Below are positions 1-64,000 of a DNA stretch of 64,000 nucleotides, in pieces. The DNA is from Candidatus Pararuminococcus gallinarum (GTDB lineage: Bacteria > Bacillota > Clostridia > Oscillospirales > Ruminococcaceae). Within the stretch, counting starts at the first letter, position 1, and each line of letters begins with the position of its first letter. The stretch is taken from assembly GCA_904419775.1 (NCBI GenBank), contig CAJFSX010000002.1, forward strand, positions 1 through 64,000. The letters are read 5' to 3'. Below the pieces are notes generated by a model. The model did no database searches and had not been told where the DNA came from. It worked only from the letters and a program-made list of their open reading frames with translations. A program made the position numbers and the translations under genes.

Positions 1-3000
1 CAGGCGCAGAGTAACTACAATCTCGTTTTCTCCTACCTGCAGCGGAATCTCTTCAGAGTAGACGCCGCTCTCCAGCGCCTCTTCTCCCAGCATGGCTGTA
101 ATGCCATCGGCAAAGAAGGCTTTCACCTGTACACCCTCTACCTCGTTTCCTACGGTAGCGGTGTAAGAGAAGGTGTCTTTGTCAAAGATGGGAGTAAGAG
201 TTCCTTCAGACAGCTCCAAGCCATCCAGGAGAGGTTTCTCGCCTACAGGAGGCTGTTCTTCCTCTTCCCTTGTGACAGTGATGGTGTAAGTCTTGTCTCC
301 CGCTACTACAGTGATGGTATTGGTGCCAACATCCAGGGCGATGTCCTCGGAGTAGGAGCCGGAGGCGACGTCCTTGCCGTTGACGGTAACAGCGGTGTCA
401 CCGGTGTAGGTGGGCATGACCTTGACAGAGGAGACGGAGTTTGCCACAGTGGCGGTGTAGGAGAGAGTATCCTTGTCAAAGGCAGGATCCAAGGTGCCGT
501 TGGAGAGCTCCAGATCACTCAGCTCGGTGGGAACGGGCGCTGGTTCCTTCCAGGCAGAGTTCATGGAATAGATGTTGAGGCTATCCACAGTAACATTGCC
601 GCCATTTGTAAAGAATTCCATACCGTTGCTTTCAGGATCAGGGAAGAAAACAGAGCTAACGGCGGAAATACCGTCATTGCCAAAGGCCTCAATGGCGCTG
701 GAATCTACTAGAATCCGCATCTTAATTTTATTGCCTTCAGGCTTAAGCTCCATATAGCTGACACCGGTATAGGAGATTCCGGATTTACTCTTATCCATCA
801 CCAAGCGCTGATTGGCGACATCATATTTGACAACAGTCTCCTGGGTGTCACCCTTGCGCAGTTTGAAACCAAATTCGGTGACGCCGTCGCCCAGGGTAAA
901 TTCACCTTCGATGTCCATAAGGGTGCCCTGTTTTCCATCCAGGATATTGGCGGAGTCAGGGGTGACCTCCACGCCGGTGCCCGAATAGATCAGTTCATCC
1001 CGCAGGCTTTCCAGCTCCTTGACAGGATAGCTGTACATCCGGATTCCGTCGTCAGTGGTGCGTAGGGTGGTTTCCAGAGGTACGGTCATAGCGCCGTTCC
1101 AAACCTTGGTCTCATCCAAAGCGTAGGCGGATTCTCTCAGCCAGCTGACAGAAATAATCCGATCATCGGGAGCGGCGTGGAAGGTCTGGGTGGCATAAAC
1201 AGTCTGATCGCCGCGGCTTTCCAGCCCGCTGAGATCAGCATTAAACTGGAAGGAATCACCGTTGTACCGCAAAGGATCGGTTTCCGGCTGGAAGGAAAGC
1301 TTTCCTTCCCCATCTTTGACGATGTCTCCGATGAGATAGAAGGAGCCGGCCGCGTTGTAGACCCATTTTTTGTTGGAGGAATCTCCGTCAACAGCTACCT
1401 GGTACATATCCGGGCACTCCCAGCTGATGGTGTTGCCGTTTTTCAGCTTCAATGTGCTGTTGTAGGTCCAGTTTTTCAGATCAGGAGAGGTGTACATCTT
1501 AACTTCACCAGAGGTCAGCAGAACCCAGGTGCCGCCGCCCGCCATTTCTGCGTCTTCATACCAGAAGACCTTGGGGTCAGCGCACCAGCCGTCGGCCAGC
1601 ACAGGAGCTCCATCCTGGTATTTGGTCCAGGTCAGGCCGCCGTCCTCGGTATAGGCAAGGCCGGTGGCGCCGCTGCCCCGGACAATCGCATATGCGAGGA
1701 CCATCCGCGCTTCCGGCGGGACAGACTCGTCGTAGAATCCAGCCGTGTTGTTGTAGTCGATAAATCCGCTGCCAGACCACATGTTGCCGTACTCATTGGG
1801 GGAGAGGGCCAGGGGAAGCTGGGTCCAATGAACCAGATCTTTGGATACAGCATGTCCCCAGTGCTTCTCATCGGTAGGAGACATACTATATGGATAGGTC
1901 TGGTAGAAGAAGTGGTATTCCCCGGTGGCAGCGTTATAGAGCATGCCGTTGGGGTCGTTCATAAAGGCGTATTGAGGCGTAAAGTGAAACTGGGGACGAT
2001 ATTTCTCGTTGTAGACGGTTTCGGGATCCGCGTCCTTGCGCACCCGCAGGGTAAAGGTACGGGAAATGTGCCCCACCGGATCTTCCGCCTTAATGGAAAT
2101 ATTGGTATAGCCGATGGCATTCAGGGGAACTGTCGCGGCCACACCGCTCTCGCACTCCTGCTTGTCGATGGAGAGGACAAAATCCTCCGGAGCCGTCAGG
2201 GTGATAGAGACAGAATCGGAACCCTCGTCGGCGACAGCTAAATACTCAGTTTTCCCTTCCACATAGGGCTCAGAGAGCTGGGCGCCAGAGAGCTGCATAT
2301 CGGTAATACGCGGATTTTGAGCAGGATAATAATTGACGTTATTAAAGGTAACGTCGCCGCCGTTGGTCATTAGGCCAAAATATTCGCCGGTGAAATCGGC
2401 GTCTACATAGGTGCCCACCAGGCCGCCATCCAGATAAAAGTTAAAGGTGCCGCCCTCCAAAGCTTCCAAGCGGAGGTGGTAATCCTTTTTCTCAATTTCT
2501 GCCTGGGTCAGGCCGCGCTGGACATTCCAGACCTCGGTACCACCGGTATTTTTGAGCATCTTGGTCTGGGTGCCCCACCGTTTGCCCACATTGATGCAGT
2601 ACCAGTGGGAATAGGGATCGTCGGGGTTCTGCACACCGAAGACCAGGCCGCCGATGCCGTCGCTGTTTTCAAGGTGCATGTCCCCTTCGAAGACAAAGGT
2701 TTCACTGCTGTCCACCGTGTCGGTAAACATGGCGAACATGTCCCCGCCTCCGATATTGTTGCCCCGATAACCCCGGGAGGTGGTGCTCCAGTCGCCTTGG
2801 ACACCGTGAATACCGTTTAAATTGGTGGTAAAGCCAACAGGATCGTTGTTAAAGAAGCGAATGTTCTCAAACTTCGCCTCGCAGCAATAGGTGGTCAGGC
2901 CGACATAGCCGGCCGCATACTCGTCATAGTTGGTGGAGATGATGGGATCGGGGTTGTTGCCGAGATAGACCTTGATATTGCCTTCGGCGTCCACATCCAG

Positions 3001-3978
3001 CTTGAGATGGAATTTTCCATCTACAATGGCGCCCTCAGGAATGGGCTCCCGGATATCCAGACCAGCTTGATTGCCCTCGTCAAAAAGACGAAGCTGGGAA
3101 TAGGTGGCTTTGATGCCGATCCAATCCACCCCCAGGTCGGTGCGGTTGACGGTGGAGAACAAAAATCCAGCGTCTCCGCCCTCTAAAAAGGTGATGTCCG
3201 CCTCCATGGTAAAGGCGTTGCCCTTGGTTTCGGAAAGGGTGTGGAAGTTACCATTGTTGTTAGGCACAGTGACCGCTCCGGTGAGCGGATCGACAATGGG
3301 AGAACCGGTCCAGCCGCCCAGGGATTCCTCATTTTCTGCGGGGGGAGTTTCGGTGTTCTCACGCAGGACAATATTCTCAAATTTTGCGCTGCCAAAATAG
3401 CTGGTAAATCCGATGTAGCCGCTGTGGTAGGCGTCGTACTGGTGGAAGATGACAGCCTGGCCGTTGACATAGACGCTGACGATATTGTCTTCTGTCACCG
3501 CCAATTTGAGGTGAACCTTTTCATTGTCCAAGGCGCCAGAGGGCAGATTTCCGTATTCATTGAGATTGGAGCCGGCATGGTCGGAGAAAAGCCGGACATT
3601 GGAAAATCCAATCTTGACGGCAGTCCAGTCGGTGCCGGGAGCCTCCCGATCGGTGACGCCGAAAATAAAGCCGGCGTCCACATAGCCGTCAGGAAAAGAG
3701 ACATCCGCCTCCAGGATGAAGGCATCAGCCGTCACCTCCGAAATGACGTGGTTGTTGTCTTCCAGACGATTGACGGTGATGGTACCGGCATCTTGATCCA
3801 CCGAGCAGTCGCCGGTAAAGGTGCCGTCAAAAATGTTGTCCGTGGCGCTGTAAGGTGCAGGACCATCAGCAGGGACATCGATGGCGCTGACCGACAGGCA
3901 GGAAAGCACCATCATCAGGGAAAGCACAAGGGACAATATCCTCCGTCCCGGCTTTCCGGAGTATACTCTTCTTCTCAT
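1..3978 (-). CDS. Secreted multidomain GH32 fructan hydrolase (partial, C-terminus beyond window)
   Basis: Secreted glycoside hydrolase family 32 enzyme, the family that cleaves fructans (levan, inulin) and sucrose-type bonds. 1326 codons are in the window and the frame stays open at the left edge. ATG at 3978 follows GGAGG. A signal peptide (about 1-32) precedes three LamG-like beta-sandwich modules (about 40-530, two carrying an AKFENI strand), a linker domain, the GH32 five-blade propeller (about 660-980) with NDPNG at 674-678 (D675 nucleophile) and the acid/base E854 in WECPD, a C-terminal sandwich, then two cadherin-like (PF12733 type) repeats. The usual RDP arginine is alanine (A800-D801-P802). 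The architecture matches the paralogue at 8746-12678, so a sorting tail probably lies beyond the edge. Family assignment is firm; exact substrate is not known. Confidence 0.93.
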   Translation of the reverse strand, partial: MRRRVYSGKPGRRILSLVLSLMMVLSCLSVSAIDVPADGPAPYSATDNIFDGTFTGDCSVDQDAGTITVNRLEDNNHVISEVTADAFILEADVSFPDGYVDAGFIFGVTDREAPGTDWTAVKIGFSNVRLFSDHAGSNLNEYGNLPSGALDNEKVHLKLAVTEDNIVSVYVNGQAVIFHQYDAYHSGYIGFTSYFGSAKFENIVLRENTETPPAENEESLGGWTGSPIVDPLTGAVTVPNNNGNFHTLSETKGNAFTMEADITFLEGGDAGFLFSTVNRTDLGVDWIGIKATYSQLRLFDEGNQAGLDIREPIPEGAIVDGKFHLKLDVDAEGNIKVYLGNNPDPIISTNYDEYAAGYVGLTTYCCEAKFENIRFFNNDPVGFTTNLNGIHGVQGDWSTTSRGYRGNNIGGGDMFAMFTDTVDSSETFVFEGDMHLENSDGIGGLVFGVQNPDDPYSHWYCINVGKRWGTQTKMLKNTGGTEVWNVQRGLTQAEIEKKDYHLRLEALEGGTFNFYLDGGLVGTYVDADFTGEYFGLMTNGGDVTFNNVNYYPAQNPRITDMQLSGAQLSEPYVEGKTEYLAVADEGSDSVSITLTAPEDFVLSIDKQECESGVAATVPLNAIGYTNISIKAEDPVGHISRTFTLRVRKDADPETVYNEKYRPQFHFTPQYAFMNDPNGMLYNAATGEYHFFYQTYPYSMSPTDEKHWGHAVSKDLVHWTQLPLALSPNEYGNMWSGSGFIDYNNTAGFYDESVPPEARMVLAYAIVRGSGATGLAYTEDGGLTWTKYQDGAPVLADGWCADPKVFWYEDAEMAGGGTWVLLTSGEVKMYTSPDLKNWTYNSTLKLKNGNTISWECPDMYQVAVDGDSSNKKWVYNAAGSFYLIGDIVKDGEGKLSFQPETDPLRYNGDSFQFNADLSGLESRGDQTVYATQTFHAAPDDRIISVSWLRESAYALDETKVWNGAMTVPLETTLRTTDDGIRMYSYPVKELESLRDELIYSGTGVEVTPDSANILDGKQGTLMDIEGEFTLGDGVTEFGFKLRKGDTQETVVKYDVANQRLVMDKSKSGISYTGVSYMELKPEGNKIKMRILVDSSAIEAFGNDGISAVSSVFFPDPESNGMEFFTNGGNVTVDSLNIYSMNSAWKEPAPVPTELSDLELSNGTLDPAFDKDTLSYTATVANSVSSVKVMPTYTGDTAVTVNGKDVASGSYSEDIALDVGTNTITVVAGDKTYTITVTREEEEQPPVGEKPLLDGLELSEGTLTPIFDKDTFSYTATVGNEVEGVQVKAFFADGITAMLGEEALESGVYSEEIPLQVGENEIVVTLRL

Positions 3979-4161
3979 AAGCAGCCTCCATTTGCTTTCA
4001 ATTGATTTATCTTAAGGCTTCCGGGGAAAACCTCAGGGGCAACCTTCCACGGGTTTTCCCTTAAAGCCTTTCGACCGCTTGCTTCTTGCGGGAAAAGGCT
4101 TCTCAATAGGCCCCAAACAGCCATTTTAGGGGCTTTCTCTCATAATTTTTCACTTAAGCTG
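3979..4161 (-). promoter_or_regulatory. Structured 5' leader of the first GH32 gene
   Basis: About 175 nt separate the predicted transcription start (near 4155) from the ATG at 3978. Read on the minus strand the leader holds two nested arm pairs: AAGCCTTT...AAAGGCTT and GGGAAAACC...GGTTTTCCC. No run of U follows either, so they do not look like simple terminators. A regulatory leader (protein-bound or attenuating) is inference. Confidence 0.4.
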
Positions 4162-4190
4162 ATTATAGCACCGGCAGAAAAACTGTACAA
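4162..4190 (-). promoter_or_regulatory. Sigma-A promoter of the first GH32 gene
   Basis: On the minus strand TTGTAC (4185-4190) is followed after 17 nt by a consensus TATAAT (4162-4167). No other good promoter lies between it and the GH32 start. Confidence 0.7.
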
Positions 4191-4654
4191 TGATCGCATA
4201 TTTTGCCCCTTTAAAATCTGGAAATTTGTACTTTGAATATTCCGTTAAAATAGCAAAGGAATCAAATTCTTTTTATAAAAATCATCTAGACATGTACTAA
4301 CAAGTTGCTGTATTTTCATACAAGAGAAGAACTTCTTCAATCAAACTAATGAATTTTAGTGTGACAAATTGGATGAAAGTACAAAATTATAAAAGCTTCA
4401 AAAGCCTATTTCCGCGTCTTTCAGCACCGCAGAGAGATCTGGCTGAAAAAAGAGTGTCTTCCGCTTCTCCTGCTGAGATAAAATTTTTTCAGCCAGATTT
4501 TTATCCGGCAATTATAAAAGTTGGTGACTAACCACAAGAAAAACAAAAAGCGTGTAAAAACTGCCGCGGAGAACGGTGCCCGGCAGAGGCCGGCCGTAAG
4601 AAAGGGGCATATGATGATTCTGTACGATATTTTTCTACAGGGGGTGAAACACAA
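4191..4654. other. AT-rich intergenic stretch with a 15-bp inverted repeat
   Basis: No credible coding region: short open frames on both strands lack ribosome sites. It contains a perfect 15-bp inverted repeat (arms 4437-4451 and 4484-4498, ATCTGGCTGAAAAAA) around a 32-nt loop, with T-rich sequence after the right arm. It could be a bidirectional terminator-like element or part of a small RNA; nothing else recognised. Confidence 0.4.
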
Positions 4655-4876
4655 ATGATGATGATTGCCACAGTCCGGGAGGTTAGGGATGACAGCCTGC
4701 TTGTAAGAAACCGCGCAAACGGCCAGGATGTAGTGGTGCACACAAACTGTACAGGGTGTTTTTGTGTCGGCGATATTGTCAGTATCTTGTTTAACGGGAT
4801 CATGACCAATAGCCTTCCGCCGCAGATTACGGCTACCAATATCCGGCGGATTTTCTCCCGCGGTTTTTGCCGGTAA
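4655..4876 (+). CDS. Small Cys-containing protein, DUF3221/OB-fold-like
   Basis: A 73-residue protein starting at the first of three ATG codons, behind GGGGGTG at a good distance. It runs as short beta strands (IATVREVRDDSLLVRN), a CTGCFC triplet-cysteine turn near residues 32-37, then GDIVSILFNG and PPQITATNI. The GD.V...G...S.P.QI.A.NI pattern resembles the DUF3221/YobA-type small OB-like fold, recalled by eye and not tested. It is monocistronic: a strong hairpin terminator follows at 4917. No function can be assigned; the cysteine cluster could bind metal or form a disulfide. Confidence 0.7.
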   Translation: MMMIATVREVRDDSLLVRNRANGQDVVVHTNCTGCFCVGDIVSILFNGIMTNSLPPQITATNIRRIFSRGFCR

Positions 4877-4916
4877 TTTTGCAGGGAACTACCAACTACC
4901 CAATCTATACGATACC

Positions 4917-4953
4917 AGCGCTGGATCAAATGATATTGATCCAGCGCTTTTTG
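4917..4953 (+). terminator. Rho-independent terminator of the small Cys protein gene
   Basis: Arms AGCGCTGGATCAA (4917-4929) and TTGATCCAGCGCT (4936-4948), 6-nt loop, then TTTTT. Confidence 0.9.
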
Positions 4954-5006
4954 CGGTGGTGATTTCGGAACATAGGAGAATCTTTTTAAACAAATTCTCA
5001 CAGTTA

Positions 5007-5035
5007 TTGTTATTTTGCCCTGAATCCGCTATAAT
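5007..5035 (+). promoter_or_regulatory. Promoter of xpaC-telA
   Basis: TTGTTA (5007-5012), 17-nt spacer, TATAAT (5030-5035), 45 nt before the xpaC start. Confidence 0.7.
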
Positions 5036-5079
5036 GAATTTGATTATTTGTGTTTCGTTCCACAGAATGGAGGAAGAGC

Positions 5080-6396
5080 ATGAGAGAAGACGAGTTGTCC
5101 AGGTTGGGGAGAGAAGTTGGAAGAGCAGTGCGCAATGTTTTAAACTCCAAAGATTTCGATGACCTGAGGACATCTATAGATTCTGCTGTGAGGAATATAG
5201 GACGTACTCCGGGAAGCCAGCCACCTCCCTTCGGGCAGGAACCCTTTCGGGATTCCTACAACCCTCAAGGTCCGGATAGAAGCGGTCAGTGGCAGCCGGG
5301 ATCACAACAGGTCCCTCCAAACCAAGGCCAGTGGCAGGCGCCTCCCAGACAAAACCAGTGGCGGGGAGCAAGCCAGCGCTGGCAAAGCAGAAACCCAGCC
5401 GGACAGCAGCCTTTCCGGCCTTATACCCCGCCTACCATGAACCGGCAGAATAGAGCTGCCTACCGGGCCAAGGGTCCTTCCGATGCCGGTACCCTGATGA
5501 TGGTGCTGGGAATCATTTTCACCATTTTGTTCAGTTTTTCTATTGTAAATACAGTGTTCCAGTTTATCGGCGGAGGCTTGGAATCCTTGGCCGAATTGGC
5601 CTCTTTATTCCTGCTTCTGATCGGCAGCATTGTACTGCTCTGCGTAGGGAAGAGCAAAAGAGACTGGATCAAGCGTTTTCGGGTTTACGCGGCGAAATTG
5701 CAGGGCAGAAACTTTGCCACTGTCAAGGAGTTATCCGAAGCGGTAGGATTGCCGGAGGAATATGTGGCCCGGGATCTGCAGAAAATGATAGAAAAAAGGC
5801 TATTTCCCCAGGGCCATATGGATGAACAGAAAACTTGCATCATGACCGATCAAGAAACCTACGCCCAGTACTTGAAGACCCAGGAGAACCTGAAAAAACG
5901 CCAAGAAGAGGAGCGGAAGGAAAAAGAGCTTTGGGAAAAGGATCCGGAGGCGGCGGCCCTTCATGAGATGCTTGTGGAGGGAGCCCGTTACCGGGAGGAG
6001 ATCCGGCAAGCCAATGACGCCATTCCGGGAGAAATCATCTCCCAGAAGCTGGATCGTTTAGAGAATGTGACAGCGAAGATCTTTGAGTATGTGGAAAAAC
6101 ATCCCAAGAAGCAGCCGGAGATCCGGAAGTTTATGAGCTATTATCTCCCCATCACCCTCAAGCTGGTGGGCGCTTACCGGGATTTTGATGCCCAACCGGT
6201 GCAGGGGGAGAACATCATCTCCGCGAAAAAGGAGATTGAGGATACCCTGGATACCATTAATCTGGCCTTTGAAAATCTGCTGGATGGCCTGTTTGAAGAT
6301 GTGGCCATGGATATTTCCACCGATATTTCCGTTCTAGAAACCATGCTGGCTCAGGAGGGCCTGACAGAGGAAAAGTTCGGCTCTGGAGAAAAATAG
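5080..6396 (+). CDS. xpaC: XpaC family (5-bromo-4-chloroindolyl phosphate hydrolysis) protein
   Basis: A 438-residue protein of the XpaC family, whose name comes from a Bacillus hydrolysis phenotype; its molecular role is not established. The ATG at 5080 follows GGAGGAAG; an ATG ten codons earlier has no site. Residues about 45-125 are a Gln/Pro/Arg-rich disordered linker, two hydrophobic segments follow (about 137-160 and 170-190), then a winged-helix-like stretch (TVKELSEAVGLPEEYVARDLQKM) and a long charged helical C-terminus. It is directly followed, 56 nt on, by telA, the usual partner in Firmicutes, so both probably act together at the membrane in envelope stress or toxic-anion/antibiotic tolerance; that joint role is family knowledge plus inference. 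Confidence 0.85.
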   Translation: MREDELSRLGREVGRAVRNVLNSKDFDDLRTSIDSAVRNIGRTPGSQPPPFGQEPFRDSYNPQGPDRSGQWQPGSQQVPPNQGQWQAPPRQNQWRGASQRWQSRNPAGQQPFRPYTPPTMNRQNRAAYRAKGPSDAGTLMMVLGIIFTILFSFSIVNTVFQFIGGGLESLAELASLFLLLIGSIVLLCVGKSKRDWIKRFRVYAAKLQGRNFATVKELSEAVGLPEEYVARDLQKMIEKRLFPQGHMDEQKTCIMTDQETYAQYLKTQENLKKRQEEERKEKELWEKDPEAAALHEMLVEGARYREEIRQANDAIPGEIISQKLDRLENVTAKIFEYVEKHPKKQPEIRKFMSYYLPITLKLVGAYRDFDAQPVQGENIISAKKEIEDTLDTINLAFENLLDGLFEDVAMDISTDISVLETMLAQEGLTEEKFGSGEK

Positions 6397-6452
6397 AAGT
6401 TTGGCGATAAAGCCCGTTTCTCAATTTGAAATTCCAAAGGAGGAATCTTGGC

Positions 6453-7601
6453 ATGAGCGAAGAAATCAAAGAAGTCCCCAGCTTGACCCTAGAACCTTTT
6501 GCAGAAGAAGCGCCGGTGGCGCCTGCCGCCGCGGAAACATCTCCGGCCCAGCCGCCGGAGGAAGCGGTTTTGGATGAGAGCAACCTGACCGAAGAAGAGC
6601 GGGAGATGGTAGCGGAGTTTGCGGAGAAAATTGAGCTGAGCAATTCCAATATGGTGATCCAGTACGGCGCTGGTGCTCAAAAAAAGATCGCGGACTTTTC
6701 AGAAACCGCCCTGTCCAATGTCCGGACCAAGGATCTGGGGGAAATTGGGGACATGATCTCCGGTGTGGTCACCGAGCTCAAAAGCTTTGATGTGGAGGAA
6801 AATGAAAAGGGATTTTTTAGCTTCTTTAAGCGCACCTCCAACAAAATTACCGCATTGAAGGCCAAATATGATAAAGCAGAAGCCAATGTGGATAAAATCT
6901 CCCATGCTTTGGAAGGACATCAGATCCAGCTGCTGAAGGATGTGGCGATGCTGGATAAAATGTATGAACTCAACAAGGTCTATTTCAAAGAGCTTTCCAT
7001 GTATATCCTGGCTGGTAAAAAGAAACTGAAACAGGTGCAGGAACAGGAGCTCCCCGTTTTAACGCAAAAGGCGAAGGAATCGGGGCTCCCTGAGGACGCC
7101 CAGGCAGCCAATGACCTGGCGGCGCAATGCAACCGTTTTGAAAAGAAAATCCATGACCTGGAGCTCACCCGGATGATCTCCATCCAGATGGCGCCCCAGA
7201 TCCGTCTGGTGCAATCCAATGATACCCTGATGTCAGATAAAATCCAGTCTACCCTGGTCAACACCATCCCCCTGTGGAAGAGCCAAATGGTACTGGCGCT
7301 GGGTGTAGCACATTCCCAGCAGGCGGCGGAGGCCCAGCGGCAGGTCACCGATATGACCAATGAGCTGCTGCGCAAAAACGCGGAGACGCTGAAGATGGCC
7401 ACCGTGGAGACCGCCAAGGAATCGGAGCGGGGCATTGTGGATATGGAAACCCTTAAACATACCAACGAAACCCTGATCTCTACCCTGGATGAGGTTGTCC
7501 GCATTCAGGAGGAAGGCCGGGAAAAACGCCGTGCGGCGGAATTGGAGCTTGGCCGTATTGAAGGCGAGCTCAAGCAGAAGCTGCTGGATATCCGCAAGTA
7601 A
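6453..7601 (+). CDS. telA: TelA family toxic anion resistance protein
   Basis: A 382-residue TelA/KlaA-type protein; relatives are linked to tellurite and envelope-antibiotic tolerance. ATG at 6453 follows AAAGGAGG. An acidic Ala/Pro-rich N-terminus (1-45) precedes the conserved core beginning NSNMVIQYGAGAQKKIADFS, with FFSFFKRTSNKI and HALEGHQIQLLKDVAMLDKM in the middle and a highly charged coiled-coil C-terminus ending GELKQKLLDIRK. No signal peptide or membrane span, so it is probably cytosolic. It follows xpaC on the same transcript and is closed by a terminator at 7615. Family call is confident; biochemical activity is unknown. Confidence 0.92.
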   Translation: MSEEIKEVPSLTLEPFAEEAPVAPAAAETSPAQPPEEAVLDESNLTEEEREMVAEFAEKIELSNSNMVIQYGAGAQKKIADFSETALSNVRTKDLGEIGDMISGVVTELKSFDVEENEKGFFSFFKRTSNKITALKAKYDKAEANVDKISHALEGHQIQLLKDVAMLDKMYELNKVYFKELSMYILAGKKKLKQVQEQELPVLTQKAKESGLPEDAQAANDLAAQCNRFEKKIHDLELTRMISIQMAPQIRLVQSNDTLMSDKIQSTLVNTIPLWKSQMVLALGVAHSQQAAEAQRQVTDMTNELLRKNAETLKMATVETAKESERGIVDMETLKHTNETLISTLDEVVRIQEEGREKRRAAELELGRIEGELKQKLLDIRK

Positions 7602-7614
7602 GAAAACGCAAAGG

Positions 7615-7645
7615 CCCTCCGAACCCTCGGAGGGTTTTTATTTTT
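7615..7645 (+). terminator. Terminator of xpaC-telA
   Basis: CCCTCCGA (7615-7622), 4-nt loop, TCGGAGGG (7627-7634), then TTTTTATTTTT. Confidence 0.9.
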
Positions 7646-7702
7646 CTATCTCATGGGAAGCGGGCACGTGCTTCTTTAGATTTCATCTGATGGGATCTTA
7701 CC

Positions 7703-7731
7703 TTGTCAAATGCAGGGGAAAGGGGTATCAT
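7703..7731 (+). promoter_or_regulatory. Promoter of the DUF89 gene
   Basis: TTGTCA (7703-7708), 17-nt spacer, TATCAT (7726-7731), just before the AGGAGGGA ribosome site of the next gene. Confidence 0.65.
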
Positions 7732-7755
7732 AAAGAAGACTTAGGAGGGATAGAG

Positions 7756-8634
7756 ATGAATCTCAATGCATCCTGCATCAGCTGTATTGTGGGACGGGAG
7801 GAAAAGAGAATCCGGCCGCTTAAAGACGAGGCCATGAAAAAGGATTATATGATCCGGGTGCTGCATATTCTGGCGGAAGACAACGGGGAACCGGCGCCGG
7901 CAAAGTCCGTCCATTTAAAGAAGCTTCAGGAGGAGATGCTGGGGCCCCAGCCCAGTTGGCGTGAGACCAACCGCAGCTACAACCTGATGATGCTGAAAAC
8001 CGAAAAAGACCTGCAGGAAAAGATTGCTGCCGCCAAGGATCCGCTGGCAGCGGCAATGCTCTACGCCAGGGCCGGGAATTACATTGATTTCGGCGCTATG
8101 CAGGATGTATCTAAGGAAAAGTTAGAGGAGCTGTTGGACCGGGCGCTCTCCGAGACATTGGATTCCCAAACCTATGAGGACTTTCTCCAGGACCTAAAGA
8201 AGGCAAAAAGCTTGGTCTACTTGACAGATAACTGCGGGGAAATAGTGGCGGACAAGCTGCTGATTTCCCAGCTGCTCCATCAATTCCCCGAGCTTCAGAT
8301 CACAGTTGTGGTGCGAGGAGAAGAGGCGGTCAATGATGCCACCCTCATCGATGCCAGGGAAGTTGGGCTGACAGAATTGGTGCCGGTCATCGGCAACGGT
8401 ACAGCCATTCCGGGAACGTATCTGCCGGCGGTTCTCCCTGAGGTGCGGGATCAGATCAAGACGGCGGACCTGATTATCTCCAAAGGGCAGGGGAACTTTG
8501 AGTCTCTCCACGAATGCGGGCTGAATATCTATTATCTGTTTCTCTGTAAATGTGAGCTCTTTACCCGGCGGTTTGGAATGAAACAATATGAGGGCGTTTT
8601 TATCCGGGAGAAAAATGTGAAGATAAAAGGATAA
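7756..8634 (+). CDS. DUF89/ARMT1-like damage-control phosphatase family protein
   Basis: A 292-residue DUF89 protein. This family contains metal-dependent phosphatases thought to remove damaged or over-phosphorylated sugar phosphates and cofactor intermediates. ATG at 7756 follows AGGAGGGA. The N-terminus carries a CISCIVGREEKR cysteine pair typical of the prokaryotic subgroup; the core shows YLTDNCGEIVADKLL, VVRGEEAVNDAT and the signature DLIISKGQGNFESL, which contribute metal and phosphate ligands in known members. It has its own promoter and a 20-bp stem terminator and so is monocistronic. The substrate cannot be predicted. Confidence 0.88.
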   Translation: MNLNASCISCIVGREEKRIRPLKDEAMKKDYMIRVLHILAEDNGEPAPAKSVHLKKLQEEMLGPQPSWRETNRSYNLMMLKTEKDLQEKIAAAKDPLAAAMLYARAGNYIDFGAMQDVSKEKLEELLDRALSETLDSQTYEDFLQDLKKAKSLVYLTDNCGEIVADKLLISQLLHQFPELQITVVVRGEEAVNDATLIDAREVGLTELVPVIGNGTAIPGTYLPAVLPEVRDQIKTADLIISKGQGNFESLHECGLNIYYLFLCKCELFTRRFGMKQYEGVFIREKNVKIKG

Positions 8635-8651
8635 AAACTTCTGACTTTGAT

Positions 8652-8695
8652 ATCACAAAAGGGGCAGGCGGAAAACCGCCTGCCCCTTTTGTGAT
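8652..8695. terminator. Bidirectional terminator between DUF89 and GH32 genes
   Basis: Perfect 20-bp arms (8652-8671 and 8676-8695) around AAAA; the arms carry A/T runs so the hairpin can end both the plus-strand DUF89 transcript and the minus-strand... only the former directly faces it, while the GH32 transcript reaches it from 8746. Confidence 0.85.
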
Positions 8696-8745
8696 GAAGT
8701 TAGGAAATGAAAGGAAGTAATCAAAATTTAAGAGGTAATCAATGG

Positions 8746-11700
8746 TTATTTTCTCTTACGAGAGATTCCTATGGCGATGGCGGCACTTCCGGCTAATAAG
8801 GCCAAAGCCATGGGAATTCCACTGTTGTCACCAGAGGAAGGATTGGTCTTGCCTGTTGTAGAGGAGGATCCTCCATTGTCCTCCAAGCCGCCCTCAGGCC
8901 AGGTGAAATCGCTGCCTCCGCCGGGGATGGAAGGCTTAGCGGTGGCTGGCGGCCCCTCCGGGTCTTCCGGTTCCACCGGGATGTCTGCTTCCGCCCGGGT
9001 GACTATGAGGGTATAGACGGTTTCCTCACCGCCAGTATCCCTGACCAGGACCTGGATGGTGTTGTCTCCGACAGCCAGTGAGATATCCCCGGAGGCTGTG
9101 CCGCTGGCGACCTCAACGCCGCCGATAAAGACGCCGCCCTCCCCGGTGAAGGTGGGGGTGATGGTGATAGAATCTATATCATATCCCACAGACGCGCTGT
9201 AGTTGAGGACGTCGGAAGCAAAAGCAGGATCCAACCTGCCTTCTGAAAGCTCCAGTCCGGTGAGGGTGGCAGGATCTTCGGATTCAGGAGGCGTGGGAAG
9301 GCCCTCTGGACGGTCCATTTCCCTCCAGGTGGATTTCATGGAATAAATCTCCATGGAATCGATGGTCACATTGCCGCCGGCGGTAAAGAATTCCATGCCG
9401 GTGCTGTCGGGATCGTTGTAGTAATAGAGGTTGGAGGAAGACTCTCCATCGTTGCCGAAGACATCAATAATAGAGGTATCTACCAGGATCCGCAATTTTA
9501 CTTTGCCATCTTCCATGGGAGACAGCGCCATATCATAGATGCCGCTGACAATGTCAGGGCGTCCGTTGCTGTTGCGGTCTAAGGAGATACGCTGAGTTTC
9601 CGTGTTGTAGGTGACGACAACCTTCTGCTGTTCTTTGGTGCGAAGGTTAAACCCGAAGCTTGTTGCGCCCTCTGAAGTAAATGTGGCCTCGATATCATAA
9701 AGCTGGCCGGTAACATCCTCCAAGATATTCTCGGTGTCCGGAGTGACGGTGAGGCCTTCCGCAGAGTAGATCAAATCTTTGCGGATGGAGTCCACCTCCT
9801 CTACAGGATAAGAGTTGAGGAGATACTGTCCGTTTTCATATTTGAGGGTGGTTTCCAAGGGCAGAGACTGAGCGCCTTGCCACTGTTTGCTATCTTCTGC
9901 GCTGAGGAAATAGTCGCGCATCCAGCTGACCAGGATCCGCCTGCCCTGGGGATCGTTGTAGTAGCTCTGGGTGGCATACATCTCACCCACATACATGGGG
10001 GAGATAGCGTCGGTTTCCGCTTCGAATTTATAAAGCCCGTCTTCGTCTTTGACCAGGTCGCCCACCACATAGAAGGTGCCGCCGCCGGTATAGACCCATT
10101 TCACGTTGTCAGGATCCCCGTTGACAGGCAGCGGGAAGAAGTCGGGGCACTCGGAATGGATTTCCCCGCCGCTGGCGTAGGTGAGTTCGTCGTTGAGGGT
10201 CCATTCGATAAGGTTCTCTGAGGTGAAGATACGCCCACGGCCGCCGGCCACAATCATCAGCCAGAAGCCGCCGTTTTTATAGCTGTCATCTTCCACCCAG
10301 AGGATCTTGGGATCACGGAATCCTTCTCCGTATTTATTCCCTTTATTTTTGATGATGGGATTTCCCTCATATTTGATCCAGGTGGTACCATAATCGGTAG
10401 AATAGGCCAGGGATTGTTTCTGATTTCCGTAGGTTTCGTCGCCGCCCTGGTTGGTATAAATGGCGACCAACCGGGAAGCGGGAGGTGTGCTTTCATCAAA
10501 TAGGCCGCTGGTATTCTTTTCGTCAATGACGCCGCATCCGGACCAAATATTGCCCAGATTGTCCGCCGGAATGGCCACTGGAAGTTCCGTCCAGGCGACC
10601 AAATCCTTGGAGATGGCATGGCCCCAAGTGGTACCTTCCCCAGCAGCATACTGGTAATACAGATGATACAGGCCGGTGGTGGCGTCATACATCAGGCCGT
10701 TGGGGTCATTCATCCAGTTTGCCTCTTCCGAGAAGTGGAATTGGTTTCGGTATTTTTCGGTATAGGCGGTGGCAGGATCCTGCTGCCGCTTAACTTTAAA
10801 ATTAGTGGATGTGACAAAGCCGCTTTCCTTGTCGGCAATTGAAAGGACAAAGGAATTTTCCCCTACTTCCAGAGGAACCTCGCAGGGCTGCCCATTTTCG
10901 GCTGGGATGCCATCAATAGTAATGGTGCCCTCTCCTGAAATTGTGGGGATGAAGGTGACAGATTCAGTGTCATAAGGGACAAACCCGCGGTAGTTATAGA
11001 CGTCGGGGGAGAAAGCGGGCAATAGGTCAAAGCCCTCGGTCTCCAGCCCGGTGAGCAGGGAGATGGAGGAAGGATCCTTTTCCTCATAGTAGACGTTTTG
11101 GTAGGTGGCGGTGCAGTTATAGAGGTTGAGACCGAACACCCCCTCAGCCAGCTCGTCATTGGAGCCGGTGACGGCCAGCACGTCGTCTACATAAAGGTTG
11201 AGGGCCGGGCCGTAGGTTTCCACCCGGATGTGATAGGTGTCCTTATTTTCCGGCAGCTGATAGGTGTTGCCGATCTGGGCCTCCCCGGTGACTTCTCCCT
11301 CCGCGTTCTGGGTGAAGCGGAGGATGCGGGCGGTGCCGCCCCGGGAAAGTGTGGCAATATAATAGGCGGAATGATCTTCTTTGGCGCGGAAGATGGGGCC
11401 GCCGGCGCCGCCTCCGTTGAAGGTTAGATCCATTTCATAGACAAAGTTTTTAGCGCTGGTGGTGGAAAAGGCCGCAAAGTTGAGCGATCCAGTGCCTTGG
11501 TATCCCTCTTCCATGTTGATCCACTGGCCGGTTTGGCCCGCCCAGCCTTCAATATTGGTCTTGAAATTGGGCACAACGGGAGGTGTGTTATCCGTAAATT
11601 CGATGTTTTCAAACTTCGCGGCGCAGTTAAAGGTCATGAGCCCCACATAGCCACCGTTCAGGCGGGGATAGTTTTTCTCAATGAGACGTTCGCCATCCAC

Positions 11701-12678
11701 ATCTACATAGATATCCCCTTCAGCAGTAACCTCCACCCGCAGATGGTAAGGCTCGGTGACAGAATCGGGAAGGAAGGCATAGACCTGCAGGCCGTTTTCA
11801 GAATCCTGCCAGGTCCCTTCACAGAACAGACGGACCTGTCCGCCGCCCAGATGGACGCCGCACCAGGAGCCGCCGCTGTCGGTGGGGGAGAGGCAGTCGA
11901 AGATCAGGCCGCCAGTAGCGGCGCCGCTCAGGAAGGTGACGTCCGCCTCATACACAAAGGCTTCAGAATAAGTCTCGGAAATGACCTTGTTGTTTTTATC
12001 CGGCACCTCGGCGGGTACCTCGTTGATGGTAACCACGCCGTCATGGTCGATGGTGAAATAGTTTCCCGAAAGCTCCCCTAAGGCCTCGGAGGGCGGCGGG
12101 GTGGTGTCGGTGAACTGGATGTTCTCAAATCTTGCTTTGCTGGAATAGGTGGTGAAGCCCACATAGCCGCCTTCCAGGCCGCTGTAGGCTTTGTTGATGA
12201 CCTCCGTCCCGTCCACAGAGACGATGATGGCGGTCTGGGTGACCTCCAACCGCAGCTCATAGGGTTCCGCTGCGCCGGAGGGAATGCCTACGATCTCGTT
12301 AAGCCCGTTTTCAGTGTCGGCGTAGTTCCCTTCGCAGAAGAGCCGGACACTGCCGCTGCCGATGTGCAGGGCGCACCAGTCAGCCCCGGGATCGGTGGGG
12401 GATTTGGCGTTGAAAAGCAGGCCGCCGGTGCCGCCCTCCAAGAAGCTGAGGTCAGCCTCAAAGATAAAGGTTTCGGCATAGGTGTCGGAGATGACATAAT
12501 TGTTGCCATTGACAATGTTGGCGATGACAGCGTCTCCTTCTATGGAGTAATCCCCTGAAAAATTGCCCAGGGGGCTTTCCGCTGACGCCGTCAAGGGGAC
12601 AAACATGGTGATCACCATGCTCAACGCCAGCACCAGGGAAAACAGCCGGTTTCTTCTCCGCTTTTTCATCGGTTGCAT
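8746..12678 (-). CDS. Secreted, wall-anchored multidomain GH32 fructan hydrolase
   Basis: A 1310-residue surface enzyme of GH32, expected to hydrolyse fructans outside the cell. The ATG at 12678 sits 10 nt after AAGGAG; an upstream in-frame ATG at 12738 has no site. Signal peptide about 1-35 (KKRRRNRLFSLVLALSM), three LamG-like modules (about 20-515), a cadherin-like linker, GH32 propeller with N657-D658-P-N-G, R788-D789-P790 and E843 in SECPD all intact, beta-sandwich, a PF12733-type cadherin-like repeat (about 1145-1235), a Gly/Ser/Thr/Pro linker, and a sorting-like tail NPSSG (1279-1283), hydrophobic span and SRKRK end. It is a paralogue of the protein ending the left edge. No fructan transporter or regulator is nearby. 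Confidence 0.95.
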   Translation of the reverse strand: MQPMKKRRRNRLFSLVLALSMVITMFVPLTASAESPLGNFSGDYSIEGDAVIANIVNGNNYVISDTYAETFIFEADLSFLEGGTGGLLFNAKSPTDPGADWCALHIGSGSVRLFCEGNYADTENGLNEIVGIPSGAAEPYELRLEVTQTAIIVSVDGTEVINKAYSGLEGGYVGFTTYSSKARFENIQFTDTTPPPSEALGELSGNYFTIDHDGVVTINEVPAEVPDKNNKVISETYSEAFVYEADVTFLSGAATGGLIFDCLSPTDSGGSWCGVHLGGGQVRLFCEGTWQDSENGLQVYAFLPDSVTEPYHLRVEVTAEGDIYVDVDGERLIEKNYPRLNGGYVGLMTFNCAAKFENIEFTDNTPPVVPNFKTNIEGWAGQTGQWINMEEGYQGTGSLNFAAFSTTSAKNFVYEMDLTFNGGGAGGPIFRAKEDHSAYYIATLSRGGTARILRFTQNAEGEVTGEAQIGNTYQLPENKDTYHIRVETYGPALNLYVDDVLAVTGSNDELAEGVFGLNLYNCTATYQNVYYEEKDPSSISLLTGLETEGFDLLPAFSPDVYNYRGFVPYDTESVTFIPTISGEGTITIDGIPAENGQPCEVPLEVGENSFVLSIADKESGFVTSTNFKVKRQQDPATAYTEKYRNQFHFSEEANWMNDPNGLMYDATTGLYHLYYQYAAGEGTTWGHAISKDLVAWTELPVAIPADNLGNIWSGCGVIDEKNTSGLFDESTPPASRLVAIYTNQGGDETYGNQKQSLAYSTDYGTTWIKYEGNPIIKNKGNKYGEGFRDPKILWVEDDSYKNGGFWLMIVAGGRGRIFTSENLIEWTLNDELTYASGGEIHSECPDFFPLPVNGDPDNVKWVYTGGGTFYVVGDLVKDEDGLYKFEAETDAISPMYVGEMYATQSYYNDPQGRRILVSWMRDYFLSAEDSKQWQGAQSLPLETTLKYENGQYLLNSYPVEEVDSIRKDLIYSAEGLTVTPDTENILEDVTGQLYDIEATFTSEGATSFGFNLRTKEQQKVVVTYNTETQRISLDRNSNGRPDIVSGIYDMALSPMEDGKVKLRILVDTSIIDVFGNDGESSSNLYYYNDPDSTGMEFFTAGGNVTIDSMEIYSMKSTWREMDRPEGLPTPPESEDPATLTGLELSEGRLDPAFASDVLNYSASVGYDIDSITITPTFTGEGGVFIGGVEVASGTASGDISLAVGDNTIQVLVRDTGGEETVYTLIVTRAEADIPVEPEDPEGPPATAKPSIPGGGSDFTWPEGGLEDNGGSSSTTGKTNPSSGDNSGIPMALALLAGSAAIAIGISRKRK

Positions 12679-12781
12679 TTGCACTTCACTCCTTCTTCTC
12701 TCCAGATGCTTGTGAAGACAATGGGATAGAGGCTTCATGACTTTTTTAAAGCATAATAATCTTCACAATTACTTAATTATA

Positions 12782-12810
12782 ATCATATCACTTTCCAAAA
12801 TAAGGTTCAA
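12782..12810 (-). promoter_or_regulatory. Promoter of the second GH32 gene
   Basis: On the minus strand TTGAAC (12805-12810), 17-nt spacer, TATGAT (12782-12787). The surrounding 12740-13030 divergent gap is AT-rich; on the plus strand only a TATAAT (13012-13017) without a clear -35 is seen for the yjbQ pair. Confidence 0.6.
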
Positions 12811-13045
12811 TAAAAGAAAAAGTTGTTTATAATTTTTGTACAATTAGTGAAACAAATCTAGGGATAATCTCGCAATAAGAAAGAATCATTAAAAAAAGAT
12901 GTCTATAGTTTTGTGAATTTGACTTAAAAACAAAGCAAAATGTTTTAGAAATGCGTACAACCTTCCTTCCCGGCAATGAAAGACACACCTATGGGGAATG
13001 AAACAAATATGATATAATTATCCCAATAGGGAAAGGAGAATGACA

Positions 13046-13462
13046 ATGAAATCTTATCGGAAAGAACTGCATTTTCACCTGCCGACCCGGCGGGGAATTG
13101 TCAATATTACCCCCCAGGTAGAGCAGGCCCTGCGGGAAAGCGGCATCAAAGAGGGGCTGTGCCTGGTCAACGCCATGAATATCACCGCCAGTGTTTTTAT
13201 CAACGACGATGAAAGCGGCCTCCACCATGACTATGAGGTCTGGCTGGAAAAATTGGCGCCGGAAAAGCCCTACAGTCAGTACCGGCACAATGGCTTTGAA
13301 GACAACGGCGACGCCCATCTCAAACGGACCATCATGGGCCGGGAAGTGGTGGTAGCCGTGACAGATGGCCGGCTGGATTTCGGCACCTGGGAGCAGATTT
13401 TCTACTTTGAGTTTGACGGAAAGCGGGACAAACATGCCCTCATCAAAATCATTGGGGAATAG
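13046..13462 (+). CDS. YjbQ/UPF0047 family protein, first paralogue
   Basis: A 138-residue YjbQ family (COG0432) protein; members form a small beta-rich trimer with metal-like His/Glu pocket, and some complement thiamine-phosphate synthase defects, but the true reaction is unresolved. ATG at 13046 is 7 nt from AGGAG; the ATG at 13040 is too close. It belongs to the subgroup with [22 protein letters not shown], then RHN...[36 protein letters not shown]. At residue 45 the first motif reads NAMNITAS where I recall a His (NAMHITAS) in relatives, so a pocket residue may be lost. The second paralogue starts 10 nt downstream in the same operon. Confidence 0.9.
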
Positions 13463-13472
13463 GGGGAGCGAC

Positions 13473-13868
13473 ATGATCTATGAATTCACACTGACTACAC
13501 GGCGGCAGCAGATGGCGGACATTACCCGGCAGGTCTCCCAGGGGGTGGCGCAAAGCGGTATCCAGGATGGCATCTGCGTGGTCTATTCCCCCCACACCAC
13601 AGCGGGTATCACCATCAATGAAAATTCCGACCCGGATGTGGTCAGCGATCTGCTCTTTGCGCTGGATCAAACCTATCCTGACCGTCCGGAATTTGGGCAT
13701 GTGGAGGGCAATTCTGCCGCCCACCTAAAAGCGGGGGTAATGGGATCCAGCGCTACCCTGCTCATCGAAAAGGGACAGCTGGTGCTGGGAACCTGGCAGG
13801 CCGTATATTTCTGCGAATTTGACGGCCCCCGTCACCGCCGTTTTTATGTCAAGGTTCTGGGCAAATAA
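13473..13868 (+). CDS. yjbQ: YjbQ/UPF0047 family protein, second paralogue
   Basis: A 131-residue protein of the classical YjbQ type, with ATG at 13473 behind GGGGGAG. It keeps the full signature: SPHTTAGITINENSDPDV (His present), FGHVEGNSAAHLKAGVMG and LVLGTWQAVYFCEFDGPRHR. The neighbouring first paralogue is of the other COG0432 subgroup, so this is probably an old gene pair and not a recent duplication. The products may form a hetero-oligomer; that is inference. The 3' end converges on and overlaps the small gene at 13844. Confidence 0.92.
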   Translation: MIYEFTLTTRRQQMADITRQVSQGVAQSGIQDGICVVYSPHTTAGITINENSDPDVVSDLLFALDQTYPDRPEFGHVEGNSAAHLKAGVMGSSATLLIEKGQLVLGTWQAVYFCEFDGPRHRRFYVKVLGK

Positions 13869-14059
13869 AAAAACTTCAAGGCAAAACAAAAAGGCTGGCC
13901 GAAATCATCGTTTCGTCCAACCTTTTTGCGCTTGTATGCTTTTGGATTTTCGGGCCGGCGGGTGACGGGGCTAAAATCTCCCCAGGTCTTTCTGCGGGCT
14001 TTGTACCATTCCCTCTGCTGACGCTTGCTCCGCTTTTCCAGCGGTACAAATTTTTTCAT
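13844..14059 (-). CDS. Small basic conserved protein (MKKFVPLEKRSKRQ family)
   Basis: A 71-residue highly basic protein starting at ATG 14059 behind AAAGGA. The first 50 residues (MKKFVPLEKRSKRQQREWY, WGDFSPVTRRPENPKAY) resemble a short conserved Clostridia protein of unknown role, recalled from memory. Homologues I recall end soon after the KAYKRKK segment; here the frame continues across a terminator-like hairpin and 25 nt into the opposing yjbQ gene before its stop, giving a Phe-rich tail (FGQPFCFALKFFYLP). The tail may be read-through of a lost stop. The basic charge suggests nucleic-acid or ribosome contact, which is only a guess. Confidence 0.6.
   Translation of the reverse strand: MKKFVPLEKRSKRQQREWYKARRKTWGDFSPVTRRPENPKAYKRKKVGRNDDFGQPFCFALKFFYLPRTLT
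13888..13927. terminator. Bidirectional terminator-like hairpin inside the 3' end of the small basic gene
   Basis: 17-nt arms (13888-13904 and 13911-13927) with two mismatches; A run at one end and T run at the other. It probably ends the yjbQ operon and the opposing transcript. Confidence 0.65.
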
Positions 14060-14121
14060 ATCAATCATCCTTTCGAAAGGACAGTATACCACAGAAAGAG
14101 CCCAGTGTCATCCGCCAGATT

Positions 14122-14871
14122 TTACAGGACCTGGGCTTGTTTTACATAGGCGGCAATGGCTGCGCTGAGAAATGCGGCGGTTCCCGCCCCATAACGGCTG
14201 TCAATGTTTTGGAGGAAGCGCTCATCCTCCGTGTACATCTGGCCCAAGCCAGCTAAGATTTCCGGGGTGCAGTCATAGTAGTACCGGCTCAGGTGATCCT
14301 GCCAGCGGCCTACCAGCGCTTGGGCTTCGGGGGCATCGGGGGATTGTTGCATGTGACGGTGAAAGCCGGAAAAGATCTCGTCCATCTCCTGCTGAATAGA
14401 CTGCCACTGGGCATCTGTGTAGCCCTGCGCCTTTTTCTGGCTTTGAGCAAAGGCTGGGGTGGAACCCCAACGCTCTTTTGCCTCGGCCGCGTATTTTTCC
14501 TTAGCGGCCTGGATTTCACTTTGATCAAACGGTTTCATATCTTGTATGTTCTCTCCTCTCAGAATGCGGTCGATAAGGCCGATGAGCCTCTCCAGCCGCT
14601 GCTGTTTCAGGCACAGCAGCGCCCGGTGATTTTTCAGCGCCTTGGTTTCGTCAAAGGAGGGGTCAGAAAGGATTTCCCCGATTTTTTTCAGAGGAAAATC
14701 CAACTCCCGGAAAAAGAGAATCTGCCGCAGACGGGAGAGGGCCGCGTCGTCATACAACCGGTATCCCGCCTGGGTGGTTTTGGTGGGGGAAAGCAGTCCG
14801 ATTTCATCATAATAGTGCAGTGTGCGCACACTGACTCCAGAAAGACGGGATACCTCTTTGACCGTTCTCAT
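14122..14871 (-). CDS. MerR family regulator with TipAS effector domain
   Basis: A 249-residue transcription activator. ATG at 14871 follows AAAGGAGGG. Residues 1-70 are the MerR winged helix (MRTVKEVSRLSGVSVRTLHY, YDEIGLLSPTKTTQAGYRLY), then a dimerising helix with a short LERLIGLIDRIL coil, and residues about 120-249 form a TipAS-like helical domain (KERWGSTPAFAQSQKK, DDEIFSGFHRHM-type helices, RYYYDCTPEILAGLGQMY). TipAS domains bind thiopeptide and other amphipathic compounds, then activate efflux or self genes. Its own promoter at 14961-14991 has the 19-bp spacer such regulators untwist, indicating autoregulation. No transporter lies next to it; targets are unknown. Confidence 0.92.
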   Translation of the reverse strand: MRTVKEVSRLSGVSVRTLHYYDEIGLLSPTKTTQAGYRLYDDAALSRLRQILFFRELDFPLKKIGEILSDPSFDETKALKNHRALLCLKQQRLERLIGLIDRILRGENIQDMKPFDQSEIQAAKEKYAAEAKERWGSTPAFAQSQKKAQGYTDAQWQSIQQEMDEIFSGFHRHMQQSPDAPEAQALVGRWQDHLSRYYYDCTPEILAGLGQMYTEDERFLQNIDSRYGAGTAAFLSAAIAAYVKQAQVL

Positions 14872-14960
14872 CGCAAGCCCTCCTTTGTCTGGCTCGTATG
14901 GCATTTGCAAATGGGCGGTATTCCGCCCGCCGCCGGCAATACCAGCGGCCCCATATCCAT

Positions 14961-14991
14961 AGCATACCCTATAACGTAAGGGGAGAGTCAA
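14961..14991 (-). promoter_or_regulatory. MerR-type promoter/operator of the TipAS regulator
   Basis: Minus strand TTGACT (14986-14991), a 19-nt spacer (14967-14985) with outer dyad CCCT...AGGG, and TATGCT (14961-14966). An over-long spacer with an internal dyad is the hallmark of MerR-activated promoters. Confidence 0.8.
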
Positions 14992-15083
14992 TAGGATTTG
15001 ACAAAAAATTGAGAGAAATTATACCTGATCCGGAAAGATCAGCCCCGGGCGACAGGATAAAATAGACAGAAAGGGGAATGAAG

Positions 15084-15797
15084 ATGGCTGGCTGGAATCC
15101 CTGGCACGGCTGCCACAAGATAAGTCCCGGCTGCCAGCACTGTTATGTTTACCGGATGGATGCAAATTATGGCCGGGACAGTTCGGTTGTCACCCAGACC
15201 GCGGCCTTCCGCCTTCCGGTGCAGAAAAAACGGAATGGGGAATACAAAATCCCTCCGGGAGAGCTGGTGTACACCTGCTTTTCTTCCGACTTTTTTGTTC
15301 CCGACGCCGATCCTTGGAGAAAGGAAGCTTGGGAGATGATCGCCCAGCGGCGGGATCTTCACTTTCTCATGATTACCAAGAGGATCGACCGGCTTTCCAT
15401 CTGCCTGCCGGAGGACTGGGGCGAGGGCTATGAACATGTGACCATCTGCTGCACGGTAGAAAATCAAGATCGGGCGGACTACCGTCTCCCCATCTATCGG
15501 GAAGCGCCTATCCGGCACAAGATCATCATCTGTGAGCCGCTGCTGGAGAGAATCAATCTCCGGCCCTATCTGGGGCCTTGGGTAGAGGAGCTGGTGGCGG
15601 GGGGAGAGTCGGGCAACGATGCCCGCCCCTGTGATTTCGACTGGATTTTGGACCTGCGGGGCCAGTGTATCAAAGAGGCAATCCCTTTTCACTTTAAACA
15701 AACAGGGGCACGGCTGATCAAAGATGGGCGCATGTACCGGATTCAGAGGCAATATCAGCACAGCCAAGCGGAAAAAGCAGGCATCGATTACCCCTAA
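15084..15797 (+). CDS. DUF5131 (phage Gp37/Gp68-like) radical-SAM-type protein
   Basis: A 237-residue protein of the Gp37/Gp68 family (PF07505/DUF5131), found in phages and scattered in bacteria. ATG at 15084 is spaced 7 nt from AAGGGG; an ATG at 15078 is too close. It opens with GWNPWHGCHKISPGCQHCYV, a cysteine cluster (C-x6-C-x2-C) reminiscent of a radical SAM iron-sulfur site, then LVYTCFSSDFFVPDADPWR, LHFLMITKRIDR, CTVENQDRADYRLP and ELVAGGESGNDARPCDF, the usual conserved blocks. Reaction unknown. It is followed 27 nt on by a flavodoxin, a plausible electron donor, and the two are probably co-transcribed. Confidence 0.87.
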   Translation: MAGWNPWHGCHKISPGCQHCYVYRMDANYGRDSSVVTQTAAFRLPVQKKRNGEYKIPPGELVYTCFSSDFFVPDADPWRKEAWEMIAQRRDLHFLMITKRIDRLSICLPEDWGEGYEHVTICCTVENQDRADYRLPIYREAPIRHKIIICEPLLERINLRPYLGPWVEELVAGGESGNDARPCDFDWILDLRGQCIKEAIPFHFKQTGARLIKDGRMYRIQRQYQHSQAEKAGIDYP

Positions 15798-15824
15798 GAC
15801 CATGACGAACGGAGGCAGATCCAG

Positions 15825-16244
15825 ATGAAAACAGCGGTAGTATACGCATCCATGACTGGAAAAACCAAAAAGGTGGCAAACGCCATGGCGGCAGCCCTGG
15901 GGGTGAAGGCGGTACCGGTGAAAGAGGCGGCACAGTGTAAAGAAGCGGACCTGCTTTTCTTAGGCAGCGGTATCTATGGCGGAAAGCTTTCTCCCGAGCT
16001 TTTGGAATTTGCTAAAACGCTGCAGCCGGATCGGGTGAAAAAGGTAGCGCTGTTTCACCTGAGCGCTACGGAAGCAGCAGCTCCGCTGGATCTGCGGGAC
16101 ATCCTGACCCAGCAGGGCATCCCGGTAGAGGAAGAAGAATTTTCCTGCGCGGGGAGCTTCCTGTTTTTTATGCGGATGGGTCATCCCACCAAGGAGGAGC
16201 TGGCCGCCGCCAGGGACTTTGCGGCCCGCTGCGCCAAAGGGTAG
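15825..16244 (+). CDS. Flavodoxin-domain protein
   Basis: A 139-residue single-domain flavodoxin-like FMN protein expected to carry electrons in the cytosol. It starts at ATG 15825 after GGAGG. The phosphate-binding loop reads YASMTGKTKKVA (residues 7-18) and the second FMN loop is LGSGIYGGKLSPEL. It ends in a short amphipathic helix. It follows the DUF5131 gene and is closed by a strong terminator, so the pair forms a small operon; supplying electrons to the upstream Fe-S-like protein is an inference. Confidence 0.88.
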   Translation: MKTAVVYASMTGKTKKVANAMAAALGVKAVPVKEAAQCKEADLLFLGSGIYGGKLSPELLEFAKTLQPDRVKKVALFHLSATEAAAPLDLRDILTQQGIPVEEEEFSCAGSFLFFMRMGHPTKEELAAARDFAARCAKG

Positions 16245-16264
16245 ATCTCTACTGCTACACAATA

Positions 16265-16305
16265 AAAAAGCCATTGACTTTTTAAGTCAATGGCTTTTTG
16301 TTTTT
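16265..16305. terminator. Bidirectional terminator (flavodoxin / alcohol dehydrogenase)
   Basis: Perfect 16-bp arms (16265-16280, 16284-16299) with A and T runs and a TTT loop between converging genes. Confidence 0.9.
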
Positions 16306-16311
16306 GGGAGA

Positions 16312-17496
16312 TTATCTGCAGGCCAGGCGATAGATGGCCGCGCAGGATTCCTCGGTCATGGGGAGGTAAGCGCCGATCTTGCGCTGACCCAGGTGCAGGT
16401 TCTTCACCAGGGTGGGGATATCCTCCTCCTTGGCGCCTAGTTCCGCAAAGCTGGTGGGCATGCCCAGGGAGCTCCAGAACCGGCGCAGGGCGTCGATGCC
16501 CTCTTTAGCGGTGTTCTCCGGATGGGCAAAGTCCATCTGGCATCCAAAGACCCGGACTGCCATCTGAGCGATGCGGGTGGCCTCGTGGTGCTGGGAAACG
16601 TATTCCATCCAGGCCGGGCAGATAACAGCTAGGCCCGCGCCGTGGGCACAGTCATAGAGGGCGGAGAGCTCATGCTCAATGTTGTGACTGGCCCAGTCCT
16701 CCTCCCGGCCGGCACCGCAGATACCGTTATGGGCCACAGTTCCTGCCCACATAATATTGGCCCGTGCTTCGTAATCGTTGGGGTTAGCGATAACTTTCGG
16801 AGCTTCCTTGACCATGGTCAAAAGGACAGCCTCGCAGAGCCTGTCAGTGATTTCCACATCGGGGGTGTTGGTGAAATAGCGCTCCATGACGTGAACCATA
16901 ATGTCCACTACGCCGCAGGCCGTTTGATAGGGAGGCAGGGTCATGGTGAGCTCCGGGTTCATGATGGAAAACTTGGGACGCAGGGCGGGGCTGCCAGCCC
17001 CCCGCTTGACCATGCCCTCCTCCCGGGTGATCACGGTGTCGCCGGAACCCTCGCTGCCCGCCGCGGCGATGGTGAGGACGGTGGCTACGGGAAGGGCGGT
17101 TTCGATGGCGGGACGGGCGCCCTGATCGTCATAGAAGTCCCAGAAATCCCCATCATAGGGGACGCCGGCGGCAATGGCTTTGGCCGAATCAATGGCGCTG
17201 CCGCCGCCTACAGCCACGATAAAATCTACTTTTTCCTTGCGGCACAGCTCGATGCCCTCATAGACAAGGCCGCTGCGGGGATTGGGCTGTACGCCGCCCA
17301 AGGTGATATAGAAAATACCTTCCTTCTCCAAAGAACTCTTAACCCGGTCAATCAGACCGCTTTTCACAGCGCTGCCACCACCATAATGGATGAGCACTCT
17401 GGTGCCGCCGAATTTTTTGACATAGGCGCCTGTATTGTTTTCTTCACCTTTTCCAAAGACAAACATGGTGGGACTGTAAAAGGTAAAATTATTCAT
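16312..17496 (-). CDS. Iron-containing alcohol dehydrogenase (butanol dehydrogenase type)
   Basis: A 394-residue group III alcohol dehydrogenase that interconverts aldehydes and alcohols with NAD(P)H in fermentation. ATG at 17496 is preceded by GGAAAGGAAG. The N-terminal Rossmann-like part has VAVGGGSAIDSAKAIAAGV; the metal site is formed by GVVDIMVHVMER (Asp and His) and the two His of SHNIEHELSALYDCAHGAGL. It matches the BdhA/YugJ subgroup (NNFTFYSPTMFVFGKGEE start) rather than the AdhE type. It is transcribed alone from a sigma-A promoter. Substrate range cannot be read from sequence. Confidence 0.93.
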   Translation of the reverse strand: MNNFTFYSPTMFVFGKGEENNTGAYVKKFGGTRVLIHYGGGSAVKSGLIDRVKSSLEKEGIFYITLGGVQPNPRSGLVYEGIELCRKEKVDFIVAVGGGSAIDSAKAIAAGVPYDGDFWDFYDDQGARPAIETALPVATVLTIAAAGSEGSGDTVITREEGMVKRGAGSPALRPKFSIMNPELTMTLPPYQTACGVVDIMVHVMERYFTNTPDVEITDRLCEAVLLTMVKEAPKVIANPNDYEARANIMWAGTVAHNGICGAGREEDWASHNIEHELSALYDCAHGAGLAVICPAWMEYVSQHHEATRIAQMAVRVFGCQMDFAHPENTAKEGIDALRRFWSSLGMPTSFAELGAKEEDIPTLVKNLHLGQRKIGAYLPMTEESCAAIYRLACR

Positions 17497-17554
17497 TTTC
17501 TTCTTCCTTTCCTCATCGGTTTTAAATGAAACGGTCAATTGCCGTAACAGCTTT

Positions 17555-17584
17555 ATTATAACAAGGAAGCCGATATGATGGCAA
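17555..17584 (-). promoter_or_regulatory. Promoter of the alcohol dehydrogenase gene
   Basis: Minus strand TTGCCA (17579-17584), 18-nt spacer, TATAAT (17555-17560). Confidence 0.6.
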
Positions 17585-17716
17585 GAAGGAGAGAAAAAAA
17601 GGAACTTGTTCCAGCATAAAAGATGGGCTGATCCTCGCCAAAGAAAATAAACTCCGGTAGAGGAAAAGAAAGCTTCCGCATAGGATGTAAAAACTGCAGA
17701 AAGGGAGAGAATATCT

Positions 17717-18784
17717 TTGGCCAGCGTCAGTCTTTGCATGATTGTCAAAAACGAGGAGGAGGTACTGGCCCGATGTCTGGAAAGTGTCCAGGAGATTGTG
17801 GATGAAATCATAGTGGTGGATACGGGGAGCACCGACAATACCCGGGAGATTGCCGAAAGATACACCCAACAGGTTTATGATTTTGCCTGGAAGGATGATT
17901 TTGCGGCGGCACGGAATTTTTCCTTTTCCAAGGCCCACGGGGATTACTGCCTGTGGCTGGATGCCGACGATGTCATAGAACCGGAGGATCAGGAGAAACT
18001 GCGTCAGCTCAAAAGCACCTTGTCCCCAGAGGTGGATATGGTGATGATGCCCTATCACATTGCCTTTGACGAAAAGGGTATTCCTACCTTTTCCTACTAC
18101 CGGGAGCGGATGATCCGCCGGGACAAAGGCTTCCGCTGGCAGGGAAGGGTCCACGAGGTGATCCCGCCGGCGGGAAATCTCCTTTACAGTGACGCGGCGG
18201 TAAGCCATCGGAAAATAGGCCCTGGGGATCCAGACCGGAACCTGCGTATCTTTGAAGGGATGCTCCGGGAGGAAGGGGCGCTGGAGCCCCGGCATCAGTT
18301 TTACTATGCCAGGGAGCTTCTTTACCACCAAAGATACCAGGAGGCCATCCGGGAATTCACAGACTTTTTGGACGGGGGGTGGGGCTGGATCGAGAATAAC
18401 ATTGACGCCTGCCGTCAGCTGGCCCAGTGCTACGGGGCAACGGGAGAACGACAGCAGATCTTGCCCGCCCTGTTCCGCAGCTTTTTCTATGGAGCCCCGC
18501 GGGCGGAAACCTGCTGCGACATCGGCGCTTATTTTATGGAACAGGGGGACTATACCACCGCCATCTTCTGGTATGAACTGGCGGCCTCCCGCCCCCGGGA
18601 CGACACTTCCGGCGCTTTTGTCCTCCCCGACTGTTACGGCTTTATCCCCTATTTGCAGCTTTGCGTCTGCTATCATCAGCTGGGCTATCGGGAAGAGGCA
18701 ATTAGATACAATGAGCTGGCAGGGAAAATCCATCCTGACGCTCCAGCAGTCCTCCACAATCGGGAGTATTTTGCAAACCATTGA
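17717..18784 (+). CDS. Glycosyltransferase family 2 with C-terminal TPR-like region
   Basis: A 355-residue GT-A glycosyltransferase. The start is TTG at 17717, 7 nt after GGGAGAG; the next ATG is inside the catalytic fold. Residues 1-210 show SLCMIVKNEEEVLARCLESV, DEIIVVDTGSTDNT and the metal-binding LWLDADDVIEPED, then RHEV-like GRVHEVIPP. Residues 215-355 form helical TPR-like pairs (YYARELLYHQRYQEAIREF, YLQLCVCYHQLGYREEAIRY). This is the common SunS-type GT2-TPR layout in Firmicutes, acting on peptides or surface glycans; donor and acceptor are unknown. Monocistronic with its own terminator. Confidence 0.9.
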   Translation: MASVSLCMIVKNEEEVLARCLESVQEIVDEIIVVDTGSTDNTREIAERYTQQVYDFAWKDDFAAARNFSFSKAHGDYCLWLDADDVIEPEDQEKLRQLKSTLSPEVDMVMMPYHIAFDEKGIPTFSYYRERMIRRDKGFRWQGRVHEVIPPAGNLLYSDAAVSHRKIGPGDPDRNLRIFEGMLREEGALEPRHQFYYARELLYHQRYQEAIREFTDFLDGGWGWIENNIDACRQLAQCYGATGERQQILPALFRSFFYGAPRAETCCDIGAYFMEQGDYTTAIFWYELAASRPRDDTSGAFVLPDCYGFIPYLQLCVCYHQLGYREEAIRYNELAGKIHPDAPAVLHNREYFANH

Positions 18785-18796
18785 TCCCGTTTTTGC

Positions 18797-18824
18797 AAAA
18801 GCTGACATCCATTTGTCAGCTTTT
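18797..18824 (+). terminator. Terminator of the glycosyltransferase gene
   Basis: AAAAGCTGACA (18797-18807), 6-nt loop, TGTCAGCTTTT (18814-18824). Its right arm overlaps the -35 region of the next promoter. Confidence 0.85.
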
Positions 18825-18852
18825 TGTGGTATGATAATATTATCATACCACA
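18825..18852 (+). promoter_or_regulatory. Perfect 28-bp palindrome over the WYL regulator promoter
   Basis: Each half is TGTGGTATGATAAT and its exact complement; the centre is at 18838/18839. A TTGTCA (18813-18818) and TAATAT (18835-18840), 16 nt apart, place the palindrome over the -10. It is probably the operator of the regulator encoded just downstream. Confidence 0.75.
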
Positions 18853-18880
18853 GCCCTTTTGGGGGAGAAGGAGAAAATCT

Positions 18881-19810
18881 GTGCAGATACACCGTTTGTT
18901 TGAAATTGTCTATCTATTACTGGATAAAAAGAAGGTCACAGCAAAAGAATTGGCCCGCCGTTTTGAAGTCTCGGAGCGCACCATCTATCGGGATGTAGAA
19001 GTCCTTTCTTCCGCTGGTATTCCCGTCTACACCGTCAAGGGGAAAGGGGGCGGCATCAGCCTGGTGGAGGATTTTGTTCTCAACAAGTCCCTTCTTTCAG
19101 AGGAAGAGCAAAGGGAAATCCTCTATGCCCTCCAGTCCCTGGAGGCGGTGGGCGGCCGGGAAAGTGACCGGCTCCTTTCCCGATTGGGGACCCTGTTTCA
19201 GAAGGAGGAGGGCGGTTGGATCGACGTGGACTTCTCCCATTGGGGCAGTGATGCGGAAGAAAAAGCGCGCTTTTCCCTGCTGAAAACCGCCCTGCTGGAG
19301 CGCAGGCGCATTGCCTTTGACTACTACAGCGCCTATGGGGAGAAAACCCGCCGTGTGGTGGAGCCTGTGAGGCTCTGCTTTAAAAGCCGGGCTTGGTACC
19401 TGCAGGCCTACTGCCTGAGCAGGAAGGATTTCCGCATGTTTCGTGTCAGCCGGATGGAGGAGCTGGCTTTGACAGGGGAGACTTTTTCCCCTCATACATC
19501 CATCCCGCCAGTAGAAGCGCCTATCGATGGGGCGGTCCCGGTGGAGGTGGTAGAGCTGGTGCTGCGGATTGCTCCCCGGTATGCCTATCGGGCCTATGAT
19601 GAGTTTCCCCGCCGGATGATCACCCGGGAGAAGGACGGATCCCTCCTGGTGCGCAGCCGCATGCCCCGGGATAGTTGGATCAGCGGCTACCTTCTCTCCT
19701 ACGGCTCTGGAATCCAGGTGATGGAACCTCAGTGGCTGCGGAAAGAAATGGCGGAGAAGATCGCCCAGATGCAAAAGCTTTATGCCCATGATATTGATGA
19801 ACCTCAATAA
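18881..19810 (+). CDS. YafY-like HTH/WYL-domain transcriptional regulator
   Basis: A 309-residue regulator starting at GTG 18881 behind GGAGAAGGAG. Residues 1-60 form a DeoR/HTH_11-type winged helix (TAKELARRFEVSERTIYRDV), with the GKGGGISL wing. Residues about 135-225 are the WYL domain (RRIAFDYYSAYGEKTRRVVEP, ending RAWYLQAYC, a WYL-like core) followed by a WCX-type C-terminus. WYL domains sense small ligands or nucleic-acid species. The 28-bp palindrome at its own promoter suggests autoregulation. No neighbouring gene on the same transcript indicates a regulon. Confidence 0.92.
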   Translation: MQIHRLFEIVYLLLDKKKVTAKELARRFEVSERTIYRDVEVLSSAGIPVYTVKGKGGGISLVEDFVLNKSLLSEEEQREILYALQSLEAVGGRESDRLLSRLGTLFQKEEGGWIDVDFSHWGSDAEEKARFSLLKTALLERRRIAFDYYSAYGEKTRRVVEPVRLCFKSRAWYLQAYCLSRKDFRMFRVSRMEELALTGETFSPHTSIPPVEAPIDGAVPVEVVELVLRIAPRYAYRAYDEFPRRMITREKDGSLLVRSRMPRDSWISGYLLSYGSGIQVMEPQWLRKEMAEKIAQMQKLYAHDIDEPQ

Positions 19811-19840
19811 AAAACGGAGCCCCAAGGCTCCGTTTTTTTA
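19809..19840. terminator. Bidirectional terminator (WYL regulator / ZIP transporter)
   Basis: ACGGAGCC (ending 19821), 4-nt loop CCAA, GGCTCCGT, flanked by A and T runs. Confidence 0.9.
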
Positions 19841-19846
19841 CTTTGA

Positions 19847-20641
19847 TTATCCCAAGGCAACGTCTAAAATCATCATGACCAGAAAGCCCACCATAACGCC
19901 TAAGGTGCCGGTATGGGAGTGTTCCCCCAGATGCGCCTCGGGGATCAGCTCTTCCACCACTACATAGATCATGGCGCCGGCGGCAAAGGAGAGGAGCCAG
20001 GGCATGACCCCCACCACCGAGCCCGCCACAAAGACGGTGAGAATGCCGAAAATAGGCTCCACAATCCCCGAAAGGCTGCCGTAAATAAATGCTTTCCAGG
20101 TGGGGGTTCCTTCCTGGCGCAGGGGAAGGGACAACGCCGCGCCTTCGGGGAAATTCTGGATGCCAATCCCCAAAGCCAGGGCCAGGGCGGAGGTCAGCAT
20201 GGCGCTGCCGCCCTCTTTAGCGGCTAAGGCGAAGGAGAGGCCCACCGCCATGCCTTCGGGAATATTGTGGAGGGTCACCGCAAAGATGAGCATGGTGGTC
20301 CGCTTGAGGGAGGAGTGCATCCCCTCCGGATCTTTGCTGCCAGGATGCAGATGGGGCAGGAGCTTATCCAGCAGAAACAGGAACAACCCGCCCAGAATAA
20401 AACCGCCTGCGGCGGGGATCCAGCCAATCTGCCCCAGCTCCTCCGCCTGTTCAATGGCGGGGATGAGCAGGGACCAAACCGACGCCGCAATCATGACGCC
20501 GGCGGCAAAACCCAGAAAAACCCGCTGGATACCGGTGCTGATCTCTTTCCGGAAGAAAAAGACCAGGGACGCGCCTAGGGTAGTCATCAGGAAGGTAAAA
20601 CCTGTGCCCTGTAAGGCGGCCAATACAGTTTGCATCTGCAT
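19847..20641 (-). CDS. ZIP family metal transporter
   Basis: A 264-residue integral membrane transporter of the ZIP family (GufA/ZupT-like), importing zinc, iron or other divalent metals. ATG at 20641 follows GGAGGGAG. Eight hydrophobic segments are visible. The metal site helices read FAVTLHNIPEGMAVGLSFAL and ALGIGIQNFPEGAALSLPL, with His/Asn-Pro-Glu-Gly motifs, and IYVVVEELIPEAHLGEHSHTG near the C-terminus. Transcribed alone from a good promoter at 20711-20739. Metal specificity is not deducible and no metal-regulator box was recognised. Confidence 0.94.
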   Translation of the reverse strand: MQMQTVLAALQGTGFTFLMTTLGASLVFFFRKEISTGIQRVFLGFAAGVMIAASVWSLLIPAIEQAEELGQIGWIPAAGGFILGGLFLFLLDKLLPHLHPGSKDPEGMHSSLKRTTMLIFAVTLHNIPEGMAVGLSFALAAKEGGSAMLTSALALALGIGIQNFPEGAALSLPLRQEGTPTWKAFIYGSLSGIVEPIFGILTVFVAGSVVGVMPWLLSFAAGAMIYVVVEELIPEAHLGEHSHTGTLGVMVGFLVMMILDVALG

Positions 20642-20710
20642 GAGAAGTCTCCCTCCAATTCCTTTGTGGGCCGGATAGGCCCGCTACAATCATGTTTACC
20701 GTTTGAGTCT

Positions 20711-20739
20711 ATTATGGGGCCTTCCGCCAGCACTGTCAA
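20711..20739 (-). promoter_or_regulatory. Promoter of the ZIP transporter
   Basis: Minus strand TTGACA (20734-20739), 17-nt spacer, CATAAT (20711-20716). Confidence 0.7.
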
Positions 20740-20841
20740 GGGGAAGGCTGCCACCTTGTTAGGATGGACAAAAACAGAAGAAAATATGACGGCCTGTTGT
20801 CTTATCTTCTGTGGTATACTAAAAACAAAGGGGGTGGGGAG

Positions 20842-21732
20842 ATGGAAACAGTTCCTGCAAAGACCATTGTCACCCGGACAAAATCCACCAGCTGGTTCGG
20901 CACTCAATACAACATGAATATCTACCGGGGCTGCTGCCATGGCTGTATCTATTGCGACAGCCGCAGCGCCTGCTACGGGGTCGATGACTTTGACCGGGTT
21001 CGGGTGAAGGAAAACGCCTTAGAGATCATCGCCCGGGACCTGCGGCGGAAGGTGCGCCCCGGCGTAGTGGGAACCGGCGCTATGAGCGACCCCTATAATC
21101 CCTTTGAAAGGGAGTTGGAGCTGACCCGCCACGGGCTGGAGCTTCTGGATGCCTATGGCTTCGGCGTGGCGATGGCCACCAAAAGCGATCTGGTGGTCCG
21201 GGATGTGGATATCCTCACCCAAATTGCGGAACATTCGCCGGTGCTGGTCAAGATGACGGTGACAGCGGCGGACGACGAGCTCTGCCAGAAGGTGGAGCCT
21301 TATGTATGCCCCTCCTCCCAGCGGTTTGCCGCCATCCGGGCTCTGTCGGACGCCGGTATCTTCACCGGCGTCCTCCTCATGCCGGTGCTCCCTTTTCTGG
21401 AAGACAATGAGGAAAACATCGGACAGATCATCGCCAAAGCCCAGGAAAGCGGCGCACGGTTTCTCTATCCCGCCTTCGGGATGACGCTGCGCTTTAACCA
21501 GCGGGAGTGGTATTTACAGCAGCTGGAAAAACGCTTTCCGGGCCAGGGGCTGCGGAGGCGATACGAGCAGACCTATGGAGAGAGATACCGCTGCGTAAGC
21601 CCCAAGGCAAGGCAGCTGTGGGAATTCTTTCGCCGGGAGTGCGATGAACGAGGCCTCCTTTATCGGATGCAGGATATTATCAGGGCTTACCAGCTGGGAT
21701 ATGGGGGGACGCAGCTGAGCTTCTTTGACTAA
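20842..21732 (+). CDS. SPL-like radical SAM protein
   Basis: A 296-residue radical SAM protein. ATG at 20842 follows GGGGTGGGGAG. The iron-sulfur motif is RGCCHGCIYCDSRS (C-x3-C-x2-C, about residues 33-40), preceded by GTQYNMNIYRG, and followed by GTGAMSDPYNPFERE and VLLMPVLPFLEDNEENI. These place it with the Rv2578c/spore photoproduct lyase-like group of DNA-repair-type or uncharacterised radical SAM proteins; it lacks any recognisable extra domain. Monocistronic, closed by a perfect hairpin. The reaction is not known. Confidence 0.88.
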   Translation: METVPAKTIVTRTKSTSWFGTQYNMNIYRGCCHGCIYCDSRSACYGVDDFDRVRVKENALEIIARDLRRKVRPGVVGTGAMSDPYNPFERELELTRHGLELLDAYGFGVAMATKSDLVVRDVDILTQIAEHSPVLVKMTVTAADDELCQKVEPYVCPSSQRFAAIRALSDAGIFTGVLLMPVLPFLEDNEENIGQIIAKAQESGARFLYPAFGMTLRFNQREWYLQQLEKRFPGQGLRRRYEQTYGERYRCVSPKARQLWEFFRRECDERGLLYRMQDIIRAYQLGYGGTQLSFFD

Positions 21733-21762
21733 AAAAGGCCGGTAAAATACCGGCCTTTTTTC
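21731..21762 (+). terminator. Terminator of the radical SAM gene
   Basis: 14-nt perfect arms (21731-21744, 21748-21761) with a T run. Confidence 0.9.
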
Positions 21763-21884
21763 TATGGTAGGGTGAAAAACTCTATACTCAGATGGCAGAG
21801 GGGTCAGCCCGGCATTAATATGCCTGATGTCGGAATGGGATTTTTGAAAAGATGCCGGCTGTTTGCAAGACCGATAAAATTGGC

Positions 21885-22406
21885 TTATCGGTAACAGTTT
21901 TGCAAGGCCTTTTCATAGGCGGCCTTGGTAGCATTGTCAAAGCAGACCATCATGACCTTTTCCAGCTGAGGATAGGCTTCCAGCCCCTCTTTGATGGCCG
22001 CCACAGCGATGGCCGCCGCCCGCTCTAGTGGGAACCGGTAGACGCCGGTGCTGATAGAGGGAAATGCCACACTCCGGCAGCCCTGTGCCGCCGCCAGAGC
22101 CAGACAGTTTTGGTAGCAGCTTCTCAGCAGGCTGTCTTCCCCGTGTTTACCGCCCCGCCAGATGGGCCCTGGTGTATGGATGACATACCGAGCGGGCAGA
22201 TGATATCCCTTGGTGATCTTGGCCTGACCTGTAGCACACCCGTGGAGGGCTTTGCACTCTTCCAAAAGCTGAGGCCCTGCCGCCCGATGGATGGCGCCGT
22301 CAACGCCACCGCCGCCTAAGAGGGAGGTGTTGGCGGCGTTGACAATGGCGTCAGTTTTTACCTGGGTAATGTCTCCCAGAATGATTTCAAAACGTGGCTG
22401 TGGCAT
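21885..22406 (-). CDS. Macro-domain protein (O-acetyl-ADP-ribose deacetylase type)
   Basis: A 173-residue single macro domain that binds ADP-ribose and, in the YmdB/MacroD group, removes ADP-ribose or acetyl-ADP-ribose ester groups. ATG at 22406 is 7 nt from AAGGA. The binding loops are complete: [30 protein letters not shown] (N-A-A-N and GGGGVD) and [17 protein letters not shown]. Its start overlaps the 3' end of the GIY-YIG gene by 20 nt, so the two are translationally linked and lie at the end of a four-gene minus-strand run. A terminator with a T run is not seen; a weak ACCGATAA/TTATCGGT dyad overlaps its stop. Confidence 0.95.
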
Positions 22407-22662
22407 GATCATTTCCTTTCTTGTGGATGAGGGCCAGCTTTTCCCGGCGGGAAAGCCGCTTAATGGCATATTCCCGGCGCATGGCCTCCTCTTTGGAGGG
22501 GTGTTTTTCCACATACACCAGGGATACCGGCAGCCGACCCTTGGTATATTTGGCGCCCTTCCCCGCCTGATGGGCGGCAAGGCGCCGGGACAGGTCGTTG
22601 GTCCAGCCGGTGTAAAGGCTGCCGTCGGCGCATTGCAGGATATAGACCACATTGCCCTCCAT
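22387..22662 (-). CDS. GIY-YIG nuclease-domain protein (UPF0213/YhbQ-like)
   Basis: A 91-residue stand-alone GIY-YIG domain. These proteins have the fold of homing and repair endonucleases; the bacterial single-domain type is thought to act on DNA damage or structure. Start taken at ATG 22662, 7 nt after the SDR stop; the site is weak, indicating coupling. Motif GIY is [19 protein letters not shown] (YIL ... YTG), the catalytic Arg lies in [17 protein letters not shown], and Glu in [19 protein letters not shown]. It sits between an SDR and a macro-domain gene with overlaps on one side. Confidence 0.9.
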
Positions 22663-22669
22663 TTTCCCG

Positions 22670-23449
22670 TCAGCGCCCGGCATAGGACCAGCCCTCGTCT
22701 CCATCATAGATCATCCGCTTGGTCATGCCGCCGTCTACGGTGATGGTTTCCCCATCGATGAAGCTGTTTTGCTCATCGCACAAAAAGAGGACGGCCCGCG
22801 CAATGTCCATAGGATCTCCCACCCGGCCGGAGGGATGTTGGGAGGTATCCGCCGGGGTATACTGGGGCAGATAGCTTGGATCGTGGTAAGCGCCGGTGTC
22901 GATCCAGCCGGGGGCCACGCAGTTGACCCGCACCTTCCCGGCCAGGCTGACGGCCAGCGCATGGGTCAGGGCGGAGATGCCGCCCTTGGCCGCGGAATAG
23001 CTTTCGGTGTCCCCTTGGGACATCCAGGCCCGGGTGGAGGAGATGTTGACCACCGACGCCCCTTTCTGGAAATGGGGCAACAGCTGCTGGGTCAGATAAT
23101 AGGGAGCGGCTACCCCTACCCGCAACACATAAGTAAAGTCCTCATAGCTGCAGGGGGTCAGGATACCTTTGCGGGAAAGACAGGCGTTGTTGATGAGAAT
23201 ATCCACCCTGCCAAAGGCCGTTGCCACCTGGGAGACGAAGGCTTCCAGGTCTTCTTTTTCCCCGACATCCCCATGAAAGAAGAGGGCTTCTCCCTGGGCG
23301 GAAAGGCGGGAGAGAAGACTTTCTCCCGCCTCCTTTTCTTTGTCGATAAAGGCCACCTTGGCGCCTCGCTGGATGAATGCCTCACATAGGCACCGGCCAA
23401 TGCCCAACGCGCCGCCGGTGACGACGCACACCTTATCTGTATACTTCAT
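22670..23449 (-). CDS. Short-chain dehydrogenase/reductase
   Basis: A 259-residue classical SDR using NAD(P)H on an unknown alcohol/ketone substrate. ATG at 23449 is 7 nt from AAAGGGG. Cofactor loop [11 protein letters not shown] (residues 10-20), NNAC motif, catalytic Ser in [13 protein letters not shown] (Tyr-x3-Lys) and a C-terminal [12 protein letters not shown] typical of FabG-like enzymes. It follows the EF-G-like gene by about 60 nt on the same strand and is followed without a gap by the GIY-YIG gene, suggesting one transcript. Its substrate cannot be told from sequence. Confidence 0.93.
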
Positions 23450-23510
23450 TGGGATACCCCTTTCTCTATGAAATACTGGTGATGCCGCATACATGCTCTA
23501 GAAAAAGACC

Positions 23511-25439
23511 CTACTTGCAGTGGATATGGCTTGGCACCTGGTCCCACTTGACAGGATACCCCGCCCCATGGGAGCAGAAGACGGAATCGGGTGTGTTCTC
23601 CACATCCCGCTCCGGGTCATAGCCCTTGGCTTCGATGACCTCTTGGGCATTGTGGCAGGGCGCATACCCCTCAAACCGGAGGCTGATCCGGCCGGTGCCG
23701 CGGGTGGCGGAGATGAGAGTCTGGGGATAGTCCGCCATGCAGGCGGCGGGCGCCCGCCCACGGACCTCCATCCGCTCCCCTACAGACTGGGGAGGCTCGG
23801 CCTCCCCCTGCATCCGTTGAATGTCAAACAGGACCCGTCCCAGGTCTCCGCTGTCCACCTCGATCACAAAGGAGAGGATGGGTTCCAGCAGCACACTTTC
23901 CCCGCTCATCAGCCCTTGGCGGATGGCCCGGTAGGTGGCCTCCCGGAAGTCGCCTCCCTCGGTGTGCTTAAGATGGGCCCGACCTGTGATCAAGGTGATG
24001 ACCACATCGGTCAGCGGGGCGCCGGTGAGCACTCCCAGATGCTCCTTTTCCAGCACATGGGTGCGGATCAGCCGCTGCCAGTTTTGATCCAGCACATCGG
24101 TGGAACACCGGCTCTCAAAGGTGATGCCGCTGCCCGGCTTTCCCGGAGAGAGGCGCAGATGAACCTCCGCGTAATGCCGCAATGGCTCAAAGTGGCCATA
24201 ACCCATGGCGGGAGCGGCGATGGTCTCTTTATATAAAATTTGCCCGGGGCCAAATTCCACCTTTAGCCCATAGCGCTGGGCGGCCAGGGATTTAAGCACT
24301 TCCAGCTGCACCTTTCCCATGACCTGGATCCGCAGCTCCCCCAGCTTCGGGTTCCATTGGGTGTGAAGGGATGGATCTTCGTCGGCCAGTTGGGAGAAGA
24401 TGGACACCGCTTCCGGGGCGGGGACAGTAGCGGGAAAGAGAACTTGGGAGGAGAAAAGGGGAGCGCAGAGGCCGGGGCTAAGATCTTCTTTGCCGCCGAA
24501 GCCCTGACCTGCCTGGGAATGCTGTAAGCCGGTGACGGCTACAATATCCCCGGCCTGGGCGCTGTCGACGCTTTCATATTTCGCCCCCTGATACCGGCGG
24601 ATTTCATTGACCTTTTCCCCTAGGATTTCATCCTTGACCCGCAATATGCCGCTGCGCAGCCGAAGAAAGGCCAGACGATTGCCCTTGGCGTCGTGGCGGA
24701 TTTGATAAATATGGCCGGAGAGGGGGGCATCTAGGTCAAATTCTACCTGGGTGAGAGCATGCAGGGCAGATAAAATCTCATCGATTCCCGTCCCTTGCAG
24801 AGCCGATCCGGATAAACAGGGGAAAAGGCGTTCCTCCTGAATGAGCCGGCGGGCGGCAGAGAGCCATGCCCTCTCGTCGTAGCCTCCCTCCAGATAAAGG
24901 GCTAGGAGGTCGTCGTCCTGGGCGGCGATATCCTCGCACAGCTCCCCTGAAAAACGGACGCCATCGAACTCCCCATCAAAGCTTTTGACATAGGGGGAGA
25001 ATTTTTCCTGCAATTTTTGCAGCACCCCTACAGGGTCGGCGCCGGGGCGGTCTATTTTGTTGAGAAAAAGAAAGGTGGGGATTCCCTTTGCCCTCAGAAG
25101 CCGCCAGATGGTTTCGGTATGAGCCTGGATGCCCTCGGCACAGCTGACAATAAGGATAGCGTAGTCGAGGACGCCCAGCACCCGCTCCATCTCAGCGGAA
25201 AAATCGGCGTGGCCAGGGGTGTCCACCAGGATATATTCCTCTCCCTCCAGGGAAAAGGAAGCCATACCGGAAAAGATGGTGATGCCCCGCTCCCGCTCCA
25301 GGGGATGGCTGTCCAAAAAGGCATTTTGATGATCCACCCGGCCTAGGGTGCGGATGGCATGGGTATGGTAGAGCAGTTGCTCGGAAAAGGTGGTTTTGCC
25401 CGCGTCTACATGGGCGAAGATACCGATGGCCTTTTTCAT
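23511..25439 (-). CDS. EF-G/TetM-like translational GTPase, probably not a tetracycline-resistance factor
   Basis: A 642-residue translation factor with the length and domains of ribosomal protection proteins. ATG at 25439 follows AAAGGGG. GTPase motifs: AHVDAGKTT (9-17), RERGIT (49-54), DTPGH (73-77), NKID (127-130). Domains II-V follow in TetM order. The domain IV loop that in Tet(M)/Tet(O) carries the YSPVS segment displacing the drug reads HLKHT here (489-493), followed by an EF-G-like GGDFREA. This argues for a chromosomal paralogue of unknown role, although automatic pipelines would call it tet. It heads the minus-strand run with SDR, GIY-YIG and macro-domain genes. Confidence 0.85.
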   Translation of the reverse strand: MKKAIGIFAHVDAGKTTFSEQLLYHTHAIRTLGRVDHQNAFLDSHPLERERGITIFSGMASFSLEGEEYILVDTPGHADFSAEMERVLGVLDYAILIVSCAEGIQAHTETIWRLLRAKGIPTFLFLNKIDRPGADPVGVLQKLQEKFSPYVKSFDGEFDGVRFSGELCEDIAAQDDDLLALYLEGGYDERAWLSAARRLIQEERLFPCLSGSALQGTGIDEILSALHALTQVEFDLDAPLSGHIYQIRHDAKGNRLAFLRLRSGILRVKDEILGEKVNEIRRYQGAKYESVDSAQAGDIVAVTGLQHSQAGQGFGGKEDLSPGLCAPLFSSQVLFPATVPAPEAVSIFSQLADEDPSLHTQWNPKLGELRIQVMGKVQLEVLKSLAAQRYGLKVEFGPGQILYKETIAAPAMGYGHFEPLRHYAEVHLRLSPGKPGSGITFESRCSTDVLDQNWQRLIRTHVLEKEHLGVLTGAPLTDVVITLITGRAHLKHTEGGDFREATYRAIRQGLMSGESVLLEPILSFVIEVDSGDLGRVLFDIQRMQGEAEPPQSVGERMEVRGRAPAACMADYPQTLISATRGTGRISLRFEGYAPCHNAQEVIEAKGYDPERDVENTPDSVFCSHGAGYPVKWDQVPSHIHCK

Positions 25440-25627
25440 GAAGCATTCCCCTTTCTCGAACCTTTCAAACGGTTCTATTGTAGCCCATTTGAAAACCAGG
25501 CGCAAGGTATTTGCGGTTTTATCCTGATTCGACTATAATAGGAATAGAACCACTGACATGGGGCGAGGCAATCTATGAATATCCAGCGATTCTCACCCTT
25601 TGCAGCGGCTCAGATAGGAGGACATGT

Positions 25628-26158
25628 ATGCGCTTGTTTATTGCCATTACGTTAGAAAGCGCCATTAAAGATAGGTTATGCACCATGGCGAAGGCTTTGG
25701 CGGAAAGTTCCTTGTCCGGCAGTTTTACCCGGCGGGAGAACATGCATCTGACCCTTGTTTTTATTGGAGAGACCACCCGGCTTTCCGCCGTCAAAGCGGC
25801 GGTGGACTCTGTAGTAGCCCCGCCATTTTCCCTGATGATCGGAGGGATTGGACGGTTTCGCCGCAACGATGGGGACATTTGGTGGACAGGCGTTCGGAAG
25901 GACCCGACGCTGCTCGATGTCTACCGCCAGCTGCGGGCTTCTCTGACCGAGCGGGGATTTAGGATCGATGAAAAGGAGTATACACCCCATCTGACCTTGG
26001 GACGGAGGATCCGGCTGCGGCCCGACTTTGATCGGGCGGCTTTTGCATCACGCATCCCCGTGTTAGAAATGCCGGTGCACAAGATCAGCCTGATGAAGTC
26101 AGAATTTGTCGGCGGCAGGGTCAGCTATACCGAGCTTTATGCCAAGGCATTGGGCTAA
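25628..26158 (+). CDS. thpR: RNA 2',3'-cyclic phosphodiesterase (2H phosphoesterase)
   Basis: A 176-residue 2H-superfamily protein of the ThpR/LigT type, which opens 2',3'-cyclic phosphate RNA ends and can seal 2'-5' bonds in vitro. ATG at 25628 lies 6 nt from TAGGAGG; a nearby ATG at 25624 is out of frame. Both catalytic H-x-T-x motifs are present, HLTLVF (about 41-46) and HLTLGR (about 123-128), with the usual MRLFIAI start and SLMKSEFVGGRVSYTEL end. First gene of a plus-strand run with ArsC-like, Cdd1 and acetyltransferase genes. Confidence 0.93.
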   Translation: MRLFIAITLESAIKDRLCTMAKALAESSLSGSFTRRENMHLTLVFIGETTRLSAVKAAVDSVVAPPFSLMIGGIGRFRRNDGDIWWTGVRKDPTLLDVYRQLRASLTERGFRIDEKEYTPHLTLGRRIRLRPDFDRAAFASRIPVLEMPVHKISLMKSEFVGGRVSYTELYAKALG

Positions 26159-26200
26159 AACTCCCCACTGCCCAGGGACAAAAGAGAAAGGAAAAAACAG

Positions 26201-26557
26201 ATGAGCGTATTATTTCTGGAATATCCCAAATGCAGCACCTGCCAAAAGGCAAAGAAATGGCTGGATGAAAGAGGAATCTCCTATGAGGATAGGCATATTG
26301 TGGAGCAAAACCCCACAGCGGAGGAGATAAAGGCTTGGCGGGAAAAAAGCGGGCTGCCCCTCAAGCGCTTTTTTAATACCAGCGGGTTAAAATATAAGGA
26401 GTTAGGGCTGAAGGACCGTCTTCCTCAGATGAGCGAGGAAGAGCAGTACGCGCTACTCTCCACCGACGGAATGCTGGTCAAGCGGCCCATCGTAGTGGGC
26501 GACGACTTCGTTTTGGTGGGATTTCGTCCTGCGGAATGGGAGCAGCATCTAGGATAG
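26201..26557 (+). CDS. ArsC/Spx family thioredoxin-fold protein
   Basis: A 118-residue arsenate-reductase-like protein (YffB/ArsC family) with ATG at 26201 after AAAGGAAAAA. The redox motif is KCSTCQKA (C-x2-C, residues 11-14), followed by the family blocks LDERGISYEDRHIVEQNPT, FFNTSGLKYKELGLKD and LLSTDGMLVKRPIVV. It could act as a glutathione- or bacillithiol-independent thiol oxidoreductase or an Spx-like regulator; true arsenate reduction is doubtful without neighbouring ars genes. It lies 42 nt after thpR and 45 nt before the Cdd1 gene, in a probable operon. Confidence 0.9.
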   Translation: MSVLFLEYPKCSTCQKAKKWLDERGISYEDRHIVEQNPTAEEIKAWREKSGLPLKRFFNTSGLKYKELGLKDRLPQMSEEEQYALLSTDGMLVKRPIVVGDDFVLVGFRPAEWEQHLG

Positions 26558-26602
26558 ATTTGGTCTCCGCCTATGGTGGCCTATCAAAAAAGGAGAAGAA
26601 TG

Positions 26603-26854
26603 ATGACCACGGATTTACAAAAGATCCCCGGTGTAGGGAAAAAGATGGAAGAAAATTTCCGCGCCATGGGAATCCACTGGGTGGAAGACCTCCGGGGGCG
26701 GGATCCCCAGGAGCTTTATGACCGATGGTGCAAGAAGGAAGGCGGCCGGGTAGACCGCTGCGCCCTTTATGTCTTTCGTTGTGCGGTCTATTATGCAGAG
26801 ACGGAAAATCCGGACCCGGAAAAGCTCAAATGGTGGAATTGGAAGGATGATTGA
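26603..26854 (+). CDS. Cdd1 family helix-hairpin-helix protein
   Basis: An 83-residue protein of the Cdd1 family (PF11731, named after the C. difficile pathogenicity-locus flank). Start taken at ATG 26603, 7 nt from AGGAG; ATG 26600 is the alternative. It begins with a helix-hairpin-helix IPGVGKKMEENFRAMGIHWVEDLRG, a DNA-binding-like motif, then DPQELYDRWCKKEGGRVDRCALYVFRCAVYYAE, the conserved Cys-rich family block. The function is unknown. Its stop overlaps the possible TTG start of the next acetyltransferase gene. Confidence 0.88.
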   Translation: MTTDLQKIPGVGKKMEENFRAMGIHWVEDLRGRDPQELYDRWCKKEGGRVDRCALYVFRCAVYYAETENPDPEKLKWWNWKDD

Positions 26855-26859
26855 TAGCC

Positions 26860-27327
26860 ATGCAGCTTTCTATAAAACAAATTACCCAAAATAAAGAGGA
26901 GTGGATGCCCCTGCTTCTGCTGGCGGATCCGGACGAAGGGATGGTCAAAAAGTATCTGGATCGGGGGCTGATGTTGGGAGCCTTCGGGGACGGTCAGCCT
27001 GCTGGTGTTATTGTGGCTGTGCCGCTTCAGGAGCCAGGCCAGTGGGAGATTAAAAATATGGCGGTAGCCCCTCGCTATTGGCGTCGGGGAATCGGGACCC
27101 TGCTCGTCGAAGAGATAGAAAACTGTCTGCCCCCTGATGCGGATACCCTCTGGGTGGGAACTGGGGACACTAGCACAGGCCCCCTTGCTTTTTACGAGAG
27201 CTGTGGCTTTCACTTTGATCATGTATTGGAAAACTTTTTTGTGGAACATTATCCTGAACCTATTATCGAAGATGGAAAACAGTGCGTGGATATGTATTAC
27301 CTGAAAAAAGAGCCGGGGAAATGGTGA
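26860..27327 (+). CDS. GNAT family N-acetyltransferase
   Basis: A 155-residue GNAT acetyltransferase using acetyl-CoA on an unknown amine. The start is uncertain: ATG at 26860 is 12 nt from AAGGA, and an in-frame TTG at 26851 overlapping the upstream stop is 3 nt away. The acetyl-CoA loop is VAPRYWRRGIGTLLVEEIE (R/Q-x-x-G-x-G/A), followed by GDTSTGPLAFYESCGFHF. It ends inside the stem of the terminator at 27306. Last gene of the thpR run. Confidence 0.88.
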   Translation: MQLSIKQITQNKEEWMPLLLLADPDEGMVKKYLDRGLMLGAFGDGQPAGVIVAVPLQEPGQWEIKNMAVAPRYWRRGIGTLLVEEIENCLPPDADTLWVGTGDTSTGPLAFYESCGFHFDHVLENFFVEHYPEPIIEDGKQCVDMYYLKKEPGKW

Positions 27328-27342
27328 TTCCCCGGCTCTTTT
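27306..27342 (+). terminator. Terminator of the thpR run
   Basis: 15-bp perfect arms (27306-27320, 27328-27342); the acetyltransferase stop TGA lies in the loop. Confidence 0.85.
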
Positions 27343-27416
27343 CAAAGGAAGATCCATTGACATGGTCAAAAACGAAACCTATAATGAAGACAAAAAATAG
27401 GGAATGAGGTGCCGGC

Positions 27417-28145
27417 ATGGAGAAGATAGAACAGCTGCAGCAGATGATTGACCGAAGTGAAAACATCGTGTTTTTTGGAGGTGCCGGCGTATCCACCGAA
27501 AGCGGCATTCCCGACTTTCGCAGTGTGGATGGGCTGTACCACCAAAGCTATGATTATCCACCGGAAACCATCATCAGCCATAGCTTTTTTGTGGCTCATC
27601 CGGAGGAGTTTTATAGATTTTATAAAGAAAAGATGCTGATTCTCAATGCCCAACCCAATGCGGCGCATCGCAAACTGGCGGAATTGGAGCGGTGTGGTAA
27701 GTTAGCGGGCGTCATCACCCAGAATATCGATGGACTCCATCAGGCGGCGGGCAGCAAACGGGTATTGGAACTGCACGGCAGCGTCCACCGAAATTACTGC
27801 ATGAAGTGCGGAAAATTTTACGATGGCGCTTATATCCGGGATGCTGTCGGTATCCCGCGGTGTACCTGCGGCGGGATGATCAAGCCTGACGTAGTGCTCT
27901 ATGAGGAGAGCCTGGATGGGAATACCCTGGAGCAGTCGGTAGAGATGATCAGCCATGGGGACATGCTCATCATCGGCGGCACCTCTTTGGTGGTATACCC
28001 GGCGGCAGGGCTCCTGCGCTACTACCGAGGAAACCGGCTGGTCGTCATCAACAAATCGCCGACCCCTATGGATGCCAAAGCTGACCTGCTTATCTCCGGC
28101 AAAATTGGAGAGGTCTTAGGCAGGATCAACTGTTCGAAAGTATAA
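27417..28145 (+). CDS. cobB: NAD-dependent protein deacylase, Sir2 family
   Basis: A 242-residue sirtuin that removes acyl groups from lysines and makes O-acyl-ADP-ribose and nicotinamide. The ATG at 27417 follows TGAGGTG. NAD pocket: FFGGAGVSTESGIPDFRS (20-37) and TQNIDGLH; catalytic His in LELHGSVHRNYC; structural zinc cysteines CMKC and CTC; IIGGTSLVVYPAAGL at the back. No SLC for succinyl specificity (Tyr/Arg pair) was judged. It stands alone between two terminators. A macro-domain gene that could clear acetyl-ADP-ribose is 5 kb away on the other strand. Confidence 0.95.
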   Translation: MEKIEQLQQMIDRSENIVFFGGAGVSTESGIPDFRSVDGLYHQSYDYPPETIISHSFFVAHPEEFYRFYKEKMLILNAQPNAAHRKLAELERCGKLAGVITQNIDGLHQAAGSKRVLELHGSVHRNYCMKCGKFYDGAYIRDAVGIPRCTCGGMIKPDVVLYEESLDGNTLEQSVEMISHGDMLIIGGTSLVVYPAAGLLRYYRGNRLVVINKSPTPMDAKADLLISGKIGEVLGRINCSKV

Positions 28146-28148
28146 AAT

Positions 28149-28188
28149 AAAAAGGAGGCACTTTCCCAAAAGCGCCTCCTTTTTGCCC
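28149..28188. terminator. Bidirectional terminator (cobB / permease)
   Basis: AAAAAGGAGGC (28149-28159) and GCCTCCTTTTT (28174-28184). Confidence 0.8.
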
Positions 28189-28217
28189 GGATCATTCTAA
28201 AAATTTCGCCCAATGAT

Positions 28218-29483
28218 TTAATAGAGTACCCAGAAATAGATATATGCGGGGATTACCGCCGCCAAGGTAAAGGGGATACCGATGCGGATAAAATCTCTGG
28301 TTTTAACTTCGTAACCGTTTTTGCGCAGGATGCCGATACCGGCAATGTTGGCGGAAGCTCCGATAGGGGTACAGTTGCCGCCCAGGGTGGCACCGGACAA
28401 AAGGCCGAAGTACAGGAGTGTCGGCGGGATACCTAGAGCTTGAGCCAAACCGGTTACAACGGGAAGCATAGTGGCTACATAAGGAATATTATCGATAAAG
28501 GCGGAAAGCAGAACAGACGCCCAAACAATAATTGTATAGATAACAAAGACATTACCACCGCCAAGTTTTGCTAGAAGCTCTGCGGCCGCATCAATAACGC
28601 CCATATGGGTAATGCCGCCAATCACCAAAAACAGGCCAAACAGCAATCCGATGGTTTCAAAATCGATGGCTTTAATAGGATGGATTAGGGCGCCACGATT
28701 GTGGGTTTTTGCAAAACTATAAAGGATGCCGATGATCATGAGCCCAACACAGATAAGGCCGTTGGTGATATCTGGTTTGTTGGGAATGAAGGAGGCACTG
28801 ATGAGTAAAACAATCATCCCCACCAGCAGAATAGAGGGAACATAATCGGTGACAACGGTTCTCGGCATCCCCTTGGGAACAGGTTTCTTTTCTTTTCGGA
28901 ACAGCCATGCCAGGATGAGAGCAGATACAATGGCCCCCAGCTCTACAGCGAAGAAGATACCGGGTTTGCCCTCGTAAACAAAGAAGTCCAAAAAGCTCAT
29001 ATTGGCATAGGAGCCCAGCATAATAGCGGTAGTATCGCCCACCAGGGTTGCCGCGCCCTGTAGATTGGAGGACACTGCGATGGCGATAATAAAGGGGACA
29101 GGGTTGGTGTCTAGCTTTTTGCAGATCTCCAATGCGATGGGGGCGACCATAAGAACGGTGGCCACATTGTCCACAAAGGCGGAAATAATGCCCGCAAAAA
29201 GCGCCAGTGCAACAGCTGCCATCTGAATGTTGGGGACCTTTTCCATCACCAAGTCAGCGAGAAGTGCCGGCATCTTGCTGTCGATAAACAGCTGGACAAG
29301 CCCCATGGTGCCGGCGATCATCAAAAGCACATTAAAATCAATAGCGCCGACGATCTGATCCAGTGGAAGCATGCCGGTAATGATAAAGATAGCCGCAGAA
29401 GCAATCGCTATATAGGGACGATATTTGCTGAATGCCAACATCAAAACATAGGTGATGGCAAACAGGATGAGTGCATAAACCAT
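28218..29483 (-). CDS. ArsB/NhaD/CitMHS-type ion permease
   Basis: A 421-residue integral membrane transporter of the ion-transporter superfamily (SLC13/ArsB/NhaD relatives), with about eleven hydrophobic segments. The start is placed at ATG 29483, since the GAGGAGAG serving as ribosome site lies just upstream and an ATG at 29504 has none. Two re-entrant-like repeats are visible: SAFVDNVATVLMVAPIAL with SSNLQGAATLVGDTTAIM, and SAFIDNIPYVATMLPVV with GATLGGNCTPIGASANIAGIG. These carry the Asn/Asp-Asn residues typical of cation-coupled anion carriers. Substrate (dicarboxylate, sodium/proton, arsenite or other) cannot be told. Confidence 0.9.
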   Translation of the reverse strand: MVYALILFAITYVLMLAFSKYRPYIAIASAAIFIITGMLPLDQIVGAIDFNVLLMIAGTMGLVQLFIDSKMPALLADLVMEKVPNIQMAAVALALFAGIISAFVDNVATVLMVAPIALEICKKLDTNPVPFIIAIAVSSNLQGAATLVGDTTAIMLGSYANMSFLDFFVYEGKPGIFFAVELGAIVSALILAWLFRKEKKPVPKGMPRTVVTDYVPSILLVGMIVLLISASFIPNKPDITNGLICVGLMIIGILYSFAKTHNRGALIHPIKAIDFETIGLLFGLFLVIGGITHMGVIDAAAELLAKLGGGNVFVIYTIIVWASVLLSAFIDNIPYVATMLPVVTGLAQALGIPPTLLYFGLLSGATLGGNCTPIGASANIAGIGILRKNGYEVKTRDFIRIGIPFTLAAVIPAYIYFWVLY

Positions 29484-29592
29484 TTTAACATCCACTCTCC
29501 TCATTTTTTTACCCTATTATATTCGTATCAACATTTATTTTCAATCATGATTCGACAATTGTAGTAGTTTTGTTGTTAACATCAAAATTTTC

Positions 29593-29621
29593 TTGACAAA
29601 GTAGGCTGTTTTTTGTATCCT
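29593..29621 (+). promoter_or_regulatory. Promoter of bioY
   Basis: TTGACA (29593-29598), 17-nt spacer, TATCCT (29616-29621). Confidence 0.7.
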
Positions 29622-29671
29622 GATTGTAGACCAAAAAAATAAAAAAGTTGACAATTGAGGAGACAATCAAC

Positions 29672-30202
29672 ATGCAGATGAAAACCTCCACCCAGAAAAT
29701 CACCTTTTGCGCCTTGTTTGCGGCGCTGACGGCCATTTTGTCCCAAATTGCCATCCCCATTGGACCTGTTCCCATCAATTTGGCCACCCTGGCGGTGTTT
29801 ATTGCCGGCGGCCTTATGGGCCCGGTTTGGGGTGCTGTCAGTATGATCGTCTATGTGGCCCTGGGCGCTGTAGGCGTGCCTGTTTTTGCCATGTTCACCG
29901 GTGGAATCTCCATCATCGTGGGGCCGACAGGAGGCTATATTATAGGATACATCGCGGCTGCCTGGCTTATCGGACTGATCGTTTCCAAATGGGGCAGGAA
30001 GGCGTGGCAGCTCATCATCGCCATGGTAGCTGGATTGGCGGTGTGCTATGCGCTGGGAACCGCCTGGTATATGTATTCCACGGCAGCCGGTTTGGGTGCA
30101 GCCCTCCTGTCCTGTGTGATCCCCTTCCTGCCCGGAGACGCGGCCAAAATTGCGCTGGCGGCCGCAACTGTTTCCGCCCTGAGAAAGAGGCTGGCATGGT
30201 AG
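29672..30202 (+). CDS. bioY: Biotin transporter BioY
   Basis: A 176-residue six-span membrane protein, the substrate-binding S component of the biotin ECF transporter. ATG at 29672 follows TTGAGGAG. Family landmarks: FCALFAALTAILSQIAIPIG, PINLATLAVFIAGGLMGPVWG, MFTGGISIIVGPTGGYIIGY and the C-terminal FLPGDAAKIALAA. No ECF ATPases or T component lie in the window, so it would use shared ones or act alone. The organism is therefore probably a biotin scavenger. It overlaps the DUF1284 gene by 7 nt. Confidence 0.97.
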   Translation: MQMKTSTQKITFCALFAALTAILSQIAIPIGPVPINLATLAVFIAGGLMGPVWGAVSMIVYVALGAVGVPVFAMFTGGISIIVGPTGGYIIGYIAAAWLIGLIVSKWGRKAWQLIIAMVAGLAVCYALGTAWYMYSTAAGLGAALLSCVIPFLPGDAAKIALAAATVSALRKRLAW

Positions 30203-30561
30203 AGCTACGGCCCCATCACGGGCTTTGTATCCGCTATTTTCAGGGGAAGGGTTACAGTCCGGAATTTGTCAATCGGATGCTGGAAGTAATCCACAGGTTG
30301 CAGTCGGAACCGGAGCAAAAGATCCGTCTCCATTCCGGTGCCGACGTCCTTTGTAAGTGCTGTCCCAACTGCCATGGAAAGGAATGCAGCGGGGAAAAGC
30401 CGGGGAGATACGATCGAATATGCCTGGTGCTCTGCGGCCTTGACGACGGCGCTGTCATCTCCTGGAAAGAGTTTTGCCGCCTGGTAGAGGACCATATCAT
30501 TGTCCCAGGCAAGCGGGCCCAGGTATGTGGGGACTGTCAATGGAGCCGGCTGTGCAGATAA
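30196..30561 (+). CDS. DUF1284 family Cys-rich protein
   Basis: A 121-residue DUF1284 protein starting at ATG 30196, seven bases before the bioY stop. Typical blocks: ELRPHHGLCIRYFQGKGYSPEF at the N-terminus (not all quoted), GADVLCKCCPNC (Cys cluster), then KECSGEKPGRYD and the C-terminal QVCGDCQWSRLCR. Nine or more cysteines suggest an Fe-S cluster or zinc. Function unknown. Translational overlap with bioY suggests a role linked to biotin or simply shared expression; biotin synthase-type chemistry is not indicated. Confidence 0.87.
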   Translation: MVELRPHHGLCIRYFQGKGYSPEFVNRMLEVIHRLQSEPEQKIRLHSGADVLCKCCPNCHGKECSGEKPGRYDRICLVLCGLDDGAVISWKEFCRLVEDHIIVPGKRAQVCGDCQWSRLCR

Positions 30562-30592
30562 AAGGAGGGAGCCAAAGCTCCCTCCTTTTTTG
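30560..30592. terminator. Bidirectional terminator (DUF1284 / ppk)
   Basis: AAAAGGAGGGAGC, loop CAAA, GCTCCCTCCTTTT, then TT. Confidence 0.9.
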
Positions 30593-30596
30593 AGGA

Positions 30597-32747
30597 CTAT
30601 TCAAATTTGTCTGCCAGCATCCGAAAGAAACGTCCCAATGCATGATTCTTTTTCTTGATGGGTTCGGGAGCAGGTTGTTTCTTTGCCATCTCCCGGGCGG
30701 TAGCAATGAAATACTCCTGAGAGTTGACCAGAGGCTCCCCAGGGGCCAGCTCTTTTTTGAGGTAGCGGCCGTCGCTTTGCAAGACCCGGGCTTTGACGTT
30801 ATCCCGGAGCATGATGTCCACAATTTTGAGCACCCGTTTTTTAATATTGGGGTCTAAAACGGGACAGGCAATTTCCACCCGTCGGTCGGTGTTGCGGGTC
30901 ATCATATCTGCGGAACCGATGTAAATCTTCGGATCCTCCCCGGCGCCAAACACATAAATCCTAGGATGCTCCAAAAAGCGCCCTACAATGCTGATGATAT
31001 CGATGTTATCCGTCTTCCCCGGGACATGGGGAACAATGCAGCAGATGCCGCGGACAATCATCTGAATCTGTACGCCAGCCTGGGAAGCTTCCGCCAATTT
31101 ATCGATGAGTTTGCGTTCGGTGATGGAATTCATCTTTAGGATCATTTTGGCCGGCTGGCCCGCCTTTGCCTTGGCGATTTCCTCGTCGATGCAATCGAGC
31201 AGGGCGTTTTTCAGGGAGTGAGGCGCCACCAAAAGCCGGTTGTAGCTGCCGTCCAGGTTGGCAATGGCCATATTCTTGAAAAAGACAGCGGCGTCGGTAC
31301 CGATTTCCTGATTGGCGGTCATGAGACAAAGGTCGGTATAAAGCTTGGCGGTTTTTTCATTGTAGTTGCCGGTACCCACCTGGGTGATGTACTGGATATT
31401 TCCCTTGTCCCGGCGGGTAATTAAGCAAATTTTTGAATGGACCTTAAAGCCTTCAAAGCCGTAAATGACCTGGCAGCCGGCCTCTTCCAGCCGTTCGGAC
31501 CAGTTGATGTTGCTTTCCTCGTCAAAGCGGGCCCGAAGTTCCATGAGGACGGTGACGTCCTTGTTGTTTTCCGCCGCTTGGGCCAGGTATTCAATGAGCT
31601 TGGCTTTGCTGGCCAAGCGGTAGATGGTGATCTTGATGGACAGAACATTGGGATCGTTGGCCGACTCCCGGATCAGCTGCAGGAAGGGATCCATCTGCTC
31701 ATAGGGATAAAACAGCAGCACGTCATGGCGCAGCACCTGGGAGGTGACGCTTTCCGCCCGATTGAGGGAACGGGAGGGCTGGGGTTCAAAGGGCTGGTAG
31801 GTAATCCGGTTGAGGGTGGTCTGGGGAAATTTATCCTGGAGGGAGTAAACATAGCCCATGTTGAGGGGGGATTTGGACCGGAATACCTGCTCTTTGCGCA
31901 GGCCTAACCGTTCACAGAAATATTCTGCCAGGGGTGTATCTACATCCCCCTGAATCTCCATCCGCACCGGGGCAAGGCGGGCTCTCTTTTTCAGCACCTT
32001 ACGCATCCTCTGGCGGAAGTCGTCGTCGATCTCAAAGCTTTCATCCTCGGGGCTGATGTCAGCGTTGCGGGTAATGGAGATTACCGCCTTATCCGCGATG
32101 TCATACATGTCGAAAACCTGGGAGGCATGCTCCAAAATGACCTGCTCAGTAAGAATATAACGCACGCTGCTGCCCGGCAGAAAGATCACCTTGGGCAGAG
32201 AGGCGGGAACGGGGATGATGCCGTAGGTGGAGCCCCCTTTATCCTTGAGCATGACGGCGATGTACAGCGCCTTATTTTCCAGGTGGGGGAAGGGATGGTG
32301 GCTGTCTACCACCTGGGGGGATAGGATGGGTAGAATATAGTTTTTAAAATATTTTTCTATGTATTTTTTTTCGGAACTTTCCAGCTCTTTCACATGAAGA
32401 TTGTAAATATCATGCTGGCGCAGACGCTCCTCAATCTCGGAAAAGGATTTGTCCTTCTGCTTGCAAAGGGGTGGAACGGCCTTAAAAATGTTGGCCAGCT
32501 GCTCTTTTGGGGTCAGCCCTGTTTTGTTGTCCACATGCTCCTCCTTGAGCAAGGCCATGTCGAACAGGCTGCCCACCCGGATCATAAAAAATTCATCCAG
32601 GTTGCTGGTAAAGATGGAAACAAATTTGAGCCTCTCGTAGAGAGGAACTTCTGGATCACGGGATTCTTCCAGCACACGTTCGTTAAATCGTAACCAGGAA
32701 AGCTCCCGATCTTGGGTGTAGCTGAAGTCACCATGGGATTTTGCCAT
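30597..32747 (-). CDS. ppk: Polyphosphate kinase 1
   Basis: A 716-residue PPK1 that reversibly transfers the ATP gamma-phosphate to inorganic polyphosphate. ATG at 32747 is preceded by AAGGAG. N domain starts FSYTQDRELSWLRFNERVLEE and SIFTSNLDEFFMIRVG; the C1/C2 phospholipase-D-like domains carry the phospho-accepting His in GFEGFKVHSKICLITRR, plus TQVGTGNYNEKTA and NTDRRVEIACPV. The C-terminal 40 residues are Lys/Pro-rich. No exopolyphosphatase lies next to it. Transcribed alone from a promoter at 32839-32868. Confidence 0.97.
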   Translation of the reverse strand: MAKSHGDFSYTQDRELSWLRFNERVLEESRDPEVPLYERLKFVSIFTSNLDEFFMIRVGSLFDMALLKEEHVDNKTGLTPKEQLANIFKAVPPLCKQKDKSFSEIEERLRQHDIYNLHVKELESSEKKYIEKYFKNYILPILSPQVVDSHHPFPHLENKALYIAVMLKDKGGSTYGIIPVPASLPKVIFLPGSSVRYILTEQVILEHASQVFDMYDIADKAVISITRNADISPEDESFEIDDDFRQRMRKVLKKRARLAPVRMEIQGDVDTPLAEYFCERLGLRKEQVFRSKSPLNMGYVYSLQDKFPQTTLNRITYQPFEPQPSRSLNRAESVTSQVLRHDVLLFYPYEQMDPFLQLIRESANDPNVLSIKITIYRLASKAKLIEYLAQAAENNKDVTVLMELRARFDEESNINWSERLEEAGCQVIYGFEGFKVHSKICLITRRDKGNIQYITQVGTGNYNEKTAKLYTDLCLMTANQEIGTDAAVFFKNMAIANLDGSYNRLLVAPHSLKNALLDCIDEEIAKAKAGQPAKMILKMNSITERKLIDKLAEASQAGVQIQMIVRGICCIVPHVPGKTDNIDIISIVGRFLEHPRIYVFGAGEDPKIYIGSADMMTRNTDRRVEIACPVLDPNIKKRVLKIVDIMLRDNVKARVLQSDGRYLKKELAPGEPLVNSQEYFIATAREMAKKQPAPEPIKKKNHALGRFFRMLADKFE

Positions 32748-32838
32748 TACAATACACTCCTTATGCTTTAAATGGCCATGAGACGAAACGATTATTCTAG
32801 GCAGCTGGTGCCAGCTGCAGCTACCTACAGATTGATTT

Positions 32839-32868
32839 ATTATACTTATTGTAACATATGTTTTGCAA
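32839..32868 (-). promoter_or_regulatory. Promoter of ppk
   Basis: Minus strand TTGCAA (32863-32868), 18-nt spacer, TATAAT (32839-32844). Confidence 0.6.
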
Positions 32869-32977
32869 TCGAACTATTGTAAAATTTACGGTAAATCTAT
32901 GTAAAATTGTGACAGTTCTCACAAGAAATTAGAGATCATTGGCTTTCTAGCCGTAGCAAATAACTTGGAAAATACGG

Positions 32978-33006
32978 TTGAGCAAAAAAACACCGCGCGT
33001 TATACT
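32978..33006 (+). promoter_or_regulatory. Promoter of the YjbR-family gene
   Basis: TTGAGC (32978-32983), 17-nt spacer, TATACT (33001-33006). Confidence 0.6.
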
Positions 33007-33037
33007 AAGGATAATCAAAGGACAAGGAGGAAAATCC

Positions 33038-33403
33038 GTGAAAACTAAGCGGGAAGCAATTGATTACTGTCTGGGGCTGCCTGGAGCCTATGAGGATTAT
33101 CCTTTTGACGACGGAGAGTGGACCGTGATGCGCCATCGGGAAAATCGAAAATCTTTTTGCATGATTTTCCTGCGGGAGGGACATACCTGGCTCAACCTCA
33201 AGTGCGAGCCTATGGAGGCGGATTTTCTCCGCCGGGCGTATGACGCGGTGATTCCCGCCTATCATATGAATAAAGTCCACTGGAACTCGGTGATCCTGGA
33301 CGGAAGCGTTCCGGAGGAAGAGATTTTCCGCATGATCCGGATGAGTTTTGACCTGACCCGGCCGCCCCTGTCCAAAGCGTCCCGCCATAGGGAGAATATG
33401 TGA
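33038..33403 (+). CDS. MmcQ/YjbR family protein
   Basis: A 121-residue CyaY/YjbR-fold protein, called DNA-binding in databases although the biochemical role is unproven. The start is GTG 33038 behind AAGGAGG. Family blocks: CLGLPGAYEDYPFDDGEWTVMRH-type N-terminus, FLREGHTWLNLKCEPMEADFLR, VIPAYHMNKVHWNSVILDG and a helical RMIRMSFDLTRP end. Monocistronic from its own promoter; the following promoter at 33422 starts the redox block. Confidence 0.9.
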   Translation: MKTKREAIDYCLGLPGAYEDYPFDDGEWTVMRHRENRKSFCMIFLREGHTWLNLKCEPMEADFLRRAYDAVIPAYHMNKVHWNSVILDGSVPEEEIFRMIRMSFDLTRPPLSKASRHRENM

Positions 33404-33421
33404 TAAAGTCACACGGCGGGA

Positions 33422-33451
33422 TTGCAAAAACTTCCACCTTTATAGTATAAT
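33422..33451 (+). promoter_or_regulatory. Promoter of the TlpA-CD1871A-polyferredoxin operon
   Basis: TTGCAA (33422-33427), 18-nt spacer, TATAAT (33446-33451). Confidence 0.65.
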
Positions 33452-33498
33452 ATCCCCGATTCTAAAAGACAAGATTCCCCTGAAAGGAGAATGTCAAA

Positions 33499-34101
33499 AT
33501 GAAAAGATGGATTGCAGCGATACTCTGCTTCAGTTTTTTGCTGGCGGTGTTCGCCGGCTGCGCCTCGGAGGAGGCCGGCTTGGAAAGCGGGGTTTCCACC
33601 AGCGCCCCGGCGTCCCAGGACGCCTCGGAGGCGCAGCCCATTGATCTGGGGGAAATTTTGACTGTAGATATTGACGGCAAAGAGGTGACCCAGGAGATTT
33701 TTGCCGGCCATAAGTTGACGGTGGTCAATGTCTGGGCCACCTGGTGTACCTGGTGCCTGAAAGAGATGCCCCATCTGGCCGAAATCGCAGAGGAGATGGA
33801 GGCCGACGGGGTACAGATTGTGGGCCTTGTCACCGACGCCGGCACAGCCGGGGCGGTAGATGAGGAGCAGCTGGCGCTGGTCAAGGAGATTATGGAGCAA
33901 ACCGGGGTGGAATACCCCATTATCCTCCCCGACGCGTCCCTCTCAGAAATCCTGCTCAGCCAGGTCGCCGGCCTGCCTCAGACCTTTTTTGTCAACGGTG
34001 AGGGGGAAGCGCTGCCCCTCTACTACCCGGGGTATCAAGACAAAGAGGGCTGGATCAGCACCATCCAGTCGGTGCTTGCCACCTTAGAGGGGGAATCTTA
34101 G
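33499..34101 (+). CDS. TlpA-like thioredoxin-fold lipoprotein
   Basis: A 200-residue lipoprotein exposed on the outer face of the membrane. ATG at 33499 follows AAAGGAG. Signal peptide with lipobox AVFAGC (Cys21), a Ser/Ala-rich tether to about 50, then a redoxin domain with VVNVWATWCTWCLKEMPHL (Cys83-x-x-Cys86) and the cis-Pro loop GLPQTFFVNGEG. It should act as a thiol-disulfide oxidoreductase. It is followed with no gap by the CxxC membrane peptide and the polyferredoxin gene, which could feed it electrons; that coupling is inference from the conserved gene order. Confidence 0.94.
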   Translation: MKRWIAAILCFSFLLAVFAGCASEEAGLESGVSTSAPASQDASEAQPIDLGEILTVDIDGKEVTQEIFAGHKLTVVNVWATWCTWCLKEMPHLAEIAEEMEADGVQIVGLVTDAGTAGAVDEEQLALVKEIMEQTGVEYPIILPDASLSEILLSQVAGLPQTFFVNGEGEALPLYYPGYQDKEGWISTIQSVLATLEGES

Positions 34102-34242
34102 ATGAAACGGCGCTGGATACTGCCCGCCACCCTCCTTGCTTTAGGCGGCGTATTGATGGCAGTAGGAATTTATCGCGGGGAGATGGCCACAGTCTTTCAA
34201 AAGGCCGCCAACCTGTGTCTGGAGTGTATCGGCATTGGCTAA
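34102..34242 (+). CDS. CD1871A family CXXC membrane peptide
   Basis: A 46-residue protein starting at ATG 34102 immediately after the TlpA-like stop. It has one transmembrane helix ([20 protein letters not shown]) and a C-terminal [12 protein letters not shown] with a Cys-x-x-Cys. This is the layout of the CD1871A family, which recurs beside TlpA-like and 4Fe-4S membrane genes in Clostridia. The dithiol faces either side depending on insertion; with the positive N-terminus (MKRRW) inside, the CxxC would be outside, near the lipoprotein. Its last codons overlap the TTG start of the next gene. Confidence 0.85.
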
Positions 34243-35140
34243 ACAAAAGAGAAGAAACCTCCGTCCCTGGGTGCAGGGGATCTGGACGGTGGTGACCAAC
34301 AGCTATCTGGTGGGATTTTGGCAGGGAAAACTCTACCGCGGCCCCATCAAAAACCTCTGTGTCCCCGGGCTCAACTGCTATTCCTGCCCCGGAGCGGTGG
34401 GCTCCTGCCCTATCGGCGCCCTACAGGCGGTGATAGGTAGCCGGGACTATCATTTTGCCTTTTATGTGGTGGGATTTCTCATGGCGGTAGGCGCCATCTG
34501 CGGCCGGTTTGTCTGCGGCTGGCTCTGTCCCTTTGGCTGGATCCAGGAGCTGATTCACAAAATCCCCTTCCCCAAGAAGATCCGCTCCTTCCGATGGGAT
34601 AAGCCCCTCCGGTTTCTCAAATATGGGATTCTGGTAGTTTTCGTGATCCTGCTGCCCCTGTTTCTGGTGGACTTCATCGGCCAGGGAGAGCCCTTTTTCT
34701 GCAAGCTGATCTGCCCCGCCGGCACCCTGGAAGGCGGCATCCCCATGGTGCTGCTCAACGAGCCGCTGCGGGCGACCATTGGCTGGCTCTATACCTGGAA
34801 GATGGCCATTTTGGCGGTTTTGATCTTTTTATCCATTTTAACCTACCGGCCCTTCTGCAAATATCTTTGTCCCTTGGGGGCTGTCTATGGGCTGGCAAAT
34901 CCCGTCTCATTCTATAAGCTTCGGGTAGATGAGGAAAAATGCATCCACTGCGGAAAATGCGCCAAGGTCTGTCCTATGCAGGTGGACCCGGTCAAATCCC
35001 CTAACGCTTTGGAATGCATCCGCTGCGGGGAATGTAAAAAGGCCTGTCCCACCGGCGCCATTTCTATGGGATTTGGCGCCCGGGTCTCCGCCAAAAAGAT
35101 GATTGGCATCGATCTGCCAGAGATGGAGAAAAAGTCTTGA
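34235..35140 (+). CDS. Membrane 4Fe-4S polyferredoxin (NapH/YccM-like)
   Basis: A 301-residue membrane iron-sulfur protein. The start is TTG 34235, inside the end of the previous gene, so translation is coupled. It has about five hydrophobic spans and six Cys groups: [49 protein letters not shown], then two ferredoxin motifs [17 protein letters not shown] and [16 protein letters not shown]. It is likely to pass electrons from a cytosolic donor across the membrane to the CxxC peptide and TlpA-like lipoprotein. The -35 of the next promoter overlaps its stop codon. Confidence 0.92.
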
Positions 35141-35189
35141 CATGTGGGCATATGCACATTATAATGAGAGAGTAATGTGCATATGCCCA
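35137..35189 (+). promoter_or_regulatory. Promoter with 17-bp perfect inverted-repeat operator (DUF134 operon)
   Basis: TTGACA (35137-35142), 17-nt spacer, TATAAT (35160-35165). Arms TGGGCATATGCACATTA (35145-35161) and its exact complement (35173-35189) flank an 11-nt centre, so one arm fills the spacer and the other covers the start region. Each arm contains GCATATGC. Likely target of the DUF134 protein encoded 34 nt on. Confidence 0.85.
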
Positions 35190-35222
35190 TTTTTGCTGGG
35201 CAAAATGAAAGGAAGTAACCCC

Positions 35223-35582
35223 ATGCCCAGAAATGTCAAATGCAGGAGGGTCTGCGCCGAACCCCAGGCGGCATGCTTTGTACCGGAAAACGGGGGAGGG
35301 GAGGAGATCCGGCTCAGCGTAGACGAGCTGGAATCCCTGCGGCTGTGCGATCTGGAGGGAATGGACCAGGATATGGCCGCCGAGCGGATGAATGTCTCCC
35401 GCGGCACCTTTCAGCGCATTCTCTATGCGGCGCGGCGGCAGGTGGCTGACGCCCTTTGCCACGGCAAGATCCTGCGCATCGGCGGCGGCAACTACCAGGT
35501 GGCCCAGTCCCGTTGCCAATGCCCCGGAATGTGCGCCAAATGCAGATTTTCTGAAGACGATGAAACCAAAAAGGAGATGTAA
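35223..35582 (+). CDS. DUF134 family helix-turn-helix regulator
   Basis: A 119-residue DUF134 protein. ATG at 35223 follows AAAGGAAG. It starts MPRNVKCRRVCAEP, has RLSVDELESLRLCDLEGMDQ leading into a sigma-70 region 4-like helix-turn-helix (QDMAAERMNVSRGTFQRILYA), and ends with a cysteine cluster RCQCPGMCAKCRF that could hold an Fe-S cluster or metal. DUF134 genes often neighbour Mrp and NifX-like genes, as here. The operator directly upstream makes a redox- or iron-responsive autoregulator the simplest reading (inference). Confidence 0.9.
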   Translation: MPRNVKCRRVCAEPQAACFVPENGGGEEIRLSVDELESLRLCDLEGMDQDMAAERMNVSRGTFQRILYAARRQVADALCHGKILRIGGGNYQVAQSRCQCPGMCAKCRFSEDDETKKEM

Positions 35583-35588
35583 AATCCC

Positions 35589-36431
35589 ATGAGCGAATGT
35601 AATCACGATTGCGGAAGCTGTTCCCAGACCTGTGCGGAGCGGCAGAATCCCGCCGATTTTAAAGAAAGCCTCAACGAGATGAGCAGCGTCAAAAAGGTCA
35701 TCGGCGTTGTCAGCGGCAAGGGTGGCGTAGGCAAAAGCATTGTCACCGCTATGCTGGCTGTTCTCTTAAAGCGCCGGGGCTACAACACCGCTGTATTGGA
35801 TGCCGACATCACCGGTCCCTCCATCCCCAAGGTCTTCGGCATCAAGGAGCGGGCCCAGGCCAGTGAATTCGGCCTTCTGCCGGCCAAGAGCAAATTCGGC
35901 ACCGACATTATGAGTGTCAACATGCTGTTGGAAAACGAGGAAGATCCTGTTGTCTGGCGCGGCCCGATTATCGCCGGCACAGTCAAGCAGTTCTGGACCG
36001 ATGTGATCTGGTCGGATGTGGACTTTATGTTTGTGGATATGCCTCCGGGCACCGGCGATGTGCCATTGACCGTGTTTCAGTCCCTGCCGCTGGATGGCAT
36101 TATCGTGGTCACCTCTCCCCAGGAGCTGGTCAGCATGATCGTGGCCAAAGCTGTCAACATGGCAAAGCTGATGGATATCCCCATCCTGGGTGTGGTAGAA
36201 AATATGAGCTATGTAGAATGTCCTGACTGCGGCAAGAAGATCCTGGTCTTTGGGGAAAGCCATGTGGAAGAAGCAGCCAAGAAATATAATCTTCAGGTCT
36301 TGGGCAAAATCCCCATGACCCCGGATTTGGCCCGGGTCTGCGACCAGGGTGTCATCGAGCTGTTTGAAGGCGATTGGCTGGATCACGCAGCTGACGTCAT
36401 CGAAAATATAGAGGGAGATGCGAAGAAATGA
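35589..36431 (+). CDS. mrp: Mrp/NBP35-type Fe-S carrier ATPase
   Basis: A 280-residue P-loop ATPase of the Mrp/ApbC/Nbp35 family that binds and transfers 4Fe-4S clusters. ATG at 35589 lies 6 nt after the DUF134 stop. An N-terminal cysteine string MSECNHDCGSCSQTC resembles the eukaryotic Nbp35 ferredoxin-like extension; then Walker A GVVSGKGGVGKSIVTAML, VDMPPGTGDVPLT (Walker B region) and the bridging-cluster CPDCGKK. Stop and the next start share ATGA, so it is co-translated with the NifX-like gene. A scaffold/carrier role in cluster delivery, perhaps to the polyferredoxin, is inferred. Confidence 0.95.
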   Translation: MSECNHDCGSCSQTCAERQNPADFKESLNEMSSVKKVIGVVSGKGGVGKSIVTAMLAVLLKRRGYNTAVLDADITGPSIPKVFGIKERAQASEFGLLPAKSKFGTDIMSVNMLLENEEDPVVWRGPIIAGTVKQFWTDVIWSDVDFMFVDMPPGTGDVPLTVFQSLPLDGIIVVTSPQELVSMIVAKAVNMAKLMDIPILGVVENMSYVECPDCGKKILVFGESHVEEAAKKYNLQVLGKIPMTPDLARVCDQGVIELFEGDWLDHAADVIENIEGDAKK

Positions 36432-36844
36432 AAATCGCGGTAACCACTGAAAATGGCCAGGTCTTCCAGCATTTTGGCAAGACCAAAACCTTTACCCTGT
36501 ACACGGTGGAAAACGGTGCAGTACAGGAGAAAACCCTGCTGGACGGCGGCGATGAAGGACACAGCGCCCTGGTTGGCGTCCTCAAAAACGCAGGGGTAGA
36601 GCTTCTCATCTGCGGCGGCATTGGGCCGGGAGCCCAAAACGCCCTGGCAGCGGCTGGCATCACCTGTGTGGCCGGCGCTTCTGGAGATGTGGACGCTGCG
36701 GTGGCAGCCTATCTTGCCGGAACCCTGCAAATCGATCCGGCGGCGGCTCACTGTAACCACCACGGCCACGGGGAAGGCCATACTTGTGGCGATCATCACG
36801 GCCATGAGGGCGGTCACAGCTGCGGAGCCCACACCTGCAAATAA
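36428..36844 (+). CDS. NifX/NifB-type dinitrogenase iron-molybdenum cofactor family protein with His/Cys tail
   Basis: A 138-residue protein, residues 1-105 being the NifX/NafY domain (KIAVTTENGQVFQHFGKTKT start, ICGGIGPGAQNALAAAGI core) that binds metal-sulfur cofactors. No nitrogenase is present, so it is one of the orphan Clostridia/Desulfovibrio type members. Residues 108-138 are an unusual tail with ten His and four Cys in 31 residues (for example CNHHGHGEGHTC), suggesting metal storage or delivery. It overlaps mrp by 4 nt and ends the operon before a terminator. Confidence 0.92.
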   Translation: MKIAVTTENGQVFQHFGKTKTFTLYTVENGAVQEKTLLDGGDEGHSALVGVLKNAGVELLICGGIGPGAQNALAAAGITCVAGASGDVDAAVAAYLAGTLQIDPAAAHCNHHGHGEGHTCGDHHGHEGGHSCGAHTCK

Positions 36845-36854
36845 TTGCGCGCAA

Positions 36855-36891
36855 AAAAAGAGCGGAAGCTTAGGCTTCCGCTCTTTTTATT
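36855..36891. terminator. Bidirectional terminator (NifX-like / acetyltransferase)
   Basis: 15-bp arms (36855-36869, 36874-36888), loop TTAG, A and T runs. Confidence 0.9.
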
Positions 36892-36906
36892 TGGGCATTT
36901 CAGTCT

Positions 36907-37422
36907 TTATTTCATCTCTTCCCGGAGCAGGGAGTAGATACAGGAATCGAGAATCCGCCCTCTCTTGTATACACTTTGACGGAGGATCCCTTCCAGGGTA
37001 AAGCCCGCCTTTTCCAGAGCGCGGCGGCTCCCCAGATTGGCGGCATAGGGCTCGGCGTGGATGCGGGCAATGTCATAGCGGGAAAAGGCCTCCTCGCACA
37101 TCCGCCGGATGGCCCGGGACATAATCCCCCGGCCCCAAAAGGACTCTCCCAGCCAGTAGCCGATCTCCCCGCTTTTGCGGTAGACGTCTTCCCCGAGAGT
37201 GACGCTGATGCTCCCCACGGCCTGGCCGTCGATCTGGATCGCCCGGGCCAGCTGGCGCTCCTCGCCGGCCTGGATGCAGGAGAGGACAAACTGCCGGGCA
37301 TCGTCATAAGCATAGGGAAAGGGGAAGACATCCCGCAGGTTGGCCGCGATTTTCTCATTGTTGGCATAAAGGTATACACTGTCGACATCTTCTATCGTCC
37401 AGGGACGAAGGATAAATTCCAT
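36907..37422 (-). CDS. RimJ/RimL-type GNAT acetyltransferase
   Basis: A 171-residue GNAT protein of the RimJ/RimL ribosomal-protein acetyltransferase group, substrate unknown. ATG at 37422 lies 9 nt from AAAGGAG; an ATG at 37431 touches the site. It shows EFILRPWTIEDVDSVYLYAN, GEIGYWLGESFWGRGIMSRAI (acetyl-CoA loop W-G-R-G) and the closing GSRRALEKAGFTLEGILRQSV. It lies 59 nt downstream of cca on the same strand and may share its transcript. Confidence 0.92.
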   Translation of the reverse strand: MEFILRPWTIEDVDSVYLYANNEKIAANLRDVFPFPYAYDDARQFVLSCIQAGEERQLARAIQIDGQAVGSISVTLGEDVYRKSGEIGYWLGESFWGRGIMSRAIRRMCEEAFSRYDIARIHAEPYAANLGSRRALEKAGFTLEGILRQSVYKRGRILDSCIYSLLREEMK

Positions 37423-37480
37423 CTGGGTCATCTCCTTTGAGGGGATTTTAACACAGGGGCCCAGGAAAAACAAGAAGGTC

Positions 37481-38824
37481 TTAGGAGCCCTGTTCCCAAA
37501 GGGCGTGAGCCCGCAGCAGCAGGGCTTCTTTCTGGTTGGGCAGTTCCCCGTCGATGACGGCGGAGAGCAGCTCCTTTAAAATGCTGCCCAGCTGAGGCCC
37601 AGCTGGAAGGCCTAAAGCCATCAGATCCCGCCCGCCTACGGCGAGGTCAGGAAGGGAGAGGCAGGGCCTTTTTTGCAGCTGCTTTCTGGCGCACTCTTCC
37701 AGAGCATCGATGTGAGCAAGACGATCCGGATCGGGGTTCCGGCGCTGGGCCCGGATATCCGCCCGGCGGATGTCCAGAATATCGAAAAAGCCTTCCTCCC
37801 CCAGCTGGGAAAGCCAGCGCCGGACTGTTTTGGCCTCCGTCGGGATGTCCAGGCCGTGATGGCGGATGAGGGAGACAATCTGTTCCCGCTGGGCGGTAGA
37901 AAAGCGGAGATTGCGCAGGATGGTGTCGGCCATCTGGGCAGAGATTTCCTCGTGCCCAAAGGCATGTCCCACCCCATCCTCTGACCGGGTGAAACAGCGA
38001 GGCTTGCCGATATCATGAAGCAGCATGGCCATCCGCAGGGATTGGGTAGGCCGGATGAAGGAGACAGCCCGGGCCATATGGGTATATAGGTCAAAATCAT
38101 GGTGGGGATTGTGCTGGTCAAGGCCGACACAGGGCAAAAGTTCCGGGACCCAAACTCCCAGTATGTCGGGGGAGGTAAGGAGGACGGACAGACAGTTTTC
38201 CCCGGTGATGAGCCGGAGCAGCTCTTCCCGGACCCGCTCGGCGGAGATGGCCTTCAGCAGTCCTCTCAACTCATGGAGGGCGACAGCGGTGGCGTCCTCA
38301 ATAGAAAATCCCAGCGCTGAAGAAAAACGCAGGGCTCTGAGAATGCGCAAGGCATCCTCAGAAAAGCGACGCCGGGGATCGCCTACACAGCGGATGAGCC
38401 CCAGCCGGAGATCCTCCCGGCCTCCGAAAAAGTCCACCAGTCCTACCTGAGGATGATAGGCCATGGCATTGACGGTGAAATCCCGGCGGGAGAGGTCGTC
38501 CGCCAAATGAGGAGAAAATCGGACAGCGTCAGGATGCCGGTGGTCGGAATAGCCGCCATCCACCCGGAAGGTGGTGATTTCAATGGGCATCCCGTCTATG
38601 TGTACAGTTAGGGTGCCGTGTTTGAGGCCGGTAGGCACCAGGGAAAAGCCTTCAAATATAGCCAGCATGTCCTCTGGCCGGGCGGCAGTGGTGATGTCCC
38701 AGTCATGGGGCTCCCTTCCCAGCAGGGAATCCCGGACGCATCCTCCTACAGCGTAGGCGGCAAAGCCCTGGGCGGTGAGCAGGGAAAGGGCGCTTTCCAC
38801 AGCAGAAGGCAGATGAATCTTCAT
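37481..38824 (-). CDS. cca: CCA tRNA nucleotidyltransferase
   Basis: A 447-residue class II CCA-adding enzyme that builds or repairs the tRNA 3' CCA end. ATG at 38824 sits 7 nt after AAAGGA; an ATG at 38851 is the alternative. Head domain: AYAVGGCVRDSLLGREPHDWDIT (G-G-x-V-R-D and D-x-D), TFRVDGGYSDHRHPDAVRF, DLSRRDFTVNAMA; neck: DALRILRALRFSSALGF. Residues about 250-360 form an HD domain (LLHDIGKPRCF, HEEISAQMA), a fusion common in Clostridia that adds phosphatase or phosphodiesterase activity. No tRNA gene is nearby. Confidence 0.95.
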   Translation of the reverse strand: MKIHLPSAVESALSLLTAQGFAAYAVGGCVRDSLLGREPHDWDITTAARPEDMLAIFEGFSLVPTGLKHGTLTVHIDGMPIEITTFRVDGGYSDHRHPDAVRFSPHLADDLSRRDFTVNAMAYHPQVGLVDFFGGREDLRLGLIRCVGDPRRRFSEDALRILRALRFSSALGFSIEDATAVALHELRGLLKAISAERVREELLRLITGENCLSVLLTSPDILGVWVPELLPCVGLDQHNPHHDFDLYTHMARAVSFIRPTQSLRMAMLLHDIGKPRCFTRSEDGVGHAFGHEEISAQMADTILRNLRFSTAQREQIVSLIRHHGLDIPTEAKTVRRWLSQLGEEGFFDILDIRRADIRAQRRNPDPDRLAHIDALEECARKQLQKRPCLSLPDLAVGGRDLMALGLPAGPQLGSILKELLSAVIDGELPNQKEALLLRAHALWEQGS

Positions 38825-38850
38825 TGCATGTTCTCGTCCTTTCTTTTCCA

Positions 38851-39393
38851 TTAACCCAACCTCCCAGGACGCTCATAAATCAGTTCCACCATGCCGTGAC
38901 ACTCTTGTGTGCTGATGAGATTGCATGCGCGCCTTTCTTCCAGCGCCCCAAAGAGGCGGACGCCGCTGCCCAGAATGGTGGGGATCACGGTAAGATGGAA
39001 AATGTCGATGGCGTCCTCCCAGATGAGCTGCTGGGCAAGATTGGCGCCGCCGCAGATCCAGATATCCTTTCCTTCCTCCCGCCGCAGCTGTTCTATCAGT
39101 ATGGCTGGATCCTGGGCAACAAACCTAACTTCTGATGTGGAGGGCATCTTTTGATGGGTAAAGACATAGCTGGCCATCCCCTGATATGGCCACTGTCCAG
39201 GAGAGAGCTCGGTGAAAATTTGGTGGTAGGTGTTCCATCCCATAAGCACAGTGTCAATATTCTGCATTAACTGAGCGTAACTTCCGGGCTCCCCGGCGTC
39301 GGGAGCTTGAGCTTCCAACCACTGCACTCCGTCCAGAGAATCAGCGATGAAACCGTCCAGGCTCATGGCAAGATAGAGTATAACTTTTCTCAT
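38851..39393 (-). CDS. Dihydrofolate reductase family (RibD C-terminal-like) protein
   Basis: A 180-residue DHFR-fold reductase, ATG at 39393 after AAAGGGGG. It begins RKVILYLAMSLDGFIADSLDG, has TVLMGWNTYHQIFTELSP and DIWICGGANLAQQLI with LTVIPTILGSGVRLFG, the pattern of the YwjB/RibD_C group and not of folate-pathway DHFR. NADPH-dependent reduction of an unknown substrate is expected. It lies 26 nt upstream of cca on the same strand. Confidence 0.9.
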   Translation of the reverse strand: MRKVILYLAMSLDGFIADSLDGVQWLEAQAPDAGEPGSYAQLMQNIDTVLMGWNTYHQIFTELSPGQWPYQGMASYVFTHQKMPSTSEVRFVAQDPAILIEQLRREEGKDIWICGGANLAQQLIWEDAIDIFHLTVIPTILGSGVRLFGALEERRACNLISTQECHGMVELIYERPGRLG

Positions 39394-39460
39394 GGAGATC
39401 CCCCTTTGTCCTTTTTATTTTACTATATTTCCTGGGCTTTGGGTATCCGTGTTCCCATGG

Positions 39461-39554
39461 AATAATTATTAGATTGTTCCCTAGAAAACTTTCAAAATAT
39501 CCTTGACAGGGAGGAGAAGTTCTGATAATATAATAACAGAAATAATAATTATTA
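39461..39554 (+). promoter_or_regulatory. perR-rubrerythrin promoter with two AT-rich PerR-like boxes
   Basis: TTGACA (39503-39508), 17-nt spacer, TAATAT (39526-39531). The palindromes AATAATTATT (39461-39470) and TAATAATTATTA (39543-39554) lie upstream of -35 and just after the start, both close to the Bacillus PerR box TTATAATTATTATAA (family knowledge). Confidence 0.7.
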
Positions 39555-39575
39555 CTATTAAGAGAGGAGCCTGAC

Positions 39576-39986
39576 ATGAAATATTCCCGTCAGAGGGAGT
39601 TGATACTCGAAGCTGTCAGAGAGGACGATGTCCATCCCACAGCGGACTTTATCTATCAAAGGCTTAAAAAAGATCATCCAAACCTGAGCCTAGGGACAGT
39701 ATACCGCAATTTAAACCTGCTCAGTGAGATCGGTACCATCAATAAGCTTCATGTGCCAGGGATGCCTGACCGTTTTGACGGCAACATCACTCCCCATTAT
39801 CACTTTTATTGTAAGCACTGCGGCAGGGTCTTTGACGTCAGTATAGATTTTCCACAGGAAATCGATCGGGAGGTAGAGAGGAAAACCGGCCATCAGGTGG
39901 ATTCCCACAGCATCCTCTTCAGCGGCATCTGTAAAGGCTGCGCCCAGAAAACACCAGATCAAGACGGCAATAGTGCCGTTAGATAA
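39576..39986 (+). CDS. perR: Fur family regulator, PerR type
   Basis: A 136-residue Fur-family repressor, ATG at 39576 after GAGAGGAG. Winged helix: EDDVHPTADFIYQRLKKDHP and LSLGTVYRNLNLLSEIG. The metal/peroxide site includes the His of HPTAD, RFDGNITPHYHFYC with an Asp after Phe as in PerR, and zinc cysteines CKHC and CKGC. It precedes a rubrerythrin gene by 22 nt, the standard peroxide-defence pairing in anaerobes. AT palindromes at its promoter suggest autorepression. Confidence 0.9.
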   Translation: MKYSRQRELILEAVREDDVHPTADFIYQRLKKDHPNLSLGTVYRNLNLLSEIGTINKLHVPGMPDRFDGNITPHYHFYCKHCGRVFDVSIDFPQEIDREVERKTGHQVDSHSILFSGICKGCAQKTPDQDGNSAVR

Positions 39987-40008
39987 ATTTTGACAGAAAG
40001 AAGGAACG

Positions 40009-40545
40009 ATGATGAACTTAAAAGGATCAAAAACCGAAGCCAACCTGATGACTGCTTTTGCAGGGGAATCCCAGGCAAGAAACAAATACACCTATTTTGC
40101 AAGCAAAGCAAGAAAAGACGGCTTTGTACAGATCGCGAACCTGTTTGAAGAAACCGCCAACAACGAAAAAGAGCATGCAAAAATTTGGTTTAAACTGCTG
40201 GATGGCATCGGTTCCACCGCAGAAAACCTGAAGGCTGCCGCAGCTGGCGAGAACTATGAGTGGACCGATATGTACGCTACCTTTGCCAAAGAGGCCAAAG
40301 AAGAGGGATTCGATCAGATCGCGTTCCTTTTTGAGTCTGTTGGCAAGATCGAGAAGCATCACGAGGAGCGGTATCTGGATCTGCTCAAAAACGTCGAGGA
40401 GAACAAAGTCTTTAAGAAAGACGGCAAGGTCTATTGGAAGTGCGGTAACTGCGGCCATATCCATGAAGGCACCGAGGCCCCTGGCGTATGTCCGGTCTGC
40501 AACCATCCCCAGGCTTATTTTGAACTGGTCAACAAAAACTATTAA
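40009..40545 (+). CDS. rbr: Rubrerythrin
   Basis: A 178-residue rubrerythrin that reduces hydrogen peroxide with electrons from rubredoxin or NADH oxidoreductase. ATG at 40009 follows AAGGAACG; a second ATG follows directly. Diiron helices: [52 protein letters not shown] and [10 protein letters not shown]. The C-terminal rubredoxin-like site is [10 protein letters not shown] ... [11 protein letters not shown]. Co-transcribed with perR; a terminator follows. Confidence 0.97.
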
Positions 40546-40576
40546 TCGACAATTCCTATTTATATACCTTTTTCAT

Positions 40577-40622
40577 AAGGACAAAGCGGACAGCGGTTTT
40601 GCTGTCCGCTTTGTCCTTTTCT
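40577..40622 (+). terminator. Terminator of perR-rbr
   Basis: 18-bp arms (40577-40594, 40601-40618) followed by TT. Confidence 0.88.
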
Positions 40623-40736
40623 GAATATGAATATTTTTCCACTTTTCTTTCCAGGGGAGGAGATTTGTATTATAATAGACGCTGTATTTGGACAAAATCC
40701 GGCAGCAATGCGGAAGAGAAAGGATGAGACTCTCCA

Positions 40737-42116
40737 TTGAAACATACAACCAAGCAAAAAAGGATCATCCTCTATTGGCTGGTCATTGCCATATCAGCGG
40801 TAATTCTCTATCTGGGATATCAATGGGCGGTTTCGGGCGGAGATAACGGCGCCGGCACCCTGCCTGCCCCGAATACCCAGAATAAGGCGAGAATCACCGA
40901 GATCATGGCAGAGGATCTGGTGGAAACCGACCTGGGGGGACAGGCGGTATATCAGTGGATCTGTTATTTTAAGGCCGAGATACTGGACGGGGAATTCCAG
41001 GGGGAAATTGCCACCATCCGCCAGTCCATCGACGAGAATATGATTCCGTCTTCCATACCGGTTCAGGAGGGGGACGAGATCTATGTCACCGTCAACCGGG
41101 GAGAGGATGGCAGCCTGACGGGGACAGCGGGGGATTATGTGAGGACAACGCCCCTGTATCTATTGGTGGGAGGATTCCTCCTCTTACTGCTGATTTTTGG
41201 CAGGAAGAAGGGAGTGAACACCATCATTTCGCTGGCATTTACCTGCCTGGCGGTGTTTATTGTCTTTGTGCCGGCCATCCTCAACGGGTACAACCCCATG
41301 CCGGTCTCGATTCTTGTGTGTATTTATATCATCTTTATGACACTGCTTATCTGCAATGGCTTTACCTTTAAAACGGCGGCCAGCGCGCTGGGCTGTATCG
41401 GTGGCGTCTTGGTGGCGGGAGTGGTCTCCTACAGCATGGAGTATATCTTGAAGCTGACGGGTATGGTAGAGGAGCAAAGCCTGCTGTTAACCACCATCAC
41501 CGAAAACGCTAGCTTCGACTTCCGGGGGCTGATTTTTGCCGAGATCATCATCGGCGCCCTGGGAGCTGTTATGGACGTTTCTATGGACATCGCCTCGGCC
41601 CTGGAAGAGCTGATCTCTAAGGTGCCGGAGCTGGGCTTTCGCCAGATTATCAAATCCGGTATGAAGGTGGGCCGGGATGTTATGGGCACCATGGCCAATA
41701 CGCTGATTTTGGCCTATGCGGGAGGAAGCCTTTCCACCATCATGCTGATTACAGTCTCCGGTAAGGATTTATCCCTCATCCTCAATGGAGAGCTAATTTC
41801 TGTAGAGATACTCAAAGCCATGGCGGGCAGTATTGGTATCCTCTTCACCATTCCCATTACGGCCATTGTCACGGCCCTTCTCCACACGGAAGGGGTCCAC
41901 TGGAGAAAGCGCCGCCATCGGCGATCCAGCCGTCCTGCTGGGGCAGAGGAGACTCTACAGCAGAATGCACCCTTTATGGAGCAAGAGCCTATAGCCCTGG
42001 CGACTGCCGCGCCATCCCTAGAGGAGGCAACGACGGAGGAAAAGCACTCGGAATCCCCACAAGGGGATTGGTCCCGCTTTCAGGAGATCATGGGGAACAA
42101 GGAGAAAGAAAAATAA
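40737..42116 (+). CDS. YibE/F-like membrane protein
   Basis: A 459-residue membrane protein of the YibE/F family, function unknown. The start is TTG 40737 behind AAAGGATGAG. An N-terminal anchor (ILYWLVIAISAVILYLGYQ) leads into an outside beta-rich domain (about 45-135), then seven to eight membrane spans from 142 to 395 with DVSMDIASALEELISKVPELG and GRDVMGTMANTLILAYAGG, the family signature. The last 65 residues are an acidic, Arg-rich cytosolic tail. Monocistronic with a terminator. Confidence 0.93.
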   Translation: MKHTTKQKRIILYWLVIAISAVILYLGYQWAVSGGDNGAGTLPAPNTQNKARITEIMAEDLVETDLGGQAVYQWICYFKAEILDGEFQGEIATIRQSIDENMIPSSIPVQEGDEIYVTVNRGEDGSLTGTAGDYVRTTPLYLLVGGFLLLLLIFGRKKGVNTIISLAFTCLAVFIVFVPAILNGYNPMPVSILVCIYIIFMTLLICNGFTFKTAASALGCIGGVLVAGVVSYSMEYILKLTGMVEEQSLLLTTITENASFDFRGLIFAEIIIGALGAVMDVSMDIASALEELISKVPELGFRQIIKSGMKVGRDVMGTMANTLILAYAGGSLSTIMLITVSGKDLSLILNGELISVEILKAMAGSIGILFTIPITAIVTALLHTEGVHWRKRRHRRSSRPAGAEETLQQNAPFMEQEPIALATAAPSLEEATTEEKHSESPQGDWSRFQEIMGNKEKEK

Positions 42117-42149
42117 AAAAGGCAGCCGAATCTGCGGCTGCCTTTTTAG
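42116..42149. terminator. Bidirectional terminator (YibE/F / PPC protein)
   Basis: AAAAAGGCAGCCG, 6-nt loop, CGGCTGCCTTTTT. Confidence 0.9.
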
Positions 42150-42160
42150 ATCATGATCGC

Positions 42161-42580
42161 CTATAAATCGAGGAGATTTAATCCGATTTCATCGGAATGG
42201 AAGCGGCCAATGTGACCGTTTACCGTATGGATAAAGATTTCCCCGGTGGCGCTGATGGTCGCCTCGTTGAGATGGCCGCCGAAGACATGGCCTGCTTGGT
42301 CGCCAAAGGTGGCGTGGATATGGAGATAGACCTCCCCATTCATTTCAGAAACATTGCCCACGATCGAGGTGATTTCCAGCACACCGGAAAGCTCGTTGGG
42401 ATAGAATTTCTTTTCCTTGGTGTCAAATACGCCGACAACGGCGTGGTTGGCAGCACCAAGGCCGACGATAGAACCGGCCTGGACCTTTTCTTTGGCGCAG
42501 ACCTCCTTGAGGGCGGCGCAAACCTCCTCGCCCTTTTCCAGACGCACCGCAATGGTGTCGCCGAATACACGATAGACCAT
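42161..42580 (-). CDS. PPC/DUF296 domain protein
   Basis: A 139-residue stand-alone PPC domain (plants and prokaryotes conserved, DUF296), a trimeric metal-binding fold whose bacterial role is unknown. ATG at 42580 lies after AAAGGGTG. Typical: FGDTIAVRLEKGEEVCAALKE, SIVGLGAANHAVVGVFD and the metal-ligand block VYLHIHATFGDQAGHVFGGHL with several His, then TGEIFIHTV. Monocistronic. The gap 42581-42878 carries the divergent promoters and no gene. Confidence 0.92.
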   Translation of the reverse strand: MVYRVFGDTIAVRLEKGEEVCAALKEVCAKEKVQAGSIVGLGAANHAVVGVFDTKEKKFYPNELSGVLEITSIVGNVSEMNGEVYLHIHATFGDQAGHVFGGHLNEATISATGEIFIHTVNGHIGRFHSDEIGLNLLDL

Positions 42581-42776
42581 GATACACACCCTTTCCCGCA
42601 AATAAACGCTGGTTTTTGTTTGCCTTCATTATAGCACGGTTGGCAAGAGAAATCCAGGGAGGGAGAAAAACACCGGTATGATGGTGTTACTCCCTTGTTT
42701 TGGGGGGCAAGACAAAGAAAAGCTGGCCCGCAGCGCTGATGGCTCCCCGACAGATGGGAAGAAGATCCGGAGGCTC

Positions 42777-42806
42777 TTGACAAAAAGCGGGGGAATTGGG
42801 TATTTT
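42777..42806 (+). promoter_or_regulatory. Promoter upstream of the ProX-type deacylase
   Basis: TTGACA (42777-42782), 18-nt spacer, TATTTT (42801-42806). A small TAGGGC/GCCCTA hairpin (around 42833-42848) lies in the leader. Confidence 0.55.
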
Positions 42807-42878
42807 TATAGAGGAACAAAATGAAATCCGATGGTAGGGCTCCGCCCTAGCGGAGAAGATCTGGAGAAAGGATGCAGT

Positions 42879-43400
42879 ATGCAGTTAGAAAAGTGCAACG
42901 CACAGAGTGTATATGAGGTATTGGACAGCCTAGGAATTTCCTACGAGCGGATGGAGCATCCTCCGGTGCAGACCATGGAGGACTGCAAAGCCATTGAAAA
43001 GGCTTTGGGGGCCCCTGTCTGTAAGAACCTGTTTTTGCAGACCCGTCAAGGCACGGAATATTTCCTACTGCTCATTGAAGGGGAGAAGCGGTTTCGCACA
43101 GCGGAGGTTTCCAAGAAGATTGGGCGATCCCGGCTGAGCTTTGGCAATGAGGAAAAGCTCTACGAGCTTTTGGGGCTGCGCCCTGGCGCGATTAGTCCCA
43201 TGGGGCTGATCCATGACAAGGACCATGGGATCCAGCTGCTCATCGACCAGGATGTGCTCGGCCATGGCAGGATCTGTGTCCACCCCTGCGTCAATACCCA
43301 GAGCGTGGCTATGGATACCAAGGATTTCCGGGAGATTTTCCTCCGGCACACCGGTCACATCCCCCAGATTCTAGAAATTACTGGGCAGACAGAGGGCTGA
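42879..43400 (+). CDS. Prolyl-tRNA synthetase-associated (YbaK/ProX) editing domain protein
   Basis: A 173-residue stand-alone YbaK-fold domain expected to hydrolyse mischarged tRNA (Ala-tRNAPro in the ProXp-ala group). ATG at 42879 follows GAGAAAGGA. Blocks: SVYEVLDSLGISYERMEHPP, CKNLFLQTRQGTEYFLLLIEG (with the catalytic-type Lys), RLSFGNEEKLYELLGLRPG and VHPCVNTQSVAMDTKDF. First of three plus-strand genes with glutaredoxin and cyclophilin. Confidence 0.93.
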   Translation: MQLEKCNAQSVYEVLDSLGISYERMEHPPVQTMEDCKAIEKALGAPVCKNLFLQTRQGTEYFLLLIEGEKRFRTAEVSKKIGRSRLSFGNEEKLYELLGLRPGAISPMGLIHDKDHGIQLLIDQDVLGHGRICVHPCVNTQSVAMDTKDFREIFLRHTGHIPQILEITGQTEG

Positions 43401-43418
43401 TGCTAAAGGAGGATTGCC

Positions 43419-43679
43419 GTGAAAAAGGTGAAGATGATGATTCTGGATGACTGTCCCTATTGCCATCAGGCCTTTTCTATGATGGAAAAGCTTTGCAGGG
43501 AGCACGAGGAATACCGTGCCGTGGACATCGAGGTCATCGAGGAATCTAAGGAACCGGAAAAGATCAAAGGCTATAATTACTGGTATGTTCCTACCTATTT
43601 TGTTGACAACGTCAAAATTCATGAGGGCGTGCCTACCCTGGAAAAGGTGGAGGAGGTTTATCGCCAGGCTCTCAAATAA
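43419..43679 (+). CDS. Glutaredoxin-like protein
   Basis: An 86-residue thioredoxin-fold protein with GTG start at 43419 behind AAAGGAGG. The redox motif is LDDCPYCHQAF (Cys12-Pro-Tyr-Cys15), the glutaredoxin type, followed by DIEVIEESKEPEKIKGYNY and the cis-Pro VPTYFVDN. Reduction partners are unknown, as Clostridia often lack glutathione. It is 18 nt after the deacylase gene. Confidence 0.9.
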   Translation: MKKVKMMILDDCPYCHQAFSMMEKLCREHEEYRAVDIEVIEESKEPEKIKGYNYWYVPTYFVDNVKIHEGVPTLEKVEEVYRQALK

Positions 43680-43754
43680 TGGGTTACGGCAACAAAAACA
43701 GGTTATCTGTGGAAAAATAATATCAAATGACAACAAACAAGAGGAGAGAAACAG

Positions 43755-44231
43755 ATGGTCACAATTCAAATGGAAAACGGCAAGGAAATCAAGCTGGAAC
43801 TTTATCCCGACAAAGCACCAATTACGGTGGAAAACTTTGTCAAGCTCGCCAAAGAGGGCTTTTATGACGGATTGATTTTCCACCGTGTCATCCAGGGCTT
43901 TATGATCCAGGGAGGCTGCCCCCAGGGAACCGGCATGGGCGGCCCCGGCTATCATATCAAAGGAGAGTTTGCCGCCAACGGGGTGGACAACCCCATCAAG
44001 CATACCCGAGGCGTTATTTCTATGGCCCGGGCGCAGGATCCCAACTCGGCTGGTTCTCAGTTCTTTATCATGCATGAGGATGCCCCCCATCTGGACGGCC
44101 AGTACGCTGCCTTTGGCAAAGTAGTCGAGGGCATGGATGTAGTGGATGAGATCGCTTGCGTAGATGTGGACTTCCGGGATAAGCCGGTGGAGCCCCAAAG
44201 AATTGCCAAAATCACAGTGGACGATGAATAA
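43755..44231 (+). CDS. Peptidyl-prolyl cis-trans isomerase (cyclophilin)
   Basis: A 158-residue cytosolic cyclophilin that isomerises Xaa-Pro bonds. ATG at 43755 after AAGAGGAGAG. Complete catalytic core: FYDGLIFHRVIQGFMIQGG (with Arg of FHRV and Phe), GSQFFIMHEDAPHLDGQYAAFG. No signal peptide. It may be co-transcribed with the two upstream genes and is closed by the hairpin at 44237. Confidence 0.97.
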   Translation: MVTIQMENGKEIKLELYPDKAPITVENFVKLAKEGFYDGLIFHRVIQGFMIQGGCPQGTGMGGPGYHIKGEFAANGVDNPIKHTRGVISMARAQDPNSAGSQFFIMHEDAPHLDGQYAAFGKVVEGMDVVDEIACVDVDFRDKPVEPQRIAKITVDDE

Positions 44232-44236
44232 AAAAG

Positions 44237-44267
44237 AAGGGCCATCGTATGATGGCCCTTGTTTTTT
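44237..44267. terminator. Terminator (cyclophilin / acetyltransferase)
   Basis: AAGGGCCATC, loop GTAT, GATGGCCCTT, then GTTTTTT; A run on the other side. Confidence 0.85.
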
Positions 44268-44268
44268 A

Positions 44269-44766
44269 TTACGCCTTTTCCGGAAGGCCGTGATAGAAGA
44301 TGATGATATCCTCATACTGGCCGTTTTTCAGATGATAGCCGCCGGGGATCACACCCACCCGGACAAATCCCAGCCGTTCATAGAGGGCGATGGCCCTGTG
44401 GTTGGTCGCCACGACAGCGTTAAACTGCAGTCCCCGGAAACCGCACTCCTCCAACGAGTTCAGAGAATGAAGCACCAGCTTTTCCCCGATGCCCTCCCCC
44501 CGATGTCCCTGCTTGACCCCATAGGAAGCGTTGGCAATATGCCCGCACCGGCCTATATTGTTGGGATGAAGGATGTAAAGGCCTACGACTTCCTCCCCGT
44601 TGAGGGCGCAGACGGTGCGGGTTTGGGAGGCGAACATCTCCCCGGCCTCCTGAAGGGAGAGAGGTTCTGCGCCGGGAAAGCTGATGCCCTCTATCACAAT
44701 TTCGTTCCAAATTTCGGTCATCTGGGGCAAATCTTTTTCTTCAAACTGCCGCAATGTAAGATCCAT
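44269..44766 (-). CDS. PhnO/pat-type GNAT acetyltransferase
   Basis: A 165-residue GNAT enzyme resembling phosphinothricin/L-amino-acid acetyltransferases. ATG at 44766 after GGGAAGGA. Blocks: DLTLRQFEEKDLPQMTEIWN, SYGVKQGHRGEGIGEKLVLH (acetyl-CoA loop) and NHRAIALYERLGFVRVGVIP, with a short GYHLKNGQYEDIIIFY tail. Substrate unknown; monocistronic between a terminator and the ytqB gene, which is 95 nt upstream on the same strand. Confidence 0.92.
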   Translation of the reverse strand: MDLTLRQFEEKDLPQMTEIWNEIVIEGISFPGAEPLSLQEAGEMFASQTRTVCALNGEEVVGLYILHPNNIGRCGHIANASYGVKQGHRGEGIGEKLVLHSLNSLEECGFRGLQFNAVVATNHRAIALYERLGFVRVGVIPGGYHLKNGQYEDIIIFYHGLPEKA

Positions 44767-44861
44767 GATTCCTTCCCACCTGTCATTTCTACAGAATTCG
44801 GCCATCAACTGTCCAAAATTCTGATTTTTGATATATTTCTATTAAATTATACTATATGTAA

Positions 44862-45413
44862 TTATTTTCTCCGCCAGATAGCCAGAATAAAGGGGCATTC
44901 CGGCACATTGATGAGCCGGTGAAGGAGAGCGTCATAGCGCTTTTTGTCCAGTCCCGCCGCAAATTGGGTGAGATACTCCCCCTCCCTGGCCCCTTCCGGG
45001 TGCCCCGGATAGACCACGATGAGCAGGCACCCCTTAGGGGAAAGCATGGTAACGGCCCGCTCCACCGCCAGCTTGGTGGTGGAAAGCTGGGTGGTTACCG
45101 TGTGATCGCCGTAGGGAAGATAGCCCAGGTTGAACATCCCAGCGTCGATGGGGCAGGGGATATGCCGGTTGGAAAGTTCGTGGCTTTCTAAAATCAGCGT
45201 GACCCGGTCTTCCATTCCTTCCTGTGTCAGGAGCGCACGGGTATTTTCCAGCGCCTGGGGCTGGATATCAAAGGCATAGACCTTTCCTTTCGGCACAAGG
45301 CCCGCCAAAAACAGGGTGTCGTGGCCGTTGCCCATGGTGAAGTCCGCTACAATGCTGTCTTCCCGGATAGAGCCGCTGATCAGCTTTTTGGCCGTCTCCA
45401 GTATGGATTCCAA
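44862..45413 (-). CDS. ytqB: YtqB-like SAM-dependent methyltransferase (putative rRNA methylase)
   Basis: A 183-residue class I methyltransferase. The start is TTG 45413, 7 nt from AAAGGAGG; no ATG or GTG fits. SAM-binding motif ADFTMGNGHDTLFLAGLVP, then VYAFDIQPQALENTRALL, and NLGYLPYGDHTVTT in place of the usual NPPY. The YtqB family is annotated as putative rRNA or small-molecule (mnmM-like, tRNA wobble) methylase; relatives in B. subtilis modify tRNA mnm5s2U. Gene order cinA-ytqA-ytqB on the minus strand supports the name. Confidence 0.88.
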   Translation of the reverse strand: MESILETAKKLISGSIREDSIVADFTMGNGHDTLFLAGLVPKGKVYAFDIQPQALENTRALLTQEGMEDRVTLILESHELSNRHIPCPIDAGMFNLGYLPYGDHTVTTQLSTTKLAVERAVTMLSPKGCLLIVVYPGHPEGAREGEYLTQFAAGLDKKRYDALLHRLINVPECPFILAIWRRK

Positions 45414-45471
45414 TGCGATTCCTCCTTTTGCAGGGAGTATTCTTCTGAATTTTCGTATTATTTTTACTGAT

Positions 45472-46434
45472 TTATACTTTTGGTATTGTTTTTCTCCCTT
45501 TTCCCTGCCAGCTATTCCGCCGGAGAAGCTCCTTATCGATTTCGTTGAGGACCACAAATTTTTTGAGACTCCACAGAGGGCCGATTAAATCCTCTTTGGC
45601 GCCGTCTCCGGTGAGCCGCCCCATGACAAACTGGGGAGGAAACAGTTCCAGCTGGGAACAGACAATATCCACATATTCCTCCAGGGAAAGGAGAGGGAAG
45701 GGCTTCGCCTCGTATTCCCGGGCCATTTTGGTGCCTCGAAGCAGATGGAGCAGGTGAAGCTTCACCCCGTAAAGATCCAGTTCTGCGACAGCCTTAGCCG
45801 TTTCCAGCATCATGGCCCGGTCTTCTCCGGGAAGGCCGTCGATGAGGTGAACCACCACCGGTACCTTTTGTTCCCGCAGCAGGGAGTAGCCCTCCAAAAA
45901 TTCTTTGTAGGTATGGCACCGGTTGATCCTCCGGGCCGTTTCATCGTGGATGGTTTGCAGCCCCAGTTCTACCGTTAGATAGGTGCGCTGGGCCAGCTCC
46001 CCCAGATACCGCGCCGTCTCCTCTGAGATGCAGTCCGGCCGGGTGGAGATGGAGAGACCGACCACGCCGGGGAGGGAAAGGGCTTCCTCAAAGAGCCTCC
46101 GGAGCAAGGGCAGGGGGCCATAGGTGTTGGTATGGGCTTGGAAATAGGGAATATACCGGCAGTGGGGCCATTTTTGAGAGAGCATGGCCCGGATTTTCTC
46201 AAACTGTTCCGGAATACTCTCCTTTGGGTTTCCCCCGAAGTCACCGCTGCCGGCGCTAGAACAGTAGGTGCAGCCCCCAACGCCCCGGGTTCCGTCAATG
46301 TTGGGGCAGGTGAAGCCCGCGTTTAAGGATATCTTGCACACCTTTCCCCCAAAAACCTTTTGCAGCTCGTAGTTATAGGTGTGATAGCGCTTATTGTCCA
46401 GAGAATAGGGAAAGGGATTTTCCTGCCTTGCCAT
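45472..46434 (-). CDS. ytqA: TIGR01212 family radical SAM protein (YtqA-like)
   Basis: A 320-residue radical SAM protein. Its ATG at 46434 shares its A with the cinA TGA stop, so translation is coupled. Fe-S cluster motif CPNIDGTRGVGGCTYC in an unusual C-x-x...GGCxxC spacing with an earlier Cys in KVCKISLNAGFTC; also FQAHTNTYGPLP, GLSISTRPDCI and VELGLQTIHDETARRINR. This is the YtqA/TIGR01212 pattern, related to Elp3-like enzymes; the pairing with ytqB suggests tRNA modification. Reaction unproven here. Confidence 0.93.
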   Translation of the reverse strand: MARQENPFPYSLDNKRYHTYNYELQKVFGGKVCKISLNAGFTCPNIDGTRGVGGCTYCSSAGSGDFGGNPKESIPEQFEKIRAMLSQKWPHCRYIPYFQAHTNTYGPLPLLRRLFEEALSLPGVVGLSISTRPDCISEETARYLGELAQRTYLTVELGLQTIHDETARRINRCHTYKEFLEGYSLLREQKVPVVVHLIDGLPGEDRAMMLETAKAVAELDLYGVKLHLLHLLRGTKMAREYEAKPFPLLSLEEYVDIVCSQLELFPPQFVMGRLTGDGAKEDLIGPLWSLKKFVVLNEIDKELLRRNSWQGKGRKTIPKV

Positions 46435-47681
46435 CAGAGGTTTTCCAGTGCCTTCAGGCACTGATAGAGGGCATGGGAGGCCGCCAGATAGCGGATGTAC
46501 TCCCGCTCCTCCTTGTAGCCCCGGCTCAGGTGGAGCTCGAAAGCCTCACAGCTGGAAGGGGTGGAAACACCGACATAGACAAGCCCTACCGGCTTTTCCT
46601 CTGAACCTCCGCCGGGGCCCGCGATACCGGTGGTGGAGACGCCGATGTCGGCGCCGGAAAGGAGCCGCACCCCCCGGGCCATCTCCATGGCAGTCTCTCT
46701 GGAAACGGCGCCGTGGGCGGCCAGGGTGTCATGGGAAACACCCAGCACCCGCTCCTTGATCTCGTTGGCATAGGAGCAAACCCCGCAGTCAAAGACCAGG
46801 GAAGCCCCTGGGACTTCCGTCAGCCGTTTGGAGATATATCCGCCGGTACAGCTTTCCGCGCAGGCCACCTTCTTTTTCTTTTCTGTCAGCTTTTGGACCA
46901 AGGCGGTCTGCAGATCGCCTACGTCGATGCCATAGATATATTTCCCCAGGATATCCCGGATCTGTTCCACCACAGGGAGAACCATCTCTTTGGCTTCTTC
47001 TTTGGTCTTGGCGCTGGCGGTTACCCGGAGCCGGACCTCCCCCTCCTTGGCATAGGGGGCAATGGTGGGGTTGCGATGGGAAACCATCATCTCCCGAAGG
47101 ATGGTTTCCACCTGAGACTCGCCGATGCCGAAGAGGTGGATGTTGGAAGAATACAGGGTGCTGCCGGAAAACTGCTGGAGATATGGCGCCACCGAGCTGC
47201 TAAACATAGGGGTCATTTCTCTGGGCGGTCCGGGAAGGAGAATGGCGATTTTCCCGTCCTTCTCCACTGCCAGCCCAGGCGCCGTGCCATTATCGTTGGG
47301 GAATACAGTAGCACCCTCCGGCATAAAGGCCTGCTTGCGGTTGTTTTCGGTCATGACCCGGTTGTAATATTTGAAAAAGCGTTCAATCCGCTCTAAAGAC
47401 TCCTGATGCAGGACCATCTTTTTGCCAAAGAGCTGGGCCACCGTCTCCTTGGTGAGATCGTCGTAGGTGGGCCCTAGCCCTCCGGTCATCACCACAATGT
47501 CGTTGCGCTGGAAGGCCTGCTCCAGCGACTCCTTGAGCCGATCAGGGTTATCCCCAACCACCGCCTGGTTATAAACATCAATGCCTAGGTTGGCCAGCTC
47601 CTTCGCAATATAGGCGGCATTGGTGTTGACAATGTCGCCCAGCAGCAGTTCCGTTCCCACGCATAAAATTTCTGCTTTCAT
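46434..47681 (-). CDS. cinA: CinA family protein (nicotinamide-nucleotide amidase / ADP-ribose pyrophosphatase-like)
   Basis: A 415-residue CinA. ATG at 47681 after GGAGGAC. Residues 1-170 form the MoaB-like/COG1058 domain (GTELLLGDIVNTNAAYIAKEL, MTGGLGPTYDDLTKETVA, GPPREMTPMF), and residues about 255-415 the PncC amidase domain (CAESCTGGYISKRLTEVPGAS, GVSTTGIAGPGGG). It recycles NAD-derived metabolites and in some species is competence-linked. First of three coupled minus-strand genes. Confidence 0.96.
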   Translation of the reverse strand: MKAEILCVGTELLLGDIVNTNAAYIAKELANLGIDVYNQAVVGDNPDRLKESLEQAFQRNDIVVMTGGLGPTYDDLTKETVAQLFGKKMVLHQESLERIERFFKYYNRVMTENNRKQAFMPEGATVFPNDNGTAPGLAVEKDGKIAILLPGPPREMTPMFSSSVAPYLQQFSGSTLYSSNIHLFGIGESQVETILREMMVSHRNPTIAPYAKEGEVRLRVTASAKTKEEAKEMVLPVVEQIRDILGKYIYGIDVGDLQTALVQKLTEKKKKVACAESCTGGYISKRLTEVPGASLVFDCGVCSYANEIKERVLGVSHDTLAAHGAVSRETAMEMARGVRLLSGADIGVSTTGIAGPGGGSEEKPVGLVYVGVSTPSSCEAFELHLSRGYKEEREYIRYLAASHALYQCLKALENL

Positions 47682-47861
47682 AAGAGTCCTCCCTTCCGCC
47701 GCTTTAAGCGGTATTCATAGAACTAAAATCTCCCCAAAAGATAGAGAAGTCGCGCCGTCCATCGCCGGATACTCTGTAGAGCCGGGCGAGGGCGGTGAAA
47801 GATCGTTTGACGATTCACATGATATAACTTTTTGCAGTTAGAGCCCGGAGATCCCACTAGG
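47682..47861. other. Intergenic stretch between cinA and a small gene
   Basis: About 180 nt without a credible gene. A short ACCGCTT/AAGCGGT dyad (47699-47713) lies just upstream of the cinA ribosome site. No clear promoter was recognised. Confidence 0.3.
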
Positions 47862-48026
47862 TCAGTCGATCAAAGTGTAGACGAAATTTTCCCACAAAAG
47901 GCGCATCCCCTCATCTGTCTCCAAGGGAAGCAGGGCCCGGGCTACGGTATTTTCAATGCCGTCATCACTGACAAGGATGGCATAATCCCCGTCAATGCGA
48001 CGGACGGTATAAGTAATGCTTTCCAT
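47862..48026 (-). CDS. 54-residue hypothetical protein (DUF3006-like?)
   Basis: A 54-residue protein with ATG at 48026 behind GGGAAAGGTGA, an excellent ribosome site. It reads MESITYTVRRIDGDYAILVS, then DDGIENTVARALLP and EGMRLLWENFVYTLID. The IDGDYA.L..DDG...V....LP..EG.L pattern resembles small DUF3006-type proteins that stand alone in Firmicutes; this likeness is by eye only. It lies between the fabV terminator and cinA on the same strand. Codon use is ordinary for the window. Confidence 0.7.
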   Translation of the reverse strand: MESITYTVRRIDGDYAILVSDDGIENTVARALLPLETDEGMRLLWENFVYTLID

Positions 48027-48106
48027 TTTTCACCTTTCCCTTGTATGGGGGACGGCACAAGGCTTATCATGTCCCCCATCTGGCAGAAAATAACCTTGAC
48101 TGAAAG

Positions 48107-48137
48107 AAGGCGCAGAAAAAATTTTTTCCTGCGCCTT
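48107..48137 (-). terminator. Terminator of fabV
   Basis: AAGGCGCAG and CTGCGCCTT arms around an inner A6/T6 stretch; T-rich sequence follows on the minus strand. Confidence 0.75.
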
Positions 48138-48165
48138 TGTGTTGCAAAAGGTGGAGATCATCAGG

Positions 48166-49353
48166 TTACTGGGCAGAAATGCTGGGAATGTCCACCTGGA
48201 TTTCCACATCAGCATCATAATCTACCCCAGGGACGGCAAAGCCGAAAATCTGGTAGAAATCCTCCCAGTAGCCGTCGATGTCACAGAGAGACTGTACTGT
48301 AGCGGTGTCCACGGACTCCCAGTCCTGGGCCACCTCCTGCTGGATTTCCTCCCGCATCTCCCAGTCGTCCATCCGAATCAGCTGGTTTTCGTCTACCACA
48401 GGGCCCTGGCTTCCAAAGAGCTTTTCCCGGAAAAGACGTTCCATCTGTTGGATGCATCCCTCGTGGGTACCGGCTTTCTTCATGATTTTGTAGAGGATCG
48501 AAATATACAGCGGCACAATGGGGATAGCGGCGCTGGACTGGGTGACCAGGGCCTTATTGACCGACACATAGGCACGCACGTCCAGGTCGCTTGCTGTCAG
48601 GCGGCGGGCTGTTTCATAGAGATGCTGTTTGGCGGCGCCGATGGAGCCGTCATAGTACATGGGATGGGTCAGCTGGGGCCCGATGTAGGAATAGGCCAAG
48701 GTAATGGCGCCCTGGGCCAGAACGCCCGCGCCGCGCAGGGCACGGATCCAATCCTCCCAGTCCTCGCCGCCCATGACCTTGACGGTATTGTGGATTTCCT
48801 CCTCGGTGGCCGGTTCAATGGTCACGTCAGAAATGGTGCGGGTTTTCAGATCAATGGTCTTGTTGGTATAAGCTTCCCCTGTCGTTTTGAGCACAGAAGA
48901 ATAGACGGTGCCATCCTCCATAGCCCGCCGAGGTGCTGCCAGGGAATAGACCACCATATCCACCTGTCCCAGATCCTTCCGGATCAGGGCAATGGTTTCT
49001 TCCTTCACCTCTTTAGAAAAGGCGTCCCCGTTGATGGTTTTGGCATAAAGGCCGTTCTCCGCGGCGCATTTTTCGAAGGCGGCGGTATTGTACCAGCCTG
49101 CGGTGCCGGTACGCTTGCCGCTGGCAGGCTTGTCAAAGATGACGCCGATGGTGGCGGCGCCGCAGCCAAAAGCCGCTTCAATCCGGGAAGAAAGGCCATA
49201 GCCCGCCGAGGCACCGATGACCAGCACCTTTTTAGGGCCTTCGGTTTTCCCTTGTTCTTTGACATAGGCGATCTGCCGGCGGACATTTTCTTCACAGCCC
49301 ACTGGATGGGAGGTGGTGCAGATAAAGCCTCTAATTTTCGGTTCGATGATCAT
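48166..49353 (-). CDS. fabV: Enoyl-ACP / trans-2-enoyl-CoA reductase FabV
   Basis: A 395-residue FabV/TER enzyme, an enlarged SDR that reduces trans-2-enoyl-ACP or -CoA with NADH. ATG at 49353 after AAAGGAG. Blocks: MIIEPKIRGFICTTSHPVGC, NAD loop KVLVIGASAGYGLSSRI, VVYSLAAPRRAMEDGTVYSS, PMYYDGSIGAAKQHLY with the Tyr-x8-Lys active site. It is triclosan-tolerant in known cases and can serve fatty-acid synthesis or butyryl-CoA formation. It stands alone, away from other fab or bcd genes. Confidence 0.97.
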   Translation of the reverse strand: MIIEPKIRGFICTTSHPVGCEENVRRQIAYVKEQGKTEGPKKVLVIGASAGYGLSSRIEAAFGCGAATIGVIFDKPASGKRTGTAGWYNTAAFEKCAAENGLYAKTINGDAFSKEVKEETIALIRKDLGQVDMVVYSLAAPRRAMEDGTVYSSVLKTTGEAYTNKTIDLKTRTISDVTIEPATEEEIHNTVKVMGGEDWEDWIRALRGAGVLAQGAITLAYSYIGPQLTHPMYYDGSIGAAKQHLYETARRLTASDLDVRAYVSVNKALVTQSSAAIPIVPLYISILYKIMKKAGTHEGCIQQMERLFREKLFGSQGPVVDENQLIRMDDWEMREEIQQEVAQDWESVDTATVQSLCDIDGYWEDFYQIFGFAVPGVDYDADVEIQVDIPSISAQ

Positions 49354-49371
49354 AGTGAAACTCCTTTGCTG

Positions 49372-49863
49372 TTAGGCCAGAGCCTTTTCCATAATATAGT
49401 CGTCCATGTAGTAGCCTTCGCCGATATCTGTTTTGACCTGGTCTGCAACGGAAAAGCCTACCCTTTTATAGACGGCGATGGAATGGTCATTGTGTTTGTT
49501 GACGGTCAGATATACCGATTTTTTGCCGTTGGACTGGCCTTCTACATAGTCAAAGAAAGCCTTGCCGATCCCCCGGCCCCGCAGGTCGTTCTTAACGTAA
49601 ATTTTTGAAAGGAACATCCGCTCCTCCTCCGGCCGGTAAGCACAGTAGCCTGCCGGTTCGTCATCCCAATAGGCCAGCAGATAGACGGTGCCGTTGCCGA
49701 TCTGCTCCTTGATGGCGGTTTCGCTTTGAAAGTGGGAGAGCATATAGTCCACCTGGGCCGAACCAAGCAGGGCGTCATAATGCTCATGCCAGATTTCCCG
49801 TGCCAGCTGGGCGGCGAGGGCAATATCATTCTCATTCGTTACAGTCTTCAGACGGATTTGCAT
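49372..49863 (-). CDS. GNAT family N-acetyltransferase
   Basis: A 163-residue GNAT protein, ATG at 49863 with AAGGAG upstream. It shows ARE-IWHEHYDALLGSAQVDYML at the N-terminus, FLSKIYVKNDLRGRGIGKAF (acetyl-CoA loop) and LTVNKHNDHSIAVYKRVGF. This is the YitH/diamine-type group; substrate unknown. It is 18 nt upstream of fabV on the same strand, so the two are probably co-transcribed. Confidence 0.93.
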   Translation of the reverse strand: MQIRLKTVTNENDIALAAQLAREIWHEHYDALLGSAQVDYMLSHFQSETAIKEQIGNGTVYLLAYWDDEPAGYCAYRPEEERMFLSKIYVKNDLRGRGIGKAFFDYVEGQSNGKKSVYLTVNKHNDHSIAVYKRVGFSVADQVKTDIGEGYYMDDYIMEKALA

Positions 49864-50163
49864 TCCTTACACACTCCTTGGTGTATTGTTTCTTTTTTTC
49901 CAAACCATATTCTAACACATTTCTGTGTAGTTGCACAGTTTTCTTGACGAAAATTCAGGCGAAATCCCAGGATTGTCCTTTAAACTCACGGCTTCATTGT
50001 TTGGATTCAGACAATTTTACTCCCGTTGGACAAAAATCAGGAAGCATCCCCTCCTTTTGCGGTTTTATGCTATAATATTGTATAAGCTTTTATCACCTGC
50101 AGATGGTGTGAATGCCATTTGCAAAAAAATGCAGCCGCGGCAAGCGGCGGGAGGGAGCGTATC
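49864..50163. other. Divergent intergenic region
   Basis: 300 nt between the acetyltransferase (minus) and the C_GCAxxG gene (plus). A TATAAT at 50071-50076 on the plus strand probably belongs to the latter's promoter, with no good -35. No gene or repeat seen. Confidence 0.4.
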
Positions 50164-50565
50164 ATGACACAGCTTGAAACCGTAAAACAATACTATCTGG
50201 ATCGAGGGCTGACCTGTTCAGAGGCAGTGCTCTATGCGGCAAACGACCTATGGAATCTAGGACTTGACGAAAAATCCTTCCACCTCATTGGAGGATTCTG
50301 CGGCGGCATGCAGTGCGGCAGTGTCTGCGGCGCGATCTCCGGCGGAATTGCCGCTATCAGCGCCCGCTATATCCAGACTGATGCCCACGGATGTCCGGAA
50401 CTCAAGGAGCATGTCACCCGATTTATCGACAGGGTGCGCCAGGAGATGGGCACGGATATGTGCTGTGATCTAAAACCAAAGTATTTTAACGACACAAGCC
50501 TCTGCTTTGGTGTGGTGGAGCCTATTTTCCGTATCCTCCTGGAGTGTGAGGATAACGCCCAGTGA
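50164..50565 (+). CDS. C_GCAxxG_C_C family redox protein
   Basis: A 133-residue protein of the C_GCAxxG_C_C family (PF09719), thought to be redox-active with metal or Fe-S ligation. ATG at 50164 after GGGAGCG. Motif region FCGGMQCGSVCGAISGGIAA, with distal cysteines in GCPELKEHV and DMCCDLKP, and the family's N-terminal YYLDRGLTCSEAVLYAAND. Its TGA overlaps the GTG start of sfsA (GTGA), the first of three coupled genes. Confidence 0.9.
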   Translation: MTQLETVKQYYLDRGLTCSEAVLYAANDLWNLGLDEKSFHLIGGFCGGMQCGSVCGAISGGIAAISARYIQTDAHGCPELKEHVTRFIDRVRQEMGTDMCCDLKPKYFNDTSLCFGVVEPIFRILLECEDNAQ

Positions 50566-51257
50566 GATACGGAGAGATCATACCAGCACGCTTTTTAGAA
50601 CGTCCCAACCGGTTTATCGCCTATTGTGAAACGGAGTGGGGGGAGCGGGTTGTAGCCCATGTGAAAAATACGGGAAGATGCCGGGAGCTGCTGATCCCCG
50701 GCGTTACAGTATATCTGGAAAAAAGCCGGAATCCCCACCGCAAAACCCCATTTTCCCTCATCGCGGTGGACAAAGCAGGGCTGCTCATCAACATGGATTC
50801 CCAGGCGCCTAACAAGGTGCTGGGGGAGTGGCTCTCCGCCGGGGGACAGCTTCCCGGCCTACCAGGCCCTCTGTCCTTGATCCGGCCGGAAACTGTCTAC
50901 AGGGACTCCCGTTTCGATTTCTATCTGGAAGGGTCTGAGCAGTCTGCTTTTGTGGAGGTGAAGGGGGTCACCCTGGAGGAGGACGGCGCCGTCTATTTCC
51001 CTGACGCCCCCACCGAACGGGGCGTCAAGCATCTCCGGGAGCTGGTGGACGCCGCCAAGGAAGGGTATCTCGCCTATGCTGTCTTTGTCATCCAGCTGTC
51101 GCCCGCCCGTTTCTTTGCCCCCAACGACCGAACCCATCCCGCCTTTGGTCAGGCACTGCGGCAGGCGGCAGGAGAAGGAGTCCGCCTGCTGGCCTATGAT
51201 TGCCAGGTTTCCCCGGAGGAAATCGTTTTGGGACAGAGGGTCCCCATCAAGCTTTGA
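50562..51257 (+). CDS. sfsA: DNA/RNA nuclease SfsA
   Basis: A 231-residue SfsA. The start is GTG 50562 overlapping the previous stop. SfsA has an N-terminal OB-fold (GEIIPARFLERPNRFIAYCE, HVKNTGRCRELLIPG) and a C-terminal restriction-nuclease-like domain with FVEVKGVTLEEDGAVYFPDA, TERGVKHLREL and FVIQLSPARFFAPND. E. coli SfsA was named for sugar-fermentation stimulation but cleaves DNA/RNA in some work. Followed 13 nt on by rlmA. Confidence 0.95.
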   Translation: MRYGEIIPARFLERPNRFIAYCETEWGERVVAHVKNTGRCRELLIPGVTVYLEKSRNPHRKTPFSLIAVDKAGLLINMDSQAPNKVLGEWLSAGGQLPGLPGPLSLIRPETVYRDSRFDFYLEGSEQSAFVEVKGVTLEEDGAVYFPDAPTERGVKHLRELVDAAKEGYLAYAVFVIQLSPARFFAPNDRTHPAFGQALRQAAGEGVRLLAYDCQVSPEEIVLGQRVPIKL

Positions 51258-51270
51258 GGGAGGAAGGAAC

Positions 51271-52095
51271 ATGACATCCCTTCGCTGTCCGGTCTGCGGG
51301 GAGCCGCTGTTTTTGCAGCAGAAAAGCTATCGCTGCAAAAAAGGACACAGTTTTGATCTGTCCCGGGAAGGATACTGCAACCTGATCCTTTCCGGCCGCC
51401 GCCATGGCAAAACGCCGGGGGACAACCAGGATATGGCCCGTGCCCGCAACCAATTCTTCGCAGGGGATCACTACCGTATCCTGCTGGATGCCCTGTCTGC
51501 CCAGGTCCTAAAATATCTGCCGCAGGACGGCACTTTGGTGGATGCCGGCTGCGGGGAGGGCTACTACACCGCCGGCGTCTTTTCCGCATTGCAGCAGGCG
51601 GGCCGGTGGGGAGATCTGGTGGGGGTTGACCTTTCTAAATTCGCCCTGCGTTTTGCGGCCAAACGGGAGCCGGGCGTCCGATTCCTGGCGGCCAGTATTT
51701 TTGCGCTGCCCCTGTTCGACCAAACCGCGGATATGGTGATGAATATTTTTGCGCCGGTGGCAGACAGGGAGTTTTACCGGGTGCTTCGACCCGGCGGCGT
51801 TCTGGCCATTGGCGCGCCAGGTCCCCGGCATCTCTTTGGTCTCAAAGAGGTCCTTTATAACGCGCCCTATGAAAATGAGAAAAATTCCTTTGTATTAGAG
51901 GGCTTTTCCTCGCTGGAAGTCATCCGTGTCTCGGGAGAAATGCGGCTTGAGAGCAAAGAAGACATTGCCCATCTCTTTATGATGACCCCTTACTACTGGA
52001 AGTCGCCCAAAGAGGGATGCCAAAGACTGGAGAGCTTACATACACTGTCCACCCCGATCCAGTTTGAGATCCATCTGTTAAAGAAAACATCTTGA
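51271..52095 (+). CDS. rlmA: 23S rRNA (guanine-N1) methyltransferase RlmA family
   Basis: A 274-residue RlmA/RrmA methyltransferase that modifies G745/G748 in the 23S rRNA tunnel. ATG at 51271 after GGGAGGAAGG. Zinc module CPVCGEPLF...YRCKKGHSFDLSREG, conserved NLILSGRRHGKTPGDNQDM, SAM loop VDAGCGEGYYTAGVFS and IFAPVADREFYRVLRPGG. Methylation at 748 gives low-level macrolide tolerance in some Gram-positives. It ends the operon before the hairpin at 52105. Confidence 0.93.
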   Translation: MTSLRCPVCGEPLFLQQKSYRCKKGHSFDLSREGYCNLILSGRRHGKTPGDNQDMARARNQFFAGDHYRILLDALSAQVLKYLPQDGTLVDAGCGEGYYTAGVFSALQQAGRWGDLVGVDLSKFALRFAAKREPGVRFLAASIFALPLFDQTADMVMNIFAPVADREFYRVLRPGGVLAIGAPGPRHLFGLKEVLYNAPYENEKNSFVLEGFSSLEVIRVSGEMRLESKEDIAHLFMMTPYYWKSPKEGCQRLESLHTLSTPIQFEIHLLKKTS

Positions 52096-52104
52096 CCATA
52101 TAAG

Positions 52105-52138
52105 AAGGGAGGTCCCGTGGGGGACCTCCCTTTTGTTT
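52105..52138 (+). terminator. Terminator of the C_GCAxxG-sfsA-rlmA operon
   Basis: AAGGGAGGTCCC (52105-52116) and GGGACCTCCCTT (52121-52132), then TTGTTTTT. Confidence 0.88.
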
Positions 52139-52183
52139 TTATCCAGACGGGAAAAAACGGATGGAACCAGATGGAGATTGGCC

Positions 52184-52597
52184 TTAGTAGTCCTGCTCCA
52201 GCGCAACATAGATCCCAAGAGCATGGTCAGAGACACTGACGCTTAACCAAAGGTTATCTTTGCGATATATCTGGCCAATGGCGGTTTTCTCAGATTCCCC
52301 GGCTATTTCTCGAAAGCCCTGGGAGGGCAGACTTTGCAGATAGGCCTCCCCCTGGGCTCGATCCTCAATTTCTAAGGTGATGGCATAATAGCCCTTCTCT
52401 TCGTCGAAAATCTGAAATTGAGGGGTGCCCGATTCAGGTTTGGGGATGGATTGGGTGTAGGTATTGACCGGCCAGGAATCAATCTCCTCCAGAATGGGGG
52501 CGGAGGCAGTGGATGCAGACGGAGTTTGAGAAGGAATACAGCCTGCAAAAAGGATCACAACCGCGAATAAGATCCCCGCGAACCTAAGATTTTTCAC
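52184..52597 (-). CDS. Hypothetical lipoprotein
   Basis: A 137-residue lipoprotein with GTG start at 52597, overlapping the XRE gene stop (GTGA). Signal peptide with lipobox LFAGC (Cys at about 20), a Ser/Thr-rich stretch, then a small alpha/beta domain (YYAITLEIEDRAQGEAYLQS, GQIYRKDNLWLSVSVSDH). No known family recognised. As it is co-translated with a membrane-tethered regulator it may be its sensor or its target; inference only. Confidence 0.8.
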   Translation of the reverse strand: MKNLRFAGILFAVVILFAGCIPSQTPSASTASAPILEEIDSWPVNTYTQSIPKPESGTPQFQIFDEEKGYYAITLEIEDRAQGEAYLQSLPSQGFREIAGESEKTAIGQIYRKDNLWLSVSVSDHALGIYVALEQDY

Positions 52598-53073
52598 GAT
52601 TTTGGCCCCTTTCTCTGGTTTTGCACCCGGACAAAGGAAAAGATGGTGATGGCCACAAGCAGAAGGGTGACACCGCCAAGGAGATAGAGAAGCACCGGCG
52701 GGCCGGAAACCCAGATACCAGTCTCCCCATCAGCATATCCAATGGTATTGGAGGGCAGACGCTGTTGAAAATAGACAGAGCACAGGAAAATAACCAAGAG
52801 TAGAAAGATAATGCTGGCAACGAGCAGCGGAATCCGCATCCGTTCCCAGATGCTTTTGGAAGGAGGATTGCCGCCGCTTTCCAAAGGTATCAGTTCCTCC
52901 AGAGAAACATCCAGAGCTTCACACAGAGCCAGCAGATTGGAGGTGCTGGGAAAGGCAGTGTGATTTTCCCACTTGGCTACTGCCTGTCGTGAGATGCCCA
53001 ACCGCTGAGCTAACCCTTCCTGGGAGAGATGCCGCTCCCTGCGAAGTTCTTTGATCCGGGATCCGATGTCCAT
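52594..53073 (-). CDS. Membrane-anchored XRE-family regulator
   Basis: A 159-residue regulator. ATG at 53073 about 12 nt after AAAGGAG. Residues 1-65 are a Cro/C1-type helix-turn-helix (GSRIKELRRERHLSQEGLAQ, RLGISRQAVAKWENHTAFPS, DVSLEELIPLE). Two hydrophobic helices (about 80-102 and 125-148) and a basic tail follow, so the DNA-binding part is held at the membrane. The lipoprotein starts within its last codon. It recalls one-component sensors of envelope or peptide signals. Confidence 0.9.
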   Translation of the reverse strand: MDIGSRIKELRRERHLSQEGLAQRLGISRQAVAKWENHTAFPSTSNLLALCEALDVSLEELIPLESGGNPPSKSIWERMRIPLLVASIIFLLLVIFLCSVYFQQRLPSNTIGYADGETGIWVSGPPVLLYLLGGVTLLLVAITIFSFVRVQNQRKGPKS

Positions 53074-53215
53074 GATATAACCTGCTCCTTTACAGTGATC
53101 TTTGCTTCTTGGAATTGCTCTCAATCATAGCGGAAAAGTGCCCTCTCTGTCTACCAACTATCTGTCAACTATTGGTTGCGCGGGGGATTCAAGGGTTTTT
53201 TTGGCCAAAAGAATG

Positions 53216-53250
53216 AAAAACGGCATGGCCTTAAAGCCATGCCGTTTTTA
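53216..53250 (-). terminator. Terminator of the fucose-isomerase-family gene
   Basis: 14-bp perfect arms (53216-53229, 53236-53249) with a T run on the minus strand. Confidence 0.88.
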
Positions 53251-53265
53251 TGAGAAAGATGAAAT

Positions 53266-54747
53266 TTATGCGAAGGGGTTTTCGGAGGGATAGGGGACGC
53301 CTTTGGGCTGATTGTAACCCAAATCCTTGACGCCCAACAGTTTAAACAGGCTGAAGAGCGCCTTTCCGAAATGTCCGAAAGCCACAGCGCCGTGATGGGG
53401 ATACCGTTTTTCAATGAGCACATGACGATAGAAACGGCCCATTTCCGGGATGGCGAAGACACCGATGCCGCCGAAGGAACAGGTGGGTACCGGCAGGACC
53501 TCGCCCTCTGCCACATAGGCGGTGAGCTCTGCGTCGGCATTGGATTGCAGACGGAAGAAGGTGATATCGCCAGGGACAATGTCTCCTTCCAGGGTGCCGC
53601 GGGTGATATCGGGTTCCTTATCCGGCTCCAGACCGCGGTGCATGATCAGCTGATACTTCATCTCGCAGGAGGTGAGCTTCTGGGAAGAGGTATTGCCACA
53701 GTGGAAGCCCATGAAGGTATCCTTGTGGGTGTAGTTGTATTTGCCTTTGATCTCCTTCTCGTACATATCGGCAGGAACAGTGTTGTTGATATCCAGCAAT
53801 GTGACAATGTCGTCGGAGATGCAGGTGCCGATAAACTCGCTGAGAGCGCCGTAGATATCCACCTCGCAGGAAACGGGGATGCCGCGGGCGGTCAGACGGC
53901 TGTTGACATAGCAGGGAACAAAGCCAAACTGGGTCTGGAATGCGGGCCAGCACTTGTTGGCGAAGGCCACAAACTCCCGGGAACCTTTCTGGTTCTCAGC
54001 CCAGTCGAGGAGGGTGATTTCATACTGTGCCAGCTTGGGCAGGATGCCAGGCATCTTGTTGCCCTCGCCCAGCTCTTTTTCCATATCCGCCACGACCTCG
54101 GGAATCCGGGGATCGTTGGCATGCTCGTTAAAGGAGGCAAACAGGTCTAACTCGGAATTTTCTGCGATTTCAACACCCAGGTTGTAGAGCTGTTTAATGG
54201 GGGCGTTGCAGGCCAGAAAATCTCTCGGACGGGGACCGAAGGTGATGATTTTCAGTTTGGACAGGCCGATGACGGCACGTGCCACGGGAATAAAATCAAA
54301 AATCATGTCCGCTACTTCATCGGCGGTTCCTACAGGATATTCGGGAATGTAAGCTTTGATATTGCGCAGTCCCAGGTTGTAGCTGGCGTTGAGCATGCCG
54401 CAATAGGCGTCACCGCGGCTGCTTGCCAGGATGCCGGTATTCTCTTCCGCTGCAGCGACAAACATGACCGGGCCGCCGAATTCTTTGGCCAGGAGGGTTT
54501 CTTCTGTTTCAGGGCCGAAGTTGCCCAGATAGACGACGAGTGCATTGCAGCCGGCCTCTTTGACTTCAGAGAGTGCCTTGCGCATATGAAGCTCATTTTC
54601 AATGGTGGTGGGACATTCATAGATGTCTCCGCCTTTTTCCTGGAAGGACTTGACGACAGCCTTTCTGCGGTTGGTAGAAAGTTCCATAGGGAAGCAGTCA
54701 CGGCTGACTGCGACGATTCCCAGTTTGACTTGCGGGATATTATTCAT
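53266..54747 (-). CDS. L-fucose/L-arabinose isomerase family protein
   Basis: A 493-residue protein of the FucI/AraA superfamily, ketol-isomerases of deoxy and pentose sugars that use Mn2+. ATG at 54747 after CAGGAGG. It keeps the AraA/FucI fold order (LGIVAVSRDCFPMELSTNRR, VVYLGNFGPETEETLLAKEF, NSRLTARGIPVSCEVDIYGA with the catalytic-type Glu and Asp, FMGFHCGNTSS, and C-terminal RYPHHGAVAFGH). It is shorter than E. coli FucI (591) and close to the uncharacterised Clostridia family. No sugar transporter or kinase neighbours it; substrate uncertain. Confidence 0.88.
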   Translation of the reverse strand: MNNIPQVKLGIVAVSRDCFPMELSTNRRKAVVKSFQEKGGDIYECPTTIENELHMRKALSEVKEAGCNALVVYLGNFGPETEETLLAKEFGGPVMFVAAAEENTGILASSRGDAYCGMLNASYNLGLRNIKAYIPEYPVGTADEVADMIFDFIPVARAVIGLSKLKIITFGPRPRDFLACNAPIKQLYNLGVEIAENSELDLFASFNEHANDPRIPEVVADMEKELGEGNKMPGILPKLAQYEITLLDWAENQKGSREFVAFANKCWPAFQTQFGFVPCYVNSRLTARGIPVSCEVDIYGALSEFIGTCISDDIVTLLDINNTVPADMYEKEIKGKYNYTHKDTFMGFHCGNTSSQKLTSCEMKYQLIMHRGLEPDKEPDITRGTLEGDIVPGDITFFRLQSNADAELTAYVAEGEVLPVPTCSFGGIGVFAIPEMGRFYRHVLIEKRYPHHGAVAFGHFGKALFSLFKLLGVKDLGYNQPKGVPYPSENPFA

Positions 54748-55118
54748 AGCAATTCCTCCTGTTTTATTTCATCTTAAACAGTAATCACTTACTGAAACCG
54801 ACACCCCTATATTACACCATCAATAAGAAAAAATCTATCTGAAAAGAAAAGAATTTTACCGAAACTATAATTTTTTTATAAAATAGAGATAAAAGATGTC
54901 GATGGAAATACAATTTATCCAAGATCTTTGGGGAAGTTGTACGATCAACATGAGCGCTGAAAAAAAGCTGTACGGATGCCCCGGCGGCGATGGCAAGATA
55001 AATGAGGAAACGGGTCAGGACGGCTTTTCATTGGGGAATAAACGGATTGAGGAATAAAAGCGGGCGAAAAAAGGATCCCGTTTTCGGGATCCTTTGCAAG
55101 AGATGAATTCCGTATGAA
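54748..55118. other. Intergenic region
   Basis: 371 nt. The first 150 nt, very AT-rich, should hold the fucose-isomerase-family promoter; no clear -35/-10 pair chosen. The rest carries only a 35-codon frame without a ribosome site and the terminator at 55070. Confidence 0.4.
55070..55095 (-). terminator. Terminator of the surface-protein gene
   Basis: AAAGGATCCCG (55070-55080), loop TTTT, CGGGATCCTTT (55085-55095); a T run follows on the minus strand. Confidence 0.88.
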
Positions 55119-57575
55119 TCAGCGGGATTTTCTGCGGGAATGGGAGGCCGCCCCTATACTGGCCGCCGCAATCAGCAGGAGAACTACACAGGGCGTCAAA
55201 AGACGGTCGCCGGTTGAGGGATTGGCCTTAGACTCTGAATCGGACTCAGCCGGCAGGGAAGAAGAACCCACCGTGGGCTTGCTTTGGGAGGAACCGCCGA
55301 TGGAGGGGATGGGTTCCCGTGTTGTGTATCCGCACACGGCGCATGTCCTTTCCCTCATGCCGTTGCCAAGTATTGTGGAGGCGCCGAAAACATGCGGGGA
55401 TAGGCCGCTTTTGTCCCCGCAGGGGCACTCGTGCCAGTGATGGCTGGCGCTGAACTCCCAGTCCTCCCCGTAAGTATGGGTGTGAGGTTTGGTGACATCC
55501 GCGCTTCCCGCAGGATCCCCCGCGCCGCCTTTGAGCACCGGATTTTCGGTGTATACAATGATGTCTTGGCTGATGGCGTCTCCGCCCTGGTATTGCTTAT
55601 CCACAACCTTTTGGGAATCCCCGCCGGTGCTTTCCAGATAGCTGACGGAAATCTTTCCATTCCCGGAAATGGCGTCCCCGCCAGGGCCGTCGTTGCCTGT
55701 GCCTCCATATACAATCAAAGCGCCCTGGCCTGAAACCGTCCCGCCGTTTAAAAAGAGGCCGGTTCCACCTTGAGGGGCATAAATTGAGAGGTTATCCCCG
55801 CCGCCCTTTACGGTCAAGGAGCTGTTTTCGTCAATGGAGAGTTCGCCGTTTACCTGCAGCGCCGTCTGGCCTGGCAGGGATCCGGCGCCGTCGTCGCCGG
55901 TGATTGAGTTGGTCCCCTTCACGGTGACGGTGCCGTTGACAATAACGACGGTATTCACATCGTCTTTAACGGCGCCGTCAGTGAGGAAGCGGGCGTTGGA
56001 ATCGATCTCAGCGTCCTGTAAGACACTGCCGTCGTAAAGGGTCAGAGTGTCTGTTAAAGCGGAATCAGTATTCATAGAGAAGGTGCCCCCGTGAACTTCA
56101 ATGGGGCCGAAAGCGACAGAATCGCTGAGGGTGAGGGATCCCCCTCTTTCCACAATGATTTTTACGCTGCTATAGAATTTCATATTGACAAAGGTTACAT
56201 CGCAGCCTTCGGGTATGACCAGGGTATCGGTCGCAACAGATTGGTTATTGCCGATAATCCCGTAAAGGCCGGATTCATGAGAGCCGTAAATAGTTTTGAG
56301 ACCGACTGGGACGACAGCGTGATCGCTCATCCTGATTTCGTAGGGCTCCATGTCCCAGGAAGTTACAGAACTTTCTAATGTGGAGAAGCGTTCCTTTAAA
56401 GTTTCTTTTCCCGTATAGATTCTCAGGGGCACGCTGTTGCTGGAAACGGTCTGCCCCTGATCCGTTAAGGAAACGGAAACATAATAGGTGCCGGCTTTAG
56501 CGGGGGTGCCCGCTACGACAACGCTATCAAAGAGATAATAGGCGCTCATACCGCTATCAGCGGGGGAGAGGGAGACTTCCAGGACGGCATCACTGTTTTT
56601 CTGACTATAGTCATCATAATCCTGTTTCCCGCCGTCGCCTTCCGTAACAAACACATCCAGATAGTCTTGATAACCAGTCTGTCCTGAAATGACGCAATCC
56701 AGTTCCCCATCGAGGCTGACGGACAGTTGGGGGTGGACGATGAGAGAGATCTGCCTGCTGACATTTTCATCTCCTGCTTTAGCGGTAACGGTAATGGTAA
56801 TGATTCCTTCCGTCGAGGGAGTTCCGCTGAGGACGATCATATCTCCGACGGCTTCAGCCGAAATGCCGGAATGTTCCGGTGTGACTTGAAGCTCTACTAC
56901 CGCTTTGCCTTTGTTTGTACCGCTGATTTCATAGGAGATCTGGCGGGAATAGGGGAGCATCATAACACCGTCAAGCGAAGTTTCCTCGATGGACAGCCCT
57001 AGAGGGATATGGGTCGGGATGGGCGTCCCCAGGTTTTCAGGCTCAACAGTGCCGCCGATATACTGTGCCGATCCATTATTTTCAATATCCCCGCTAGAGA
57101 AGGTGCAGCTGTTGAATATGGCCGCGCCGTTGTTGACAATGGTATCGCTGAAGGTGCAATTGACAAATGTAACCGAAGCCCCCTGGGGAATGGTGATGGA
57201 TTTGTCGGTCATTCGAAAGTCAATATACTGGACGGTGATGTGGCTGCCGACAGCGAAACTGAGCGTATCACCGGAAGTATTATAGCCGATCTGCCTGGTT
57301 TTTGCCTCATCTGTCCCCCAAAGAAAGTTCTTATCCCACCCGCTCAGCAAGGTGACCTGCTGAGGGATGACAGCGGTTCCGCTGCCTACGGCGCCGCAGG
57401 TGACCTTGACTGTGGTAGCTTCGCCAAGGCTTTCCAGCCAGCCGTCCAGATCGGGGTAATTATCTGTGACCAGCAGATCTGTTCCGCCTGTCGCTTGGGT
57501 TTGCATGACAGGAAGACCTACGGCAACCATGCAAATACATAAAAGGCTTGCCAATAAGGATTTCCACTTTCTCAT
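55119..57575 (-). CDS. Wall-anchored surface protein with beta-helix-like and Ig-like regions
   Basis: An 818-residue secreted protein. ATG at 57575 after TAGGAGGAAAC. Signal peptide about 1-30. Residues 90-180 and 440-690 carry short repeating strands (TIPQGASVTFVNCTFSD, VIPEGCDVTFVNMKFYSS, NGTVTVKGTNSITG) of parallel beta-helix type; two Ig/BIG-like domains lie about 200-410. Near 715-770 is a HWHECPCGDKSGL ... RTCAVCGYTT zinc-finger-like module frequent in gut Clostridia surface proteins. A Ser/Pro linker leads to NPSTG (785-789), a hydrophobic span and HSRRKSR: a sortase signal. No catalytic site recognised. Expression is governed by an unusual operator at 57602-57699. Confidence 0.85.
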   Translation of the reverse strand: MRKWKSLLASLLCICMVAVGLPVMQTQATGGTDLLVTDNYPDLDGWLESLGEATTVKVTCGAVGSGTAVIPQQVTLLSGWDKNFLWGTDEAKTRQIGYNTSGDTLSFAVGSHITVQYIDFRMTDKSITIPQGASVTFVNCTFSDTIVNNGAAIFNSCTFSSGDIENNGSAQYIGGTVEPENLGTPIPTHIPLGLSIEETSLDGVMMLPYSRQISYEISGTNKGKAVVELQVTPEHSGISAEAVGDMIVLSGTPSTEGIITITVTAKAGDENVSRQISLIVHPQLSVSLDGELDCVISGQTGYQDYLDVFVTEGDGGKQDYDDYSQKNSDAVLEVSLSPADSGMSAYYLFDSVVVAGTPAKAGTYYVSVSLTDQGQTVSSNSVPLRIYTGKETLKERFSTLESSVTSWDMEPYEIRMSDHAVVPVGLKTIYGSHESGLYGIIGNNQSVATDTLVIPEGCDVTFVNMKFYSSVKIIVERGGSLTLSDSVAFGPIEVHGGTFSMNTDSALTDTLTLYDGSVLQDAEIDSNARFLTDGAVKDDVNTVVIVNGTVTVKGTNSITGDDGAGSLPGQTALQVNGELSIDENSSLTVKGGGDNLSIYAPQGGTGLFLNGGTVSGQGALIVYGGTGNDGPGGDAISGNGKISVSYLESTGGDSQKVVDKQYQGGDAISQDIIVYTENPVLKGGAGDPAGSADVTKPHTHTYGEDWEFSASHHWHECPCGDKSGLSPHVFGASTILGNGMRERTCAVCGYTTREPIPSIGGSSQSKPTVGSSSLPAESDSESKANPSTGDRLLTPCVVLLLIAAASIGAASHSRRKSR

Positions 57576-57601
57576 GATGTTTCCTCCTAAGATATATTTA
57601 T

Positions 57602-57625
57602 TTAAGTTAACCATTGCTAACTTAA
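57602..57625. promoter_or_regulatory. Proximal dyad of the surface-protein promoter
   Basis: TTAAGTTA (57602-57609) and TAACTTAA (57618-57625). The inner 16-mer GTTAACCATTGCTAAC (57606-57621) matches the reverse complement of the distal site (57668-57683) at 14 of 16 positions. Confidence 0.7.
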
Positions 57626-57651
57626 TAGCGGAACTGATACTCATCCGAAGA

Positions 57652-57721
57652 CTAAGATATACCCGTGGTTAGCAATGACTAACCACGGGTATATCTTAGC
57701 CTTGCAGGGAATTATTGTCAA
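57652..57721 (-). promoter_or_regulatory. Surface-protein promoter with 21-bp perfect inverted repeat
   Basis: Minus strand TTGACA (57716-57721), 17-nt spacer, TAAGAT (57693-57698). Perfect 21-bp arms 57652-57672 and 57679-57699 around CAATGA, so the outer arm covers the -10 and the start point. Because the start falls inside an arm, the repeat must act as DNA, not as an RNA hairpin. The core GTTAG-N6-CTAAC recalls DtxR/IdeR-type boxes. Confidence 0.8.
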
Positions 57722-57793
57722 TTGTTTTTTTAAAATTTAGGACTATGAACAAAAAAACGGCGCGGCAAAAAATTTTTTTAGGATTTTTCCGCA

Positions 57794-58870
57794 TTAAAAC
57801 TCGATGTTCACCAGTTCCACCCCTGTGTAATAATGGGTGAGAATTTCGATATAGTCGCTGCCCTGCCGGGCCATATAGTCGGCCCCGTATTGGCTGAGCC
57901 CCACTCCATGGCCATAACCTTTGACAAGGAAGGTGAAGTTTCCATTTTCATAGGATACGGTGAAATTGGGGGAACGAAGCCCAAACAAATTCCGCACCTG
58001 GGAGCCGGTGAGGGTTTGATCTCCTATAGAAATAGAAAGCACGGTGCCGCTGTCAGAGAGGGAATCGGTCTGAAACCACTTTTTTTCACTGGGATCCAGC
58101 TGGATTTCAGGGTAGGCGGTGATCAGAATCTGCTGCACTTCCTCTTTGGAAAGGGTAACGACAGATTCATAGCCTGGGGCAATGGCGTCTCCGCTGCTTT
58201 CCACGCTTTTGAGATAGTCGCAGCTGGAAGTCCAGATATTCTCACTATTCTCGGTCATACCGGAGGAAATGGCATGATAGGCTGCCACAATGGGGTAGTC
58301 GTCGTAAGCCAAGCCAATGTGGAGCACCTGGTCTACGGCCTCCTCAATCTTTCCATAATACAGGTCAAAGTTGTCCCCAAAACGCCCTTTGGCCTGCTGC
58401 TTGGTCACGTATCCCCGCCAGTTGCTGGGATCTGCGGAAAAGTCGGCGCCCTTGAGGGACTCGTCTGGGGAGTGCTTCTGCTGATCCCGCAGCCGTAGGG
58501 CATAGGTGTGGGCTGCCACCGCCTGGGCCTTCAGCGCTTCGGTGTGAAAGGTAGGAGGCATTTCGGCACAGACAGCGCCAATGACATAATCCCGCTCCGA
58601 GACCTTGTTTACTTTGCCGGTACTCTCGTCCAGAATCTGGAAATAGCCGTCGCTGTGCCATACTCCGGCCTCGGCTAGAGTAGCCAGGGAATCATCTTCT
58701 TGGGCTTGCGTATCCGTTTCAATGGAGGCGGACTGCCCTTCGGAGGAAATGGCAAGTCCTGCTTGATTCACATCCGGCGAAGGGCTGGATATCCCAACCA
58801 GCGCCAGCATGGGGATGGTAAAAAGCATAAGGGAGAGCAAGCATACAAAACAAATCTTCCATTTGAACAT
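57794..58870 (-). CDS. spoIID: SpoIID/LytB-domain protein
   Basis: A 358-residue membrane-anchored protein of the SpoIID family, lytic transglycosylases that digest peptidoglycan during engulfment of the forespore. ATG at 58870 follows AAGGG; longer upstream frames lack a site. One N-terminal span (KWKICFVCLLSLMLFTIPML), a Ser/Gln-rich tether, then VIGAVCAEMPPTFHTEALKA (Glu of the AEMP motif), AVAAHTYALRLRD, AAYHAISSGMTENSENIW and KGYGHGVGLSQYGADYMA. These are the full family motifs. The true spoIID gene usually lies near murAA; here it is alone, so a paralogue is possible. Confidence 0.92.
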   Translation of the reverse strand: MFKWKICFVCLLSLMLFTIPMLALVGISSPSPDVNQAGLAISSEGQSASIETDTQAQEDDSLATLAEAGVWHSDGYFQILDESTGKVNKVSERDYVIGAVCAEMPPTFHTEALKAQAVAAHTYALRLRDQQKHSPDESLKGADFSADPSNWRGYVTKQQAKGRFGDNFDLYYGKIEEAVDQVLHIGLAYDDYPIVAAYHAISSGMTENSENIWTSSCDYLKSVESSGDAIAPGYESVVTLSKEEVQQILITAYPEIQLDPSEKKWFQTDSLSDSGTVLSISIGDQTLTGSQVRNLFGLRSPNFTVSYENGNFTFLVKGYGHGVGLSQYGADYMARQGSDYIEILTHYYTGVELVNIEF

Positions 58871-59151
58871 CAAAGATCCCTTGCCTTTCATTTTGATGAG
58901 GCTTTTATTGAAAGAACATGAGTAGGAATCCTTCATAAAATGCGAGAAAATAATGCGATTTCTCGGAAGAATGCCTAAAATTCGAGGATAGTTTGCATGA
59001 TTAGATAGACGATTATGCATATTCTTAAGCGAAAAACAGGAAAATTGTTGACTTTATTATAGGGTGGGGATAAAATATTTTTATAAAGTTTGACAGGCCC
59101 GCCCTGACGGCGGGCCTTTGTATAAAATAAAAATAAGGAAGAATGGAGTGG
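58871..59151. other. Divergent region between spoIID-like gene and citrate synthase
   Basis: About 280 nt with no gene. TTGACT (59048-59053), 17-nt spacer, TAAAAT (59071-59076) is a strong plus-strand promoter for citrate synthase. Downstream of it lies a GC-rich hairpin AGGCCCGCC (59095-59103) / GGCGGGCCT (59109-59117) inside the leader. Confidence 0.55.
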
Positions 59152-60534
59152 GTGAGTGCATTGGATAAGAGCCAGAATGAAAACCTTCTATGGAGCCAGT
59201 ATGCGGATCGGCTTTGCGGAGAATATCGGGAGAACAATCGGATTGCCCCGGAGAATTATGAGCGCATTGATGTCAAGCGGGGACTGCGCAATGCTGATGG
59301 AACCGGCGTGGTAGCGGGGCTGACCCAGATCTGTAATGTACACGGCTACGTCATCGACGAAGGGGAAAAAGCCCCCATCGACGGGGAGCTGACCTACCGG
59401 GGCATCAGCATCGGTGACCTGATTGACGGATGCACCAGGGAAAACCGTTTTGGTTTTGAGGAAACCATCTACCTGCTGCTGTTTGGCTGTTTGCCCACCC
59501 CAGAGGAGCTGCATATCTTTACCCAGATCATTGCCCAGTATCGGGAACTGCCTGACGACTTTGTGGAGGATATGATTATCAAGGCGCCCTCTCCCAACGT
59601 GATGAACAAGCTGGCGAGAAGTGTCCTTGCACTCTATTCTTATGACGACACCCCTGAAGATAATTCCTTAGAAAACGTACTGCGTCAGTGTGTCCAGCTC
59701 ATTGCCAGGCTCCCCAACATCATGGTGGCCGCCTACCAGGTCAAGCGCCGCAGCTACGACCACAAGAGCATGTACTTTCATATCCCCAAGGAAAGCCAGA
59801 GTATTGCGGAGAGTATCCTGTATACCTTGCGTTCTGATAAGCGCTTTACCGACGAGGAGGCAAAGCTTCTGGACCTTTGCCTGATCCTTCACGCTGAACA
59901 CGGCGGCGGCAACAACTCCACCTTTACCACCCGGGTGCTGACTTCTTCCGGCACCGACACCTATTCGGCCATTGCCGCCGGTATCGGCTCCCTCAAGGGC
60001 CCCCGCCACGGCGGCGCCAACCTAAAGGTCATGGAGATGCTGGAATATATCAAGGAAGGCGTAGAGAATTGGGAGGATGAAGAGGAGGTGCGGGAATTCC
60101 TCCGCCGCATCCTCCAGCGGAAAGAGGGGGACGGCTCCGGCCTGATTTATGGCATCGGCCACGCGGTGTATACAAAAAGCGATCCCCGTGCTATAATATT
60201 AAAACGCAATGCCAAGCGGCTGGTGGAAGGAGGCCCCTTTGAGAGGGAATTCCATCTGCTGCAGCTGGTGGAAAAGCTGGCCCCCGGCGTATTTGCCGAG
60301 GTGCGGGGAAGCAATAAGCCCCTGTGCGCCAATGTGGATCTATATTCTGGTATGGTCTACAAAACGCTGGGCATCCCCCAAGATTTGTTTACCCCCCTCT
60401 TCGCCGTTTCCAGAATGCCGGGATGGTGCGCCCACCGGCTGGAGGAGATGACCACCAACTCCCGCATTATGCGGCCGGCATACAAAAGCATTGCGGCGGC
60501 CCAGAAGTATGTGCCGCTGGGGGACAGAAAATAA
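59152..60534 (+). CDS. gltA: Citrate synthase family protein
   Basis: A 460-residue citrate/2-methylcitrate synthase condensing oxaloacetate with acetyl-CoA. The start is taken at GTG 59152, 9 nt from AAGGAAGA; ATG 59143 and TTG 59161 are alternatives. Blocks: LTYRGISIGDLIDGC, LILHAEHGGGNNSTF with the catalytic His, GPRHGGANLKVMEM, IYGIGHAVYTKSDPRA (His) and Asp-bearing NVDLYSGMVYK. The first 60 residues form an extension seen in Clostridia. It probably feeds glutamate synthesis in an incomplete TCA cycle. It is followed 19 nt on by a membrane-protein gene. Confidence 0.95.
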   Translation: MSALDKSQNENLLWSQYADRLCGEYRENNRIAPENYERIDVKRGLRNADGTGVVAGLTQICNVHGYVIDEGEKAPIDGELTYRGISIGDLIDGCTRENRFGFEETIYLLLFGCLPTPEELHIFTQIIAQYRELPDDFVEDMIIKAPSPNVMNKLARSVLALYSYDDTPEDNSLENVLRQCVQLIARLPNIMVAAYQVKRRSYDHKSMYFHIPKESQSIAESILYTLRSDKRFTDEEAKLLDLCLILHAEHGGGNNSTFTTRVLTSSGTDTYSAIAAGIGSLKGPRHGGANLKVMEMLEYIKEGVENWEDEEEVREFLRRILQRKEGDGSGLIYGIGHAVYTKSDPRAIILKRNAKRLVEGGPFEREFHLLQLVEKLAPGVFAEVRGSNKPLCANVDLYSGMVYKTLGIPQDLFTPLFAVSRMPGWCAHRLEEMTTNSRIMRPAYKSIAAAQKYVPLGDRK

Positions 60535-60553
60535 GGTTCGGAGCTGATCTGTC

Positions 60554-61444
60554 TTGAAATTTAAGGCGTCCCTTTTGGCCTTTTTGCTTTCTTTTCTTAT
60601 GTTGATGCCGCTGCGGATTTACCTCTGCCTTTCATCCATTGACCAAGAAACTGGGTTTTATCTGCGGGGACATCCCCTAGGGCTCATTTTTAACATCACA
60701 TGGATTGCGGTGGTATTGGCGTTGGCCATCCTGCTTCATATAGGCGGGGAGGAAAGCCGTCATCCGGCGCGGGGAGGAAATAAGCTGACCGGTGTTTTAG
60801 GCCTGCTCCTGGGCTTTCTGATGATTGTGGACAATGTGTCCAGCGGTTTCGGGGATATGGGAGGTTATCTAGATACTCCGGGCAATATGCAGGCCCTTCT
60901 GTCGGCGGCGGCAGGTATTCTCGGTTTTATTAGTGGGCTTGCCTTGGTCTTTTATGGGATGCTGACCCTGTTTGACAGACCGGTGACCGGGATGGTAGCG
61001 CCTCTTATGATGCTGCCCGCGGTGTGGTGTGTGCTCAGGCTGATGTACTACTTTTTGTCCTTCACCAACATCGTCACCATCTCCAACCGACTTCTCCTCA
61101 TTGTCTTCTTGGCGGTTGCTGCGATGTTCTTTCTGGGCCATGCCCGTGTGGTTACCAAGGTGGGCAGCAGCCGGGGACGCAAAGGCGCCGTGGCCTATGG
61201 CTTCGGCATGGGACTCACCGGGCTGATTTACACCGTTTCTAGGACCCTTGCTTCCCTGGTAGGCAGGGATGGGGCTTATGATCCGTTTTCAATGGAAAAC
61301 CTGCTGTTTTTTGTCTTGGCACTGTATGGAGCGGTGTTTGCCCTCTACTCGGTGCAGCAATATTACCGCTCGCTTTCCAGAAGCCGGCAGCGGACGCAGG
61401 CTCTGCAGAAATGGGACGGTGTAGAGGAAATGGACGATTTATAA
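60554..61444 (+). CDS. Hypothetical multi-span membrane protein
   Basis: A 296-residue membrane protein with TTG start at 60554 after GGAG. Seven or eight hydrophobic helices are spaced over residues 5-275 (KASLLAFLLSFLMLMPLRIY, LGLIFNITWIAVVLALAILL, LLLIVFLAVAAMFFLGHARV), with a Glu/Asp-rich cytosolic end (KWDGVEEMDDL). No family recognised; uncharacterised proteins of this kind are common in Ruminococcaceae. Co-transcribed with citrate synthase and ended by a terminator. Confidence 0.8.
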   Translation: MKFKASLLAFLLSFLMLMPLRIYLCLSSIDQETGFYLRGHPLGLIFNITWIAVVLALAILLHIGGEESRHPARGGNKLTGVLGLLLGFLMIVDNVSSGFGDMGGYLDTPGNMQALLSAAAGILGFISGLALVFYGMLTLFDRPVTGMVAPLMMLPAVWCVLRLMYYFLSFTNIVTISNRLLLIVFLAVAAMFFLGHARVVTKVGSSRGRKGAVAYGFGMGLTGLIYTVSRTLASLVGRDGAYDPFSMENLLFFVLALYGAVFALYSVQQYYRSLSRSRQRTQALQKWDGVEEMDDL

Positions 61445-61452
61445 AGCAAAAT

Positions 61453-61488
61453 AAAAGCAGCCGTCTAAAAACGGCTGCTTTTTTTATA
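61453..61488 (+). terminator. Terminator of gltA operon
   Basis: AAAAGCAGCCGT, 6-nt loop, ACGGCTGCTTTT, then TTTTT. Confidence 0.9.
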
Positions 61489-61569
61489 TCGAGTATGATA
61501 AGATGCGACATTTTTTGTCAGAAAGACCAGAAGATATCGCATATCATAGAATGCGGGAATTGGGCCTTA

Positions 61570-62751
61570 CTAATTCCTGAAGTCAATGAGGTCGGAAAAA
61601 ATCACATTGACAGGAGAGAATTTGTCCTGAAGATAATCCAGGGAGGAAGCCTGGACATATTCAGGGTATTCGCCGGTATCCCGGATGGGAATGGTGAAGA
61701 TTACGGTGGTGCCGACGTGCTCCTTGGAATCGAGGGCGACGGTGCCACCGTGTTCTGTAATGATGAACCTGACCAGGGAAAGACCAATGCCTGCGTCGGC
61801 ATAGAGCTCACCAGCCGGGTCGAAAGAAAAGTAAGGATCGAATACCCGAGGGATATAATCGGCGGGGATTCCATATCCTTGATCTTTCACAGATATGATG
61901 GCTTGTTTCCCGCTTACCGTACAGGTGAGGGAAATTTTGTTGTCTTCTTTGGTAAAGCGACAGGCATTAAGCAAAATATTGAGAAGAGCAACAGACAACT
62001 TTTCAGGATCGATCAGGGTGATGATCGGACATTTGGGAACTTCAAAGAAAAAGGGGATATCCAAAGTTTTGATCATCATGGCACAGGCTTCGCAGATATT
62101 TTTGATAAATCCCGCCAGATCGGCCCGTTTAAGGCTTAAAGAACTCAGCCCGTTGGTATAGCGGGTGAGTTCTGTTATATTAGAACAAGCCCGTAGTAAT
62201 TTGTAGCACATTTTGCGGATGCGGCCCAGCATCTGACTCGATTTGGGATCTTCCAGAAAGGGAGGACTCTGGGAAAGCATGGATACGATAGAAAAAATGA
62301 TGTGGACAGGATCCCGGATCTGCGTGTTAAGTGTGTTGATGAGAATATCTGTCGTCGATTGGGCAAAAACGGTATCTTTAGCGACTGGGATGGTAGGAGG
62401 ATGGTCGAACACGCAAAGAGCAAACAGAAAATGTTCCTCTTCCATATAAGGAAGAAAGCGCAGGACCGTTTGAGGGCCAGCAATGGAAGGAACAAAGAAG
62501 TCTACGGCTTTTCCTTCTAAAATATTTTTGGCCAGTTCTTCGCTGCCGCTGGGGATCCATTGGTGAAGGCCTCCGGGGACTTTCAGGCAGGGATGTACCT
62601 GATCCGCCACATCGTTGGTCCATAGAATATTGAGACCATTGTCAACCAAAACCGCAGGCAGGGTAGAGTGCTGATAAAGCCGTGTCACTGTGTCCATACT
62701 TCTTTGCAGGGAATCTGACACATCGGTGGATGTTGTATACAGAAAGATCAC
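61570..62751 (-). CDS. Histidine-kinase-like sensor lacking a canonical H-box
   Basis: A 393-codon sensor without signal peptide or membrane span. A PAS-like region (about 28-125, STLPAVLVDNGLNILWTND) precedes a dimerisation helix where the usual H-E-x-R-x-P box reads NTQIRDPV (T143-Q144), so the phospho-accepting His is missing. The ATPase half is intact: N-box LLNILLNACRF (N262), G1 KDQGYGIP, F-box VFDPYFSF, G2 DAGIGLSLV. The start is unclear: GTG 62751 lies inside the AAAGGAGGTGAT site itself, and the only codon correctly spaced is CTG 62742. No response regulator is adjacent. Confidence 0.82.
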   Translation of the reverse strand: MIFLYTTSTDVSDSLQRSMDTVTRLYQHSTLPAVLVDNGLNILWTNDVADQVHPCLKVPGGLHQWIPSGSEELAKNILEGKAVDFFVPSIAGPQTVLRFLPYMEEEHFLFALCVFDHPPTIPVAKDTVFAQSTTDILINTLNTQIRDPVHIIFSIVSMLSQSPPFLEDPKSSQMLGRIRKMCYKLLRACSNITELTRYTNGLSSLSLKRADLAGFIKNICEACAMMIKTLDIPFFFEVPKCPIITLIDPEKLSVALLNILLNACRFTKEDNKISLTCTVSGKQAIISVKDQGYGIPADYIPRVFDPYFSFDPAGELYADAGIGLSLVRFIITEHGGTVALDSKEHVGTTVIFTIPIRDTGEYPEYVQASSLDYLQDKFSPVNVIFSDLIDFRN

Positions 62752-62770
62752 CTCCTTTTACCCAATTTCT

Positions 62771-62800
62771 ATTATATACTTGTCCCTTATCAGATGTAAA
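62771..62800 (-). promoter_or_regulatory. Promoter of the sensor gene
   Basis: Minus strand TTTACA (62795-62800), 18-nt spacer, TATAAT (62771-62776). The leader would be only about 15-25 nt. Confidence 0.6.
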
Positions 62801-63111
62801 CTAGATTTGTCGAATTATGTAGAAAAACATCGAAATTCGGAGGAATGGGAAAAACTGTAAATGTAGGAAGGTAATCGACAGTTCCCGCTAAAAAGAACGG
62901 TTAGACGACCAAACCGACAGGTTTCATCTCTTAGCATTTTTTGCGCTGTATATTAAAGTGCCGCAAAACTTAGTATCTCCCCCAAAAGGGAAAAAACCGG
63001 TGGAAATATCTGACCTGAGAATTTGTCGTCATTTTCACAAACTGCCGGAAAAGTCCGGGAAAAAGCGACAAAAATTGTATGAAGTTTTTGCATCTTTTCG
63101 GGGAGAAAGGC
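62801..63111. other. Gap upstream of gap
   Basis: About 310 nt with no credible gene. It holds a TTTGTCG (near 63022) and a CGACAAA (near 63066) as a distant inverted pair, and GCCGG/CCGG steps near 63050, which may structure the leader or mark an operator; low certainty. Confidence 0.3.

Positions 63112-64000
<889 letters not shown>

Follow-up and report, generated by a model that had tools for sequence, protein, structure and literature searches.

The GH32 protein encoded at the beginning of the window (the whole 64,000-nucleotide stretch analysed, C2:1-64000, from a genome of 2,158,152 bases in 121 contigs) lacks the Arg of the RDP motif, which is replaced by Ala, and retains a complete catalytic triad. 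The absence of this Arg is an inherited trait of a clade of three paralogues and is paralleled independently in a second GH32 lineage. Because this second branch has also lost the Arg, and has the same two rare residues (a Thr and an Asn), the site looks rebuilt, not broken. The best reading, which has about an even chance of being right, is an active site that has been rebuilt without Arg, is probably still catalytic, and has an altered recognition of sugars.

The motif can be read directly from the codons. On the minus strand, positions 1573-1584 are TGC GCT GAC CCC, which encode C799-A800-D801-P802, and K803 is next. The nucleophile D675 (within FMNDPNG), the stabiliser D801, and the acid/base E854 (within WECPD) complete the triad. 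Thus, the observations of the earlier note, that the first GH32 paralogue has Ala for the RDP Arg together with the nucleophile and the acid/base, and that the second paralogue has an intact RDP (it reads GFRDPK), are all borne out. A800 lies opposite the RDP Arg in the phmmer alignments of all five best PDB chains and falls inside Glyco_hydro_32N (residues 665-981, 177.9 bits with a cut-off of 22.1). A single sequencing error was considered as the source of the Ala and rejected, since two more paralogues in the genome are without the Arg and have other residues there.

By sequence and fold, the module is a GH32 member, although not a canonical RDP-type beta-fructosidase, given A800 in place of the Arg. 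Both Pfam families are matched well above their cut-offs (PF00251, 177.9 vs 22.1 bits; PF08244, 113.6 vs 21.9 bits), while the scores for the NCBIfam models scrB_fam (162.0 vs 356.4) and BfrA (125.5 vs 900) fall short of theirs. An AlphaFold2 model of the module, built with 48 relatives, has a pLDDT of 92.4. Its best solved match is the endo-inulinase 3sc7 (Z 44.4, rmsd 1.9 over 445 residues), followed by 8i12 (Z 43.4) and the exo-inulinase 1y4w (Z 41.9), and the matched entries have the GH32 fold of a five-bladed propeller plus a beta-sandwich.

The features of the two GH32 genes are collected in Table 1. The first protein (P0001) begins with a stretch that looks by eye like a signal peptide. 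A region of the 3keto-disac_hyd (3-keto-disaccharide-hydrolase) type follows, in which residues 64-205 give one weak match, below the cut-off, and stretches farther downstream resemble this match by eye. GH32N and GH32C come next, and then Cadherin-like domains. Nine window proteins were scanned with profiles for context, including TelA, an ARMT1-like protein, UPF0047, an Fe-alcohol dehydrogenase, CitMHS, and polyphosphate kinase; no sugar pathway is indicated by these nine. Elsewhere in the window, an EF-G-like GTPase (23511-25505, minus strand) has a tetracycline ribosomal protection model as its closest match (395.6 bits vs a cut-off of 775), and an 841-residue ORF (55119-57644, minus strand) matches neither Pfam nor NCBIfam models at E 0.001.

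Table 1. Features of the GH32 genes, in window positions; residue numbers are those of the protein, with domain numbers in brackets
Feature	Position	Strand	Remarks
GH32 protein 1 (P0001, win1)	1..3978	-	1326 residues within the window; gene truncated where contig C2 begins
GH32 module	529..2001	-	protein residues 660-1150 (domain 1-491); Pfam PF00251/PF08244, AlphaFold2
NDPNG with nucleophile D675 (D16)	1945..1959	-	direct reading
Cys-Ala-Asp-Pro replacing x-Arg-Asp-Pro	1573..1584	-	A800 (141) for Arg; stabiliser D801 (142) kept
Thr822 (T163)	1513..1515	-	just past the strand antiparallel to the strand following D801
Lys846 (K187)	1441..1443	-	basic residue specific to clade I, eight positions ahead of E854; could supply a compensating charge
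WECPD with acid/base E854 (E195)	1408..1422	-	direct reading
Asn875 (N216)	1354..1356	-	at the end of a strand running antiparallel to that following E854-C-P
GH32C beta-sandwich	565..1017	-	Pfam
Cadherin-like domain	265..519	-	best of three stretches; Pfam
GH32 protein 2 (win2)	8746..12738	-	paralogue with intact RDP, for comparison; 12678 with the internal Met as start

As far as the accessible text of the published work goes, the RDP Arg is described as completely conserved, and it has been proposed as a proton source for the acid/base. In the fructofuranosidase (Ffase) of S. occidentalis, Arg178 is reported to contact both the -1 fructose and the acid/base and to belong to the network that fixes Glu230 (PMC8010047). 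In the K. cicerisporus exo-inulinase KcINU1, the substitutions R181L and R181K are reported to leave undetectable activity on inulin and sucrose (PMC7545266). From such accounts, a canonical enzyme that simply lost the Arg would be expected to become inactive; for a lineage to remain viable without it, either compensation or a different job is therefore needed. They also make the suggestion of the earlier note, that activity or specificity may differ, a fair one. For the neighbouring Asp, reports diverge: that of CscA is described as essential (D161A leaves 0.04%; PMC6563369), whereas changing that of BmSUC1 to Ala (D181A) reportedly gives higher activity (PMC5877544). Because BmSUC1 tolerates this change, GH32 enzymes differ in how far they depend on the RDP motif. 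The accessible part of the BT1760 endo-levanase paper gives no mutant of the Arg (PMC6560043). No report of an Arg-less GH32 was found in the text consulted from papers retrieved in the open-licence PMC literature, and a search of that literature for a GH32 pseudoenzyme likewise found nothing.

There are 14 GH32N matches in the genome, 11 with the Arg and three without. The three are the window gene (WCADPK, with Ala) and the paralogues C24b (GVGDPK, with Gly; L040) and C28 (GSFDPK, with Phe; L047), which share 65% and 57% identity, respectively, with the window module. Together they form clade I with support of 100/99, and the support is 100/100 once T163, N216, and the columns preceding the stabiliser Asp are removed. 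The Arg would thus have been lost once in clade I, before its duplications and inside the 14-domain GH32 expansion. All three genes are long multidomain frames (1337, 1467, and 1452 codons) that no stop interrupts and that end only where a contig does, and the loop preceding the Arg position is short in all three domains relative to the paralogues that keep the Arg. Pairwise dN/dS (NG86) is 0.15 for win1-C24b, 0.26 for win1-C28, and 0.21 for C24b-C28, at a dS of 1.6-1.8, which is near saturation. All 30 of the other near-invariant columns, defined by conservation in at least 93% of the 211 comparison rows, are retained by the three paralogues.

Other features of the expansion are also seen. 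Many of the 14 domains sit in very long proteins in this genome of 2.16 Mb, and several contigs start or stop inside GH32 genes, as if repeats had broken the assembly. In C19 (L045, ORF 3-5003, minus strand), RDP is intact and ECP has become DCT, changing the acid/base Glu to Asp; in C6b (L038, ORF 2743-7389, minus strand), RDP is kept and NDPNG has become DDPNG; and in C44 (L048, ORF 972-3158, minus strand), where profile positions 1-189 alone are matched, the frame stops shortly past ECP.

Clade I has so far been seen in a single genome. No near match turned up in the 396 family, 394 order, and 371 class genomes sampled (the samples overlap, and in each genome scoring covered the 3-4 best candidates); the best scores outside the genome are 474 bits (family), 358 bits (order), and 489 bits (class), compared with at least 942 for clade I. 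No close relative is present among the best 80 species-genome loci listed (at most 41% identity in the best segment). The 1094 matching plasmid records are all less than 60% identical, and at most 39.5% among the 15 matches listed; two viral-contig loci are 27-28% identical.

How rarely the Arg is lost was counted with an HMM from a GH32 alignment made for this work, run over 282 loci and the window. The 360 hits reduce to 295 distinct rows, 248 with the four key columns filled, and 236 with Asp/Asp/Glu at the triad. Arg is present in 231 of these 236 rows, which come from samples selected for their similarity to the window clade or for relatedness, not spread evenly across all GH32; the exceptions are three Gly, one Ala, and one Phe. 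A sixth Arg-less row (G645) reads G141, D142, T163, E195, and N216; the program divided it into two parts, and it lies outside the 236. The 12 rows dropped at the triad filter consist of eight with Arg and Glu as the nucleophile, one with Arg and another acid/base (C19), and three non-Arg rows in which a triad residue is missing or misaligned: L102 (Phe, with Ala as the acid/base), L109 (Gln), and L033 (His). A smaller set gives a similar count, 218 of 224 with Arg and six without. Among the best 80 species-genome loci, 76 yield 87 motif sets, with R-D-P in the searched stretch of each, and four loci yield no set. Many active GH32 enzymes with Ala at this position, which the earlier note had named as evidence against its own point, do not appear in this sample (Ala in 1 of 236). 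Since 231 of 236 rows keep the Arg and two paralogues in the same genome are also without it, its absence is more than chance. The L102 locus, from a Bacteroidetes MAG, contains within 1-5799 adjacent GH32-like ORFs with FDP or YDP and with ACP, in which the acid/base Glu is changed to Ala; this is another divergent GH32-like group.

The remaining Arg-less domains make up clade II (L210/L025, L211, and L212), which has Gly at the Arg site. It is found in three species, which belong to two genera of a single other family in the same order, and L211 and L212 are 68% and 57% identical to L210/L025, respectively. In a tree of 45 rows, the two Arg-less groups require two changes, a result that long branches may influence (the clade II stem is 1.36). 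A single origin of all Arg-less domains was tried and rejected: forcing them together lowers lnL by 64.3 (AU p 8.9e-14). Within clade II, dN is 0.25-0.37 and dS is 2.73 or saturated. Among the near-invariant columns, 28 of 30 are kept in all rows; column 116 is Ile in all three members, and column 120 is Glu in one. The acid/base motif reads FRECPD, with an Arg immediately before the Glu. The ORFs are single-module (537, 544, and 560 residues), and in two of the three species a DUF4838/GH67N-type gene lies directly upstream of the GH32 gene (L242 6181-9738; L243 5663-9123), a neighbour that hints at a different substrate context for clade II.

Twelve positions are specific to clade I, that is, they have one residue in all three domains and this residue in less than 6% of 211 comparison rows (220 minus six Arg-less rows, two of L102, and one of L033; two of the 211 are themselves non-Arg, Gln in L109 and Val in L101). 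Two of the 12 residues are also fixed in clade II, T163 (T822) and N216 (N875), and the other ten are not. Both residues are therefore present in all six Arg-less domains. Among the 231 Arg-bearing triad rows, T163 is found in eight, N216 in four (five in another alignment), and the pair in one, a Longicatena caecimuris GH32 (L059, 4459-10305) that keeps RDP. The Arg-bearing exo-inulinase of A. awamori likewise has Thr aligned at 163. Because both residues occur in Arg-bearing rows, neither requires loss of the Arg. The pair, being compatible with the Arg, could be permissive, and the L. caecimuris domain could represent a permissive intermediate.

Such sharing is uncommon between distant trios. 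In a control of 600 pairs of trios (50-75% identical within a trio and 22-38% on average between trios, with Arg-less rows excluded), residues fixed in both trios and found in less than 6% elsewhere were counted. None is shared in 596 pairs, one in four, and two in no pair; as the trios overlap and are not independent, these counts serve as a guide and not as an exact p.

DSSP assignment of the model suggests where the two residues lie. D801 precedes a strand at domain residues 144-149, with the next strand at 157-162; E854 precedes a strand at 197-204, which a turn at 205-206 joins to the strand at 207-217. From this strand register, T163 would be near residues 141-143, and N216 would be opposite E195. 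By alignment and the numbering in PMC8010047, N216 would lie four residues before Asn254 of the S. occidentalis Ffase, which is reported to help bind acceptor sugars (PMC8010047).

Taken together, these findings favour a site rebuilt rather than abandoned, in which the nucleophile, stabiliser, and acid/base are retained. Asn875 beside Glu854 and Thr822 beside Asp801 would most likely assume part of the role of the Arg in holding and tuning the Glu, with their hydrogen bonds partly standing in for the guanidinium beside Glu854 and Asp801. Loss of the Arg would make the pocket larger and less charged at the place where this residue contacted sugars, and the vacated space, with the shorter loop, would change which sugars fit. 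Cleavage of a beta-fructofuranoside-type bond would most likely be retained, with a changed preference for substrate or linkage. Several points speak against a rebuilt, catalytic site: the Arg position varies (Ala, Gly, Phe) in clade I, as in a relaxed site; the results for R181L/R181K and CscA D161A imply that a loss within the motif would be harmful to a canonical enzyme; T163 and N216 also occur in Arg-bearing rows; and clade II lacks ten of the twelve residues specific to clade I.

The main rival holds that this is a surface fructan-binding protein, which would hold fructan for the Arg-bearing paralogues without turning it over and would keep the triad as part of the sugar pocket. Such a role, binding rather than cleavage, had been raised in the earlier note; it is weakened by the retention of the triad and of 30/30 other columns in all three paralogues, and is now unlikely. 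The protein is large and secreted-looking, with accessory domains, the eleven Arg-bearing paralogues could perform the cleavage, and both the Ala/Gly/Phe variation at the Arg site and the undetectable activity reported for the R181L and R181K exo-inulinase are as a binding protein would have it. Against this, all six Arg-less domains, across two independent lineages, retain the nucleophile Asp and the acid/base Glu, the Thr and Asn are common to both groups, and clade II consists of single-module ORFs of 537-560 residues, which do not readily suggest a surface scaffold.

It is quite improbable that a basic residue elsewhere stands in for the Arg, leaving chemistry and specificity little changed. 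The candidates would be K846 (domain K187), which lies in the loop before E854, is present in all three clade I domains and in 2.6% of comparison rows, and could be a compensating residue, and, in clade II, the Arg of FRECPD. Another Arg filling the site was a possibility that the earlier note had set against its own claim, and the aligned residues show one candidate for such a role in clade I, K846; clade II has no counterpart to it and instead has the Arg before the Glu. The candidate basic residues thus differ in place between the groups, whereas the Thr and Asn coincide, and Lys substituting for the Arg itself reportedly failed in KcINU1. Finally, a decaying duplicate, a weakly active or dead copy being lost from a growing family, would fit a genome with 14 GH32 domains in 2.16 Mb, some with other motif changes (C19, C6b, C44), but is very improbable given three long frames without stops, a dN/dS of 0.15-0.26, a parallel loss maintained in three clade II species, and the intact triad and 30/30 other conserved columns after a dS of ~1.6-1.8, a divergence over which a dead copy is expected to lose some of them.

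If the rebuilt, catalytic site is taken a step further, two independent lineages would have evolved a working Arg-free GH-J site, with an Asn-Thr pair for the Arg, and would act on a substrate poorly handled by canonical GH32 enzymes, while the Arg would be chemically dispensable for GH-J catalysis; this is a tentative proposal and somewhat doubtful. Domains that naturally lack the Arg but keep an intact triad allow the role of this residue to be tested directly, and they may mark fructan-active enzymes with new specificity.

Among known systems, the GH32 inulinases (A. ficuum endo-inulinase 3sc7/3rwk, InuAMN8 8i12, and A. awamori 1y4w) have the same fold, triad, and most of the conserved motifs. 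They differ in having Arg before the stabiliser Asp, where the window protein has Ala, together with Thr822/Asn875 and a short preceding loop. In Lac161_ORF10, which has a GH-J-like propeller, the Arg is likewise described as replaced (KDP for RDP), but this protein is a DUF377/PF04041 beta-galactosidase, not a GH32 member, and its authors allow other alignments (PMC5342196). The plant defective invertases, such as Nin88 (PMC11821009), are likewise natural GH32 members with altered conserved residues. These are reported to lose Trp47 and Asp239, or NDPN, while the window clade keeps NDPN and the corresponding Trp, and the window module has both NDPNG and W48 (domain numbering; equated with Trp47 through the WG motif as described in PMC7545266). 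A parallel at the residue itself is KcINU1 R181L/R181K (PMC7545266), in which the residue lost is the same as in clade I. However, the KcINU1 mutants are engineered single changes and are reported as inactive, whereas in the natural clade other residues near the site have changed as well.

Follow-up and report, generated by a model that had tools for sequence, protein, structure and literature searches.

What purpose does a long inverted repeat serve when it is embedded in a full-consensus promoter, and which protein, if any, reads it? The question is raised by a short operon in the window (the whole 64-kb stretch of DNA that was analysed), in which a gene for a DUF134 protein is followed by an mrp-type and a nifX-type gene. 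The promoter of this operon matches the sigma-70 consensus at 12 of 12 positions with a 17-nt spacer, and the window contains only one other 12/12 TTGACA-TATAAT promoter, at 27357. A polyferredoxin ORF lies upstream (34235-35140), and its TGA stop codon (35138-35140) falls within the -35 hexamer. The initial annotation had reported the promoter, its overlap with this stop codon, and a dyad with one arm in the spacer and the other over the start point; all three hold when the positions are examined. The dyad arms, TGGGCATATGCACATTA and TAATGTGCATATGCCCA, are 100% complementary across an 11-nt gap, so that the perfect 17-bp dyad described earlier is exact to the base. Its reading is nevertheless refined here, since each arm contains its own near-palindromic box, TGnGCATATGCnCA, and the most natural view is of two sites, one for each of two dimers, rather than of one 17-bp dyad. 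The two boxes face each other with their centres 31 bp apart. When the window was shuffled 40 times with dinucleotides kept, no shuffle contained a short-looped perfect inverted repeat of at least 14 bp. The window itself contains three further perfect inverted repeats of at least 17 bp (at 8652, 40577 and 57652), so the length of the dyad alone is not special; its position in the promoter and its conservation set it apart. The features are collected in Table 1.

Table 1. Features of the DUF134 operon and its promoter in the window. Start codons of the genes were assigned by script.
Feature	Position	Strand	Remark
-35 hexamer TTGACA	35137..35142	+	overlaps the TGA stop of the polyferredoxin gene
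-10 hexamer TATAAT	35160..35165	+	17-nt spacer from the -35
Operator box 1, TGGGCATATGCACA (predicted)	35145-35158	+	in the -35/-10 spacer; outer half TGGGCAT, inner half TGTGCAT
Operator box 2, TGTGCATATGCCCA (predicted)	35176-35189	+	covers the expected transcription start; inverted relative to box 1
Whole 17 + 11 + 17 dyad	35145..35189	.	arms 35145-35161 and 35173-35189
DUF134 (UPF0251) protein, 119 aa, candidate autorepressor	35223..35582	+	sigma-region-4-like HTH
Mrp/NBP35-type P-loop ATPase (Fe-S carrier family; Mrp/NUBPL)	35589..36431	+	closest in NCBIfam to the N-terminal part of MrpORP
NifX/orange-protein-type (Nitro_FeMo-Co) protein	36428..36844	+	relative of the MrpORP C-terminal part

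The first gene product scores 78.4 bits against the DUF134 profile PF02001 (cut-off 27) over residues 3-93. Apart from a weak Sigma70_r4_2 match, no other Pfam domain is found. The products of the other two genes match the NCBIfam MrpORP model at 338 and 78 bits, each over one half. Neither is therefore a single-protein MrpORP, for which the whole-protein cut-off is 450, but their domains are those of MrpORP. At its C-terminal end the NifX-type protein has a His/Cys-rich tail (HCNHHGHGEGHTCGDHHGHEGGHSCGAHTCK) that is common among its relatives and suggests metal binding. Close to the operon, a gene for a Fur-family regulator is followed by one for rubrerythrin (39576-40545), likely a peroxide/iron stress pair.

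The AlphaFold model of the DUF134 protein (pLDDT 85) has the fold of sigma region 4 at residues about 30-80, as matched by Foldseek and VIA-align. Region 4 of SigR (5fgm) can be superimposed on the model with an rmsd of 0.7 over 47 columns (Z 6.8). As the structural matches to sigma region 4 reach a Z of about 6-7, below 8, the kinship rests on fold together with the sequence match and not on Z alone. Sigma region 2, responsible for core binding and -10 melting, was not found in the 119-aa protein, which shows the DUF134 and region-4 matches only. A search by sequence for a relative of solved structure returned one chance-level match only. The recognition helix, SRGTFQRILY (residues 59-68), begins with an Arg that hardly varies (R60 of the window protein). 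In an ungapped alignment, we take R60 to correspond to R584 of sigma-70 and G61 to E585. Four cysteines (11, 98, 104 and 107) vary little or not at all in the class of the window protein, which is termed class G after the R-G-T of its helix. A Cys near residue 11 is present in 48 of 49 class-G proteins, and the C-terminal Cys number two to six, mostly three to five. These residues are conserved candidate ligands of the kind expected in a metal or redox regulator, and sensing of metal, redox state or an Fe-S cluster by the Cys cluster is plausible from the sequence. In many genomes with class-T (R-T-T) proteins, DUF134 is fused to a NifX domain.

To examine how far the boxes are conserved, 169 distinct DUF134 genes were gathered from named genomes and from the family, order and phylum to which the window belongs. 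The palindrome recurs ahead of DUF134 genes in about a hundred related genomes, and CATATG occurs within 180 nt upstream of 112 of the 169 genes; 100 dinucleotide-keeping shuffles of the upstream regions gave 11 such genes on average and never more than 19. Other 6-mer palindromes are far rarer there except TTATAA, which -10 elements can supply. The initial annotation had made its proposal depend on a dyad shared by other DUF134 genes, and such conservation, rather than its absence, is what we find. DUF134 genes that have no box often lie in operons with boxes at the head (L039, L124, L148 and L196); in L039, mrp and nifX precede DUF134. Two full class-G boxes are present at 17 promoters. The pair is inverted in 12 of these and consistent with a direct arrangement in one; the inner halves are mostly TGTGCAT and the outer halves TG[GA]GCAT. 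The centre of box 1 lies 15 nt past the start of the -35 in most class-G promoters with two boxes. The placement of the boxes, in the spacer and over the start of the regulator's own promoter, is the same in relatives. The operator is, as judged by this comparison, real, conserved and embedded in the promoter. The centre-to-centre spacing of class-G boxes ranges from 20 to 38 bp; a fixed helical phasing between boxes was rejected for this variation, which also makes a fixed contact between dimers doubtful.

Class-G boxes are also found at single loci in Synergistaceae (L077), Treponema (L106) and Victivallales (L107, with a changed centre). In other families, a CATATG box cannot be recognised at many of the R-P-T-F DUF134 genes. 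Five loci with a class-T or related helix (L013, L042, L058, L112 and L149) lack a clear box; CGGTATATACCGG in L042 and CGACATATACCGG in L112, both near the start, may be diverged boxes.

The sequence of the box follows that of the recognition helix. R-G-T proteins are accompanied by TGnGCAT (119 G-type half-sites against 1 T-type) and R-T-T proteins by TGRCAT (95 T-type against 2 G-type, leaving out the halves that are the -35 itself). R-P-T proteins are accompanied by TGAACAT (14 P-type half-sites against 1 and 1 of the other types). The protein tree has two main clades, with Gly proteins in one and Thr proteins in the other; Pro proteins with TGAACAT-type boxes are present in both. The box of R-A-T proteins follows their own clade, which indicates that the residue next to the Arg marks the class without being its sole cause. 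The difference between Gly-type and Thr-type boxes goes back mainly to a single deep division of the tree, so that the co-variation represents few independent events, and independent-pair sign tests fall short of significance for want of independent switches. Stronger evidence comes from genomes with two paralogues, where each gene has the box that fits its own class, as in L064 and L137 of genome G252 and in L094 (Angelakisella massiliensis) and L147 of genome G163, an arrangement into which a shared outside regulator would not readily fit. In clade II (class T) the half-site TTGACAT includes the -35 hexamer, so that box 1 contains the -35. Conservation and co-variation with the helix, both expected of an autorepressor's operator, are thus both observed, and comparison gives good support to the view that operator and recognition helix changed together, with at least three operator classes.

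Two further arrangements were observed. At three class-G promoters (L094, L096 and L102) a T-type half at the -35 (TTGACATATG) runs directly into the class-G box, possibly an intermediate between the two operator classes. In L180, a promoter of the form TTGACATATGCTCA...TATAAT...TGAGCATATGCTCA is located about 900 nt after the start of an R-A-T-F DUF134 gene.

These comparisons bear on whether the dyad acts mainly as RNA, as a terminator or processing stem for read-through from the polyferredoxin gene, its overlap with the promoter being incidental. The transcribed dyad has a predicted folding energy of -32.9 kcal/mol (z -5.65), and in the window a UUUUU run comes after it. With the -35 overlapping the polyferredoxin stop codon, there is no room for a terminator ahead of the promoter. 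A T-run after box 2, however, is found in only 6 of the 17 two-box promoters, the window included, which does not suit a terminator; many relatives have a single box and form no long stem. Moreover, the box sequence tracks the helix class of DUF134, and box 1 of class T includes the -35 itself. We therefore regard a main role as RNA hairpin as unlikely, while a secondary one as terminator, in a double use of the dyad, is possible in the window genome.

In the reading that we prefer, DUF134 acts as a dimer and as a local autorepressor of its operon, which encodes a split MrpORP; we consider this, with the circuit set out below, very probable. The autoregulation proposed by the initial annotation, repression by the DUF134 protein, gains good support from comparison: the box is conserved, lies over the promoter and co-varies with the helix. 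We infer direct binding with one dimer per box, repression and a signal. A DUF134 dimer would bind one near-palindromic box, with the recognition helix reading the half-site, and the bound protein would block sigma-70 RNA polymerase; the position of the boxes in the spacer and over the start implies repression. One ligand state of DUF134 would repress, and a change in metal or Fe-S status would free the promoter and yield more carrier. The sensor may be the DUF134 Cys cluster or, in relatives, the fused NifX domain. Since the products form a split MrpORP, the circuit probably adjusts the supply of Fe-S or metal-cluster carrier.

The same protein could instead bind the boxes as an activator or dual switch, the bound form distorting the spacer as MerR-family proteins do. 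MerR-type activators use the position between -35 and -10, where box 1 is located. However, a promoter with an optimal 17-nt spacer and a 12/12 consensus needs no help, a further box at the start point is what repressors typically have, and class-T boxes cover the -35; an activator or dual switch is thus quite unlikely.

The reach of the autorepressor was assessed with exact-box patterns. In the window genome, exact copies of the strict box occur at this promoter or in coding sequence (PEP carboxykinase, purH and others). Searches of ten genomes with the class-G pattern and of fifteen with the class-T pattern recovered the DUF134 promoters; the only other non-coding exact box in these genomes is at L210, and the rest lie inside genes. 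L210 (genome G014, site at 1501) combines a class-T box and a consensus-like promoter. The gene behind it is a nifX-type gene standing alone, on a separate contig from the DUF134 gene of that genome (L013), whose promoter has no box. As far as the sequence indicates, L210 is a probable trans target of DUF134. The outcome of the exact-box search suggests that the target is the DUF134-mrp-nifX set, wherever nifX lies, and we propose that the regulon is local, essentially the protein's own operon or a nifX gene elsewhere. Several HTH families bind short palindromes of this size, but binding by a different cellular regulator, with DUF134 merely one of its targets, is very unlikely, given that, beyond the DUF134 promoters, only the promoter of one nifX gene has an exact box in the searched genomes, and that the type of box goes with the individual DUF134 paralogue inside a single genome and with the DUF134 clade when genomes are compared.

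Whether the local autorepressor represents its whole family is a more general proposal, for and against which we see the chances as even. DUF134 proteins would repress MrpORP/NifX operons as free-standing proteins of the sigma-region-4 type. The -35 itself (TTGACATATGTCAA) would serve as operator half-site in one clade, whereas the window's clade would use the code TGnGCAT with the box in the spacer; the residue equivalent to E585 of sigma-70 (G, T or P) would mark the operator class. Repressor and sigma factor, with related DNA-binding domains, would then compete for the same promoter letters in one clade. If true, the reading of a -35 half-site offers a natural test case of a sigma-like HTH turned repressor, with protein and site changing together. 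Of 199 genomes drawn from the phylum of the window, 135 have DUF134 above cut-off, and it is also matched in archaeal control genomes. The proposed circuit gives this domain of uncharacterised function a testable function, operator and regulon, and a link to Fe-S or metal-cluster carriers (MrpORP); the operators and target genes are newly proposed here.

The window gene is a clear member of DUF134/UPF0251/COG1342 (PF02001), a family annotated as of unknown function. We found no description of it as a regulator with a known site in the open-licence literature, and a UPF0251 gene is merely listed among secondary mutations in one report (PMC5886521). MrpORP and the orp operons of Desulfovibrio vulgaris are a further relative: the window has both halves of the NCBIfam MrpORP, but split over its mrp and nifX genes. 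MrpORP is reported to take part in Fe-S biogenesis in Desulfovibrio, in which its operons use a sigma-54-dependent promoter (PMC6345978); no description of the control of MrpORP carriers outside this sigma-54 system was found in the open-licence literature. The fold is like that of sigma region 4, as in SigR (5fgm) and in SigW domain 4 with -35 DNA (6jhe), and the clade II half-site contains the -35. In contrast to sigma factors, DUF134 has neither region 2 nor a polymerase-binding part, and its sites are palindromic; the window half-site TGnGCAT is not -35-like. Classical dimeric autorepressors resemble the proposed system in their palindromic sites over the -35/-10 and the start and in having the regulator as first gene. 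The DUF134 system differs from them in its protein family, in its two inward-facing asymmetric boxes and in a regulon that is nearly a single operon.
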